Below the pieces are notes generated by a model. That model had not been told where the DNA came from and made no database searches. It saw nothing but the letters and a program-made list of their open reading frames with translations. A DNA stretch of 64,000 nt. Source: Sclerodactyla briareus (lineage: Eukaryota > Echinodermata > Holothuroidea > Dendrochirotida > Sclerodactylidae). The first letter of the stretch is position 1. Every line of letters begins with the position of its first letter. Location: NCBI GenBank assembly GCA_026419785.1, contig JAODTK010003355.1, positions 108,632 to 172,631 of the forward strand. The letters are read 5' to 3'. Position numbers and translations under genes: made by a program. This document shows, one piece after another, positions 1 to 64,000 of the stretch.

Positions 1-517
1 TGTCAGAAATCAACATTTCGATAAATAATAGGGACAAATTCAACATTTTGTATACCTCACATTTCCGGCAGCACTTTTATTTGGGAATATAGTTATCGTA
101 ACCCACTATGTAAAGGGTTGACAGAATCCATCTGGTCATCTTCATGTTATGTACACTTCAAAACTCAAAGTGCGCGGAATGAAGGAACTGAGGATCATCG
201 GTCGGGGGCGTACTTCTTTCCGATGACAGAATGAGTTTACCCAATTTCCTAGCAGTTTCCTCGGCGGTCCGTTTGGCAACGTAGTGACGAGAGGCGGTGA
301 TAGTAATAACCCCTTTTTCCGCAATATATTTCAATTCATCACCTTCGCCGCACTTGCACCGGAGCCGGTCAGGGGGTGCACGCTGCCCCCCTGACCGCGG
401 ACAGACACGCTACTGCTGGGGTTGGGACTCGTCGAAATGAGTACCCGAGTCAAATGTCGTTCCAGTCTGAGTCACGAACTCCCGAGTCGAGCCCTTGAAA
501 TGAAAGACCGCTCTATC

Positions 518-946
518 TCAAACTTTTGCCCTATTTCTCGAGTTTGGCGCTATTTCTCCAGTGAGCCACAGGAGGACGGAGTCGCCGTAGAACAGCCTGG
601 ACAGTCGGGTTAGTATTCTGGTCGCCGGCAGTGGACGGAACGTAAGAGAATTCGTCGAATTTTCGAAGGGTCCAACAAATATCACACCACACGGGCTCAT
701 TTCGCTGGGTAATAATTCTCCCTGCATTAGTTCCGCGAAACTGCCTCTAATATCGTGTGCAAGGTAAACCGTTCGAGTGGGGAAAGCGATCTGTCCGCTC
801 CCGCTTTTTACCAGGTGTCCGGGACTATCCAGGTATACTATACTGTCCTCCTCCCCGACCTGGTTATCCTTCGAAAGACTACTTGTTCTTTTTAATTCAA
901 TTCTTTCTATGCTGGCAGAGTCGGACCAGCAATATTCGAACGACAC
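518..946 (-). other. 142-codon open frame, unrecognised
   Basis: One of the longer open frames in the window starts at a Met and encodes a mixed-composition protein with no motif I recognise. There is no clear splice context or neighbour. It could be a chance open frame in a GC-rich patch or part of a transposon. Confidence 0.2.
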
Positions 947-1009
947 TGCGCTAGGCAGTGAGACAATTTTCCAAACCAGCTTGTGCCCACCTCATCATGA
1001 GGTGTATGG

Positions 1010-1275
1010 GTCTACATCCGGCGCGTCCGAGAGATTGTCTTGGGGAGGGCGGGGGTGGGGGAGTTAGGTCGGAACCAATAAAAGGTGGCCCTTTGATGGC
1101 ATCATCTTCCGTATGGTACAAAAGTTACAATTTATGGGCCCTAAACACATGCTGCTGCAATACTTGCTAAGTAACAGCTGGCAAAACCCTATTGACCTTG
1201 CAAAAAAGCGTTTTTGTGTTAAAAAATATGAAACACTTGGTCATGGGGGGTCTAACCCCTCTTCCTGTGGGTACC
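1010..1275 (+). repeat. dispersed repeat with G-run (independent copy)
   Basis: This shares the order of blocks with 32395-32655: a gagagattgtcttggggaggg start, then ctgctgcaatacttgctaa, then gtcatggggggtctaacccc. It lies outside the 4-kb tandem and shows that the element is dispersed. Confidence 0.65.
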
Positions 1276-1869
1276 CCCTGGTTTAACATTGTTGTTCACA
1301 AAGTCAGGTTGATCGCGAGAGCCTCCCCTTCATATACTACCTTTATAAGGAACTAATCCCCAACTTCAAAGGGGTATCGTCTGATTGATGACGTTCAATT
1401 GGGCCCAAAAAGGTGTCACAATGCCTCTACAGTTTTTACACGACTAATTCCTTACTCTTCTACCAGTAACGATATCAATCACACTCAGGAATATGCCCGC
1501 TAAAAACAGACGCTTTTTATCGTTTTTTTTATCGGTCGTTCGAACTGATCTTATTCGATTGCGAGGAATTTAGCCCAAATATACCTATCCTGGTCACGCG
1601 AACCGCGCGATACGTGACACAGAATAGACATCTGCAGGCAGTAAACAACTGCTAGGCGATTTTCTGCCCCCGGACCTGCCCACTTTTGATCAACCAGTAG
1701 GTGCCATTGTCGATTTACTTTTATTTTGCATTTGCAAGGATTTCAATGACCAAACAACATATACATCGAGTTTTGTTCGAGTGCGACAGGGCTTATGAAA
1801 TCGCATATAACATGCATCTGAATTTGGTGACCTCGAAATGACCTCCACTTTGTCGGGCCCAAATGTAGT

Positions 1870-2015
1870 CTCTACATCCACAAAGTCCGTTCAAATCCAA
1901 AAGTTGGGAAAATCGCATAAATTACACAAACTTGCATCCGGATGACCTCCAAATGACCTAAACGTCTGTCGGGACCAACGTAATTGTCACCCTTTTTCTC
2001 CCTATTTGGAGATGA
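1870..2015 (+). repeat. dispersed repeat with atgacctcc motif
   Basis: The order tccaaaagttgggaaaatcgc, ataaatt, then gatgacctccaaatgacc is shared with 28190-28315, 45310-45545 and 53815-53930. At 1.9 kb and 45.3 kb it directly precedes hairpin-family copies, so it may be the other end of the same element. Confidence 0.55.
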
Positions 2016-2184
2016 TACATTAGTTTTCCACCGCAGATGGAACTCGTGGTTCACGACCTTCAACAATACAGTAAGGAACAGTATGGGAACTTGTATCTCT
2101 CCCGGTATCAGACTTTCTTGAGTTCACTTGAGATACTTATGGATTTGTGTTCACCAGAGGCTTCAAATTGTTCATTTGATCAAG

Positions 2185-2575
2185 AATAATTATAATCCCC
2201 GCGACACTGAAGTGTCCGGGGATATTATGGTTTTGGGTGTAGCCGCCGCTGTCCCCGTCTCCGCCGCCGCCGCCGTTAGCGCAATAACTCTTTAACGCTT
2301 TATCGATTGATCTGAAACTTGGTACACAACGTGCGCCCTAGTGAAATCTTGGATGAGTTCGAAAGGGGCATCACTGCATGTTCGCTGCCCTCTATTTTCA
2401 GGTTTATAACGAAAATATTGAGTTCGTCTGATTTACAAGAAACTTGGTGGGTGCGGACAAAAGTGGTCACGAAAACCATGTGACACCCTATCTCGATAAT
2501 GCCACGGCTGCTTGGAATTTGTACTTTGATAAAATATGAATGATCTTGGGAGAGTGCGAAATTTCGTTGCATGCC
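2185..2575 (+). repeat. hairpin-start dispersed repeat, copy 1
   Basis: It opens with the near-palindrome ccccgcgacactgaagtgtc plus cgggga (2197-2222), then a GCC-repeat (2245-2275) and gttagcgcaataactctttaacgc. After that comes a sequence shared with 16885-17300 and 45960-46200 (gaaatcttggatgagttcg, gctgccctctatttt). No intact frame is present. Confidence 0.75.
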
Positions 2576-2928
2576 TCATACCTAATACCTACCGAAAGGA
2601 CGAATGTGTCTCGCTTTGAAAACTAAACTAAACAAGCCGTTGCTTCAGGATCGACGTTGAATCGGAAGACCCGCATGCCTTCCGGAAATCTCTAATGAGA
2701 TCGGAACATCAGAGAGGAACCTTATATTGGTCACTTGCTCGGTAACTGTTGTCTAGTGTAATGTCTATACTGTATCATTTTATTCATATGACGAAAATAT
2801 GAATTAAAAAAAAATTATTCGAATGATAGAAATTCCTCGAAGCCAATTTGTCCTATAAAAAGCAATAGCAAACAAATTCCAAGTCACACAAGAGGAGCTG
2901 ATGCTAATGTTTTTTTTTTCTCATCATA

Positions 2929-2991
2929 CTAATATAATAATTATTATTATTATTATTATTATTATTTGATTATATTATTATATGATTATTA

Positions 2992-3022
<31 letters not shown>

Positions 3023-3060
3023 TATATTATGATTATTATTTTATTTATTTATTTATTTTG
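2929..3060 (+). repeat. ATT and TTTA microsatellites
   Basis: A long run of att units with interruptions is followed by attt units. Confidence 0.95.
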
Positions 3061-3099
3061 TTTCAGCAATGCCTACCTACTCACTGTGTGCATGTTTGC

Positions 3100-6000
3100 A
3101 CTTTGGAGATTGTTCATAAACGAGACGCCATAATGGTAAATCACTACTACCAAGAGTAGTTCTACTGATTTCAGTGATTTGTGCTTGAGTAAGGCGATGA
3201 TGATCAGTTAGTTCTAGTGGAGAAGCAGAGGCGAATTCATGGCGCATCCGACGTCGGTGACGTCGATGCTGGACCTTGCTGAACACTTGTCAACCACGCT
3301 GCGCGGGCTCTCGTCACGTCGAGGCTTTTACTTTTTACATACACGTCATCCAAGGATCAGAGGATCGGATAGCCTATAGCGACTGAGAGTGGGGCTGCTG
3401 CGACTGTTTCCGGGTTGGTAGGGAACTGGTTCATTACAGTTTGCTGCAAGATCTGCACACTGACACCTGTTTCAAAGTTGTCTGTCATCTTCAAATCATT
3501 CTTGTTTGTGTATGACAACGTGGTCTTGCTCCTGGACTTCCTTAAACGGTGGTTTATAGTCTGGGTGTCACTGAAGGTCCTTTTATCGTTGTCGTTCACG
3601 TTCATCGCCTCAGGTGGGACGGGCGCTTTTGGGTTCGTGTGTGAGCGATAATTTCATTGTTACCATTTAAATAGCACCATGTGAGCTGGTAATCTTTCTT
3701 TGATTTTGTTATTTTTCGACAATAACATGACACCACCTGTACTATAACATATCCCCGAAAGATCCATATCACTGAATAATAGAAAGAGCAATGGTCCTAA
3801 AACAGATCCCCGAAGAACGCCACATGACACAACATAGGAAAAAACAATATTAATGCCAATTGCGCCGCATGCACCAGCCAGGTATTACGTCATTCACGCA
3901 AATGCACTCGAAGAAAAACTGAAAAGAACCAACTTGTAAATTCGAATTTTGTGATCGACCCATGAAAACGGTGACGACAAAATAAGGTTTATCAATTGCT
4001 TCCATTATGACAGAAGAGTGTGCGGAATATCTGTAAAAACACTGGGGCTAATTCAGAGTTGGAAAAAACTATGACAATTTCTCAGCGATTTTTATAAATA
4101 AAAATCGATACCATGATATGGTATCATAAAAAAAAATTAAATGAAAACTTCAAGTACAATGAAAGACACTGTTATCAGCATCTCTGTGAGTAACCATTAT
4201 AGGACTGTTCGTGGACTTCCCCAGATCCGCAGTCCGTCATCAAGTCCAGATGGGATATCGCTTCTTCTGGCTATATATGGAAATTCGTCAACGGCGTTTG
4301 AACGACAATAAAACTTTCACCTATAGCAACAGTATATCTGTAAAAACTGAATTGATTATCGATCTAACTACCCATAATACCAGCCTGACCGTTCCCGTGC
4401 CCACTGTGTGTGTATGTGTGTGCGTGTGCGTGGTGTGTGCTGTGTATGTGTGTGCCTGGTAGGTGTGTGTGGTGTGTGTGCATGTGTTTCCTTCACCAGT
4501 GTGTTTGTGAGAATAATCTGTACATGATTGAGTGTGGTGTTTATATATAAGGAGTTTTCTATAAGTATATGCTTTATAACAGTATGAACGAAGATACACG
4601 TAATCTACTCATTCTGAATATTCTGTTCCTGTATTGTTTTTAAAAAATGGCTTATATGACATATATGGAATATATGTTAACAGATTATATGTTCGATTCT
4701 GACCATGTCCTTTTAACAACATATACGAAGAAGTAGCAAAATAAACTTGAAAATTCGATTTATCAGTGATTGTTATGGGGCTGTCTCGTGAGCTGCCTCA
4801 TGAGTGGATTTCCCCTGAACACTGTCCTCCTCTGAGTGATCGATTGTCATGTCGTACATGTTCCGTAGGTACATTCCTATAAATCGTTGGATAGAAAAAA
4901 GAAATTGTTCGAATTTGTACACGGATGCAAAGAAACAGCCTCACTGACTTACTCACCAGGCTGGGCGGCGCCAGGATTTCCCCCGACGAGGGGGCCAGAG
5001 TTCCCGACGAAAGTTCAGCAGTATCGTTCGCAATAGTGCACCTCACCCTACCCATAACCAAAACCTTCATTTTTATGTTTTCGTTTTACATTTACCTCCT
5101 TTTTTCTTTCTTTTTCCTCCGCTTTCGCTCGATTTTCCTAGTCCGCTCCGACTAGCCCTTTTTGACTGCTCCCCGACGGGGGCCCGTGTGCCCCCACCCC
5201 CCGCTGGCGTAGCCCTGTTAAGCACGCTGCTAGCACTCACACGAATCTCCCTCGGAGTGTCCGACAGTGTACGGCTGAAACTTGTTGTGACAGCTGACGG
5301 GTATGGAATAGGTCGTCACTTAAAGAGGCAGATGAAGACCCTCCCGAATAACGGATGTTGGAACCCGTAAATGAAGGAGTTCCTGCGTTGTTTTTACACA
5401 CAAAGGGGGCGGTTATGTCTTCCAAGAGCATCCCTCCCGGCCAAACAACGAACAGAAAATATGTGGTGTGAAGACCACTAATAAACAACCCGACCGTAGA
5501 ACATGTTCTTTCGTCCCTGGATTTGTGAGACGAGAAACTTCAGTCTCGCCTCTGGTTCATGCGGATGGCTCTAAACTCCGAAGCTGGCAACAGACGAAAC
5601 GAAGACAAAATGATGGAGTGTTTTCCTCCTCGTAATCAAAACAATCCGAAGCTTCTGCAACACCTCTTCGAAGGCTGTAAACTCACTAATCATAGAACTT
5701 CCTACATTTTTTGGAACCAACACATATACAGATGTTGACCGTTTTCCACAGTTGACCTCTTTTGGCCTCACGCTTGATCTTATCACAGAAATGATATGGC
5801 GTACCTCTTATGTCTGCATCTACATACCTAGTTCGTAATGTAATTGCTCTTTTACGATTACTTGTTTTGACTAGTATAGAAACAATTGGGTTTTTTTTCC
5901 TCTTTATATCTGCAACATGCATATCACTTTAAAGTTGATTGATGTTGCACTTACCTGATTATCGTGTTCACAACCATGTTTGTTCTAGTTGTTCATGAAC

Positions 6001-7500
6001 TTGAATGACCTTGGGATTGTACCAACACATAATGCGTTCTTCTTTCTCATATCATAACCTACATACCTACTACTCGTAAGTTGCAAATCAGGCACCCTAT
6101 ATCGTGCTCACCAGCATTTTGGTTTTAACCTCTCCTGACCTTGACCGATATTTAACTGAAACAGCTCTTCCTCTTTATATCGCCCGCCAAATCCGCAACT
6201 ACATGCCTTACGTTGAAGTTTCTTTGGTGTTTGCATTGTCTGATAAACCGTCTCACCAGCTTCAAATATTACGGCTAGGGTGTGGGGTTGGTGAAAATTA
6301 AACTAACATGACAGGAGGAAAAATCAGATTTGGGTATATGTGCCTCCTTATGGGCCAATGTCTAAAAAACTTCACAAAAGTCACAAACTTCGACCAAAAA
6401 TCCTAAGAGTGTTTTGGAAGCGCACGCTCTGATGTCATTTTCCGAGAAACTGAAGTCCGAACCGAATGCGTGGCTGTAGTGCGTTGGTGGTCCTGCATGT
6501 AGCACACTGGGCTCTGTCACATATGCAATATTGACACTTGTTTCGTTTCGTTTTTTGGCCTTACCACCACAAACGAGCACATATTTGACCTTTCACCTCA
6601 TCATCTCATCATCAGATGTTCTTTAACTTTTTTTAGGTTTTCTGATCCAGAAAGACCGTCGCAATCTCTATGATATTCAATGCTAATTTTGCTCATTTCG
6701 TGAATTGACTTTTAATCCTCCCGATTAATTATGTACACAAAGGTACACGAGGTCCAAACCATACATAATAATGATCAGAGGGTAGGCTACCTTTGAAATT
6801 GGTCATCCATGTGTTGAAATGCGGTCAAAAGTCCATAGACGTTTGGCCGCCACCACTACAAGTCGAACGTGCCGATTCCCATAAGATGGTCTTCAAGGAG
6901 TATTTCGTTTTTTTCCTCTCATTCTTTTTTATATTGATTAGATTCCATCATGGTAGTCACCGTGGCCAGTTATAACTTCATTTTCGTTAAATGTTATGAA
7001 ACTGTACGCATAGGATGTTAAAACATAATTAAGCAAAACATTGGGAATGAGGCACGCCAGAGCTCTGTCACATCGAACTGTTGGGATTCGTCGAAAACCT
7101 GCAGGTTCTCATTCTGCTGTTGCTACCGATTATACGCCAATATTATGTGACGCTCGTTTTCTCTTGCCCGGTGGAAAATATTTAGAATGAGGAACATTGT
7201 CGTGAACGGATCTCACTCCGATATGAGTTTGTAAAGTGACTCAATTCCGACTATAGCCTATATATTTGACGTACATAGCCTAGTTTTTCAATGGAGGACA
7301 AGTCGCCCTTGGCGTGAGCTGGTCCACGCATCGTTGCATTTTGTACGCTCATTATTGACTGACCGAGCTCGTGCCCTTCCAACGTTTTCTGCTTGACCAT
7401 TCTGAAGCCTTTGCAGGACCGACATTGTATGGCATTGGCCGATATTTAACGGTCTATCCGCACAGACAATAATGAATAACCGCCATTTCCAGAGGCCCTT
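3100..7500. other. no gene recognised
   Basis: AT-rich intergenic or intronic DNA holding the TG microsatellite and scattered short open frames without motifs or splice context. Confidence 0.5.
4405..4490 (+). repeat. TG microsatellite
   Basis: Imperfect tg repeats with gc and gg interruptions. Confidence 0.93.
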
Positions 7501-7542
7501 AAAGCTCACAAGAGAAATGGTGCCCACCGTCCTGACATCCTC

Positions 7543-8190
7543 TTGGAAGCGACATGCTCAGGGACCGAGTTCACTGCAAGTCAAGACGGCCATCCAACCT
7601 CACCCTTGAACGAATCCCGTCTCCCTGGCTCAGTTGAGGGAGACGGATCCATGACCTGGAGTGTAAGCTTGATGCCTGCAAAGGTGAGACACAAAAGCTC
7701 ACTGACCATCAGTGTGAGAAAAACAATGTTTACAAGCCTCCAAACTAACTTAATAACCTCGAACAGTACTCCCGACGAAATTGCTCAGGGTTATACTGGC
7801 CTGGAAGATACTCCGGGTGAGAAACACTGATGAGAAATCATCGCCATGGCAGCGGGAAACTGGGGTTGACGTGCTACGTCCGACATTGACCGGAGTCATC
7901 GAATTGGGGGCTACAAATCGCGGAGGAAACAGGGCATTAAGTCAAATTTCACAAACATCATGCTCGATCAAGATTCATCAGGCGATGAGAAAAACCGGAC
8001 GTCAACTGGCATTGCATCCAAGAAACCTACCGCCGAAGAACTTGCACTTATTGACACAATCCAGAAATCACGGCAACGTGTGTCCTCGTGGTCCTTATAT
8101 GGGAGAATCTTCGTCCTGGGTTGAAAGTGCAGTGCCGCACATAGGTCAAGAGGCAGATCCATGGCAACGAGACTGCAGGTCTTTGTAATT
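7543..8190 (+). other. coding-like patch, unrecognised
   Basis: Three consecutive open stretches in different + frames cover this interval. The last (about 7943-8125) reads like genuine protein, with SSGDEKNRTSTGIASKKP followed by AEELALIDTIQKSR and a stop. An AG sits just before it. I do not recognise the family. It may be a frame-broken terminal exon or a transposon remnant. No neighbouring exon was found. Confidence 0.25.
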
Positions 8191-8789
8191 AACCTATATT
8201 GGTTTCTGAACGCAACGTAGTCCTACTGCGAAATACCATAACTTCGAACAGTGTCTCTCTCCTCGACTATTATAATTATGTTATATATATATTCCACGCG
8301 AGTCGTTCACTTTTTCTCAGTGCTCACCCGCCACGTCATTTTTTTTTTTTTCTCTCTAGTTTTTTATCTGACTAGTTGAATGTCTGGCAATATAATGATG
8401 TAATACCTCAAACTTTTTGCAAATCAAGTTATAGATTTTTACGAAAGTGTGTTAAATAACCCATCTCAGATGATAATCCAGATTCTATCAATGCTGACGT
8501 ATACGATTCGGACCGTACGTTGATACTAGATACATAGGGATGGCAATAATCGTGAGTAATGATAAGTATTGTGATGTTAAAGAGTAGAGCCCTATATTAA
8601 TATCTCGTAGCTTTGAGAGTCGGAGCGAATAACTGGTATGACAAACAGTTCTAGATTCTTCATCCCCGTTACACTCGTTCATATTGTTGCTAGCGGGTAA
8701 TCTTAAAAGGCATAACACTGGCCTCCCCGAGAATAACCCCTGTGGCAATGTTTCTATTCCCAATTAATACTTTCATCCCACAATTCGGG

Positions 8790-11680
8790 ACGATCAAAGA
8801 GGTGCGGGTTTGTTTCGACTCGCAAGTGATGTTCATTTTAAAGTCAGAGTGGACCTAGATTTGAAATTCACCTCATTGGAAGTTCTTTTTTGGAAATTAC
8901 TGAAACCAAACATCCTAAGATTGGTGGGTGTTATCTACCGCCCGCCAAGTTCATTCTGCAAGTATGTTTACTGAAGATTTAGTCATTACCCTAGATTTAC
9001 TAGTGAGGAAGAGGAAGAGTTTGGTTTTATTGCTGTTGATTATAATCTGAACACTTCATTAGGGGACTGATAAATCATGTAACTACTTTTCTAGATGCAG
9101 TTTTTTTTTTGCTCTTCAGCCCCTTATTTCACGACCCATTCGTATAACTGAAGATTCGTCCCCGTTTAATTTGATAATTATTATGTAACTACTTTCAAGC
9201 ACAATTTGTCTGCAGGTATTGTAGTAACTGAGGTTAGTGACACTTACCTGTATTTCTGTGGTCAGCATTCTTCCTGGCGTTAGCCTTTAAAGGAAAACCC
9301 CCCATATAGAAGTTGTTTTAATGAGAAAACACAGCACAATTTCGTACAGACATTAGATACCTATCATTGGATTGTCTTATCAGATTACCGATGAAACTGG
9401 GCTTATAAGCTTTGTCGGATTTATTTCTTAAGAATTTATTAATCACTTCCCTCTCCAGCCTATTACTCGCAGTACTACCGCAAAGTAATCCTTGATTACC
9501 CGTGGTCTCATTAGATCGATCAATACGAAAAATAAACTTTATCATAGGTAGATCAAAGTCCACACACATACTAAGGGTATATTATCACTTACAGGAAAAT
9601 TCTTACAACCTTATTAAGGAATGCTAAGATTCTATATACAACAATTTTATTTGATGAGTGCAAATCGCCATTCCGCAAAGCTGGGAAAAAATATGAAGCA
9701 GCAATAAGTGCAAGAAACGCCAGTGGATTCTGTCATAGTTTATAATTAATAAGACATCACTACTCCGCTGATTTGCTGATACTTCCAATGGTTATTTCTC
9801 GGGCATTGCTGGTGAACTTGCCAGCAAATCCCTACTGTGCACTTACTTTGATGGTTTTTCTACCTAATAAGAAAAACATATCCCAAGTTCTTTTCATCTC
9901 TCTCCAACGAACCCGTTCGGAGAAATAACATCAGAATATCGCCGTCCACCACTGTCCAGTGGGATCGATATGGTGCCTGTGGTCAATTTACGTAAATCAT
10001 CTTAGCCATTTGCTCACCCCTTGCACAGATTTTTAATCTGTCATTTGTGGGGTCTTCTGGTCATAGTTCCCGGGAAACGAAAATGCAAAAGTCCTTCCTG
10101 TTTTCAAATCGGGTCAGACTAATGTGCCCTCGAATTACAGACCGATATCGATTCTTCTAGCTTATCAAACTTCTTAGAATTATTCTATAATCGTCTTATG
10201 CGTTTCAATTGAGAAGCATGAATAATTTCCCATCTCAGTTTTGGTTTTCGTAAGACTTATACAACCTATATGGCTGCCATTGACTTGACCGACTATTCTT
10301 ACAAGGTTTAATAATAAGCAGTATTCGGTTGGGTTATTCCCTAGATTTGTCAAAAGCATTCGACACTGTATACATATGATATTATATTGAGTAATCTTCA
10401 TCACTATGGGTATCCTGGGTATACCTAAATTGGATTCCAAAGTTTACCTCACTGATCGGAAGCAATTTGTCTGTATATATAAATGGCCAGTACACTCTCC
10501 TACAAGGGCCTTACTTGTGGCGTTCCGCAAGGTTTGGTCTTGGGTCCACTCTTATTTTTGATATCATAATGATCTTCCCTATCATCAGATAATTGAAATT
10601 CTGCTTTTTGGCAGATGATACCTAAAAAAAACCATTCTTTTTAAATCGAGATAATCCTTCATATACTGCTATATTACACCAGATTCAAGAAAGTGTCCGA
10701 GTGGTTCAAGGCCAATAGGCTGTCATTGAATACGAGTAAAACACATGTCGTCTTTTTCCATCCTTTTCCCAGTACCGCACAACCCATAACATGAAAAGTT
10801 ATATTGATGAACAGATATTTTGCTTCATGATGAGTCGTAACATTTCTTGACTCTGTATTGATGCCATTGAACTGGAAATTTCATATAAATGCAATCTGTA
10901 CCAAAGTAGCTTAGAACCATTGGTAGTTTATTAACCTTAAAACAATAGTCCCCTCAGAATGTGCTCCGTACCCTGTATAATGCTTTGATTTATCCCCAGT
11001 TATCGTATTGTAATATTGTCTTGGGGAAATGCTCACTCCACTCATATTTGATAGAATTTCATCGTTTACAGAAGAAAGCAGTTCGTATTATCACTGATCG
11101 GGGTTCTATGACACTGTACTTCTGTCCTAGTTCATCAACTGAAAATTCTCCGAATTGATCGAATTCACGACTTACAGCTTGTTATTTTCATTTTAACTGG
11201 TTTTATTTCCAGACTTCCTTGGCTTTCCGTTCGTTTTCAGGTTACATAACTCCCATATTCGACCAGGAGGTGGGCTAACAACATTAATACCACAGCCAAA
11301 CATTCGTACTTCCAAAGGTCTATTAGGTTCTGTGGAGCGAAATGTTGGAATGTTGAAAACTCACTAAAGGAAAAATCATCAATACCCAGCTTTATAAGGC
11401 ATATGAAATCTACATCTAATTTCTGTCTGAGCCCATTGTCAGCATGTTTTTTACTGAGGTTACTTCCGTATGCGTGTTATTGTAGTTAATTAGTAATAAG
11501 GGTGAGGGGTTGTTTCTTTAGTATGTTGGTAGCATTTTTCACTTTTGCATTATTTATGGGTCTTCCTGTCCAAGCTTTTTTGCTTTTAAAAATAGAAACC
11601 TCCTCCACGAACATCACTATATTGTGATATTATGGTATGTGCTATTTTTTGTGCAATACTGAACTGAACTGAACCTACTA
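8790..11680 (+). mobile_element. decayed CR1/Jockey-like LINE with endonuclease and reverse transcriptase
   Basis: From about 8800 an APE-type endonuclease is suggested by GVIYRPPS near 8925 and a D-Y-N-L-N-T at about 9038 in place of GDFN. The reverse transcriptase follows: NYRPISIL at 10134, LDLSKAFDTV at 10341, GVPQGLVLGPLLF at 10518 and ADDT at about 10611. Then comes a post-RT segment, ALIYPQLSYCNIV with LQKKAVRIITD (10985-11100), and an F-C-G-A-K-W-N-like end near 11340. Stops and shifts are everywhere, so the element is dead. A TGAAC microsatellite tail (11660-11678) marks the 3' end, as is common in CR1-type elements. Confidence 0.88.
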
Positions 11681-11751
11681 TTCAAAGGTTTATCCGGGGT
11701 CCTGTTCTGGCATTTTTCATTGGGAAACATCAAAAAAAAAGCTATCAACCA

Positions 11752-12535
11752 CTACATTGCGAACCCTTTGTGGAACTGCCTTTGATGGACTCGGAACATG
11801 GGATAATTCGTGACATTATTTACATTGCCCTTGCGATGTACCACTTCGAACAACGGCTCACACCAGCCTGCGTTGTGGGGTTCTCCATTACCGTTTCTGC
11901 CGTTGCGTTACATTCGATTCTGACAGAGTAAAATCGATCTTACCTGTTTGGGTCGCCTCTGGATTGGCTGCTGGTCGCACTGCTCCTGGCGTCTCTCGTT
12001 CCGCGTCTGTCCTGCGCCCAGGCTTGATGCAAGATTCCCAGGTAGGCGAGTACATTGTGATAAGCGGGGCCCTGGGAGATACCCCAGCAGAGAAATGGCC
12101 TCGTATGTTGAGAGAGTGTAGGTTCCACGGGAGACACACCGGTGAACTATGTCGAAGCCTAATTTGCCCACGTCGAAGGCGACCGGTGGAAGAAGAGCGA
12201 TAGTGATCGCCGTTGTTCCAGATGAAGAGATCCGGATTACGAAGCACTTCGGTTGATAGATCTTCCGGTAGATACGGCTGACCGCAGATCAGGATAAACC
12301 GGTGATTGCGTAGCTGTCATAGTAAAAGCACTAGCGCCCAGCGCATGTGTTAATCGACAGCTATTGTACGTACGCACAGTTGTAGTGCGGGGACGAGTCG
12401 TGACCAGGTCCGTGGCTATGAACAACGGCAGAGTCAGAATAGCCAGAAGGTCGGCGATCGCGAGGTTTACGATGAAAACTGTAGAGGGCGTGTGTAGCTT
12501 CCTCGAGAGTAACACTGGGCCATGAGAACGGAACA
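11752..12535 (-). CDS. rhodopsin-family GPCR, TM2 to C-tail, frame broken
   Basis: The minus strand encodes VFIVNLAIADLLAILTLPLF, the NLAxADL motif of transmembrane helix 2 in class A receptors. A cysteine-bearing loop and a helix-3-like segment follow. In the next frame come HRFILIC, where D/N-R-Y is usual, and SRIYRKIYQPKC (loop 2). Then ITIALLPPVAFDVGKLGF resembles helix 4 and HRC the conserved loop cysteine. The end shows NVTNYPMF with VHQRQFHKGF, which could be a decayed NPxxY and helix 8. Helices 5 and 6 are poorly preserved. The style resembles orphan melatonin/opsin-like receptors expanded in invertebrates. Several indels are required. A pseudogene is as likely as sequence error because helix 6 is not convincing. 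Confidence 0.6.
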
Positions 12536-12643
12536 TTAACGATCTAGCCTATCACGAATGTCGGTACTCGATGATAACCGTAACAATCGTGTCCCTAAAT
12601 TTGGCGGAGAGCGGCCCCCGGGATAAACATCCCATTCCCTTAC

Positions 12644-12766
12644 CTTATGACTACCGGTGAAAACGAATAATATTGTGAGACCAACCGGGAAATAGCTGTA
12701 CTCAGAGAGCAGAGCACTGCTTCGGAGTAGTTTAAGCGCGCTGAATCCATTACAAGTGCGTCGCAT
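12644..12766 (-). CDS. possible first exon of the GPCR (N-terminus and TM1)
   Basis: A short open frame begins at a Met and contains the hydrophobic stretch YFPVGLTILFVFTG, suited to transmembrane helix 1. It ends at ATAAG|gtaagg, a good donor. An acceptor-like cccag about 110 bp further on precedes the helix-2 segment. The usual G-N of helix 1 is not evident. Placement just upstream of the helix-2 exon is the main support. Confidence 0.35.
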
Positions 12767-12769
12767 TAT

Positions 12770-14500
12770 TATATTGTTGACGTCTCACACGCATGGTTGT
12801 TATACTTTTAACAAAAAAACACTGATGATCGCTTCACACAGTAATGTGTTCGTGGCACAACCCGGACCCTTGAATAAATTGTTTTCTAAATTCGATGTCA
12901 TACTAGTGATCCGTCGGAAGAATTAAAAGGCCTAAAACACGTTTTCATTATCATCCCACCATACTAAAATTAGTGTTGAAGGAAATGGAAGTACAGCCAT
13001 TCTGTACACATGCCAGAATTTTTAGCTACATTTATGGTATGCCATCAAATATTGCACTTTTGTAAAGCGTGGTGCCGTAACTGTTTCGGACGTCGAGCTT
13101 GTAGGTAGCCTAATGTGTCGGTCCTTGTTGACCCCCTAGCGCTAATGGTATTCAATCCCCACTCTCACTGAGATGTAGATAACCACGAATGCGTCCACGA
13201 TTGGAGAGCAATTGATGAACCCGCCTCGGGTTGGCTCAAGGCCAAGATTGACGAATTTCCCAGGGTGACGCGGCAACGACTATTATGAGCGGACCTGGAA
13301 TAAACTCAGCAGGAAGATCGCCTCGTACATTCGGGCATGTCGGAGCAAGCCCGTCAGCTGTCCTGGAGCTCTCTATGGCAGGCAGAATCCGTGTGGAGCC
13401 GTGTGTGGCAATCCCGACGCAGCGTCCCTTACTTTTAGTAGTGTTATAGTTACCATGTGATTTGGGCGACTGTTCACCTTCCGAAAGAAGATCAAGATAG
13501 GTTCCGTTTGACGCCTCCCTCTAATTTCGAGCTTCGCAATAAGCTATTTCCTAAGCCTATTCTTGTCAATCAGTCAGAGGTCATTCAGTGGAGAGCTGTG
13601 AGCCCACAGGGCGCTGCCGGCAACGCTTCGGGCGTTGGCATCGATCGAGTCTGTGACAACAGGGTGTGATTTTTTCGTAACCTGTGCCAGGCATTACACA
13701 CACTACTAACAATTCATGTGTGCTTATTATCTTTAGTAATCCCTGTCGTCTATGCACTCATCTATCTTACTGACAACCCCAATATAACCATAGTCATCAC
13801 CCGACAGTTAACACTAACAAACAATATTCAATGGGACATAAAAACACAATCCTTACAGAACTCATATCATATTCGCCAGCACCACATATCACCCAGAGAC
13901 GGGGTCAGAAAGACAAAATCCTCATTAAAGACCCTGAAGCCACACAACAACTCTCCAAAGGAAATACGGCCGCATGCCTAAAATTCCCCATAATTTTTTG
14001 AACAATAATAAATTATTAGCTGATCGCTTATTAAGCAAAAAAAGAAAAAAAACAACCACCGCAAGAGCGCCACCAAAAGACCAAGAATCCGCGTGTATCC
14101 GCGTTATCTCTATGTATAACTGGCATAGCATATCCCAAAGTCAAAATGCCGACTTGCGCTATGATAAACTGCACAATGAATATTTCAAGGATACGGGGCA
14201 CGTTTATGTGTAAGTTCATTACTACTTGGGTCCCCCACACCGCCACTACACACCCCCTGCCCCCAGAGTAACCATCTGTTATATTTATAGCTATTTTATA
14301 GCCGTCTTTTTCTGTTAACGAACTATATTATGATTCTTACTAATACCTAAGAAGTCAGACTGTGTTGGGAAGTCGATCGCCTGAACTTGCCCCTATTAGA
14401 ATATCTGCACTGTAGGCGTCCCTTCCCTCTAACCCCTGACACGCCAAAAATCCCACAAGAAAAAAATCAGAAGTAAAGGTAAAGGGTTTTGGTCATGGAG
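12770..14500. other. no gene recognised
   Basis: Short open frames only. The stretch 13700-14220 is unusually A/C-rich and open in several frames, but no motif is recognised. Confidence 0.45.
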
Positions 14501-14519
14501 CTGGATAGTGAGGGCCCAA

Positions 14520-14985
14520 CACCGAATGGCTGAATAGGCAAAATAAGCACCATGTACTAATGCGTATACGTATACGTATCACCTCGAATGAATTCTATGG
14601 AATAACCTTCCCTCGAAAGCCAATCACTGAACGGCAATATACATGGTCTGCGGCATTTCTATGGCTTCCGCGTAAACAGTGTGGGTTGCTCTTCTGAAAC
14701 AAGCGCACGTTTCCGTAAATTTGTGATTTTCACATCCACTCTGGACACGCATACGCAACAATGGAATCTCAGCCTCAGGATGGACGGAAATCACATAGTT
14801 AACGAAAACAGCTGTTGTTTATTTCAGAAGCGAACACATTCATGAGTTTCTTCCATAAAATGCACCAGCCTATGCATAGTGTCGTGATTGGCTTTTTTGA
14901 TACGATATTCCTAATTCGTGGTGAATACGCACACCGTATACGCATTGGTGAATGTGCTTATTTTGCCTATCCTTGTTGGTTTGCC
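14520..14985. mobile_element. MITE-like inverted repeat
   Basis: The left segment aataggcaaaataagcac...aatgcgtatacg (about 14532-14570) is matched in inverted orientation at about 14940-14975 (cgtatacgcattggtg...gtgcttattttgcctat). Between and beyond them, 14695-14790 has a diverged direct copy at 15075-15150. No transposase is visible, as expected for a non-autonomous element. Confidence 0.55.
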
Positions 14986-15249
14986 TCATTTCATTCAGAT
15001 TTGTTTGCCTCTGTGAACCAATACGCATCCTTGCAAACTAAATAAGTTATTCAGACACTGGCCCCATGCTCAGCTCCCGTGAATTCACGATTTTTCACAT
15101 GTGTACTGGACCTGCATACGCTACGATGGAATCCCGCCATTACTCTCACTTGGGGCCGTATTCACTCGGGTACTACAAAATATCGCCACAATTAGTCATA
15201 AACAAAGGCTCAATCCTACCAAAAAGGTGACATCCTAAGGTCAAGGTAT

Positions 15250-15650
15250 GAAATCTTTAAGAATGACCTGTTTGGAAATGGTTATAAAATTTTTCTGTTG
15301 TTCTGATATTGAGAGTGGATTGGATGGACCTTATTTTCTTTTTTACAGGGAGAATGCATCTTCATTGTCCTACTTGCTGGTTCTTCTTTCTCCGACTACT
15401 TCTCTGAGTTGTCTAATGTTACTAACTGATATGGGCCCTCGTCTCGTCTCGTAGTGAAGCTGCATATTAGACATTCTGGGGTATCTTTTTCGCAGAATAA
15501 GATTGGTGAGTCGCAGTTGTGTCGTTTGGTCTATCGGTTTAATGGCTCAAACACAGCTTTGATCTTTTTTCAGGAATTGTGGGAGAATTCTTTGAGGTTC
15601 TGTTTTTCTTCTTCCTGGGTTTTTGTGGTTTCATAGTCCTTCATGATTAC
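15250..15650 (+). repeat. T-rich dispersed repeat, possibly LINE-derived
   Basis: A T-rich region whose 3' end matches the 39.69-39.76 kb segment. Two adjoining open frames cover it but show no recognisable domain. Confidence 0.3.
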
Positions 15651-16071
15651 TCCGTTTCTTCCTGACCATTTCCTACGAACTTAACTAATTGTTTATTGAT
15701 TACTCACATTCATTTCTTTTATTTCCACAACGAGTAAAGCAATCATGTTACAATATACAGTATTTTACGAGTAGGACGTCCTATAAAAAGCATAACGTAT
15801 ACAGTAGGACCCCCTGTATACTTGTAAATCAGCTGCAAAGCATCAATAGAACCAACCACCCTCATCCCCTCCCTCAACGCTAGCCATTGACAACAACAGC
15901 ACGTACTCATCAGCAATCACCTCGTCGAGACTAACGTGTATTTACCCTGTAAAGCTGAAATGGAAGATTTATTCTTTAGTGAACTTAATGCAATGCATTC
16001 CAACACTTTGCTCCATAGAACCTACTAGACCCTTGAAATTACAACTTTCGCGGCGTATCTCAATGTTAGAG

Positions 16072-16101
16072 CCCCCCCCCTAGCCCCCCCCCCCCCCCCC
16101 C
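16072..16101 (+). repeat. poly-C tract, 9 + 18 bases
   Basis: Two C runs are separated by tag. This is one of many G/C runs of 9-18 bases in the window. Confidence 0.95.
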
Positions 16102-16884
16102 GGTTGAATTGGAGTTCTTTATTCACACCTGAACGAAAAAGTATGGGGAAGAATAGAAGGAGCCCACTTACAACCTACAGATACCAAGTCCAAATGTCAC
16201 TGGATTAAATGAACAGAAGTACTATCTAAACTCCGCTCCAGTGATAATTCGAACCTTCTCCCTGTTCTTCCAGGTTTTCCTGTAACACGATAAATTCGTT
16301 CAGGATGAATAGCGTGGGCGTTCCCCCAAATAATATACCTACGACAACTGTGAATAACACCATATGCTTATTCATTTAAGAAACACCAACCCGGAAAAAA
16401 TTGCGCGCCTTGTCCATAGGCGTAGAGTGCGGTGGGGGGTGATACGTCCCTCTAATATTTTGATGGTGGGGATGGCCTATGTGATCGACCCTCCCCCCCC
16501 CCCCCCAATGCTCCATGTATGCATCTCTCAAAATAATTATTAAAATGAGGGTAAGCAACAAAGGTACATACAGCCATACACAAAGGCCTAACACATATTT
16601 CTCACGCAATTTCCTCATTTTATTTTGAGGAGGTCAAAATGCTAAATATTCGCGCTGCGTGCGCTTTTTTTTTTCTGTCTTTTCAGTTACAACATGTTAA
16701 TGCAATAATCCTTCAGTCAGCAATATTCTCTCTATACAAGTGTCGGTCCACATATGTAAATGCCCCACAATGAGAATTTGGTTTGGAACACGTTTAATGC
16801 AGCCCCCCCCCCCCTCCCCAATGTTTGAATCCAACTGACATTTTTCTAACAGTGCACATAACCATTGGCTATGTTCCGCCAGAC

Positions 16885-17300
16885 ACTACCGTTAGCGCAT
16901 TAAACTCTCCGACAGTTCATCTATTGACCAGTCAGATTGACACATTTCCGTCATAGTGAAATCGGATGAGTTTGAAAGTGGGCTTTACTTGATTCTGCTG
17001 CCCTCTATTTTGGCAGTTTTTCACCGAAAATACATAGTTAGTCCGTGTACCCGAAACTCGGTGTTGGCTACAAAGTTGGTCGCCGAAAGCCATGACTGTG
17101 ATTCAGGTAAATATGTTGTCTGTTTCACGTATTTTTCTAACGTCGTCGGATTTAAACGAACCTTGGAGAATGTGGACTACAGTTGGTCGCGAACAACATC
17201 AAAGCATTTCACAGTCAACCGCGTGAACAGAAATTGGTATAATTTATGTGCGTTCTCAAACGATGTCCCAAAGGCCATTTCTGCGCGGATATAAACGTCG
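16885..17300 (+). repeat. hairpin-start repeat family, copy 2 (5' truncated)
   Basis: gttagcgcattaaactctcc, agtgaaatcggatgagtttg and gctgccctctattttggc match copy 1 in order. It then continues into nttggagaatgtggactacag, shared with 46325-46360. The 112-codon open frame over it is not a gene. Confidence 0.7.
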
Positions 17301-18369
17301 GCGTGGGCGGTTTACCCCGCTTCCCTTGCACATGTCTAGTTGCTGGAAGCAATATGCCCGAAAACCAACTGGACAGGGGTTCGTGCACATCATTATTAAG
17401 GTTTCGTGATTGACTTTTGGTATACATATATTGCGGAGGGCTTGGCACAAACAATTCTGACTGTAAATTTGGAGAATAATTGACACGGAAACAAATCTGA
17501 AAACCAATTTCTCTATCTGGTCTGCGATCTTTCTTCATCAAAGGCCCGGAAAAATTCACATATTTTCACGACCGGATGTTCGTCACCATGCAATTTTCCT
17601 AATGTGCGGAGCACCTAACGGAAGGGTCCTCTAGGGGCAGCGGGAAGACCGCTAAAAGTTAAGTATGGTCGTAATGAAAGGCGACATGGAGACTTTTGAG
17701 GATTAAAATTGATCTTTTTTTTTAATTTAGTTGTCAATTCCAGTGGTGTTGATGGTAATATGATTCCTTGTATCTCTCGACTCATCGGTATGTATTAACA
17801 TTTCTCTAGATTGATTGTTATCTCATTAAATTATAAATGCAGACTTAGATCATAGTTCAAGGATGTATTAAAAAACAACCCAGCAGTGCTTTTTCCGTCA
17901 ATATTGAGGGTCCTAGAATCCAAATTTCAGGCCTCGGCGCACTGATGAACAGTAGTATCAGTATGGAGCACAAATTGTTGAACATTCTGGACAAGCAAGT
18001 AAAAGTCCGAGGCAGCAATCCACCGAGGTCTGACAAAATTCTCACATTTCCACCGGTTACACACACAAAATTGTAATCACAAAATGCCCTTGTTTGAAGC
18101 CTGGGTACTTGCAGCCTAAAAAGCCTGGGAAGATGTCATTTTCCGGCCATCGTGGGGGGGGGGGGTGGGGAGCTTGTCCAACTCAAATGTTCTTGGTGGT
18201 CTTGCTAGATAATAGTCTTGTGCCCCCCCCTGACAATGTCTTGGCCCGCCCCCCCCCCCTCGTATGAAAAGTTTGGCACACCCACCGTCCTGATGATACC
18301 CTCTACGCATTGCTCTGAGCTCGAGAAGGTATTTGGAATCTTGTTCTTTGATAGACGTCACTTTCAGTT

Positions 18370-18890
18370 GTTCCCTTGATAAGCTATTAGTTACTCAGGC
18401 TGTTTGAGACCGTACTGGAGTAATCCTGGTCAATATGGAGTTAATAGCTTCTTGAAGTTAAGTCAGGTAATGAAAACGTTTAGCGCGGAGGGCCACTAGA
18501 TTGTATTTCACTGTCTTAGAGATTTACCTTACGAGGAAAGAGGCCCTCTCTCGGTCATAACTCGGATCGGCGTGAGAGAACTCGAGTGAATGGATTCAGG
18601 TTCTTAAAATGTTCATCATGGGATTCGAGGGCCTTCCTTTCACTACCTTTACCACCAATATTGTTCGTTGTCCTCAAGCCCTGTGGCCAACGCTATAGAT
18701 TCGACATCGAAAATAACTGCTTCTCTCGAGAGTTAATAATGAGTGGAATAGCCTCCTGAAGAGGTTTCCTGTCCTAAAGGGTGAATGCGTGCAAGAACAA
18801 TCTTGATTCATTTTTCAAGATTGTGGACGAATTCTTTTCTTCAGGCATGCTTGGGTTCTTCTCCTCTTTTGGGTTAATTGTGGCCCTGGG
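18370..18890 (+). mobile_element. LINE 3' fragment (RT C-terminal domain)
   Basis: Broken frames show FHCLRDLPYEER, then R-R-E-R-G-D-like and FKMFMGF-like segments, and finally VNNEWNSLL with VNACKNNLDSFFK. These are the conserved tail of reverse transcriptases of the Jockey/CR1 group, where FxxRVxxxWNxLP precedes SVxxFKxxLD. No upstream RT core is visible, so it is a 5'-truncated copy. Confidence 0.7.
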
Positions 18891-19289
18891 TCAGTCATGA
18901 GGATTCGTACTCCTGCCCTTTTTTTTCACTAACTAAACGAAGGGATGTACTCTGCCTTCGTAAACACCTAGGACCCTTCCGTTTAACAGCCCTTTCAAGA
19001 CAACAGCCTTCCATGTCGGGTTTGGACTTAATTTATAAGTTCCAATTACTGCAACGAAAAAATCTTCCATAGTCCTAATACACCTGTGTGCGACCCGCAA
19101 GAAAAGCCTTCTGAAGTGCAGCCATGGTACTCAAATTGACAAATTCACTCAGAATTCACAAGCTTGAGGTAATGCCTTTTTTTCTTTTTTCTTTTTTCCA
19201 ACGCAGGGTCCCCATGAACTAAGTGCTTTTCGAAGTGATGTTATAACACCACTTGCGTCTCAACACACATGGTCTGCATGTGAGTTCAT

Positions 19290-19470
19290 GAGATTAACTG
19301 GTGTCGGGGTTTGATTGACAGGGTTTGATTGATTATCCCTGTGGAAAAAATCGGATTCCTGAGAAGACAGAAGATGGATTATTGAGTCTTCACTCCCGCG
19401 GAGTTACTCCATGGTCTGCTTTACCCCCACAATGCCCATGACAGGTGTTTCAGGGTGACGTGTAGTTTTT
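19290..19470 (+). repeat. dispersed repeat, partner of 21050-21230
   Basis: ggtgtcggggtttgattgacagg and actcccgcggagttactccatg recur in order at 21056 and 21140. Confidence 0.55.
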
Positions 19471-20699
19471 CGAGTAATGAGGGGATACCAAACAGGCAGA
19501 TTATGGACCTCTCATTAGTATCTCTTTGTTGATTTAACAATATATATAAATCGTGATGTACGGTAGTTGTAGGCTATTATCTCATTCCACTCTGTATTTG
19601 TTTGATTACCAACTAATCTTATAGCACATAGGAAGCGCAGTGAGATACATCCAGTTCCTACAACAGCCTGACGGCATCCGGCCAATTCCTCCGAAGGGAC
19701 TTGTATTCCGTTAAGCTAGAAGCCAGTGACATGGAACATTCTAACGCCGCCACATGGTCAACTCACTAATGTAATGGGAAGTGCATGTCAAAGTGGTTAT
19801 CTCCATCTAATTCTGGCCCTACCCGTACTATCTGAATGGCTAAACTGCGTTTCTTCTGACGGAACAAGCCCTTGCATATGTAAAAAGATTTTTTCAATAC
19901 TAGTAGACCCCTCATAGGCGTCAGAGATTAAAAAAATTGCTATCAATTGGTGGGAAAACGAACACCACGCAATAATATAGATACACTCTCAAAATATTGT
20001 GTACAAATACCCACCCGGGCAATTTGTTTTCCCCAGCCTGCAGGGATAAACACTTACTCATATGGGTAAATCTCACCATACTGGTGAACCAAATTGTACG
20101 TGTGGGATTCGACCAAATATGTTTTAGAGTGTAATAATACTAATATAATATAATAATATAGTAATAATTTTCTCTGGTTAAGTTTTGGGTTCGAACCAAG
20201 ACTATTTTTTGGGGGAAAACCCTGTAAACAAACGAACCATAGATTGAATTTGAATAGAACATTGCTGAATTGTTAACAAGATAATAATTTCATTGAATGT
20301 GTCAATTATTCTGATTCAATAATCATTCGGCTCTATGTGCATACCTATCCGTCTCCCTCTTAAGGTTAATATAGAAGAGCAGTGTATTTCACCCGTCTAT
20401 CCCGGTCATCACAGCGAAATAAATGAATAACCAAAAACAAGGCCACATTCAATTCGGAGGTGTAGAGTTTGGACATATCGTTTTTGGGTTTAACCTCAGC
20501 CATGTGGCTTGGTGAGGTATTTTCGTAAATCGTGTGCGTGTTATTCATCTATTTATTATCGCTCAGTAACATTTGATTCAAATGCTCTTCCTCCTTCATT
20601 TCTTAAAAAGATCGGGATGGACGTATGTAACATTGTGACCAGGGGAAGGTTCGCCTGGGGTGTTGAACAAATTAGAGTTCAAAGTTCATCTGTGGATCA

Positions 20700-20820
20700 A
20701 GAAGAAAGGGAGGAGAAAGAGGAAAGAAGGGAAAAAAAGAGGGATAGAGAGAAAACCAGGAGAAGCAAGGCCGCGGAAATGAAGAAAAGGGCGGCAAGAG
20801 TGGGAGAGAGCGGAAGATAA
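20700..20820 (+). repeat. purine-rich tract
   Basis: A gaa/gag-rich stretch that would encode a Glu/Lys/Arg-rich segment ending in a stop. Low complexity explains the open frame, and no domain is seen. Confidence 0.6.
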
Positions 20821-21049
20821 TTTCCAAAATATGATATGCGCCACTGGGGAAACGACTCCTTGCATAGGTCTAGTTTGTCCCCTCTAAAACAGCCGATTAA
20901 CGATCATGTGCCGACACCGCCAGGACAAACCGTATAGCCAAGTTGTATTCGTGGTATTCGAAATGACGACTTAATTTCAACGATTTTAATTTGTTTTTCT
21001 GAGAGAAGGTGAAAAAGATACGAATTGCAGTTTTGTGAGCACAAGAAGA

Positions 21050-21230
21050 ATCAATGGTGTCGGGAGTTGATAGACAGGTAGTATCCCGTGGCGTGGAGAA
21101 AAAACCTAATACGGGACATAATAGGAGTGATTAGTCTACTTACTCCCCCGGAGTTACTCCATGTCCTGTTAAACACCCCACTGTTCACAGGACAGGAGGG
21201 TTTATACATGGCGACATTGCCCTCCAATTT
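21050..21230 (+). repeat. dispersed repeat, partner of 19290-19470
   Basis: A diverged direct copy (ggtgtcgggagttgatagacagg, ctcccccggagttactccatg). The 128-codon minus-strand open frame over it does not look like a gene. Confidence 0.55.
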
Positions 21231-21429
21231 AGTGGTGGGGGGCATAGCATTAACGTAGTCCGATCCTATAGTCGGAGATGGCGAGCTGGGGAAACATGTG
21301 TTCCGAGTAATTAAATTCAACTCAAGCTTACGAACCCAATTAATAGTTCTTTGTAAACAATAAAAAAAGGGATCCTGCTTGAGAGTATACGTTTCGATGA
21401 TGTCGGTTATTGAGGGGGCTGGTAGACCC

Positions 21430-24400
21430 ATTACCACGCTGGCATCCCCTGAACTCCGCTGTCTAGCTATCTATCCGTCCATCTATCCGTCTATCTAAGG
21501 TCGAGATGGCTTACCGCGATAAGTGAACAGACTATGGATGGTGCAACACTATACCCTGAACCTCGAACGTGAACAAAACTAAAAACTGGTGGTGGACTTC
21601 AGTAAAATCAGATCCTGGACTCTCTCATTATTATTTGGATACTGTGGTAGAACAGGTGTCAAAAACATTTTTTTATGTACAAACGTTATGGATAATTTAT
21701 CATGGTGGCAAACACTGGTGAGATCCCGAAGAAGGACGCCAACTATGTTTATTTTAGCTTTGTTTGACCGCACTATTCAGATTGACATTAGAGATTGCAT
21801 CTGTCATTAATACTCATCTGACTGTCTGTCTATCTGTCTGTATGTGTGTTTGTCACTGGCCATCAGTCCATGTCCTCCGGTGAAGCAAAAAGAGACGATA
21901 CAACGACAGCACTACGTTGGAGTACTCCCTGGAGAAGCACTTAGAACGTGTTAGTCCTTGAAATACACTATACGACACGCATGCGCTGGTGTGTTATAAA
22001 CTTGCCCGACCCCCCTCCCGCATTCTATATGAGATTTCTACTCTAAATTTGCGCCATTCAGGGGTCGCATATCCATAATGAAATACACTATTGCATATGC
22101 ATGTGTTACTGTGTATATTGGTAAATATAAGTGAACGAGTACAAACCTGAGTTAAGTCAAAGTTAAGGTTGTTTATTTTCCATCACTCATAATTTGGAAG
22201 TGTGGGGTTATCTGTACCGATCCGAGGGTGTAGGTACGTTCCTACGCCTAACGAGACTTTAACGCATGCGTATAGTAGGGGAGTCTCTCAGGACCCGCCC
22301 ACCTTCTCGCCCTTAGTTACCCATCGTGACGGACGGGAAATGATACACATTCTAAACCCTCATTCTGCTGGGGGGGGGGGGGTGACAACCTGCAGTATGC
22401 TTTGTAATAAAGTGCATCCACTTTTGAAGCTGATTGGTGTCGCTTTTTCACAAAGGTGGGAGATTAAGTGACATATGACCTGTCTGGCGGTGTGCCACTA
22501 AGAATTATACGCCAGTTCGATAGTTCTAAGGCGCATGCTCCCCATCAGAACGTTCGGAAGAAGAGCGAGATTCGGTCAATTCCCTCCATAGCAATATCAT
22601 TATGTTTTTTTTCTTCAAACTGTCACCACTATTTGAAACGCAACCAATTCATCCCATATTTTTCGGATGTATTGTTGATGAGCCTTGGGTGAAATCTGTA
22701 AGTTTTGTGATCGCAAGATTCATAATTTTTGGCAGGGAGTTTCGAAAGATCGTTCTGCACACTGTACTTCAACGTCCAACTGTGGCCATATCCCCTATGA
22801 CCTTTGACACAATATCATTATCATCTTATGAATCTTGTGGCTCCGAACCTTCTCAGGAGTTGGTATATAGGAGATCGCCCACCGGGGGGGGGGGGATTTG
22901 GCAACATTTCAGGCTTCAACAAGAGTCTGCAAAGAGTCTTTCATTGTTATCGATAATTGTCATTAGACCTCTCACTCGTGAAGGTCGTTTTCGTGATGTT
23001 TAGGGGAGGTAAAGACTGATTGACATATTTCCTAATGAGCGTTGGTTCTGAATGTCTACTCCCCCACACTACTATATAGAAGAATCCGATTAGTTACGTC
23101 CGGGACCTGGAATCTCCCGCAACGACGTTTGTCGCGGGGAATAATCGTAGTTAAAGAGTCCCAGTGATTCATCTATTATAAAAGGAGAATGTTTCACCAC
23201 AAGCGAGTCTTAAGTCTTCAAAAATTCCGACAAAGTTTAGCCCACAAATTTCCATCCAACACTGAACATTCAACCATTTACCCCCCTGCGAGAACACTCC
23301 CTCCTTATGTGTGCCTGTGGTTGTCGTCTTAGCTCGTTCTCCGTTAGTTTCAAATTGAAATTAAAGCTTTTCTGTAGCCTATATTTTTTATTTTCGATTT
23401 GGTCGGGTTGATTGCCGCAATTAAATAATATCAACATTTTTTCTAGTTACAAATGTTGCTTAATTTCCCCTATAGTCATTTTTCTCCCTCAATTTTCTGA
23501 TGGAGCGACTCTCCACTAAGTCACCACTACTGTTGTTCAGCCATTTGGAATCTGGGTTCGTGAGCTGGAGAGGGAGGCCTGATCGCGGATCGGGATGACC
23601 GTCAATTCCAATCCCATTCCGCTGGCGATTATCTCAGATTCAATTTACAGAAGATCCGTACTGTGCATTTTTAATCAAGCGAAAGGATCCTGATTCTATT
23701 TTTCACTATTCAGTGTTTCAAGCGCGACAAACCTGTCATAATTGTCAATTCATTTGTGGTATTGAATTCAACCGAGAAACCATTCACAACCGTTTGTAAT
23801 CCAATGCTTAAAATACCACAACAAAAACTAAGACACTGTTTGACATCATCTGAGACACTTTATATTTCAATCTTTGACACGTTTTGAAAGTGATACTTCA
23901 GAAAGTGTTGATATAAAGTTTTCAATTTTTAACGTATGTCGTTAGAGTATAACCAACAAACGTTAACAAATTTCAAGAGAGTTAAGAGTGCTTTCGTACA
24001 GACTACATTGTGATGTTACCATAAAACGTCAAGAGAACGTTTTACAACAGTTTTTTCTATTTCATGCAGTTTTGTCGGTTTATTACTAGCTAGTGCTAAA
24101 ACTCCTTTGAAATTAACTAAGAACACAACCACAATGATAAAAAAATTGAGGTACTACCGGGGCGTTATTGTTTCCTCTATACCACCCTCCGTCATATATT
24201 TTACCCGTTAATTACTATATATATTCATTTGAGTGAAATGCGTATATGCAACATTCCTAAACAAAGAATATGGGTTTGCTGACCTTATTTGAAGTTAGGG
24301 CCTTACTGCAAAAAAAAAAGTGGATATCCCCGGGGTTGAGATATCTTTTTTTTCAATATTTGAAACTCTATCAGTTTTCCAATCTCCGAATATTCTTCTA

Positions 24401-25290
24401 ATAGTGGTAAACCATCAAATCAACCAAAATGAGTCACCCCTCAAACCCTATTTTCCGTTGGTATTTGGTACAATTCCCAGAATCCATTGAGAATCTGTGA
24501 CTTGTGAATTTCTCCTTGTCACAAAGTGTAACACTCAGTCTTCCAATTCCCAAATATTTTCAATTCAAAATAGTCGTCGGAAATAACGTTCCACCCACCC
24601 CTAACAAAGTGCTGGGGATTGCCTACATACATATCAAGAGGGTTGTCTTTAAGGCTCTAACCTTTGGATTTTTTTTAATTAATCAAGTTAAATTGTAAGT
24701 TTTTTACCAATATCATCAGAAATGAAAAAAATCTCTCAACTCACTCCCAGATTTCCCTTTTCCCGAAAGAGATTGCACTTTGACTTTCATCCCAGTTTCG
24801 GTGCGAAACGTGTGTTTTTTTATTTCTTTTTTTCAGGTAATTCCAGTTATACTAAACTTGAATATCTGCGATTTTTTTTAAAATATGACAGACACGCAAA
24901 CGCACATACCGCCACACACACATGGACACCTTTCGAGTTGCACTATTTGCTGAAACCCTCATGGAAGCTCCTCACCCACCACCCACCCTGCCTACGATAG
25001 CAAACCGTTGTTGTGGCGACTGCCGACTAGTAAAAGCCTAACCGGATGGGGTTCGGACTGGGCATGGACATTATTAGGAACAAATGAACATGCATTAAAC
25101 TCCACGAATTTTATCAACCCTTAAGAAAGGATTTGTGCATAGCTGATCTCCTATTCACTCATGAATGTCCAATCTGGGCCTACTCGCACAATTATAATAT
25201 AACATGAATAGATGTAAAATGTTATAAAAGTCACAACCCAAAAGGTCGTGAGAAACTCTGCAATCCAGAGAACAATTTTTAACGTAAACA
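21430..25290. other. no gene recognised
   Basis: Contains short tetranucleotide stretches near 21470 and 21820, and G runs at 22370 and 22884. No exon is supported. Confidence 0.5.
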
Positions 25291-25299
25291 TTGTCGGGA

Positions 25300-25990
25300 G
25301 CAATAATAGGTCAAAGTCTTGAAAAACTTGTGGACACGATACGGTCCGGATGCTTGGTTCGAATCAAGCATAAATCCGGCCTACCACTCCCGTATGGGGG
25401 GACCCTATTGGTTTCGGTGTAGAATGGGGTCATTTTTGGTTAAAAAAAAATAGAGATTGTGAAAAACTTATATTCTGGCAACAATAACTTCATCATAATA
25501 AAATATTACTAAATTCATCTCATGATGGGGTACCTGGATGAATTGAGCTCATATTTGGTATGTGGCCTCCCTATGAGGAGTACATGATCCCCTGTTGCTG
25601 GGTCAGTCAGGTACCCGACTCAGCAAAGGTCCAGTCTAAAATCCTGTGGACACGATAACTCTAGACAAGGTACCACAGCTGATTTTGGGGGGTACTGCTT
25701 TTCTCATTGGGGAGTATCAATACACCTATTGGTTTCAGTGTAGACATTTTTAGTGAAAATTGAGCAATTGCGAAAAAACTGATATTTCGGTCCATTTTAT
25801 CTTGTGGGCACAAGATGTCCCACCTGGGTGATCAAGCTCCTACTTACTAGTCTTACTATGTTGGTTCCCCGTGATGGAACATCATCCCATTGTTTTGGGA
25901 CCAGGTCAAAGGTCATCTGAGGACAGCAGAGGTCAGGCAGAGGTCAGTCTAAAACCCGTGTGGACACGATAAGGTCTAGAATCCTTGTTC
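25300..25990 (+). repeat. 315-bp tandem repeat, about two units
   Basis: The word tggacacgat recurs at 25331, 25647 and 25961. Between them, tattggtttcggtgtaga / attggtttcagtgtaga, a tgaaaa-cttatatt block and a 'catgatcccctgttgctggg' / 'catcccattgttttggga' block repeat in the same order. A partial copy lies inverted at about 56070-56130, and one piece lies near 27715-27790. Confidence 0.7.
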
Positions 25991-26668
25991 CTTCGGCTAG
26001 AGTGTGGTGCTTATCATCCAATTATCCCATTTGTTCTCGTATCTGGCATAACCGGTAGGTTATTAAGGATGATCAAGAAATCTCTGAGCCTCTTGGCTTT
26101 CTGGTTTAGTCTGGAATATTGCCCAGATGTTGATGCAGTAGCTGGTGCTGGTGCCTGCAAACTCATAAGAATACAGACAATAAAACCAGAAACTTGTTTG
26201 TCTCCCCCTACCTTTACCTGTTCACCTCCTGCCCGCATGTTGCCAGTTTGCCTCGATTTTCAGGCGTAGTCTCCCCTCCCGCTTACTCCTCTACCACCCC
26301 ACCTAGGTATACGTTTGCGTTCGTGTATGTGTATCGAAGGTTTCAAGTTAATACAGTTGAATCTCTCAGGTCTCATTTCCTTCCAAATTTCAGAATTCGC
26401 TTTTCCCAAACTACGATAAAAATATAGGCAATATTTCGACCATGGGCTGCACAAGCATTTCTATTGGATATAAAGTATAGGGCATTGCAGTCAGTCAAGG
26501 CGAAAGAGTAAATAAAATTGTCATTTCAGGAGATGTTGCGACTATAACGACGGGATAAGTCTCTGGGGGACTCATGCGATTAATCAATTTGGAGTAATAC
26601 TAATAACTTATCTACGCGTTATGATTTGATGCTCCGCGAAGCAGAGACGATACGATGCAGGCATGCAG

Positions 26669-26699
26669 CCCCCCCCCCCCAAAAAAAAAAAAAAAAAAA
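26669..26699 (+). repeat. poly-C then poly-A tract
   Basis: Twelve C are followed by nineteen A, about 100 bp upstream of the FREP stalk exon. Confidence 0.95.
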
Positions 26700-26797
26700 T
26701 CTTGTCGAAGTTCCCAGAAGGCGAATATAAAGTGTTTAAATCATACTGGGATGAATCCATTTTGAGGAATTACTCAATTACCTCCTTCTTTCTTAGG

Positions 26798-27433
26798 AAG
26801 TGACGAAACTGAAGCAGCTATTGAAGATGTCCTGGATGAGGGAAAGGGTGGACTATTTATCCTATATTGACCTCACAGTGGCGCTGGCCACGGAGCCGAA
26901 AAATGGCCCGACGACGGCGGTGCCGACCACGGCACATAAAGTAGTCCCGACCACCACCAAGACGAAATCACCCGCCACAACGATAGACAGGACTGAACAC
27001 CCACTACCCACTACCCGTCGATACCGAACCACCTGCCAACCACTAGTGTGAAGGCTGAACACCGCACCCACAATCGCTAAGACGGAACCACCCATCACCA
27101 ACCAATGTCAAGGTGACTGAACACCCGCCACCACCACCCGCCACCACCACCGTGAAGACTGAAGTACCTACCACCACGTCAAGACCGAACCACCCATCAC
27201 ATCCATTAGGACTGAACCGCAACACCACCATCGCACCAACCAAGACCACAACCGAATTACCCACCGAACCCCCCAACGACACCGAGGAGGTCAAGACGGT
27301 CCCGATACATCTTAAGACTGCACAGCAAATATGGATGCGGCGACAAATTCAGTAAACCTATAAGGTATCCGTCGACGGTTCCGAGACCGATATCTGTCTA
27401 CTGTGACATGAACACAGACGGAGGCGCTGGATG
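26798..27433 (+). CDS. fibrinogen-related protein, Thr/Pro-rich stalk and FReD start
   Basis: A strong acceptor (cctccttctttcttag) leads into an acidic segment, SDETEAAIEDVLDEGKG. A mucin-like stalk follows, rich in Thr, Pro and Lys with imperfect V-K-T-E-x-P-T-T repeats (about 26880-27290). It ends with the N-terminal part of a fibrinogen C-terminal domain (FReD): VSVDGSETDI, then SVYCDMNTDGG and G-W at a G|gtgagt donor. YCDM(x)TDGGGW is the hallmark FReD motif. At least four one-base shifts break the frame. Invertebrate FREPs are secreted or surface lectin-like proteins often linked to immunity. The stalk suggests an extended, O-glycosylated spacer. The 5' exons with any signal peptide were not identified. 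Confidence 0.8.
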
Positions 27434-28189
27434 GTGAGTGTCGTTACTCTTAACTCTTACTTGCAAGATTCAAGTTCAGCGTGTATGTGTGCTGCAGAAG
27501 CATGACACAAACGAGAATTATACACATAGGCAAATAGTTTTTAAAACGGATTTTTTTTTATTAAATAGATTAACTCAGTGAAATGAATGTATGCATGAGA
27601 AACAAAGAACATGTCAAGCAAGGACGCCGATCTGGAGATTCATTGAGACCAGCTTTCGAATCATTCACCTGAGAAGGAAACGGTCAGGCATCTTTGGTAG
27701 TATGCCGCCTGGCTTGTGAACATGATAACTTTCCCCACATGAGGACATGATCCTCATTACCTCTGGGTCAGGTAATCAGAGGTCTGAAAACTTTGAAAAC
27801 TTTTTTTTCAAAAAACTTAAAAAAATTAAAAAAATTTTTTTCCGAAATTTTTCTATCTATTGCTTAGGGTGCAGACGGAGGTCTATTATTTGGGGGGGGG
27901 GAATTGGGGAATGTGAGGAAATAATTTAAATTTTGGCGAATGTTTAGGCCTAGGTAATAAGATAGCTGAGCCGTCTGAATGCAGCTTCCACTTGCGTCAG
28001 GTGCGCCAATTCGAGGTGGGGTTATTTTTACAAACCACTTTTTTGGTAGGGTTGCCAGGCCTATGTCCATGAAGTAACAGCTCATAGATGCCAATCGCAA
28101 GGCCGGTTACACCACTGACCTGCCTATCGCATGTCACAATTATGACATGGGAGACAATGTTAATCTGCATTTGATATATTTACAGGGTT

Positions 28190-28315
28190 TCCCGTGCACA
28201 AAATAGACCCCGTTTCGTTCAAATCAACAAAGTTTGGAAAATCGGCAAAAATTATGCAAATTTTGCCATCGATGACCTCCACCTTTATCGGAACCAAATG
28301 TTCTACTCGTTGAAT
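28190..28315 (+). repeat. dispersed repeat with atgacctcc motif
   Basis: Fragment of the family at 1870-2015 (aagtttggaaaatcggcaaa, then gatgacctccacc), in the intron just before the central FReD exon. Confidence 0.5.
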
Positions 28316-28498
28316 TATCAGCCCGTGTGCGCATTTTCAACATACCAAGTTAACCACATAGTAGGACCTATCCTTTTATGACTCTGGTAAACTCTGCGAC
28401 CCACGACCGTCCCTGGTACTGGGAACTCCGATACATTTACACTGCGATAACTATAAAGTGATTCTACATTTCTATCACCTCCATGACTTCTTACACAG

Positions 28499-28758
28499 GT
28501 CATTCAGCGCCGTCTCGACGGGTCCGTCAATTCAACCGAACATTTGCCGAGTAACCCAGAGGATTCGCGATCTCTCCGGAGATTTTTCTGGCTTGGAAAC
28601 GACAATTTAGTCGCCGTGACGAAGAGCTCCGAAACTGAACTGAGGGTCGAAATGGGCGACTGGGAAAAGGGGCAACGCGCCTACGCCAATACAGGTGGTG
28701 CCGCGTGGAAGGCGCGGCAAAGCTACCGTTTGTCCCTGGGGGGATATAGGAACATCAG
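28499..28758 (+). CDS. fibrinogen-related protein, central FReD exon
   Basis: The acceptor ttacacag is followed by VIQRRLDGSVN, then in shifted frames NRTFAE, and then FWLGNDNLVAVTK, LRVEMGDWEKGQRAYA and YRLSLGGYR, ending at CAG|gtaatg. V-I-Q-R-R-x-D-G-S-V, F-W-L-G-N and Y-R-L-x-L-G-G-Y are invariant landmarks of fibrinogen domains in this order. Frame breaks lie in TCAATTC (one T short), GAGTAACC, and GAGATTTTTCTGG (T run). The exon sits 1.07 kb downstream of the stalk exon. It precedes the 4-kb duplicated unit and is therefore single-copy. Confidence 0.9.
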
Positions 28759-30359
28759 GTAATGATTCAGAAGTTAGAATGCCGTCACACGGATGAACCT
28801 CACGAGTATAACTAAGGGGTCGGGATGCTGCGTATGCGAGGCCCTATCAGAACCTTTTATTTTTTTTTTTTGCCCAAATTGAGAAGAATGGCTACAGGAA
28901 ATCCAAGGCAATTGAAACATTACCCGCTCCACAGAGAATTCGGGCATGTTGGGTATTACTTTTTTCTTTATTCCTTGCGTTATCTTTTTCGCCCCTTCCT
29001 GCCCGCGTACAAACCGTAGGTGAAAGGCTTATTCGTAATGAGAGAACATACATTGTACAACAACCATACCCTTTCGGCCCTTATAGAATGTCGCCTATCC
29101 TGTCAGTTCAACGAAAGGTAAAGTGTAACCGTCTTTTGCTGTCGAAATGTAGCTTGTGGATCTGTATTGTTATGAAAAACAAAACAATCTTTAGTTTCAG
29201 CTATCGAAGAGAGATTTCCAGTTCAAACCCAAACCACAATGACTGCAACTTAACTATATATAAGACTATGCACATATCACTCATCACTGAATCAAGCTTT
29301 CCGGCCCTGGAACGCAGTCATCGACAAATAACCACATCTTCTGTTGCATAGTTTATGCATTCTAAGCAGTAAGTGGGAATTGAATATTTTTGTCTAAACA
29401 TTATTAATAGCGCTAATCACTTTTCTAACGCTGTACTGCCAATCACTGTGTTATTTCCTGAAATTTTGTAAATTGGTGGATGTGGAAGTTATTTCTTCGT
29501 TCAAAATCTGTGCGCGTTCCAGAAGGGATGTAAAATAGTGTTAACTGTGGATAGCCTATTTGTTTTTTTTAGTGTATTGTTGCCGAAGATCAATTCCTGC
29601 GCGCGGAGACGATAATCGTCTAAGACTGTTCCCCGGGGAACCCACGGCGGGATTCGGTGTTGGGCCGCCACTCGCAACACCATATGGCTACTATGCTGAG
29701 ACGATTTCCGTTTTTCATTCACATGGAGTCACTACATCGAGACCGTATTACACTTGACGTCATTCAATGACGCCGTCACTTCCCGCCGCTGCTACCCATC
29801 CGTTAAGGCTCTAATCGACCTCAATGTCGGGTTCGGAAAATTTGTGCGAGGTACCCTCCATAAGCATCGAAGAACGGGCCTCAATTATGTTGCTTAAAAC
29901 AAGGCCATGCAAGTCCATTCACCCATAGTTAGAGATTTTTTTTTCAATCTAGGCGTGTAGTCCATAGGCCTTACAAATGAATTGCACATAACAACTGCAA
30001 GTCGGAACGTCTTGGTAGCTAGCGGACATCAAAATTCCCAGCTGGCGAATCACTGCATTGTTTTTCGCCATTTCACATTTATTGTTTGTTCACACTTAAC
30101 TGACCGTCTACTGAAAAAAAACCCCATTCCTGTCATAACCATGGAATGACTTGGAACATGTCTAACCACATGGCCTAATATTTGCTATCAGTGCCTATTC
30201 CTAAGCCTGTGGGCATTGAACAGTGGACACACACTTCCAACAGAAATAATATCTAACATGTTGACACTCATAGTTATGTTGAAGCCCTCCACAAGTTACC
30301 ATTGAAGAGCATGAGGTAGGGGGGGAGAGGGCGGCAGCCCCCATTTCTCGGTCACCCAC

Positions 30360-30510
30360 TGAGGAATTGGACGGAGATTAATGTAAACAATCCTGTGGAG
30401 GCAGGGTCTAATGTAAACTAGGGCGAGAATTGACCGAGATGTAATGTAAAACAAGCCTGGGAGGCAGGGTCTAATGTAAACTAGGGCGAGGATGGGATGA
30501 AAGACAAAAT
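30360..30510 (+). repeat. short tandem repeat, about 70-bp unit
   Basis: The phrase gtctaatgtaaactagggcgag occurs twice with similar flanks (ggaggcagg before each). An equivalent pair is present in unit B at about 34400-34530. Confidence 0.65.
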
Positions 30511-30999
30511 TATGTCCCCCCCGGACAATAGGTTTTATTGTCACTATTCTGCAGACTGGACCTTCTGACAGAGAAGGTAAACACTGCTCATCCCGCAGAG
30601 GAATGGGAGTAATGTAACAAACTTGTCTGGCAGTAGAAGAGCTCAAAATAAAGTTGGAAATTGGGGGTATTACTGGGATTCAATTAAGATCTAATAACAC
30701 TATATGCGAACTAAATGTCGCTAAGGCTACCAGTACACGCTTCATTCATCCACCCACCAGTTTCAAACCCTCAACCTATCGCATTTAGGGTAGAAGTTTC
30801 GAATGAACGTGACGAAAAGAAGGGACGAACGAACAGACAAACTAACGAACAGACGGTCGAGAGAAATGATTACTGTAGATCTTCTCTCAAAAAACCGCAG
30901 CTAAACAACCCACAAAAACGTCAGCTGCTACCACTCGTTCTGCCCCCGCTTGCTCCCAATTGTCGGGTCTGGAAGATGCCAAAAGGTCCTGGTCCCAAC

Positions 31000-31170
31000 A
31001 TCCCTATAACTCGGGAAATCTGCGTTTGTGCGAGGTACCCTCCATAAACATCGAAGAATGGGCATCAATTCTGTTGCCTAAAACAAGGCCATGTGATTCC
31101 ATACACACTGTTAGCGATCCCCGAATCTTTGCGTGTAGTCCAATGCCTAACAATTCAATTTTCACATGAA
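31000..31170 (+). repeat. internal repeat of unit A start
   Basis: This region (tgcgaggtaccctccataaacatcgaag and onward) is a diverged direct copy of 29825-29995. The same pair recurs in unit B at about 35030-35200 and 33855-34030. An older short duplication therefore predates, or is nested in, the 4-kb one. Confidence 0.75.
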
Positions 31171-31221
31171 AAAAAAAACAACAGGGTGGTCTAATTTTAT
31201 TTTATATTCCTCATATCGAAG

Positions 31222-31478
31222 GAGATTCCCTGGGCTACCACGACGGGAGCCGCTTCTCTACCTATTACGTGGACAATGACGCTTCCGGGAACCGAAACGG
31301 CGCCCTCCGTCACGGGGCGGATGGTGGTTCGGGCGTTGTAGAGGTCCAACCTTAACGGGCAGTACCTCCGACAGGGCGACTATGACACTTTCCCAGAACG
31401 GTATCGAGTTTTCCCAGTTCCGATGACTCAGATACTCATTGATGTCACGGTAAATGCAGAATACGCCCGGGAGTCTAG
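31222..31478 (+). CDS. fibrinogen-related protein, last FReD exon, copy A
   Basis: After a tcgaag acceptor the exon reads GDSLGYHDGSRFST and VDND, then a G-G-W-W region in broken frames, SNLNGQYLRQGDYDTFP and GIEFSQF. It ends close to a TAG. The D-x-D-N-D calcium site, the Cys/N-L-N-G-x-Y pocket and the final M-K-I-R-P are FReD hallmarks. The terminal MKIRP is damaged here by an inserted base but is clearer in copy B. Downstream sequence to about 33.8 kb would be 3' UTR and intergenic DNA. It lies in unit A of the 4-kb tandem duplication. Confidence 0.85.
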
Positions 31479-32394
31479 TCTTCTCTGGATTCGCTGAAAT
31501 TGCAGGATAATAATTACCGACCACCGCGATTGCTCGGATGATGGACAGGCTACTGCGATGAGCCCTGGTTGTTTATAGGCCCCATCCACCAGTCCACGTT
31601 GAGACTCAATGGTTACCGGAAGTACCTTCTGGTCTGCATCAGGGAATCCGAACTTGTGTTTTACTACTAAGAAGATTTACTTTCCTCGTTGAATCGAACG
31701 ACACCGCTCTCTCCAACAACGTCTGAAATGTGCCTTCACAGCGAAGCTGTCCTGCTTCATTTGTTAATGAATGTCGGTCACTGCTTGCAGTGGGTGGGGC
31801 GGGTGGGGGTTGTCTGCTGGTAATATTGAATCAACAATAATAATCATTATTGTCATGATATACATTTCTAATGTTATTTAACACTGCCGCTACCATATAG
31901 GGGAGGAAGAAAAACACATGTAGATGGGTAGAGCGGCAATAACCCGTTGGGCAATCGCTATCTACAAGTGGTATCGCGATTTGACTATGGTAAAATGCTA
32001 TAATTTAATCAGCATAAAAAAATACGAAAAAGTAACATGCCGTTCTTTATTCACTTGCATCGCATTTGCCTAATTCACGTATATTGAATACTTAATGGAG
32101 ACTGGCGGGATAGTACAGTGTTCGTAACATGCGCTTTACGCCGGGGAGGGGATGTCGATCGCAGATAGTGGTGTTATATTCTTCCTATGGTGTGATCTTA
32201 GTCGATCACACCAGAGACTTTACCGAGAGTGCCCATGAGTACAGAAACTTCGGCTTGCCCTTTCTATTCGTCGATGAGATGTGTAATGTTACTCTCAGTT
32301 GGTTTAAATGATATCCATCAGGCTTCTTGAACGTTTGAGTAACTCTCATCTCAAAGGCTGGATGAGGAGCAAAATGCAGCACATTGATTAGTTT

Positions 32395-32655
32395 ATTCCA
32401 GCTGACTCCTGAAGTCCAGTCGCGTACCGAGAGATTATCCTGGGGAGGGGGGGGGGGGCTGATTCGGAACCCCTGGAATTGCGCCCATCATTCATGGTCT
32501 CAACCCTCCCGATTGGCAACTAGTACAAACACCTGCTGCTGCAATATTTTGCTAATAAACTCCAGCAAAACCTTTAACTGAACTGCCAAACAATAGTTTG
32601 TGCGTTAAAAATGTATTGATAACTGGGTCATGGGGGTCCAACACCCCCCGTGGGT
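32395..32655 (+). repeat. dispersed repeat with G-run (copy in unit A)
   Basis: The sequence gcgtaccgagagattatcctgggg and what follows, through ctgctgctgcaat, to gtcatgggggtccaacacccc, matches 1010-1275 and 36405-36655. There is no open frame. It is likely a short non-autonomous element. Confidence 0.7.
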
Positions 32656-32679
32656 CGCCACTGACTAAGTTGATCCTTG

Positions 32680-33560
32680 AATGACCTTTGACCTGTAATT
32701 TCTCTGAGCACCCCCTTTTTACTATGTCACTGAACATCACTGACCAACTTTCATGACCGTCCGATTTATTTTGTGAGAGAAGAACTTGCTTGACCATTCT
32801 CAAAAATATCTTAAATTGGCCACTACATGATCTTAGACCTCCATTCCTGAACAACTCATATGTAACAGTGGTCAGTGATATTACTGACCCCTTTCATGTC
32901 ATCCCCGTCTGTATTTGTAGGAGTAGAAGCGGCTCGCTCTGCGACAAAATGGGTAATTTGACCCCTACTACTTTGACCTAAAATTCCTGAACATCTCATA
33001 CTTAAACCATTTGTCAATTATAATAACTGAACAATTTTCATATCTTCCGATATATTCTTCATGAGTAATCAAACTAGACGTTCAAACAAATACCGAAATT
33101 GACCCATAGTGACCCTTGATTCCAAATTTATGATAACCTCATGTGGCATTGGTTCAATGATAATACTGACCCACTTCATTTCATGATCATCGCCGAGTCT
33201 ACACCGTAGCGGTGGGAGCCGCTTAACTGTTCTGCTAAAATTACCCCTAGATGACTTTGACCCATATCCTAATATCCCATATACACTATGGTTATGGTAA
33301 TGTACTGACTAACTATTATGGCCATCCAATTCATTTAAGAAAGAGAAGATGTGTTAAAAGACCCTTGGAAATGACCATTCTGGACTAAATGATCCTAAGT
33401 GACCTTGCATTCAAATCCATGAGGAGCAAGGTAAGTAGCATGGTTCCCGAAATACTGACCACCCTCTCATGATCATCCGACTCGACTGTAGAAGGAGAAG
33501 CATTTTTGCGTAATTTCACAAAATGGCCAAAATGGACCCTGAAATGATATTTAACTCATT
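32680..33560 (+). repeat. diverged 144-bp tandem array, unit A
   Basis: About six diverged units each contain a tgaccttTgacc-like start, a ctgaccaactttcatgatcatccga core and an A-rich ttcacaaaatggccaaaatt end. The core recurs near 32747, 32891, 33035, 33175, 33319 and 33464, giving a period of roughly 144 bp. No coding potential is seen. Confidence 0.75.
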
Positions 33561-33570
33561 TTCGAACAGG

Positions 33571-33665
33571 TAGATAGATAGGATAGATTAGATAGATTAG
33601 ATAGCTAGATAGATAGAAGAATAGATAGTGAGTAGAAGATAGATAGATAGAAGATAGATAGATAG
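33571..33665 (+). repeat. GATA microsatellite, unit A
   Basis: Imperfect tagatagatagga/gatagata repeats directly follow the 144-bp array. Confidence 0.9.
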
Positions 33666-35245
33666 ACGCAGTGTGAAACATGGACAAGAGGGTGTGGGAA
33701 AGGAACAGCTTTACATGTTCCACGATCACGTGATCGTTTCTTGTTTGTATGTTTATTCGATATGATTCGAGGGGCCGGAGATTGGGATTCACGAGTCTGC
33801 ATAGTTAGCAGATGATACATCAGGATCTTACAACCGGTTAGCTCTTTCGACCTCAATGTCGGGTCGGAAAATTTGTGGCGAGTTACCCTCCTAAGCATCG
33901 AAGAACGGCATCAATTATGTTGTTGCTAAAACAAGGCCATTGCAAGTCCATCAACCCATAGTTAGAGGATTCTTTTTCAATCTAGGCGTGTAGTCCATAG
34001 GCCTACAAATGTATTGACAACAATAAAACAAGCGCAAGTCGGAACGTTATTGGTAGCTGCGGACAGCAAAATTCCCGTGGCGAATACATCTGCAGTTTTT
34101 CGCCATTTCACATTTATCGTTTGTTCACATTTAACTGACCCTCTACGGATATGTCATAACCATGGAATGCCTTTGAACATGTAATACAAACACTTGGCAC
34201 CTATATTTGCTATCGTTGCCTATTCCTAAGCCGTGGCAGTGAACAGTGCAACACACTTCCCACAGAAATGTATATCTAACATGTTGAACACTCATGTTAT
34301 AGTTGACCAACAATCCACAAGTTAAAACCTGAAGCATGAGGGTAGGGGGGGGGGGGGAGGCGGGCCAAGCCCCCATTTCTAGGTCACCCACTGAGGAATT
34401 GGACGGAAGAGTAATGTAGACAAATCGGTGGAGGCAGGTCTAATGTAAACTAGGGCGAGAAACGAGAATTGGACAACCGAGATGTAATGTCAAACAAATC
34501 CTGGGAAGCAGGTAAATGTAAACTAGGGGAGATGTGATGAAAGAAAAATAATGTCCCCCTGGACAATAGGTTTTATTGTCAACGATTCGGCAGAACTGCC
34601 TTCTGAAGATAAGGTAAACAATGCTCAGCCAGAGGATGGAGTAATGACAACAAACTTGTCTGGCAGTAGAAGAGTCTCCAAAATAAAGTTGGAAATAAAT
34701 TGGGGTTAATTAATGGGATTCAATTAAGATCTAATAACACTATGCGACATAAATGTAGCTAAGGCTAGCCAGTAGAAGCGTCATCCACCCACCAAGTTTT
34801 CAACCTGATCGCATTTTGGTTTAGGAAGTTTTGAATGAACGTGACGAACAGAAGGGACGAACAACGGACGACACGAACGAACGAACGAAGACGGAGAGAA
34901 GAGAGAATGATGACTTGTAGAGTGCTCTCCCGCAGCTAAAACAACCCACATAAAGTCAGCTTACTACCACTAGTTATGCCCCACATGGGATCCCATGTGG
35001 CCGGGGTCGGAAGATCGACCAAAAGGTCTGGTCACATCTATAACTCGGGAAATATCGTTTGTGGAGGTACCCTCATAAACATCGAAGAATGGGCATCAAG
35101 TGGGCCTAAAACAGGCATGTGATTCCATACACACATAGTTAAGGATCCCCTATCTTGGCGTGTAGTCCACAGGCCTCTAACAATGCAATTCAACATTAAA
35201 AAAAAAACACAGGGTGGTATAATTTATTTATATTACATATCGAAG

Positions 35246-35502
35246 GGAGGAGTTCCAGGGGCTCCCCCGACGGGAGCCGCTCTACCTATGACGTGGACAA
35301 TGAAGTTCCGGGAACGAAACTGCGCCCTTCCGTCACGGTGGCGGGGAATGGTGGTTCGGGAGGTTGTATGAGGTCCAACCTTAACGGGCAGTACCTCCGA
35401 CAGGGCGACTATGACACTTTCCCAGACGTTCGACGTGTCCAGTTCCGGGACTCAGATACTCATTGATGTTACAAGGAAGATGAAGATACGCCGGGAGTCT
35501 AG
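35246..35502 (+). CDS. fibrinogen-related protein, last FReD exon, copy B
   Basis: This is a second copy of the 3' FReD exon, 4024 bp after the first. It retains the acceptor region and SNLNGQYLRQGDYDTFP, and reads ATGAAGATACGCC (MKIR) near the end, with a TAG nearby. Its frame breaks fall at different positions from those in copy A. It has no copy of the two preceding FReD exons. If real it could act only as an alternative 3' exon or be a dead copy. If the tandem unit is an assembly artefact it is the same exon sequenced twice. Confidence 0.75.
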
Positions 35503-36404
35503 TCTTCTTGGATTCGCTGAAATTGCAGAGGATAATAAATACGCGATTGCTCGGAGGATGGAAAGGCTACTGCGATGAGCCCTGGGTTTAGAGGCCCATC
35601 CACCAGTCCACGTGGATGAGATCAATTGGTGACTGGAGTACCTTTATTGTCTGCATCAGGGACACGCGAACTGTGTTTAATACGAAGAAGATTTAAAGGT
35701 AGTCGATTGAATCGAACGAAACGCTCTCTCAACACGTCTGCCAATGTGCCTCCACTCCGAAGCTGTATGAATGTCATTTGTGATGATGTCGTTCATCTGG
35801 CTCATGTGGGTGGGGCGGGTGGGGTGTCTGCTAGGTATATGGTAATCACCAATTACAGTTAAATCATTTTGGAATGATTACATTTCTAATGGTTATTTAA
35901 CACTGCCTGCTAACATATAGGGGAGAGAAAAAACACATAGGTAGATGGGTAGACGGCAATACCCGTTGGCAATTCGCTATCTACAAAGTGGTTATCGCGA
36001 TGTGACTATGGTAAAATAAACATGACCAAATTTAATCAGCATAAAAAAAAATAACGAAAAAGTAACATTGCCGTTCTTTATTTCACTTGCATAGATTTGC
36101 CTAATTAACGTATAGTGATACGGTATCTGGGTAGGAGACTGGCGGCGAAAGAGTACAGGGTTCGTAACATGCGCTTTACGACGGGGAGGGGGAGGGTTCG
36201 ATCCGAAGGATAGTGGTTTAATCTTTCCCTAGGTGGATCTTCGGCTTGCCCTTTTAGTCGTCGATGAGATGTTAAGGTACTCTCAGTTGGTTTTAAATGA
36301 TATCCATCAGGCTTTACTGAACGTTCGGAGGAATCTCATCTCAAAGCGGGATGAGGTAGGCAAATGCAGCAATTGATTAGTGTATGCCAAGGCATGACTA
36401 CTGA

Positions 36405-36655
36405 AGTCAGGCGCGTACCGAGAGATTTATCTGGGGAGGGGGGGGGGGCTGAGGTCGGACCCAAGGGAAGTGCGCCCCTCATTCATGGTATCACTCTCCC
36501 TATGCAAATAAGTACAAACACATGATGCTGCCATCTGCTAAAAATAACAGCTTGCAAACCTTTACTGAAATGCAAAAAATAGGTTTGTGCGTTAAAAATG
36601 TATTGATCACTGGGGTCATGGGGGGTCCAACAACCCCCCGGGGGTACGCCACTGA
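36405..36655 (+). repeat. dispersed repeat with G-run (copy in unit B)
   Basis: Same family as 32395-32655, at the equivalent position of unit B. Confidence 0.7.
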
Positions 36656-36679
36656 CGAAGTTGATTCCTTGAATGCACA

Positions 36680-37575
36680 TTTGACCTGTATTTTGAGCAC
36701 CCCATATTTACTATTAGTCCCTGATATCAATTGACCAACTTTCATGACCGTCCGATTTATTTTGTGAGAAGAAGAACTTGCTTTTGGACAATTTCAAAAA
36801 AATATCTAAATTGGCCATACCATGACCTTATACCTCCAATTCCTGAACCACGCCATAGTGACATTGGTCAGTGATATTACTGACCACTTTCATGATCATC
36901 CCGTCTGGTTTGTAGAGAAGAAGCGGCTCGACTCTTCGAACAACAGGGTAAATTTGACACCTAGAGGACCGTTTGACCGAAAATTCCCTGAACATTCATT
37001 CTTCATTTGTCAATGATAATATGAACATTTCATGATCTTCAGATCTAGTCTAATGAAGTAGAATCAACTAGACCCGTTCAAACAAAATAGCCGGAAATTG
37101 ACCATAGATGACCTTGATTACAAATTATGGAATACCTCATGTGGCATGGTCAATGATAATAACTGACCAACTTCCAGTTGATGATTAATCGATTACACCG
37201 TAGCGGTGGGAGCCGCTTAACGTCTTGCTGAAATAACGACCTAGATACCTTTGACCATATCCTCAATAATCCCCATATAACACTATTGGTTTGTTTTTTT
37301 AATGGTAATACTGACTAAACTATTCATGGCCATCCAAGTTCAATCTATAGAAAGAGCGTATTTTTTGTTAATAAGACCCATGAAAATGACTTCTGGACTA
37401 AATGATCCCCTAGTGACCTTTCCTAAATCCTGAGTAGCAAGTAAGTAGCATTGGTTCCCGATAATACTGACCAACTATCTGATCAGGCCGACTATGACTT
37501 AGAAGAGGAAGCTGTTGCGTCATTTCACAAAATGGCCAAAATTGACCCCTGAATTGATATTTAACCCTCATTTTC
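36680..37575 (+). repeat. diverged 144-bp tandem array, unit B
   Basis: This is the counterpart of the array in unit A, with cores near 36739, 36887, 37028, 37169, 37321 and 37473. Confidence 0.73.
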
Positions 37576-37581
37576 GAAACA

Positions 37582-37700
37582 GGTAGATAGGATAGATAGA
37601 TAGATAGATAGATAGATAGTAAGCTAGATAGATAGATAGTAGATAGATAGATAGATAGATAGATGATAGATAGATAGATAGATAGAATTTTAGATAAATA
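37582..37700 (+). repeat. GATA microsatellite, unit B
   Basis: A longer version of the GATA tract in unit A, at the equivalent position. Confidence 0.9.
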
Positions 37701-39289
37701 GGACGCAGTGTCTAACATGCGACAAGAGGGTTGTGGAAAAGCTATTTCAAATGTTCCACGATACAGTGATCGTTTCTGTTCTTTGTATTTATTCGATAAT
37801 GATTCGAGGGGCCGGAAGATTGGGATTCACTAGTCTGCTAGTTAGCAGATATAACATCAGGATCTAAACTCACAGAGAGGCGCGAAGAATCCTTGAGTCT
37901 TTTGGCCTGGGTTAACTTGATCCAAAGGAAGATTTAGAGCTGAATTAGTATCGAACTTTTTAAGCGTAAGGCCTGCATATTAAACCAAATTAGATAGCAG
38001 AGCCTGTCATAACCAGGTAGAGAAAAAAAGAACGTTAGGTTGGAGGAATCTCGACGGCGATTTTTTTATTAGTAATAGTAAAATAGTATAGAAGGAAAAT
38101 AACTACAACAGGTGGCGGGCGGTGGTTGAGATTAGAAGACATGCCATTGATATACAGGAGAGAGTGGAGGCGCGGGGCGCAGCAACCATCGCAAACGCGA
38201 AGGTTTTCGATTTCGAGGCGACATATTTGAATTATTTCTGAGATTGCAGAGGTGTAACTGCGGAGCGCGTTGAAGCGCTATCCCCGCCTCAGGGGGTAAA
38301 CCATGGAGCTATATTATTAACTGGAGGAGGACATCAGAGCGCCCGTATGGTGTGCCCTGTCCAATTTCGGTCTCAGAGAACACAAACTCGACGTGAGGCG
38401 GCGCCCTATTGTGTGAAACATCGTAAAAACAGTCGGTTTGTTCACTCTCTATCCGCGAATTTCTTCGACCAGAGAGCCCCGAAACTACGTCGTTGCTCCT
38501 TAGTAAGATGTATATTATAGTGCAAGGATTCTGCAACATCTTCAGTGTGTGTTACCCTATTTCAGAAAACGCGGGAAATCAGTCGATTCATACGGAAGAC
38601 AGAAAACAACATGATGAATTCGGAATTACGAATCGATTGCGTCTGGCAGAATTCCCCATCTATGCGTAAGGTATGACACACGGAGTGAACTAGATTGCTT
38701 AATAATGAAGCTCGAATTAAAGAGGCTGTCAAACGGAACATATTACCAATCTTCTGCGAAATGCGAACCATTTCGCCGCATGACTGTCTCTATAGCTATA
38801 CATAATTGAGGGCGCTGGCACAGGTTAGCAACCGGCGGGTTTCCAAACTGACTCGGTTGTATAGGAGCTTCAGTACAGCATGTCCGGGGCTTGGGTTGGT
38901 AAACCAACATGACCACCATACGTGTGTCTTCACACTCGATCTTCTGGGATTGCGCACCGCTCGTCATCTGCAGTTGGTCACGGGAAAAACTCGACTACAT
39001 CAATGGAGGACCGCGTGACGTTACGTACCACTGTGAGTGCGACCGCAAAGTGCTGTTTGATTCGAAGACGGGCATGTATATATGACTTGATTTTAGGCAC
39101 TTTTTTGTATTTTTGCATTGCGGCACCAGACGAATTTCGGCCGATCTGAATGCGCTGACTATTGTAAAACTCGCCTTGTGACGTCACGGGGGAAAGCGGG
39201 ATCCCCCCGTGAAACCAGGTACTTTTGAAATCCCGACGAACGAACTAGGATGGTTATTCAAAATGTAAAAAGCGTGACAAGAATCGATG

Positions 39290-39560
39290 CATTAATTTAA
39301 TGATCTTGCATTCTTTATAAGGAATACTTAGTTGACGTAGTTGAGATCACTGGTAAGATTCCTGAAGTTGTCAAAAAGTGGATTTAAAACAGGTTGCAGC
39401 GAGTTGTTAATAATGGCCGTTCTTCTACTTGGCATAAGGTCACTAGTGGGGTGCCCCAATGGCGTTCTCTGTCTCTCACTCTTCTTGGACTATACAAACG
39501 ACCTTGATGATTCTGTGCATTCCAGACCTCACCCGGAGTATTCCGTGCAAGTGTAGAATC
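39290..39560 (+). mobile_element. LINE reverse transcriptase fragment
   Basis: The stretch carries V-T-S-G-V-P-Q (about 39445) followed by a TLFLDYTNDL-like segment across frames. These are RT blocks corresponding to GVPQGSVLGPLLFxIYINDL. No intact frame is present. It seems to be a short truncated copy distinct from the element at 8.8-11.7 kb. Confidence 0.65.
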
Positions 39561-39579
39561 CTTATCTTCGAAGAGGATG

Positions 39580-39770
39580 TCAATTGAGAACGTTCAGAGA
39601 AGGGAGGGAGGGATACTGAAGAGGACGAGTGTATGCGAGATTTGCCGCATGAGAAATATAAATAAGAACAGTCTTGATTTGTTTATCCAGGAATTATGTG
39701 CGGGTTCTTTAGGTTCTGCTTTTTCTCATTCCCGGGTTGTTGCTGGTTTACACGGTGTGCTATACAGACC
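39580..39770 (+). repeat. repeat shared with 15.55-15.64 kb
   Basis: A segment around 39690-39760 (caggaatt...gggttctttaggttctg...) is a diverged copy of 15570-15640 and weakly of 18815-18880. The link to RT fragments at two of the three places suggests a LINE 3' part or an associated sequence. Confidence 0.4.
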
Positions 39771-39799
39771 AATGACCTTCAACCCTCATCAATTCTTCT

Positions 39800-42700
39800 G
39801 AGAAGGAAGATTTGGGTGCCACTCCAGAAGAAGTAAAGGCCTCTCCGGTTCGAGGGGTTGATGGAAACCAGGAAGCCGAACAAGGCGATCGCCCCCACTG
39901 TCTCGTCTGGTTGCGCGATCAGTGGTTTCTTCCGAGGCCTGTAGTGTTGAGAGATATCGCTCTCATTCATTTCATAAATATTTATTGCTATTTAGGGTGA
40001 CGAGTCCCGACTCCTGAAACAAACAAGAGATTACCTATTAAGCACATTTTTTCCCATTGTTATTATCCTTTGACCCATCCAAACTCCTGACCCAGTGTGG
40101 CGTTTCCTGGCAACAAGGATTGTAACTAGGTCACTATGGATTACGCCTCTGGCAGGAAGCTACGCCCACTCTCCGCATGAGCTTTTCAGAATAAAAATTT
40201 CGGGCACATGATAAATTTATGACGGTATGATGCGGGGCGCGCGTCGCTACTCGCTAGGTTAAAAATATTTTTTCCTGATGTTGCCTTTTGTTGTCTTTCT
40301 GCCAGACTCAGTACGGAGTCGCTACCACAGCCTGTGGTATGCTCTCATACGTGACTCCTGGTGGATGCTCATCGGAGGAGGGTTGGTCATAGAGGAAAAA
40401 ACTTGCCTACCCCTCATTTGTCCTGCTCCAATCCCTTATGCGTTGTGCCCAGAGAGAAGGCAACAGGTTACGAATGGGGCCCCAAAACTCCTTGAGGAGG
40501 GACCGCAGCACTCAAGTGGCCATTAGTAAATAGCTGAAATCATTAAACCCGGCCAGCAACCCCGAGCACCACCCTACAGGTTCGGTACTGCATTACTTTT
40601 CTGGGGGTTTTGGCAGCAGTCTGCTGAACACTAGATCCAACGATATCCTCCCACGGATCTAAGACGGCTGACCGACAAGAACTCCAAAGAAACTAGGACA
40701 CTCCAAAAAATAATCCGAATCATCTCCAAGTAGGTAGGGCTGAGGTATTGGGGGTCGTTGTTTCTTATTTTCTTTTTTTCATTTTTTTTTGGAAAGCGAG
40801 CGAAATGGACTGGATGATGTATTTTGTCAGGATAGCTTCCTTGGTCCACTTTTGTTGCCATGGCATGTACCTTTTTTGAGAGGAGGGCACCTCAGCTTCT
40901 GACGCCCAAGCCGCTGCAGTTTCTCCAATATGAGAATGAAGGGATTGCTGGAACGTTCGAGAAGGAAAGTCGCCCCCTTCCTTCGGGAATGGTGTCGCAG
41001 GAGGCGACTTGGCAGGTGAATTATTCCTGCCATGCGAAAAACACACCCTGAGTGGAAATTCCATCTAACAGCCACCTTCCTGCATTTAAGAAGAGGTTGA
41101 GAACATGAAGCAAGGTCAGAGTACATACTGTGGACAGCAACTGCTGCGTGGGCTCATGTTCCTAGACACGTCGGCCCGAGCCCACTGATGTCTGAACAGC
41201 AATTTCTTCCCCGCCGCAGTCTCTTGTTCTGAGCTCCAAGTGACAGGTTGCATTCGTACTCAATGCCTCTCTGGCATGACCCGATCGGAATTCGAACCCC
41301 AATTCCCCCCGGTGGAAAATTGACGCGCTCCCAATATGCCAGTCACCCGGTCCAAGAAGCAAGCCAGTAAAGTGAGTTTCAATGAAGCAACCCCCATTGG
41401 TATGCAGAGGTCACCACGCCAGATGCGTCCCATATTGAACCAAATAAGCGCTTGCGAATGCACCCCACCACTCCAAGGACAACTCCAGTCATGGGCAGAG
41501 TATTGTACATGGCAAGTAATGCACACATGTCAAATGGACGTTGTGTGGATTGACAACACCACCCCCTTAAATTCGTAAGATGTCCAGAGGCAGTGGCAAG
41601 TCGAGCGGTCTCTCAAAAACCATTGAGAAATGAGATTCCCCATCCCCCAGTGAAAATTAAGCTTTTTGTAGAAAGTTTTAATGTGGTGATCTTGCATCTT
41701 TTCTTTTTTTTACATATTTACGTGTGATGTACAACATACACATAATTTATTTCTGTAGCTTCTATGAGGCGATGCCTAAATGCCCTTGGGATTGTAGTTG
41801 ACACTCATTCCATTCTGTAGTGAATGTGGGGGTGTGTCAATCTCATGGAATCGGCAGTCAAAGGGATGAGGTAGGTATCATACCCAGTTTTGAACCACCT
41901 AAGTGCAACATTTGACTCACCATTTGTCTGGTGTAGTAGGGGGATGTGTCATGCTATTGGCCAGGTTGTATATCCCCAGATGTTATGCATCTTTTAACTC
42001 AACCACCACACCTTAAACAGACCGGTGGCACCATGGGCCTATTCTACACAGTTCTTGTTCGCGATGGACGATAATTTGTTGAAATGGACGAATCGCTGAC
42101 AGGATTCATGACAGGGCGCAGGTACAACTTTGGAGCGATTATGAATGAAAACATGTACAGGGGGTTAAAATGACCATGTAACATTCATAATCATGAGTAA
42201 ATACATGTAAGAGAAACAAAAGAACACTCATCCAGGAAACATTCTTACAATAATGCCTTTCCCTCCTCAGCCAACTTGCCGAAAGTTGATTAGAATGAAA
42301 TCGGATAACAACAAAAATCAAACAATCTCTGATAACCACACGAAACCCACCACAACTCGACTCCCATTCCTGCAGTGTACCTATCTACACTAGAATGCCC
42401 TCCAAAGGCTCCAATATGTTCTCAGTGAGAGTACATCCATTTTATTTGTATAAATTGAGGCTATGATTAATTTGAACCTAACCGATCTCCTTAAACTGTC
42501 TTAAACCATCTAGGAAACGGACAGTCATGGAAGACCAAAACATTTTAAAATATAATTAAAATTATGATAACACTGTCATTTTTACTTTGATATAGATACA
42601 TGGAAACAAGTTAAGTTCGGGCCAATGAACGAGATCAGTGCAACAACACGATGGGGGGAGGGATAATTTTTCATTCTGCCACCAATATGACTCCAGGGAA

Positions 42701-44090
42701 TACTGACAATATTCATACCAGGGGGGTCGGGCAAACTGTACATGGTAAACGGAACGAATACTGACCCGACACCTTCGGGACTCTTCCTCTGCGATGCCAC
42801 AAGATTCTGGTGCATGCAGCTTATCGACCACACTGTACAACACCGGTTATTTACCACAGGGGCTATGCAATGCACCCACCCCTACCCCCAACAAATTGAT
42901 GGACACGGATGATGCACACGGCAGGCTATTCGACGCGCACTACTCCGGTACCGTTTTTACGTGTCGGCACTGATTTACAACACAGCACACACCCGTGCAC
43001 ACACCCCTCACAAGTGCACGCAACGTGGACGAATTTGTGCAAAGCGTTAGGAGCGGGGCGACATAGCATAGCAACAACAACGGATTGAATATAACATGAT
43101 GCTGGGGAAGGGTTATGTTAAGCATTGTTGTCTTTTCATAGTTTTAAAATTGCCATGTATTTCACTCGAGGTTGCTTGTATCAAGGTCCAAATAACTGTA
43201 ATATCCTTCACATGTCCTTGTGTGAGTCTGTGACCACACTCTAGTAATCAATTGATGTGCATGGAGCAGCTAAGAAAAAAATACCCATGGAGCAGATTGA
43301 TGGGGATAAAAAAAAATTATTCAAAGAGATCGAATTTTCAGTTGGAAGATGTCTATCCCTCACACTTGCCCCAAGATTCATGGAAAAATTTTAGCCAGGC
43401 CCAGTTTAGTTGGGTTACGAGGATATGCACAAAACGCTATATCACTGAGTATGTTATAAGTGGTGATGAGCGCTGTTGGCATTAGACTCGATCACATTGT
43501 TATTTCACTCCATTATTGTACGGGGTCAATCAGTTGTATGTTTAGATTTTTAGAGAATATTCCCTTGTCTGCTGATGATCCATCATGCATTCCACTCCAT
43601 TATTCAAATTCTATCAAAATAAATATTTTGTAATGCTCCGAACAAAATGAAACAATAGGAACATAACAAAAATAGACACGTCAGTCAATATGAAATTTTA
43701 ACTATGACAAAATTGTTCAAAACAATGGCAAATCTAGCATACCTAAACAAGAGAATTGAACTCTTTCACGGAGCAAGCAATATGGTGATGAACATGACAA
43801 TGTCTCAGCATTGCTTCCCACAGAAAAATCCAGCAACAGTGTTCCAGAACAACTGTCAAAAAGCTACAAATGGACATTAATTTCCTATATACATCTTAGG
43901 GGATTGCAGGGGTGCTTTTTTCACTTGAAGATTATCTTTTGACTAAAAGTTGGGCTATTTTCCTTTTTCAATGGGCATCCGTCATCCGTTTTGTACCTTC
44001 CACCTCTGTTGAGCGACATACCGCTTTATTCATTTCGTCTCGAAACGGTATCGTCCAGGCAACGTGACTGGTTCATGGGTTCTTGTCCAG
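39800..44090. other. no gene recognised; probably downstream flank and 3' UTR of NSD
   Basis: The end next to 44090 would hold the NSD 3' UTR on the minus strand, but I could not fix a poly(A) site. The remainder shows only the SINE-like piece at 41.3 kb. Confidence 0.45.
41256..41375 (-). repeat. possible tRNA-derived SINE head
   Basis: On the minus strand a box-B-like ggttcgaattcc follows a box-A-like tggcatattggg at about 43 bp, in keeping with a pol III internal promoter. No full cloverleaf was drawn, and no tail repeat was confirmed. Confidence 0.35.
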
Positions 44091-44095
44091 CTTGC

Positions 44096-44951
44096 TCATA
44101 CACCCTCACTTTTTCTTTCCCATGCTCTTGTCGCGATTCCGTCTATCCTTCTTCCTCTTCTTCTTTCTTGTGTTTGGACTGTCTTCCTTGTATTGTACTG
44201 TCCCCCTTTACCCTTGCTCTTCTCCTCCAGGGGGTCTGCCATTCCTTCTTGGTTACAAAGGACTTCACCATCAGCTGCGGAGTCCCCCGTCTCTCCTCCC
44301 TTGTTGCTGTCGGGCACCCTGGACCCGCCGAGTGATCGTCGATGAGAGCTCCCGCCTCACTCTCCATGTCTGCATCGTTGGGAGCAGTCCTACCTGCATC
44401 GCCATTCACGACTGCCACTCTCCTAGTTTTTTCGCCCCATGTCGCCCTTTCGTCATCACCCACGCTTTTGTTTTCGTCCCCTTTCGAGTTTCTCGATGAT
44501 TGCTTCCCTCTTACGTTTGCGCTCTTCTTTAAGGTTCTTCCTTTGGCTTCGGCCGGAACTTCGTCTCCTGGCGATGTCTTAGAGGTCTTGGGCTTTTTAG
44601 CAGACGGAATATCGCACTCCGCAGGACTCCCTCACTTTGTCGATGTTCTCTGCGCTCGGTTGCCCCCGGTCCCTCCTTTTCCTGATCTCGTCGCGGGCGT
44701 CCTTCCCATCGGCGGGTCTCTGATTGGCAGCCTCAACAGCCTCCTGGATGACTTTGGCCTCTGCAGGATCGATGCCCTCCTCTTCCTTCCTGATCCGAGC
44801 CAAGTCATGCTCCTTGCAGTAGAGCTGGCCCACGATGAGTCTCGAACCGGTCCTGCTGGTGGCTCCGGCAGTAGGAGTTGGGGCACTCACAGCAAAGGTT
44901 GTCGAGGGTTTGCACACTCGTCACAGTGGTGCCACGGGCAGTCCCATTTCC
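44096..44951 (-). CDS. NSD gene, PHD/C5HCH finger and basic C-terminal tail exon
   Basis: The acceptor ctcttgcag is followed by GKWDCPWHHCDEC, an NSD signature joining the fourth PHD finger to the last C5HCH finger. This pair binds histone H3 tails and partner proteins. The finger then continues in the next frame (KPSTTF), in the third frame (CCECPNSYCRSH), and back to LYCKEHDLARIRKEEEGID. Three apparent one-base losses within about 85 bp (TGTGCAAA, CCTTTGC, CGTGGGCC) cancel each other. After that the exon encodes a Lys/Glu/Arg-rich tail, with another frame change near 44300, and ends at a stop at about 44096. The long opposite-strand open frame here is only a shadow of GC-rich coding sequence. 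The preceding PHD exon was not found. Confidence 0.85.
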
Positions 44952-45309
44952 CTGCAAGAGCAACAAGGCCAAACCTTCCTCATTCTCTGATCGATTACAG
45001 TAAACATTTTACGACATAACCCAAGATAGTGATCAATGCAAGTCCTTCCTACTTTGGCCACCTTATGAGCATTGAGCCACTTTCCCCCCGCTTTTTTTTT
45101 GTTACATCCAAAACAGCAATACCTTTTCTTGAGAGAACAAACGTCGGCAAAGCTCGCAAATCCGAACCCCTGCAGACTGTGCTCCATCTAGAGCTAGTGG
45201 AGGAGATTGCATGGTCAAATGTGAGGATTAAAAGAACACTTATAGAAACTAGACATGTTTGAGCAATAGTTGGGGAGAAACCTCCCTTTTGGTCAGAAAC
45301 CAAGAAAGC

Positions 45310-45545
45310 CTTCATCCACCAAGTTCTGTTGTATGGAAGTTACAAAACAGTCACATAAATTACGTAAATGTGACCCACGATGGCCTGAAATGACCTTAAA
45401 CTTTGCCAGGATCGAATGTAGCCCCATCCACCAAGTTTTGTTCAATCTGACAGTATGGAAAATCGCAAATTTGACATCCAATGACCTTGAAATGACCTCC
45501 TTCACATGAAATGAACTCCCAAAATTTGCATAAATTATGCACATT
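45310..45545 (+). repeat. dispersed repeat with atgacctcc motif, two units
   Basis: Two diverged units (atccaccaagtt...ttacataaatt-like and atgacctt/atgacctcc blocks) lie next to hairpin-family copy 3. Confidence 0.5.
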
Positions 45546-45579
45546 AGTGGCCTCCAGCATTGCAGTGAACCCACTTCAA

Positions 45580-45755
45580 ACTCATCCGAGATTTCACTAG
45601 GGCGGCATGTGTACCAAGCTTTAGGATCAATCGATAAAAGCACTTGAAAGAGTAGTTTTGCTGTTAAACGCCTAAAGTTTGCTGGGGCGGTGGCGGCGGA
45701 TACACACCCAACACAACCCATAATTATCCCCAGACACTTCCGTGTCGCAGGAAAA
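45580..45755 (-). repeat. hairpin-start repeat family, copy 3 (inverted)
   Basis: On the minus strand this reads from a palindrome (45728-45751, cctgcgacacggaagtgtct and gggg) into a pyrimidine-rich GCC stretch, then the g-t-t-aa block and gaaatctcggatgagttt. It is the same family as 2185-2575 and lies head to head with copy 4. Confidence 0.65.
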
Positions 45756-45914
45756 TAAAATAGCATGTGTGTGTGCAGGGCAGAGACTATTGGTCGAAAG
45801 GACAACCACAGGGCCGACTGCAAAATTGATGGCTTCAGAGTTCAACGATAAGGTCAATGAATTGAGGAGAAAGTGTGATGTAGCAACTACACAATATGGA
45901 TAATTATATCCCTG

Positions 45915-46640
45915 CAACTTGTTCCGCGATGTTATGGTTTTTGGGGGTATAGACGCGGTCTCCACAACCAGAAAAATTCAGACGTTAGCGTAACAACTCT
46001 TTAACACGTTAGACGATTGATCTGTAGTTGCAGTAACACATGTTAGTTCTAGTAGTGAATTCGAAACAAGTGAAAAGTGGGCATCGCGCATGTTTGCTGT
46101 CCTATCTTGCAGGTTTTACACGGAAAAAATCCCGGAGTCCAGTCGATTACACGGAACTTGGGGTTGATGACAAACAATGGTCCCGGAGGTCAAAATTTGT
46201 GTATTTTTTTCAGAAAATACACAGAGCTAGTCTGATTTACATGTAACATGGTGAGTGGTGACAAAAGTTGGTCCCAAAAAAACAAGACAGTGATTTTAAG
46301 GTCACCAGGAGTGAAACGAAACTTGGAGAATATGGACTACAGTTGGTCCTGGACAACAGATAGAGTGCATTCACCAGAGGTCAAATGCCACATAAAAATT
46401 TACTGGCTCTTCAAACAAGGTCCACGAAGGCCATTCCTGCGGGGACATACACATGAATGGTTTACCCGCCGCAAATGCCAGTACTCAGTATCCATTGTTT
46501 TAGTGTTTGAAGAACTAGAATTCTGCAACTACTGTGCTTCACTTCCTGTGGGGATTAGGGTACTATATCTACGGATCCAAACCCCATTTCACATGATTGA
46601 CCTTCAAAGTTTGGTCGATTTTGCAGAGATAATAATTAGG
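45915..46640 (+). repeat. hairpin-start repeat family, copy 4 (longest)
   Basis: It starts at a ccgcgatgttatggtttttgg segment (hairpin mostly lost), continues gacgttagcgtaacaactctt, and extends through aacttggagaatatggact and ccacgaaggccattcctgcg, also found in copy 2. An open frame of 140 codons over its 3' part is incidental. Confidence 0.65.
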
Positions 46641-47286
46641 GAGGCCCCCCTATTTTACACATTTATGTGACTAACATTGGAACCACACAGAGAATGCCCT
46701 ATTTATTTTATTATGATAAATAACTGGACATTGCAGGAGTTCCTCCTGTTTGTTCTGAAAATGAGGGACCAGATAGCAGGGGTTTAATGGGTTAGTATTA
46801 TGGAATGTGATTTTACCCAGGGGTAACTTCAGTCGACCCAGAATCTTCGAGCAATTCCTCAATTTCTGCACTTTTCACAGGAGTGACACCTAAAATGCAA
46901 AATATCAACCAAGATGCTATAGAAAAACGAGATAATGCCTTTCTCACCTATCACTCTTCTCTCCAAAGTGTTGCTGCAACTGTGAAAAACCCCATCTAAG
47001 ATTGGTCAAGCTGAACATCACCAGTTTACCCCCCAAACCAGTATTCCACTAAAAATGCCCCTGGTTTATGAAATATAGTTAAGGACCAGGCGTAATCACC
47101 ACATATTAGAGAGTTCATAATTGGCCCCTAGGTCCCTGCTTTTTTTTTAACCTAACAAAAACACATGAGTTTTTCCTTAGCTTTCTATTAGCATGTCCAC
47201 AATTGATATGCAGTGCACATGCCAAATGCCCTAGCTGCATTACCCATCGCTTCGCTTCCAATTGCCCTGCCTCTTCCGGGCAGGGC

Positions 47287-47700
47287 AACCCCCCCCCCCC
47301 CCGGAGCTCCTCAAAGCTGCGCTGCCATGAGCTCGGGGGCCATATGGCGGTAGGACAAGAAACTCACCCGGATCTCGTTCACACGGGGACACGGTGGGCA
47401 GGATTCATTCCCCGGAAGGCCCCCCCCCCCTGTAGCTCCCCTCAAGCTGCGCTGCCACCATGAGTACGGGGGCATTGGCCGTAGGACAAGAACCCACCCG
47501 ATCTCGTTCACACGGGGACACGGTGGGAAGGATTGTTCCCCGGGAGGCGACCCCCCCCCCCGGTGCTCCCTCACAAGCTGCGCTTGCCCTATACGTGAGA
47601 GTTATTGCGGGGGGGTGGGAGGACAAGACCCCAACCCCGATCTCGTTAACAGGGACCGGTGGGCAGGATGGTTCCCGGGAGGCGCGCCATAGGACAAAGG
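47287..47700 (+). repeat. GC-rich minisatellite, about 130-bp unit
   Basis: Three to three and a half units each have a poly-C run, ctcctcaaagctgcgctgcc, ggtaggacaagaa, cccgatctcgttcacacggg and ggtgggcaggatt. Repeat landmarks occur near 47380, 47510 and 47645. Open frames on either strand follow the repeat and are not genes. Confidence 0.85.
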
Positions 47701-49294
47701 AAGGGCCGTGCAATTGGTGATCCCGGAATAAGGGCAGCTCACAATCACTTCCCAACGAGAACCCTGGCATTGATTATGTTCCTGCCAGCTAACCAAAGGA
47801 CCCCTGTGGCAAAGTGAGGGTAGTCATAACGTAATACAATCTCTGTCTCAGCCAAAAAATACGTGCGCATCCAAGCCTCACTCGAATTATAGCAAGTCTT
47901 TGTTAAAGAACAATAGAGCCAGGCGGCCATGGACTTGGCTCTTGCTCAAATATCGCCCAACTGCCACACACTACTATCCAGTGGAGTCTGGACTCCATAT
48001 TTCGGCCAAGGCGTGTCAACTGACCGGGGCTCACAAGAAGAAGCACTAATGGACACTGCTGTGGTAATGATGAATTGGTGACTTGGAAAGTGTAAGCTTC
48101 AATGTGTGAGCTTGCAGCACTCGATGGCTCGTCTGACACGGGAATCAATTCTAGGGACAGGGTTGAGGCACCGAATAAATCAACTACCCATAGGGTGTCT
48201 TCTGTAGATCAGGCACTTCATGTGGTAGTAGCGACTTGGGCGGCAAGTCTTCCTGCGCACTATGATCAGCTGACGCCAACCCCGCCCACGGAAACAATCA
48301 ATCCTCGTGAGGCTGTTGTGGGGCAGCCCTTCTTCTCTTTTATTCCGTTCTAGGGCCTTCTTCGCCTTTCCTCAGAGGCTCGGCGGTGCAGTCATGGTCG
48401 GGGAGAGGGAGAAAGAAAGGGGAGAGACAGGATAAATTCCAGATCAGTAGGTGGCCAAAGGCATATGACATACTTCTCCGAAATGAAAAGGGTAAACAGG
48501 TATGGTTAAATTTGTTATTTGATGGAAGTATATATCCAAAAGAAGCAGTTTCAGAACTTGCCTTCAGTTCTGACCCCTGATTAACCTAGGATGAGCCTGA
48601 ATTGTAGAAATAGTTGTTCAAGCGATAGTTCCAGCCTCGTGTGAATGTTGAAACATTGCTTAACCGCACCCTTCCACACGTGACACAAAATCCAAAATGG
48701 TAGACCCTCTAAGTGGGTGATGGCGCTTTAATCGGAAGCAAAATCACACTTTGAATAGAAGTGATACCGTAGATAGACTGGTGGGATGGTGGAACTAGGG
48801 CGAACTTTTATTTCCTCACCGTTCAGTAGGGGGGCGTCATTTGTGTTATTGAGCATAGTAGTAGCAGCTGTGCCACTAATGGACATATAGAATGGGACCG
48901 AAAAATAGGGAAAACAACCCCCAGAGAATGGTTTGAAAATTGTTTTAGACGGCACATTTGAAAGTCCTGATTGAACACTGGCACTATATACAAATCTAGG
49001 GAGATCTAAGGCTAATGAAGTTTTGAAGGGTACTAGCATGCAGGCCCACTTGTATGGCAATGGCATATGTAACAATCAGGCCCACCCAAGCACCACAAAT
49101 ACAAGCCGATCGCCACAGTGTTCTCGCCGGTGTGTATCAGTGGGTTGCTTCGATCGTCACCATGAACCAATTACAAGGAGTCAATGTGTTACTAGATATT
49201 TTTATTAGCATTATTAGTAAAACACTACTAATCGTGACGAATTTCAAATTCGTAAGGACTCATTACACAGAGATAGATAGAGTGAGGGTTGGCT

Positions 49295-49360
49295 CTGTAT
49301 TTTGCAGCCAATTGAAAGCGCGGTGCATGGTGGGAAGTGCACCCAAAAGATCGAAGCCTA
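49295..49360 (+). repeat. short GC-box-like repeat, inverted partner at 53.65 kb
   Basis: gccaattgaaagcgcggtgc followed by atggtgggaagtgcacc matches the reverse complement of 53640-53690. It resembles a duplicated promoter-like module with a CCAAT element, but it could be part of a SINE. Confidence 0.4.
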
Positions 49361-50271
49361 GGCAGCAATTACAATCGACTTATGTACTTAGGCAACGAAG
49401 GGTCAAGTTATAATAGTTAGTCGAGAACTCGTAGTAAATAGAAAATAAATACATTCTGTTTGAAAAATAGGAAAAATAACCGAAGAATACAATAGTAAGC
49501 TTTTGGACGGCAAGAATTCAGAGTGAAATTATTTAAAATGACCAAAAACCAGTTGCGCGAGATGGGCCCTACTACCTGTAAGGGCAATGAGTCTTCAAGT
49601 AGCCTCACTAGCCCAAGCGTATGTGCAACTGCCTGACTGTGTACGCGACGATGAACTCAGGTGAGTAAACAGGATAATAGGCACGGGGACGGGGAAAACT
49701 TTTGCATTATTCGAAACAGTAAGATGCCTAGCTGCTCAGCCAAACTGCAAAACAAACGGTGACTGGTACAGAAAAAGCGGGGTTGAGTTTTTGTCGGAGC
49801 TATACGTTAGTGACAAAGCTAGAGGCCTATCTGTTGACAATGATAGCGGGCTGTTTACAAAATGAAGTACAGTAGGCCGGATAGTATCGCCTGATTAGGC
49901 TAATTAAGGATACTTTAGGGGGACTGACAAACATTCAAATGATGTTGTCAGATGAGTATATTACAACAGAAAAATGTGTTCAAGAATATGCTGGCCTCCA
50001 CACAAGGATCGCATGACTAAGGCACTTGCATCAGCCCATATTCACTGCCAAATGTTAATTGTACTTGAGGAGACTGCAGGCAGAAGCCTCAAGGGTTCTT
50101 TGATGGACCTTATGAACACTTATGTTCGACTGTGCTGATGATTTTTACCATATTTTGTTTCGATCGAGACACTGTCAGCATGTTACATAAAATCAAAATG
50201 CTCACCTGGCTGCATCAGCAACAGAACAAATAGCAGGATTCAAAGTGGAGAAAACCCCACCTTAACAAAAA

Positions 50272-50490
50272 ATGTGCTGTCAACCATTAGTGAATCCACA
50301 AGGTCATCCATTTGTCAACTTATGCATTAGAATTTCCCAGACCCTTGAACAGGTGGAACAAAGTGAACTGGGCGACTCGGACGGTTCACGAGACAATAAA
50401 AATCAAAGCCGTTCTCCAAGGGGAGCATCGCTGGACCAGTTTGTATTGACCTTGAAGTGTTCAATTGTTTACGAGGGAAACGGATGTTGA
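50272..50490 (+). other. open frame, unrecognised, possible exon or transposon piece
   Basis: The frame encodes a polar segment (SELGDSDGSRDNKNQSRSP) followed by hydrophobic residues. Coding-like but broken sequence also precedes it from about 49960. No domain is recognised. It lies in the large NSD intron between the post-SET and PHD exons, on the opposite strand. Confidence 0.2.
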
Positions 50491-52716
50491 TCGTGAAAAT
50501 CGAAACCCGCGACGGTGGAGAGGCTAATATTTGCCAAAAATGAAATGTCTGGAGGAAACAATAGTATGGGATGATACATTATTTTTCTCAGAAAAATTCC
50601 ACAGGAAACGTTAAATACGAAGCATCGACCGACAACAAAAATTTTTCAACAATCCACTTTTCAAACTTTGAACGGAATTCATATTACATTGAGGTCTCGT
50701 TTTCAGCGAAATGAACAAAGATTTTTTTTTGATCATTGGAAACGTTGTTTCAGTCTACGATTTGCAACGATCCGAATTCGACAATGAAATGAAGGAATGG
50801 AATAATTCAATCATTTCTTCGATAAAATAACTTCCCAGCCTGTCCGCAGTAGAAACCACAAGATTGTGGCACTGTCGTTAAGGAGGGTCATTAGCTCTGT
50901 CACTCGGTTCAAGGGGCGAGTTCTGAACTAACATTCAGCACATAACAGATTCTTGCTGAATGTAGTTGTATATTCGAGCAGAACACCCTTTTTTTTAACA
51001 GCGAGGCAGTATATATTAATATATACCTACACTACTCAAGTTGTAGATTTATTTCTAGACTATACGTACTCTTTATTAATCAGTAATTTGAATATGTTTG
51101 AAATTTAGGAAGCTTGGATGAAGAGGATAGGGTTGATATTAATAATTTATCAGAGAAAATTGTTACGGAGACTAAATGTGGAGCCAGTGTATGTGCTATG
51201 TGTAATGTATGGGTATGATATAGGTATAAAGCCTACAAGACCTTGGTTGTTGTTTTTCGAGGAAATGACTTTCCCTTTTTGGAATATTCAGTAAACTGTT
51301 AAGAAAAATGGCTTTTGCGTCAGGAAATGGAATTCACCCAAAAAGACTGCAATATAATAGGATTGCTGATAAAAAATCAAAGACTTATTTTCAACCTCTA
51401 CTTAGTCCCATCTTTAACATCTATTAATGCAAATTAAAGTGACTAGATTTAACTTTGAATATTCTCCATAGTATTTCCCCAACTGTATAATTTCATGCAG
51501 TGAAAGTCCACCATATTGGTTCTAGTAGTGGTGATTATAGTCACTGTACCACTCACTATGCTAATCTATTTCTTCATATGTATAACATGCATGTATCTGG
51601 GTATATTTTTTTTTATATCTCCTCTCAAGAAAGATGTTAAAATACACTGTACCATAAATCACAACAGTGTATATTTAATTTGCATTCCGTATTCATAATC
51701 CAAGAAAGTGTGTGTCATATAATATTACAATCACCCTAATATAAAAAAGTATCACTCACATGCTACAAAAAAGCCACACAGTCATTCCTGGTTTTAGGTT
51801 TTCTAGAGGCTTGACTCCCCAGGCTGCTCACAAAGTCCTTAAAATTGCAGTGAGATGCTTCCATAGTTCAGACAAGTTGATAAGAGGTAAATTAACAATT
51901 TACTGACTGATCAAAGGAGTAAGAAGCAGTAGAGAAGGCAGCAAGAAGAGTTCCTAACTAAGAAGTGCTTGAACAGTACAGCATTTACAACAACAGCTTA
52001 ACCCACTCTTCTCCAGTTTTGATAGATCAAGGTTGTGGATGTTTTTGATGTTATAGCATATACTGGGCGGCTGGCCGCTTGCAGCCTGTTCAGACATTTC
52101 ATTCAGAGATTATATCACTATATAGGAGACAAGCAAGTCATGAAACAAGGCTTTGTTTATCTCAACGCGAAGTCTAGGGCAACCTATGAGTTGACAGTGG
52201 CTGTCCACTGAGATAATGCCCACCCAGCAAATTTAGTCCCCTTTAAAAAAAAAAAAAATAACCTGACCAAGAAATGAAATAAAATATATAGCATCACATT
52301 TACCTGACCCTTGCGGTACACTTAGACTGTATGGTTTTTTGACCGATTGTACACTCAAATTTTTTGTTGTTGCAGCCAATAAACTGACTGAATTACAATC
52401 AATTGCTCAATCTTCCCCAATTCTTTCAATGATTTAGCTCCTGAGTTTATCGCTGCTGACAATTAGAGGTGCAGCATCCAGGTTCGACCGTGCTGGGCGT
52501 TGGATAGGAATTTTTGGGGAAAAATCCTACGCTCGGCAAGTATACCATTTGAAAGAAAAAAAAATCAGGCATCAGACCTCCAGAAGGAAGACGAAGACTG
52601 AATAATCCTGGAAAACCTCCAAAAACATAGACCCCCTAAAGGTAGTATAAAGACAGAAGATCCTAAAAGCAGCGGCGGCATCATGGATTTGCCCGATTGA
52701 GGGTCAGAGTTCCTGA

Positions 52717-52733
52717 GGGGGGGGGGGGGGGGG
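52717..52733 (+). repeat. poly-G tract, 17 bases
   Basis: The longest G run in the window, in the large NSD intron. Confidence 0.95.
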
Positions 52734-53814
52734 CCCCAAGTGATGCCCTGACACTAACCCTCACTTGATGGCACTGTCCCCTGCAATGACCATCAACCGC
52801 ATTTTTGGCGTTAATTTCCCCCGGTCCCACAATTTCATTCCCTTTCGCCTGTGGTTTTAAAATAGTCCTCCCAGCAATTCATGAAATGAAGGAGGGGAGA
52901 TGGGGTGGGGAAAATAGGGGGGATGAAAGGTAGATCTCAAGTCGATCTGGGGTGCGCAGCTCTGTAAGCGACCTCCTTTCCGGGCACCCGCAGCCAGCAC
53001 TGTAGGCGCGCCGCTGCGGCATCAAAGTTTGCGTGGGAGTAGACTAGAAATAGATGGGAATTTCATCGTTCTGCCAAGCACTCAACTATTGGACTGGGTA
53101 TTAATCGCAGTTCATTCCAAATGGTTCGATGCAATTTTGCTCTGCCAGTACTAGAACTATTGGTCAATCAGCTCCATTGGTGGGCAATACTTATTGACAA
53201 GGCCTAGATGCCACTTGACTTGAATATTGATCTGTGCTACGGTAATTGGGCTAACCGAGATGCAAAAGGAGTTTGGACATGTCATATCATTCACCAAAGT
53301 TGTCGATTAGCTGCTCTGTAGTCTTCGCATCGGGCCAGACATCGGAAGCTACGTAGGCCTAACGCTCAGCCTAGATGTATGCTCCAGTACGACACTTGTT
53401 TATATCAGTGTGGAAGGGGTGGTAGACACAAAAGTTGTCTACATTCTGAAATTTCTAACAGCAACAAACAATTGCGGGGGGAACTATCACAAAAATTCAG
53501 AATATAAATTCTTCACAGAAATTGAATCGTTATGGCACCTACCTGCCTCAAATTGCATAATTTAGCCGCAAAATTGGCGTATTATTGCTCGCCACCGAAA
53601 ACTCGTGGTGTACTGCATGTCCATTGCGCGAACAGTTCGTGTTGGGTGCATTTCCCAGTATGCCCCGCGCGTTCAATTGGCCGCAAATTGTTGCACGGTA
53701 ACATATTGGAGAATTACTGTCTCGTATTAAGTCTGTGACCATTATGGACCACGTCTACCAAGGAGTATAAGTTTTGTGGAAATTTGACTGAAATTGCCTA
53801 TACATTACATAGGA

Positions 53815-53930
53815 ATCCACGCAACTTTGAATTTGGAATAAACTAAACAAAATCGACACAGCCGAATGACCTCCAGTCTGACAAACTTTGGAATTTGCAT
53901 AAATTATCAAAATTAAGGGGACAACTCATT
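53815..53930 (+). repeat. dispersed repeat with atgacctcc motif
   Basis: Fragment with gaatgacctccagtctgac and aatttgcataaattat, like the copies above. Confidence 0.45.
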
Positions 53931-54819
53931 TAGATTTTATCTCTACCTAGCACCTATGCGCCAAGCCAGGTCACCATAGCACCTACGGTTCATCGAAATC
54001 TTGCTGAAGAGCCCAAACACTAAATTAACAATAACATATGGCTAATTACCCTACCTAATCCGTGACTTTGCCGCTCAAAATCTAATCAATCATGTTCAAC
54101 ACCCAACCCTGATACTACATACAAAATTTCAACAAAACTGGCCTCACCGTTTGGGAGGTATCCTGCTAACGAGAAAGTGGACACCACAACAAAGTGATAC
54201 CTAAGTCCCTCCTTCTAAACTTTGTTCAGGCAAGACAACAAAAGCTGTCTAACTCCCTCATGAACTGAGAACTACGATTACTGCTGCTCCCACATTTTAT
54301 TTTTCCTCTGTAAGACAGTTTGCCTCCGGCTCCAACAGCGTGAGGGGTTGTACGATCTCAATGCGACAATGCTATCAAAAATAATTCTGGCATATACCTA
54401 GGACCATTATATGTGTATGTATATTTCATACCACCTAGAAGAACTTTACTTCCTGGTGTGAATCAAGATTTGCCAAGTTCTAGGTCAATTTTTGGTCCAA
54501 TTTATTATGCTCCTCTGTAATGTTTTGTCCTACTGCATTCACTGGGATGGGTGATTCCCTTCAATATATATATATCTGGCATTTATTTTTCCATAGAGTG
54601 ATTTTTCAATTCTCAGCGACGAACAACCTCTCCACCCCCCCCTTATCCCTGAACCTTGGTGGAAGGGCGGCAAAATATGTTTATGGTGCAAGCTGGATGA
54701 AATCTTGCAGGAAAATCAGGAATCTTATATCTGTAAATTTTACATATATCACAACCAAACCCAGTTTTCTGAACTTTGTGTTCGGGGGACAAAAAGTAGG
54801 ATCTTGATTTCCTAAATAC

Positions 54820-54928
54820 CTTCGGGTCGTACTCCAATGAGCCGCTGGTCAGTTGGGGGCGCCGCAGTGGCATTCCTTCTTCTCGTTACCCAGGCTCTCA
54901 AGGTTGTAGTTAAAGTTCAGCTCAGAGT
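54820..54928 (-). CDS. NSD gene, end of SET and post-SET exon
   Basis: The exon follows a tgcttgcag acceptor and continues in phase from the SET exon: SELNFNYNLESLGNEKKE, then CHCGAPN, then a C-S-G segment, ending at AAG|gtattt. F-N-Y-N closes the active site. The CxCxxxxC pattern of the post-SET loop binds zinc together with the RFMNHSC cysteine. A stop (TGA) follows A-P-N in the literal reading. It vanishes if the known family pattern N-C-S-G-F is assumed, which takes small indels at TGACCAGC and in the GGCTCATT stretch. I therefore read it as a functional exon with base-call errors. Confidence 0.9.
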
Positions 54929-55455
54929 CTGCAAGCAAAGTAACAAATGAATGGAGATGAATGAATCAGCAGCTGCAAATACATCTCTGGGAGGAAGGCT
55001 CTGCGCACTACCCGACAGATGTCCTACCTGAGTAGAGTATCGAGGTTATGAATTGATTTGATATTTAAATAATAATAATATCTCGTTCTTATATAGCACT
55101 TTTTAGGGTAAGAAATATGCTCTCAGTTCTCCACATTCATTACCCCTGGTCACTAGGACTTGTCACACCCCTACTATACAGCACACACCTGTCGCTTGTT
55201 CTCTGCCGATGTACACATTACAGTTGTCACTCATCGTGTCTCCTGGGGATCTTCCCTTCCCAAAGAAGCGGTTGTCACATAAGTGCGGATATTCTCCACA
55301 AGGCACCCCACAAGGTACCCACTTTAACACGTGGGTGGCATGGGACATGGACGTGGGAGGCATAACTTATCCAAAACTCCTCTTCTCACCGTGAGCCTTC
55401 CCCTCCAACTCATAGTCCCCACCCCTAGTAGGTTTTCATTGCACCATCTACCAAC

Positions 55456-55714
55456 CTGCTGGTATGTCATTGAGGGCGAACAGCCCGACCCGGGTGTCCC
55501 CGTTGACGGTCCACTTCGGGTTCTCGCAGTTGGGCTGGCAGGAGTGGTTCATGAAGCGAGACAAGTTCCCCTTTGGGCCCGCGTCGATGATCCTCTCCTT
55601 GTCGATCGTCAGGAAGTAGAAGTCGGTGATGTTGTTCTCGTGGGCCTCGACGATCCGCTTCCGGCACTCGTCCTCGTCAACCAACTCGCCGACATACTCG
55701 TTGACAAACTCACC
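55456..55714 (-). CDS. NSD gene, catalytic SET-domain exon
   Basis: This uninterrupted 259-bp exon after a ctacccaaag acceptor carries the catalytic core of an H3K36 methyltransferase. It starts [17 protein letters not shown], continues with [21 protein letters not shown], then [16 protein letters not shown], and ends [24 protein letters not shown] is the SAM-binding pseudoknot motif, and the D-x-G-P-K-G-N stretch is typical of NSD. The donor is CAG|gttgg. The last codon is split and completes as GAC with the next exon. No disabling change is visible, so the enzyme looks active here. The protein acts on chromatin in the nucleus. Confidence 0.97.
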
Positions 55715-56379
55715 CTTTGGGTAGGAACGGCATAGATAAGCCACTTTACACTCGAGGAAATATGTTATTTTAATATTATTACTGATATGGTGACATAGGT
55801 CACGTGTAATGCACGTTTGGGTTACAAGCAAGGGTGGCACCAGGAAGGAGGCCAGTGGGTCCAATCGCCCTTATCAGCGAAGCCTAGCCTGAAATGTTCC
55901 CATTTTGTCGGGAAGCTAAAGTAGGGAGCATATTGTATCAAAACAAGGGTTACTTGTAACCTCAGGATATTGAGTGCTAATTTTATAATTGAGGCTAAAA
56001 TTGACAACAGAGATAAGAAAAAATGGGATAATGGAAAGATGAACACCAACCCAATAGGCCCAAGAGTTCTGGACCTATTGTGTCCACAGGGTTTTTGGAC
56101 TGTGACCTCTGCTGACCTTCGACCTGACCACAAATCAATGGGAATCATGTACGAAGATTTGTCTGTTACTTTACTAACAAACTCGGACAATGTGTGGTAA
56201 AAAACTAGGCTGATTGCCCTAAATTCAGGGAATTTTCCTGCCCAAAATCTAATGCGACTAAATTCACCCAACCCTGATACCACAAAAAAATTCATAACAA
56301 ATTATTACAATTCCAGAGAATTGGATTAACAGACAAGCATGACCACACACATACACAAAGCAATTTCATGGTATTTACA

Positions 56380-56495
56380 ACTAAGGCCTAAAAAAAAAAA
56401 TTGTTTGTTTGTCCTCCACCGCCCGACCGAATTTTCCTTCCGCTCCGAACATATTTTTACTTTCAATATTTTTTTAATTTCTTGTTCCGCTTGCA
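56380..56495 (+). repeat. short dispersed repeat aggcct-poly(A)
   Basis: Starts aaggcctaaaaaaaaaaatt, then tgtttgtcctccaccgcccg and gaattttcc. The same order is found inverted at 57612-57716. Confidence 0.6.
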
Positions 56496-57232
56496 AACTA
56501 TTACATTTCCGTCACAAAAAACTTTCCATGTTCGATCGTCGTCTTAACACACACTATAAACCCAATCATACACATACCTGTGGGAGTAATGCCAGTCCGT
56601 GACGCGTTGACTCATCGACCGATCGATCGATCGATCATGACCTGTCCTACCCTTGCTCTTATTACCCCCGAAATTCTACTCCCGCACTTACAATTTAAAA
56701 GTTTTCGTAGCCTAGAACAGGGAACATTGGAGCCGCGCGATGCACGGCGGTGCTATGTAATGGCTTGGAAACGTTCGTCACACAGATCAAATTACTGACT
56801 GGGCCTGGCTGCGTGGTTCGCGGCGATAATGCATATAACAAGTGCCAAGAAGGAACACCTTACTAAACTTTGGAGCAACTATCAGTGTTGCCACTTCGCA
56901 CCTGAGATGTAAGAATAGTGAAAGTTTTGCAATAAATTTCTGAATGAAAAACAACAATCATTGCAATGACATAGGAAATTTGAGCATAATACCTTCACTA
57001 TCAGTGTGAACTGTCAAATTCCTGTCAAGAAAATAAACCTTCAGCCATACAAATTTTAATAGTGTTCTCATACAAAATGTAGCAACGCTGATGAGAGCGA
57101 CAACACAATGTGGGGCTGATAGCACTTCTTCGTTGTATATTTCTTGCAACTCGCCGAGCGTGCGCTCCCGGACACCACTCAAGTAGTGTGATACTACACA
57201 GTGCCGATCACTAGTACTAGCAGGGTCTAAAC

Positions 57233-57427
57233 ATGGCGTCGTACACGCTCGGAGTTCTGTGTAAACTCGGCGTTAGAATTATTTATGACCGAATTTGCAC
57301 TGTTGTGACGAATTCTACCCTGAAGGAGATTTTTGATCACCACTTAGGCAGTGTGGAACAAAAGCGATTCAGACATACTTCTGAAAAATGTGAGAGTCGC
57401 GGAGTCACGAAATGGCCCATAGTGTGA
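57233..57427 (+). other. possible start exon on + strand inside an NSD intron
   Basis: An open frame begins AACATGGCGTCG, a good start context, and encodes MASYTLGVLCKLGVRIIYDR and further residues to a stop. It lies antisense within an NSD intron. The family is not recognised. It may be a small gene, a first exon or chance. Confidence 0.2.
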
Positions 57428-57611
57428 TATAGGACCAGATGAATTGGTGTCAATCTTGGCGTGGTTTTTGCATGCGAACTTCCGGTCACGGTTTTGCTAC
57501 TTAACTTTGTACTTGTACGGTTGCAGCGGAAATGAAGCTGCTGATGCAGCTAGTACTAGTGTGCTGGGGAACGGAACGCTTTTAGTGTCCCTTTTTCACT
57601 ACTTATCTGCA

Positions 57612-57716
57612 AATCTGCGTTCCAAAAAAAAAAAAAAAAAAAAAAATCCGCCCGCCTGTCCGCAATTTTTCAGGGGTGTGGAGGACAAACAAACATCTTT
57701 TTTTTTTAGGCCTAAT
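57612..57716 (-). repeat. short dispersed repeat aggcct-poly(A), inverted
   Basis: Inverted counterpart of 56380-56495, with poly(A) of over 20 and poly(T) runs. It lies just after the pre-SET exon in the NSD intron. Confidence 0.6.
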
Positions 57717-57783
57717 GGATATAACAGGTGAGCCTTTGACTCCAATGCTGGAAAAATTAAGTTCAGGGAAGATGGATACACAC

Positions 57784-57903
57784 CTTCTTGATGTCGACAT
57801 TGGTGAACAGCCCCCACCCTCTTTCCCCAGTTTTTTGGTGCGGCAGAGGGGTAGAGTCTCTTCTGGAACCTCTGGTTCTCACATTTGTCTCCTGCTGCGC
57901 AAA
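57784..57903 (-). CDS. NSD gene, AWS end and SET start exon
   Basis: After a ttcattcag acceptor the exon reads VCAAGDKCENQRFQKRLYP, then, in the neighbouring frame, TGERGWGLFTNVDIKK before an AAG|gtgtgt donor. C-x-N-Q-x-F-x-K-R-x-Y-P is the AWS/SET boundary of NSD enzymes. G-W-G-L is the first SET strand that binds S-adenosylmethionine. The frame change falls in a run of six A (CACCAAAAAACTG), and a base is probably also missing at the splice junction, where a G is expected before TTTGC. Two compensating errors leave the exon end in phase 0, matching the SET exon start. Confidence 0.9.
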
Positions 57904-58909
57904 CTGAATGAATAGACACAGAGAGTAGTTCCGATTCCATTCTTCAGAACGAGAGTAGCTCATCAGGCAGCATCATTGGAAATGAGGAGTTCGCCCCTCC
58001 GATATGAACAATTTATGGGTGGACATATCAGCAGACATGCTCAGTATGAACACCTGATGGTACAGGCCTCTTCGATCACCTCTTATAACTGCATAGTTTG
58101 ATTCAAATTCTATGGGTACAGGGAGGAAGCCAAGTAAATTTCACCAAGAAACCATGGCTGTATTGATCGAGAATGAGCACCGTTAATAACTCGCCTCCTC
58201 TTCTTGACTAGTGCTCAGATGATACCGAGGCAGAGGTGTAACTAATCCTAACCCGCTCCCGGGAGTGCCACATCTGGAAGGACGATCATGCTCTGACCAC
58301 TTTTTCGGAACCTGGAGGAACGGATTTCACCGCGACTGTTTACAGCCGACACTTATTGCAAACCTCCCGTAACAAACTCCAGCAAACCCCCAAAAGACCA
58401 CAAAGGATGAACTGTCACATTTCCAGCTTGTCCTAATAGATATGATCGAGGAAATTGATGCATAAACACTGGTGTCAAGGGCAAATCATCCTCTTGTGTT
58501 GTCTCTCACAACAGGGAGAGAACATGACTGGAAAAGTTACTGTCACAATAACCAGGGCAGTTAGCTGTTGGATAAGGGCATTCAGGCTGCTCTCTTTGAG
58601 TTGAGCTGATCACTGATTGGCTGCAAGAGAAGCCACAACTCTAGTCACGACCTGGAGACCAGGGGCCGTCCAGGCCTAACACTTGATTCAGGGAAGCGTG
58701 TTGAAGAAAGCAGGGGTGGAGAAATTAGCATTTATAATAACTTGAGTTGCGTCGCCAATGCTCCCCAAGTAAGCAGTCTGCTACACACGATCGAGAGTGG
58801 TTGGCAGTCCCTTTGTACAATGAACTATCGACTGCATACGGATATCTAGATTAACTTCTACAGAGCTGTAGGGGAGGGGGGGGGGGGGGATGGGGTCAAT
58901 AGGCCTCAC

Positions 58910-59056
58910 CTGAGGGTGACACTCGACCATCAGTAGCCTGTTCATACACTCCGTGTCCGACCTGCAGGGGTGCTCCATGGAAGGCTTGCAGTCACACGCT
59001 GCACAGGAAGAGATGTCAAACACTGGCATTTGCACATTGCCCACTGGTTTGTTGGT
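58910..59056 (-). CDS. NSD gene, AWS-domain exon
   Basis: This is a clean open exon between a tttctccag acceptor and a CAG|gtgagg donor. It begins TNKPVGNVQ and continues through CDCKPSMEHPC, then TECMNRLLMVECHPQ. The ordered cysteines and the ECxNRxLxxECHP pattern are the AWS (associated with SET) zinc-binding domain of NSD proteins. This domain packs against the catalytic SET domain. No frameshift is seen. A 14-base G run lies just downstream in the intron at 58876-58889. The N-K-P-V-G start favours the NSD family over the related SETD2 and ASH1L families. Confidence 0.93.
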
Positions 59057-59450
59057 CTGGAGAAAAACAAGAACAAAGTGGTTACAATTATTGGAGAGAG
59101 CCATCTCCATATGTCACGATCCGGGAGTGTATGCGCGCCCTGGAACTATGAGATTGAAATGTTGCAGTATCATCTGCACTTATCGCCGTTTACACTTCTT
59201 GTAGAATCAATGTAGCCCAATGGTTACATAGGTTGGGGGTGATATGCAGAGAGTCCCTGGATTTTTTTTTATTCTCTTCACCCTCTTGTGTGTAGGGATT
59301 GCCTCACATACCAAGGTTTCTATGTATTAATCCCTCCCCTTTGACACTTCGATCAAATCAATGTTATCCATCGTTCACAGTTGTCACTATTCAGGATGGA
59401 GGTTTAGGCGATCAAATCTCGAGACAGCCCCTCTCGGACCTGCCACTCAC

Positions 59451-59563
59451 CTTGATGAACTTGAATCCTCTTGGTTTCTTACTGTTTATTCTCCTGTTCC
59501 TTGGCCTCCTTCAGTTCTTTAGCTGCTGCTGGGACTTGAAGTTCTTAGAGGCTTCCAACAGAG
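59451..59563 (-). CDS. NSD gene, basic linker exon before AWS
   Basis: The exon starts after a ctacag acceptor and ends at ATCAAG|gtgagt, in phase with the AWS exon 395 bp further on. It encodes a charged helix-like linker (SKNFKSQQQ, then KELKEAKEQE, then SKKPRGFKFIK). NSD proteins have an alpha-helical linker between the second PWWP and the AWS domain that ends in a basic K-x-I-K stretch just before N-K-P-V-G. Two one-base shifts are needed to keep one frame: near the CAGCAGCAGC run, and at the ACAGGAGAATAA stretch. The phase-0 junction with the next exon supports the assignment. Confidence 0.72.
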
Positions 59564-61072
59564 CTGTAGAAAATATAGACCCAAATCAAGGGTCAAATGC
59601 AATGGCAACATTGTGGAACTCTCCGTGCATTGTGTTGAATTTTCAATTCGGAAGAAAGTGCCCCGAAGGTAGTTGGGAGGCAAATAATCCTCCTACATGC
59701 TATCTAATACCAGTCGGAACACATTTCTTCTGATTAGATATGGACAACGCAAGTTCACGTAATGAAGGGCAATATGATAGCGAATGGTAAAACTGAGAGT
59801 ATCAGTTTCTTAGTCTGCTAATTGCCGACATATGGAGAAGCCGTTCAAAATAGAGGGGGCTCAGCCGCTCTTTCTATATATACCACGGTCGAATATCCAC
59901 CACATACATCTTAGATGACTTCGTTTTGACAAAATCCCCCCAAAAAGGGGATTTTTGCTCATTACGATTCAGGTGACCGTAGATGTCAGTCATCAGTAGC
60001 ACACAGGCTTTGATATGGGGTAGCACCCTGAATGATCTGTTAACAAATTGCCCCATAATTTTGATCATGAATATTTACAAGAAGACTTGACAATAACTTT
60101 TTTACAAACACCGTAAAATGAAGATTTTATCGAGAATGATGCATTTGAACCTAAAATTGACCGAAGCCCCCGTTTCGGCTATGCGCAGGCGTATGCAGTT
60201 TGTTTTGGTAATCGCCGCGAGTTCAGAAAAATAATGAATCCTTCAAATGAGCAATTAAAAAAAATATCCATCTAACGTAGTCAAACTAGTTGGAGTTGTC
60301 TAAACAATTCCAGATCAGACGGCAATAGAGTAGTTTTTCCAGCATGCATTTCCGTTTCCCGTAATTAGTGAAAGAGAGAAATTCTCCCGATTGCGCATCA
60401 ACGTTAGACGTTGCACACCCACCCACTAGTCCCGCCCATGATTCGCTTCGACACGAGCAGGAAGACGAAGTCACAAAGGCGCTTGTTTAGGCAAATTACC
60501 GATTGGTTGAAGGGCCGCCCTGTACATATGAAGTGATGAGGCTTATATACACGGTGAACATAAGTCCAACGCCTGTTTTAACATGCTACTATCCAGTTCA
60601 AACCTGATATTCCTACGAGTTCCATTACAGAGTTCAATGTTTGAGCATTTGTATTGGGCAGATCGGATTCCCCTCTGAAATTCATTAAACTGTGTGGGAG
60701 TATTCTGTAGTGGTTGAGATATAGTGCTGACCAGTCACTTTTGTAAGAAAATGCAGAATCGTTACACAACATGTTGAGTCATTTTCCCCTCATGGAACGA
60801 TAAAATACACATGGATTTTTCTGTGATGGTCATTCCAACCACTATATCGCACATTATCGTGCAATAAGGACTCTATTTCTCTGCAGAAACTTTGAAGGTC
60901 ACCAACTTTGCATCGAACTTTGTATGGGGTGGGGGGGTCGGTTTGGATCTGCGCTTATTGTTTTTCCCATAACCCCACAATATTATCCTCTTTTATGGCT
61001 GGACCCTGCGGCGTCTTCGAAGTAATTATCGATTATTGATTGAATTTGCAGACAATGAGGAATTTTCCTTAC

Positions 61073-61099
61073 CACGCCGGTTTCCTTCAGGTTGTAGCT
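61073..61099 (-). CDS. possible 27-nt micro-exon of the NSD gene
   Basis: A 27-nt segment is framed by a good acceptor (tatgcag) and a good donor (gtaagg) on the minus strand. It would encode nine residues, SYNLKETGV. It sits between the PWWP and linker exons. I cannot match it to a conserved NSD segment, and short exon-like patterns arise by chance. Confidence 0.2.
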
Positions 61100-61309
61100 C
61101 TGCATATAAGATCAAAACAGTGGCCCTTCCTCTGCAACCAGGGCCAATTTGGAGAGTTACAATATTTTACCAACCCACTCCTTCTAGACTATCAATTTTT
61201 CGCTAATTGATTTCAAATCTGGCCTACGCCATCGCAGAATAGTGCATGGATCAATATTATCTGAATAATATCCTACCACAGCATGCTCCCATGTGCATAG
61301 ATAACAGTA

Positions 61310-61470
61310 GAAAAAGCTGGTAGCTAGCAGATGTGAGACACTGGAATGGTACCGTACCAACCACCAAACTTTGTTTTGGTCGATTTGTGCCTGCCCCAAA
61401 ACTGGTACCATGGGATGCTTCATTAGTAAACCCACATATCCAAAATTGGCTTGAAGCCCGGCATATGTGG
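61310..61470 (-). repeat. intron-flank duplicate associated with PWWP exons
   Basis: This stretch matches 61985-62155 (aattttgga/ggaatg, accagttttggggcagg, ccaaaacaaagttt, ctaccagctttttcta). It suggests that the PWWP exon plus upstream intron was duplicated in tandem, with a possible third exon-less remnant here. Confidence 0.65.
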
Positions 61471-61776
61471 GTCGGCAAGGGACCGCAGTGACCCACCTTA
61501 GCTTTTGTCAACCCACCACTCGGGCTGAAATGAAGCTATATTCAACCTAACAAATCTTATCCAATACCTTAAACCGGCCTCAAATATTCATACTCTATTC
61601 TAGTATGAGAGAGGCCAAAGATAGCTTACTATCCCTTAAGAAATGTTGATTTTGGCAATTTGAGGGGTATAAGGGCTGAAAGTTACTTTGGATCTGTACT
61701 CCAATTTGATTTTTGTGTGACCCACTTCGATTGATATAGCTTACACTCTGCCTGCCTAACTTCCTCACAACACAAC

Positions 61777-61964
61777 CTGCGTCCTGCAGTGAGTCCTTGG
61801 AGGCCTTTGCTCGTGGCTAACCGGTCCCCCTCGTGGAACGGGAAACACCCTCTGTGGTGCATCCAGTGGCAGTCATGGGACCCAAGTACAGGAATGGAAA
61901 CTCTCCCACCTGGTGGGACATGCCCTGTAACGTGCTTGGGCTGTCTCTGATTGCACATCCTACA
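61777..61964 (-). CDS. NSD gene, PWWP exon copy 1 (downstream copy, lacks W-W-P)
   Basis: A tgtccag acceptor is followed by an open frame with M-C-N near the start, then VLGSHDCHWMHHRGCFPF and EGDR. This is the PWWP beta-barrel core seen in NSD proteins. Compared with the upstream copy, the stretch coding W-W-P-G-E is missing by a deletion of about 12 bp. That removes residues normally part of the aromatic cage and hydrophobic core. After GDR the expected frame is the next one (SKDSLQDA), so one indel is likely. The exon probably ends at GCAG|gttgtg. The intron just upstream (61985-62155) is itself repeated at 61310-61470, so exon and flank were duplicated together. It could be an alternative exon, a decayed exon or, less likely, the used one. 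Confidence 0.6.
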
Positions 61965-61984
61965 CTGGACACAATACAGATACA

Positions 61985-62155
61985 GATACCAGCTAGAAAA
62001 AGCTGGTACTAGCAAGCAGTTGTGAGAACTGGAAATGGATACCGACCCGGACCAACCCACCTTTGTTCTGGTCAGTTCGGGCTGCCCCAAACTAGTACAA
62101 TGATCTGTTTACGTTTGATGAACCCCGACATTCCCCAAAATTGGCACGCTGCCAC
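61985..62155 (-). repeat. intron-flank duplicate upstream of PWWP copy 1
   Basis: Counterpart of 61310-61470. It immediately precedes the acceptor of PWWP exon copy 1 in the direction of transcription. Confidence 0.65.
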
Positions 62156-62201
62156 TGGCCTACACCTAACACAACACAATGATGTTCACTGCATTGTAGA
62201 C

Positions 62202-62392
62202 CTGTATGCAGTCCTTGGAGGCCCCGTCATGGCTCACCCGGTCCCCCTAGGGTAGGAGGAACCACCTCCGTGCGTGACAGTAGTCGTCATGAGACCCGTA
62301 GAACAGGACCGGGAACTCTCCACCGGTGACGATGAGACCTGCCGATGTTGCGTGGGAGCCTTGGGATTGCACAACCTCCCCTGGCCACCCAC
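62202..62392 (-). CDS. NSD gene, PWWP exon copy 2 (upstream copy)
   Basis: The exon follows a tttccag acceptor on the minus strand and ends at CAG|gt. Read across frames it shows W-P-G-E-V near the start, then EFPVLFYGSHDDY, then a ... RWFLPYP..GDR segment. These match the second PWWP domain of the NSD histone H3K36 methyltransferases, where PWWP binds methylated nucleosomes. At least two or three one-base indels split it: one near the CNPKAP segment and one before GDR. A diverged second copy of nearly equal length (188 against 191 bp) lies about 430 bp downstream in the gene. It is the first NSD exon I can recognise; earlier PHD exons would be past the window edge. The family call is firm from the downstream exons. 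The exon borders are moderately sure. Confidence 0.7.
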
Positions 62393-62399
62393 CTGGAAA

Positions 62400-64000
62400 T
62401 AAATAGGAAGTACCAAACAAATGTTAACAGAGGAGAGAATTTTTTACTTTGTGCGCGAGAGCGGAGGGAGAACCTTAAAATGATACGATGGAGCTAGGAG
62501 GGATGCGTGGGGTTAATACACCAGGGTTCCTGCATATTATGGGGCAATCAATTTCAATGACCATCTCTATGGACATCTCACTCAGAATTCTCAACTGAAC
62601 ATCCAAAAGAGAGCCAAAGCAAACAACAGCAAACAGCTGGGGAAAGTGAAAACATTCTTCAAGAGAATTTCCAGGGACTGTTCATGGACTTGAAACTTTT
62701 CACTGAATTTCCAAACTTAATCAAGGCCTGAATTTTCATTGATGAAATTCCACTGCCTTTCCAGGGTTTCCTAATGGACCCGGGAACCTGATAACATTAC
62801 AAAAGGCATGAGTACAAGCTTGGACTTCCATGGAATGAGATGCCCTCGAAGGGCACATATCAGTATTTAAACCCATTACCTTCTACCCAGCCAGCAACTC
62901 ACCTGGGCCAGACCACATCACCTCCCCCAACCCAGCTCTCAAAGTTACTTGAGAAGCTACGCCGACCGTGAGCTATGTTATGAGGCTGTCCCATCATGCA
63001 TCCCCAAAAGACCAGTCAGCCACCAACGCACTATGCAGCGGACATGATGTCCTGCCAAGTGGGCTGCCACACGCCATAGAGCGAATGCCTGGAAACACCT
63101 AACCCTCAACTAACCACTCCCGTCACTCTTGTCCTCCTCCCAGCAAGCAACCAAGGCCCTGGGCCTGAATCCATCCCCCAAATCCCATGAGGTAACATTA
63201 GGGCTCTACCGAATGACTTTTTCATGCCAATCCGATGGCCGGTGTTTTCCTTTCCAACATCGGCCGATGTTCAATCCGACCGATGGACGGCAGGAACTAG
63301 TACGAACATATGTGACCATTTGGTTTTTGTTTCATTGTGTACGTGTACACGAGGTGTATGGTTAGTTCTTCAGAGAACCTCTTGAGAAGAAGTGCGCATC
63401 CACACCCTTCAGATGTAAGCCATGCTAAACAAATTATTGATTAAACAATTTGATCACATATCCATCTGAACGTTTTGCATAAAGAAACACTGATAATTGG
63501 GGCGTTCGATCACGTCGTTTGGTGGTCTCCTTTACTAGCGTTTATGCGTGGGGTTCTGAAGCTACGTTATTCACGTAACGCTTGAAAACTTGATTTCACA
63601 TGTGCTGCACTGGAGTAACTACATTTAGGTGCTCCAAAACTATTGTGATGTCTGGCACTACCTCCACTACTCAGTTTCAGTGTCAGTGTTGCTCTGAATT
63701 ATAATTACAGTTGCTTGCTCGCAGAATATAAGCCGATGTTTTAGTGCGGATTAACCTACTGTATGTTTCCCATATTCCGCAGTCTATGAAGAGGATCGAT
63801 TTGTGATGTATTTAGCGTACCTGTGTTTGTGTTAGTTGGTGGTCGGCGTGACGACCTTTTTTTTGTGAAATTCAATTTAATGATTAACAGACACTCATAC
63901 ATGAATAAACGAGACATGGATAAATATGGTTAGAAAAGGGAAACTTTTTCACACTTGAAATATGTGATTTTTGCACATCTGTAGTCTCGAGGTGTCTTTT
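62400..64000. other. no exon recognised; presumed NSD upstream intron
   Basis: No PHD or first-PWWP exon was recognised on the minus strand. A 3' sequence rich in short open frames has no motif. Confidence 0.45.

Follow-up and report, generated by a model that had tools for sequence, protein, structure and literature searches.

A 4-kb head-to-tail pair in the Sclerodactyla briareus assembly, probably an unmerged overlap of two long reads

Two direct, collinear copies of one sequence, 4.03 kb apart and arranged head to tail, were recovered by self-comparison of a 64-kb window of the Sclerodactyla briareus assembly, the window being the whole stretch of DNA that was analysed. Judged from sequence evidence, the pair is probably an assembly artefact, an unmerged overlap of two reads, rather than a gene duplication (probability about 0.75), and false duplications of either kind, taken together, are somewhat more strongly favoured over a real one. 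In the proposed scenario the locus would be single in the animal, and two long reads from opposite strands, sharing a common 4 kb, would have been placed end to end with their overlap unmerged and neither stretch properly polished. The copies would then differ by read error, in the form of single-base indels and A/C and G/T miscalls, and the direction of the miscalls would flip between them, reflecting the opposite strands of the two reads. We infer that each copy derives from one or at most a few reads, that one read gives way to the other at the junction and that the locus is single-copy in the animal.

Geometry of the pair and its surroundings

The self-comparison returned the pair as two BLAST pieces, 29808-32199 against 33841-36241 at 82.1% identity and 32248-33828 against 36239-37865 at 81.7% identity, confirming two direct copies at about the 4032-bp spacing proposed by an earlier sequence-only reading. 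That reading had set the extent at 29816..37865; its right edge stood, and its left edge was slightly late, local alignment placing it at 29797. The resulting features are as follows.

29797..33828 (firm core 29808-33828), forward strand: copy 1 of the tandem duplication, from self-alignment, left edge shifted by local alignment
33831..37865 (firm core 33841-37865), forward strand: copy 2 of the tandem duplication, from self-alignment and local alignment
33828..33831, unstranded: junction of copy 1 and copy 2, with no more than 2-3 extra bases by the local-alignment edges

Local alignment matches bases from 33831 onwards, part of the interval 33829-33840, to the sequence flanking copy 1 on the left, starting at 29797; the match is modest, 55 of 2000 random flanks equalling or bettering its score. 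If this alignment is accepted, the copies would abut within 2-3 bases. On account of this modest match, 33829-33840 was not taken for a 12-base joiner or for a read adapter. No microhomology was seen by eye at the junction, and the window contains 0 N, so that the pair sits inside gapless sequence.

Elsewhere in the 319-Mb assembly, the non-repeat 2.9-kb part had no near match among the 40 of 1857 candidates scored: its matches there were short, incomplete or diverged (67-76%), and none of these places showed a separate haplotig. No further pair of this size turned up in 36 other loci, each below 4 kb and too short to show a 4-kb pair. One candidate for a second instance of the same fault (L051/L059) was rejected, being a multi-copy tandem array that is also noisy. 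Two further direct pairs were observed, one with 71 mismatches and 32 gaps (L036) and one of about 500 bases with 39 mismatches and 44 gaps (L042).

Differences between the copies

When 29808-33828 was globally aligned with 33841-37865, 3488 positions matched and 248 were mismatched. The alignment further contained 357 gap events, totalling 574 gap bases and including 263 of a single base, and substitutions made up 41% of difference events. The sequence-only reading had proposed that indels dominate over substitutions and that a pairwise count would reveal it; these totals bear it out, with gap events exceeding mismatches in four of the six scoring schemes tried. The two exceptions (303 substitutions to 299 gaps and 357 to 276) were the schemes penalising mismatches least relative to gap opening. 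Differences were spread along the whole alignment, occurring in each of its 22 bins (200 columns or fewer), and the single outlier bin contains a stretch at ~32.18-32.25 kb that is mostly missing from copy 2. Further copy-to-copy indels span 7-14 bases, and a TAGA array is more regular in copy 2.

32177..32247 (copy 1), forward strand: largest single difference, about 50 bases absent from copy 2 (48 between the BLAST pieces), from self-comparison and global alignment
33571..33666, forward strand: TAGA array of copy 1, 79% matches and 16% indels
37584-37686: TAGA array, copy 2 counterpart, 89% matches and 5% indels

The stretch of about 50 bases could be a real allelic difference, and it stays unaccounted for by a sequencing-error reading.

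As a reference for mutation in the same genome, six clean repeat copies, hand-picked from 30 for cleanness after the data had been seen, carried 29 indel events and 201 substitutions. The gap-to-substitution ratio of the duplication is thus about tenfold higher (357:248 versus 29:201; Fisher p = 4e-36, indicative only given the hand-picking). Transitions accounted for 45 of the 248 mismatches between the copies (18%) compared with 118 of 201 in the clean repeats, and A/C plus G/T mismatches for 159 of 248. Were every transition real, the true substitution divergence of the copies would be about 2%, so that this figure is probably a ceiling and the divergence is possibly nil; error per copy is estimated at ~7.5-9.5%.

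Coding sequence within and beyond the pair was read for frame integrity.

31221..31470 (approximate edges), forward strand: last exon of a fibrinogen C-terminal domain gene, copy 1; four frame changes and one stop in 249 nt
35246..35500 (approximate edges), forward strand: the same last exon, copy 2; six frame changes in 211 nt aligned
28499..28753, forward strand: upstream fibrinogen-domain exon outside the duplication (Pfam PF00147, E = 1.3e-9)
55454..55729, reverse strand: intact SET exon of an NSD-type gene, the clean control in the window (E = 5.8e-47 to NSD2, 9cvd)

The last exon is broken differently in each copy, and the SET exon has 0 frame changes in 276 nt. The exon at 28.5 kb had been taken as clean from its Pfam match, a view rejected once its frames were read (five frame changes, four at the highest penalty, and one stop in 249 nt). 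A combination of one clean and one noisy copy was also rejected, as errors occur in the exon and the repeat of both. A Pfam search of three forward frames over the duplication found 0 families, the fibrinogen gene being missed by this whole-frame scan; a PDB search of one forward frame over the duplication gave a single chance-level match (E = 0.85), and a GPCR-like stretch, searched in one frame against PDB, had no match.

Miscall direction, background noise and alternative explanations

Mismatch direction between the copies is lopsided, C in copy 1 against A in copy 2 and T against G together numbering 114, versus 45 for the reverse (p = 4e-8), an asymmetry that is weaker in the last 800 bases (13:10). 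Errors were polarised using relatives of dispersed repeats as outgroups.

29990..30915, forward strand: dispersed repeat in copy 1, outgroup source, with many relatives genome-wide and a copy 2 counterpart at ~34024-34950
38301..38894, forward strand: noisy dispersed repeat adjoining the duplication on the right, compared with a consensus of six clean relatives

For the repeat at 29990..30915, copy 1 showed 14 A>C plus G>T changes and 6 C>A plus T>G, and copy 2 showed 5 and 13, respectively; another element, counted in both copies, behaved likewise (8:4 in copy 1, 5:7 in copy 2), and with these two elements pooled the copies differed in direction (Fisher p = 0.01). Inserted-base counts at 29990..30915 were left out, as both copies have a repeat unit that is absent from the consensus. 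The direction counts suggest A>C and G>T errors in copy 1 and their reverse-strand equivalents in copy 2, so that the copies resemble insufficiently corrected reads from opposite strands. Together with the indel excess, the A/C and G/T bias and the differing exon frame breaks, this strand asymmetry supports the long-read error signature claimed earlier for the pair. Several other copies of the 29990..30915 repeat elsewhere are also one-sided (A>C plus G>T to C>A plus T>G of 0:17, 2:13, 18:5 and 21:10). We tentatively suggest, at somewhat less than even odds, that A/C and G/T miscall direction in the assembly records read strand. If so, the finished sequence could by itself reveal where reads change and where joins are false.

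Miscalls in the right flank at 38.3 kb favour the copy 1 direction (10:5, or 11:9 on stricter columns). A read continuing from copy 2 into this flank should instead show the copy 2 direction, and the observation counts against the unmerged-overlap reading. The repeat there has 20 one-base indels relative to the consensus compared with 0-5 in each of the six clean relatives. For one-base indel counts at the 29990..30915 repeat, the consensus group comprised 11 of 20 relatives chosen after the data had been seen; in the 20-relative set the chosen copies are not cleanly separated in range from the rest, and L028, although chosen, has a one-sided spectrum of its own (11:1). Relatives of the 38.3-kb repeat grade from clean to noisy with no sharp gap. 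Noise is not special to the duplication, being present at 28.5 and 38.3 kb and, similarly, in repeat copies on other contigs.

With respect to sequencing platform, PMC7671305, as far as its available text goes, reports a slight rise of A<->C and G<->T errors in PacBio but not Nanopore reads, and a clear rise of transitions in Nanopore reads; raw PacBio data are expected to be insertion-rich with few substitutions. An older review (PMC4719071, available in part) describes PacBio errors as unbiased. The excess of A<->C and G<->T here (159 of 248) follows the PacBio pattern, strongly where that source has it slight, and the raised transitions described for Nanopore were not found (45 of 248). One-base insertions and deletions relative to the repeat consensus were near equal (13/20 in copy 1, 18/18 in copy 2) rather than insertion-dominated. 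These shares, the 41% substitutions and the ~7.5-9.5% error indicate something other than plain raw PacBio reads, and partial correction of PacBio reads is assumed. Near-equal insertion and deletion shares would suit Nanopore better.

A real, very recent head-to-tail duplication, diverged by no more than ~2% and overlaid with read noise where the assembly was left unpolished, is unlikely but retains appreciable weight. The copies seem to abut, noise in unduplicated sequence means that noise alone does not mark a false join, the right-flank error direction does not follow copy 2, and a noisy multi-copy tandem array elsewhere (L059) may be real. Such a duplication must, however, be young enough for no transition excess to have arisen, and needs a change of read strand to fall between its two copies.

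Improbable by comparison is a haplotype (heterotype) false duplication, in which two alleles, each from few noisy reads, stand in tandem. This is the main kind of false duplication in other assemblies, according to part of PMC9516828, and the stretch of about 50 bases and the 7-14-base indels could be allelic, but transitions are few and leave little or no real substitution divergence. Haplotype stitching had been offered by the sequence-only reading as one of two options, the other being a very recent real duplication in an unpolished assembly; its false duplication is favoured here, and its haplotype component is not borne out, given this low divergence and the lack of a haplotig among the places scored. 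Heterotype duplication and unmerged read overlap are poorly separable on sequence alone. Finally, an old real duplication with copies mutated to 82% would fit the overall identity, but was rejected with near certainty, short of an unknown mutation process, on the low transition share, the indel-to-substitution ratio and a conserved exon broken in both copies, the differences being neither substitution-dominated nor of the transition share of clean repeats.

Comparison with known duplications

Taken at face value, the pair would suggest that a fibrinogen-domain exon had been duplicated and pseudogenised and that indels had evolved in a burst; both conclusions are most likely false. Because noise extends to other contigs, care is needed with the numbers of genes, the pseudogenes and the ages of repeats derived from this assembly. 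If real, the pair would be an ordinary recent tandem duplication. A recent tandem gene or exon duplication of the fibrinogen-domain (ficolin-like) type would likewise be head to tail with a terminal fibrinogen exon; unlike it, both copies here are frame-broken by scattered indels, with a spectrum unlike that of the clean repeats of the genome. Heterotype false duplications likewise show one locus twice but, as described in parts of PMC8081667 and PMC9516828, need allelic divergence, of which the substitutions here permit ~2% at most.

The closest likeness is to homotype false duplications, an assembly fault described, in the available part of Rhie et al. 2021 (PMC8081667), as tandem copies of about read length near contig boundaries, arising from contig-boundary overlaps or sequencing errors rather than allelic divergence. 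The 4.03-kb tandem pair, of real divergence no more than ~2%, may be alike in form, its copies being possibly of about read length, and the indel and transversion spectrum points to copies that differ by sequencing error and not by haplotype variants, the stretch of about 50 bases aside. As to a possible contig boundary or unmerged join, the strand of the errors flips between the copies, there is 0 N, and error direction in the right flank departs from that of copy 2. Homotype cases in that source are often at contig boundaries with a scaffolding gap between the copies, whereas the present pair is gapless and both its copies were left at ~7.5-9.5% error.

Tandem copies and their differences

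Self-comparison and alignment of the window recovered two direct copies of 4.03 kb, at 29808-33828 (copy 1) and 33841-37865 (copy 2), which align end to end and confirm the tandem pair of about 4.0 kb described by the sequence-only reading. A closer look at the edges shifts the starts to ~29797 (copy 1) and ~33831 (copy 2), leaving at most 2-3 bases between the copies, a placement with modest support as 55 of 2000 random flanks fit equally well. The window (C2241:108632-172631 in an assembly of 319 Mb and 3171 contigs) contains no N. Within each copy, a short direct repeat (29841-29936 and 31025-31118, 86% in copy 1) flanks a dispersed repeat, termed the first repeat (29990-30915, counterpart ~34024-34950), on both sides.

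Aligned with each other, the copies agree at 3488 positions and mismatch at 248; gap events number 357, of which 263 span a single base. This supports the long-read error signature previously noticed by eye, gap events outnumbering mismatches in four of six scoring schemes and not in the two that favour mismatches. The mismatches comprised 45 transitions and 203 transversions (A/C, n = 82; G/T, n = 77); counting every transition as genuine would put the real substitution divergence at about 2%. Differences were scattered along the whole copy, except near 32.18-32.25 kb, where copy 2 lacks ~50 bases. Assigning half of the differences to each copy gives ~7.5% when they are counted as events and ~9.5% when counted as columns.

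As a control, we used a dispersed repeat just right of the duplication (38301-38894), whose 30 relatives graded from clean to noisy. Against their own consensus, six clean relatives carried 201 substitutions (118 transitions) and 29 indel events. The duplication had a ~10-fold higher indel/substitution ratio (Fisher p = 4e-36) and a ~3-fold lower transition share (Fisher p = 4e-19), both p values being indicative only, as the six copies were hand-selected as clean from the 30. Indel load and transition share also vary widely among dispersed-repeat copies across contigs (loci L009-L028 and L029-L058), so poorly polished stretches seem to be present elsewhere in the assembly.

Coding frames and extent of the noise

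Coding features in the window

12315-12515, minus strand: fragment of a rhodopsin-type GPCR (PF00001, E 1.1e-7)
28499-28753: upstream fibrinogen-domain exon, outside the duplication (PF00147, E 1.3e-9)
54400-59200, minus strand: gene for a histone methyltransferase of NSD1/2/3 type, with an intact SET exon at 55454-55729
~58907-58972, minus strand: AWS-like exon of the NSD-type gene (23.0 bits, just below the cut-off of 23.3; open by eye)

A gene with a fibrinogen C-terminal domain extends into the duplication, and its last exon, present in each copy, matched tachylectin-5A, FIBCD1 and ficolins (best E 6.3e-12, with a query hand-written from the frames). In a frame-aware alignment, the reading frame of this exon changed four times over 249 nt of copy 1 and six times over 211 nt of copy 2; because the copies break differently, the exon was probably intact before errors entered. 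The upstream exon showed five such changes in 249 nt (four at the highest penalty), and the SET exon none in 276 nt.

Noise was found at 28.5 kb, along the duplication and in the repeat at 38.3-38.9 kb, the last with 20 one-base indels versus 0-5 in the six clean copies. Since it also occurs outside the copies, the duplication belongs to a stretch of poor polishing, where noise by itself is no proof of a false join.

By eye alone, the post-SET exon of the NSD-type gene (~54.9 kb) has apparent frame breaks, and the GPCR-like stretch (~12.3-12.5 kb) seems broken soon after the PF00001 match, through either read noise or pseudogenization; a single frame of this stretch had no match in the PDB. 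Repetitive sequence included a 129-base minisatellite at 47291-47589 (2.3 units, long C runs at the start, 82% matches, 10% indels) and, elsewhere in the assembly at locus L059 (C3052:24000-33900), a noisy tandem array of several copies with units of ~1.3 and 1.9 kb, pairwise 80-84% with many gaps.

Error direction and origin of the duplication

Mismatches between the copies were directionally skewed, with C in copy 1 against A in copy 2, or T against G, at 114 sites versus 45 in reverse (p = 4e-8), the same way in all ten full bins, weakly in the last two (8:7, 5:3). Against a consensus of the first repeat built from 11 relatives, chosen out of 20, private substitutions numbered 37 in copy 1 and 26 in copy 2; errors are therefore in both copies, not one. 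In copy 1, 14 errors were A>C or G>T and 6 were C>A or T>G; in copy 2 the corresponding counts were 5 and 13. For a second element (32417-32660, 15 relatives), a noisy alignment leaned likewise (8:4 and 5:7), and the contrast pooled over both elements gave p = 0.01. Opposite directions fit the expectation from one miscalling bias in copies read on opposite strands. One-sided spectra were stronger still in some first-repeat copies elsewhere in the assembly (0:17, 2:13, 18:5).

The preferred explanation, to which we assign a probability of roughly three in four, is an unmerged overlap of two reads, which would present the same 4-kb stretch twice, a fault named homotype false duplication (PMC8081667). 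This explanation fits the sign of a read-strand change between the copies, the way their edges abut and their lack of real divergence. Against it, the right flank at 38.3 kb is without the error direction of copy 2 (10:5 opposite, 11:9 on stricter columns). A genuine recent duplication, the other half of the choice posed by the sequence-only reading, is compatible with noise that extends past the copies, yet is unlikely given that strand sign. Two haplotypes displayed as tandem copies are very improbable. For the 2.9 kb beyond the first repeat, the 40 places scored out of 1857 candidates included no near match outside the pair, other matches there being partial (67-76%) or short and in a TAGA array, so no unduplicated haplotig was found for comparison. 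With unmerged overlap and haplotypes taken together, a slightly higher probability falls to a false duplication, towards which the choice posed by the sequence-only reading leans, and we regard the finding as probably an artefact of low biological interest.

Comparison with known sequencing errors

The read-error argument is independent of platform. An older review describes PacBio errors as unbiased (PMC4719071), whereas PMC7671305 reports slightly raised A<->C and G<->T in PacBio reads and clearly raised transitions in Nanopore reads, along with PacBio insertions far exceeding deletions and few substitutions. The copies here differ from that PacBio profile in showing neither the insertion excess nor the scarcity of substitutions, but their mismatch types fit it, and with moderate confidence we consider the sequence of the duplication to be partly corrected PacBio.
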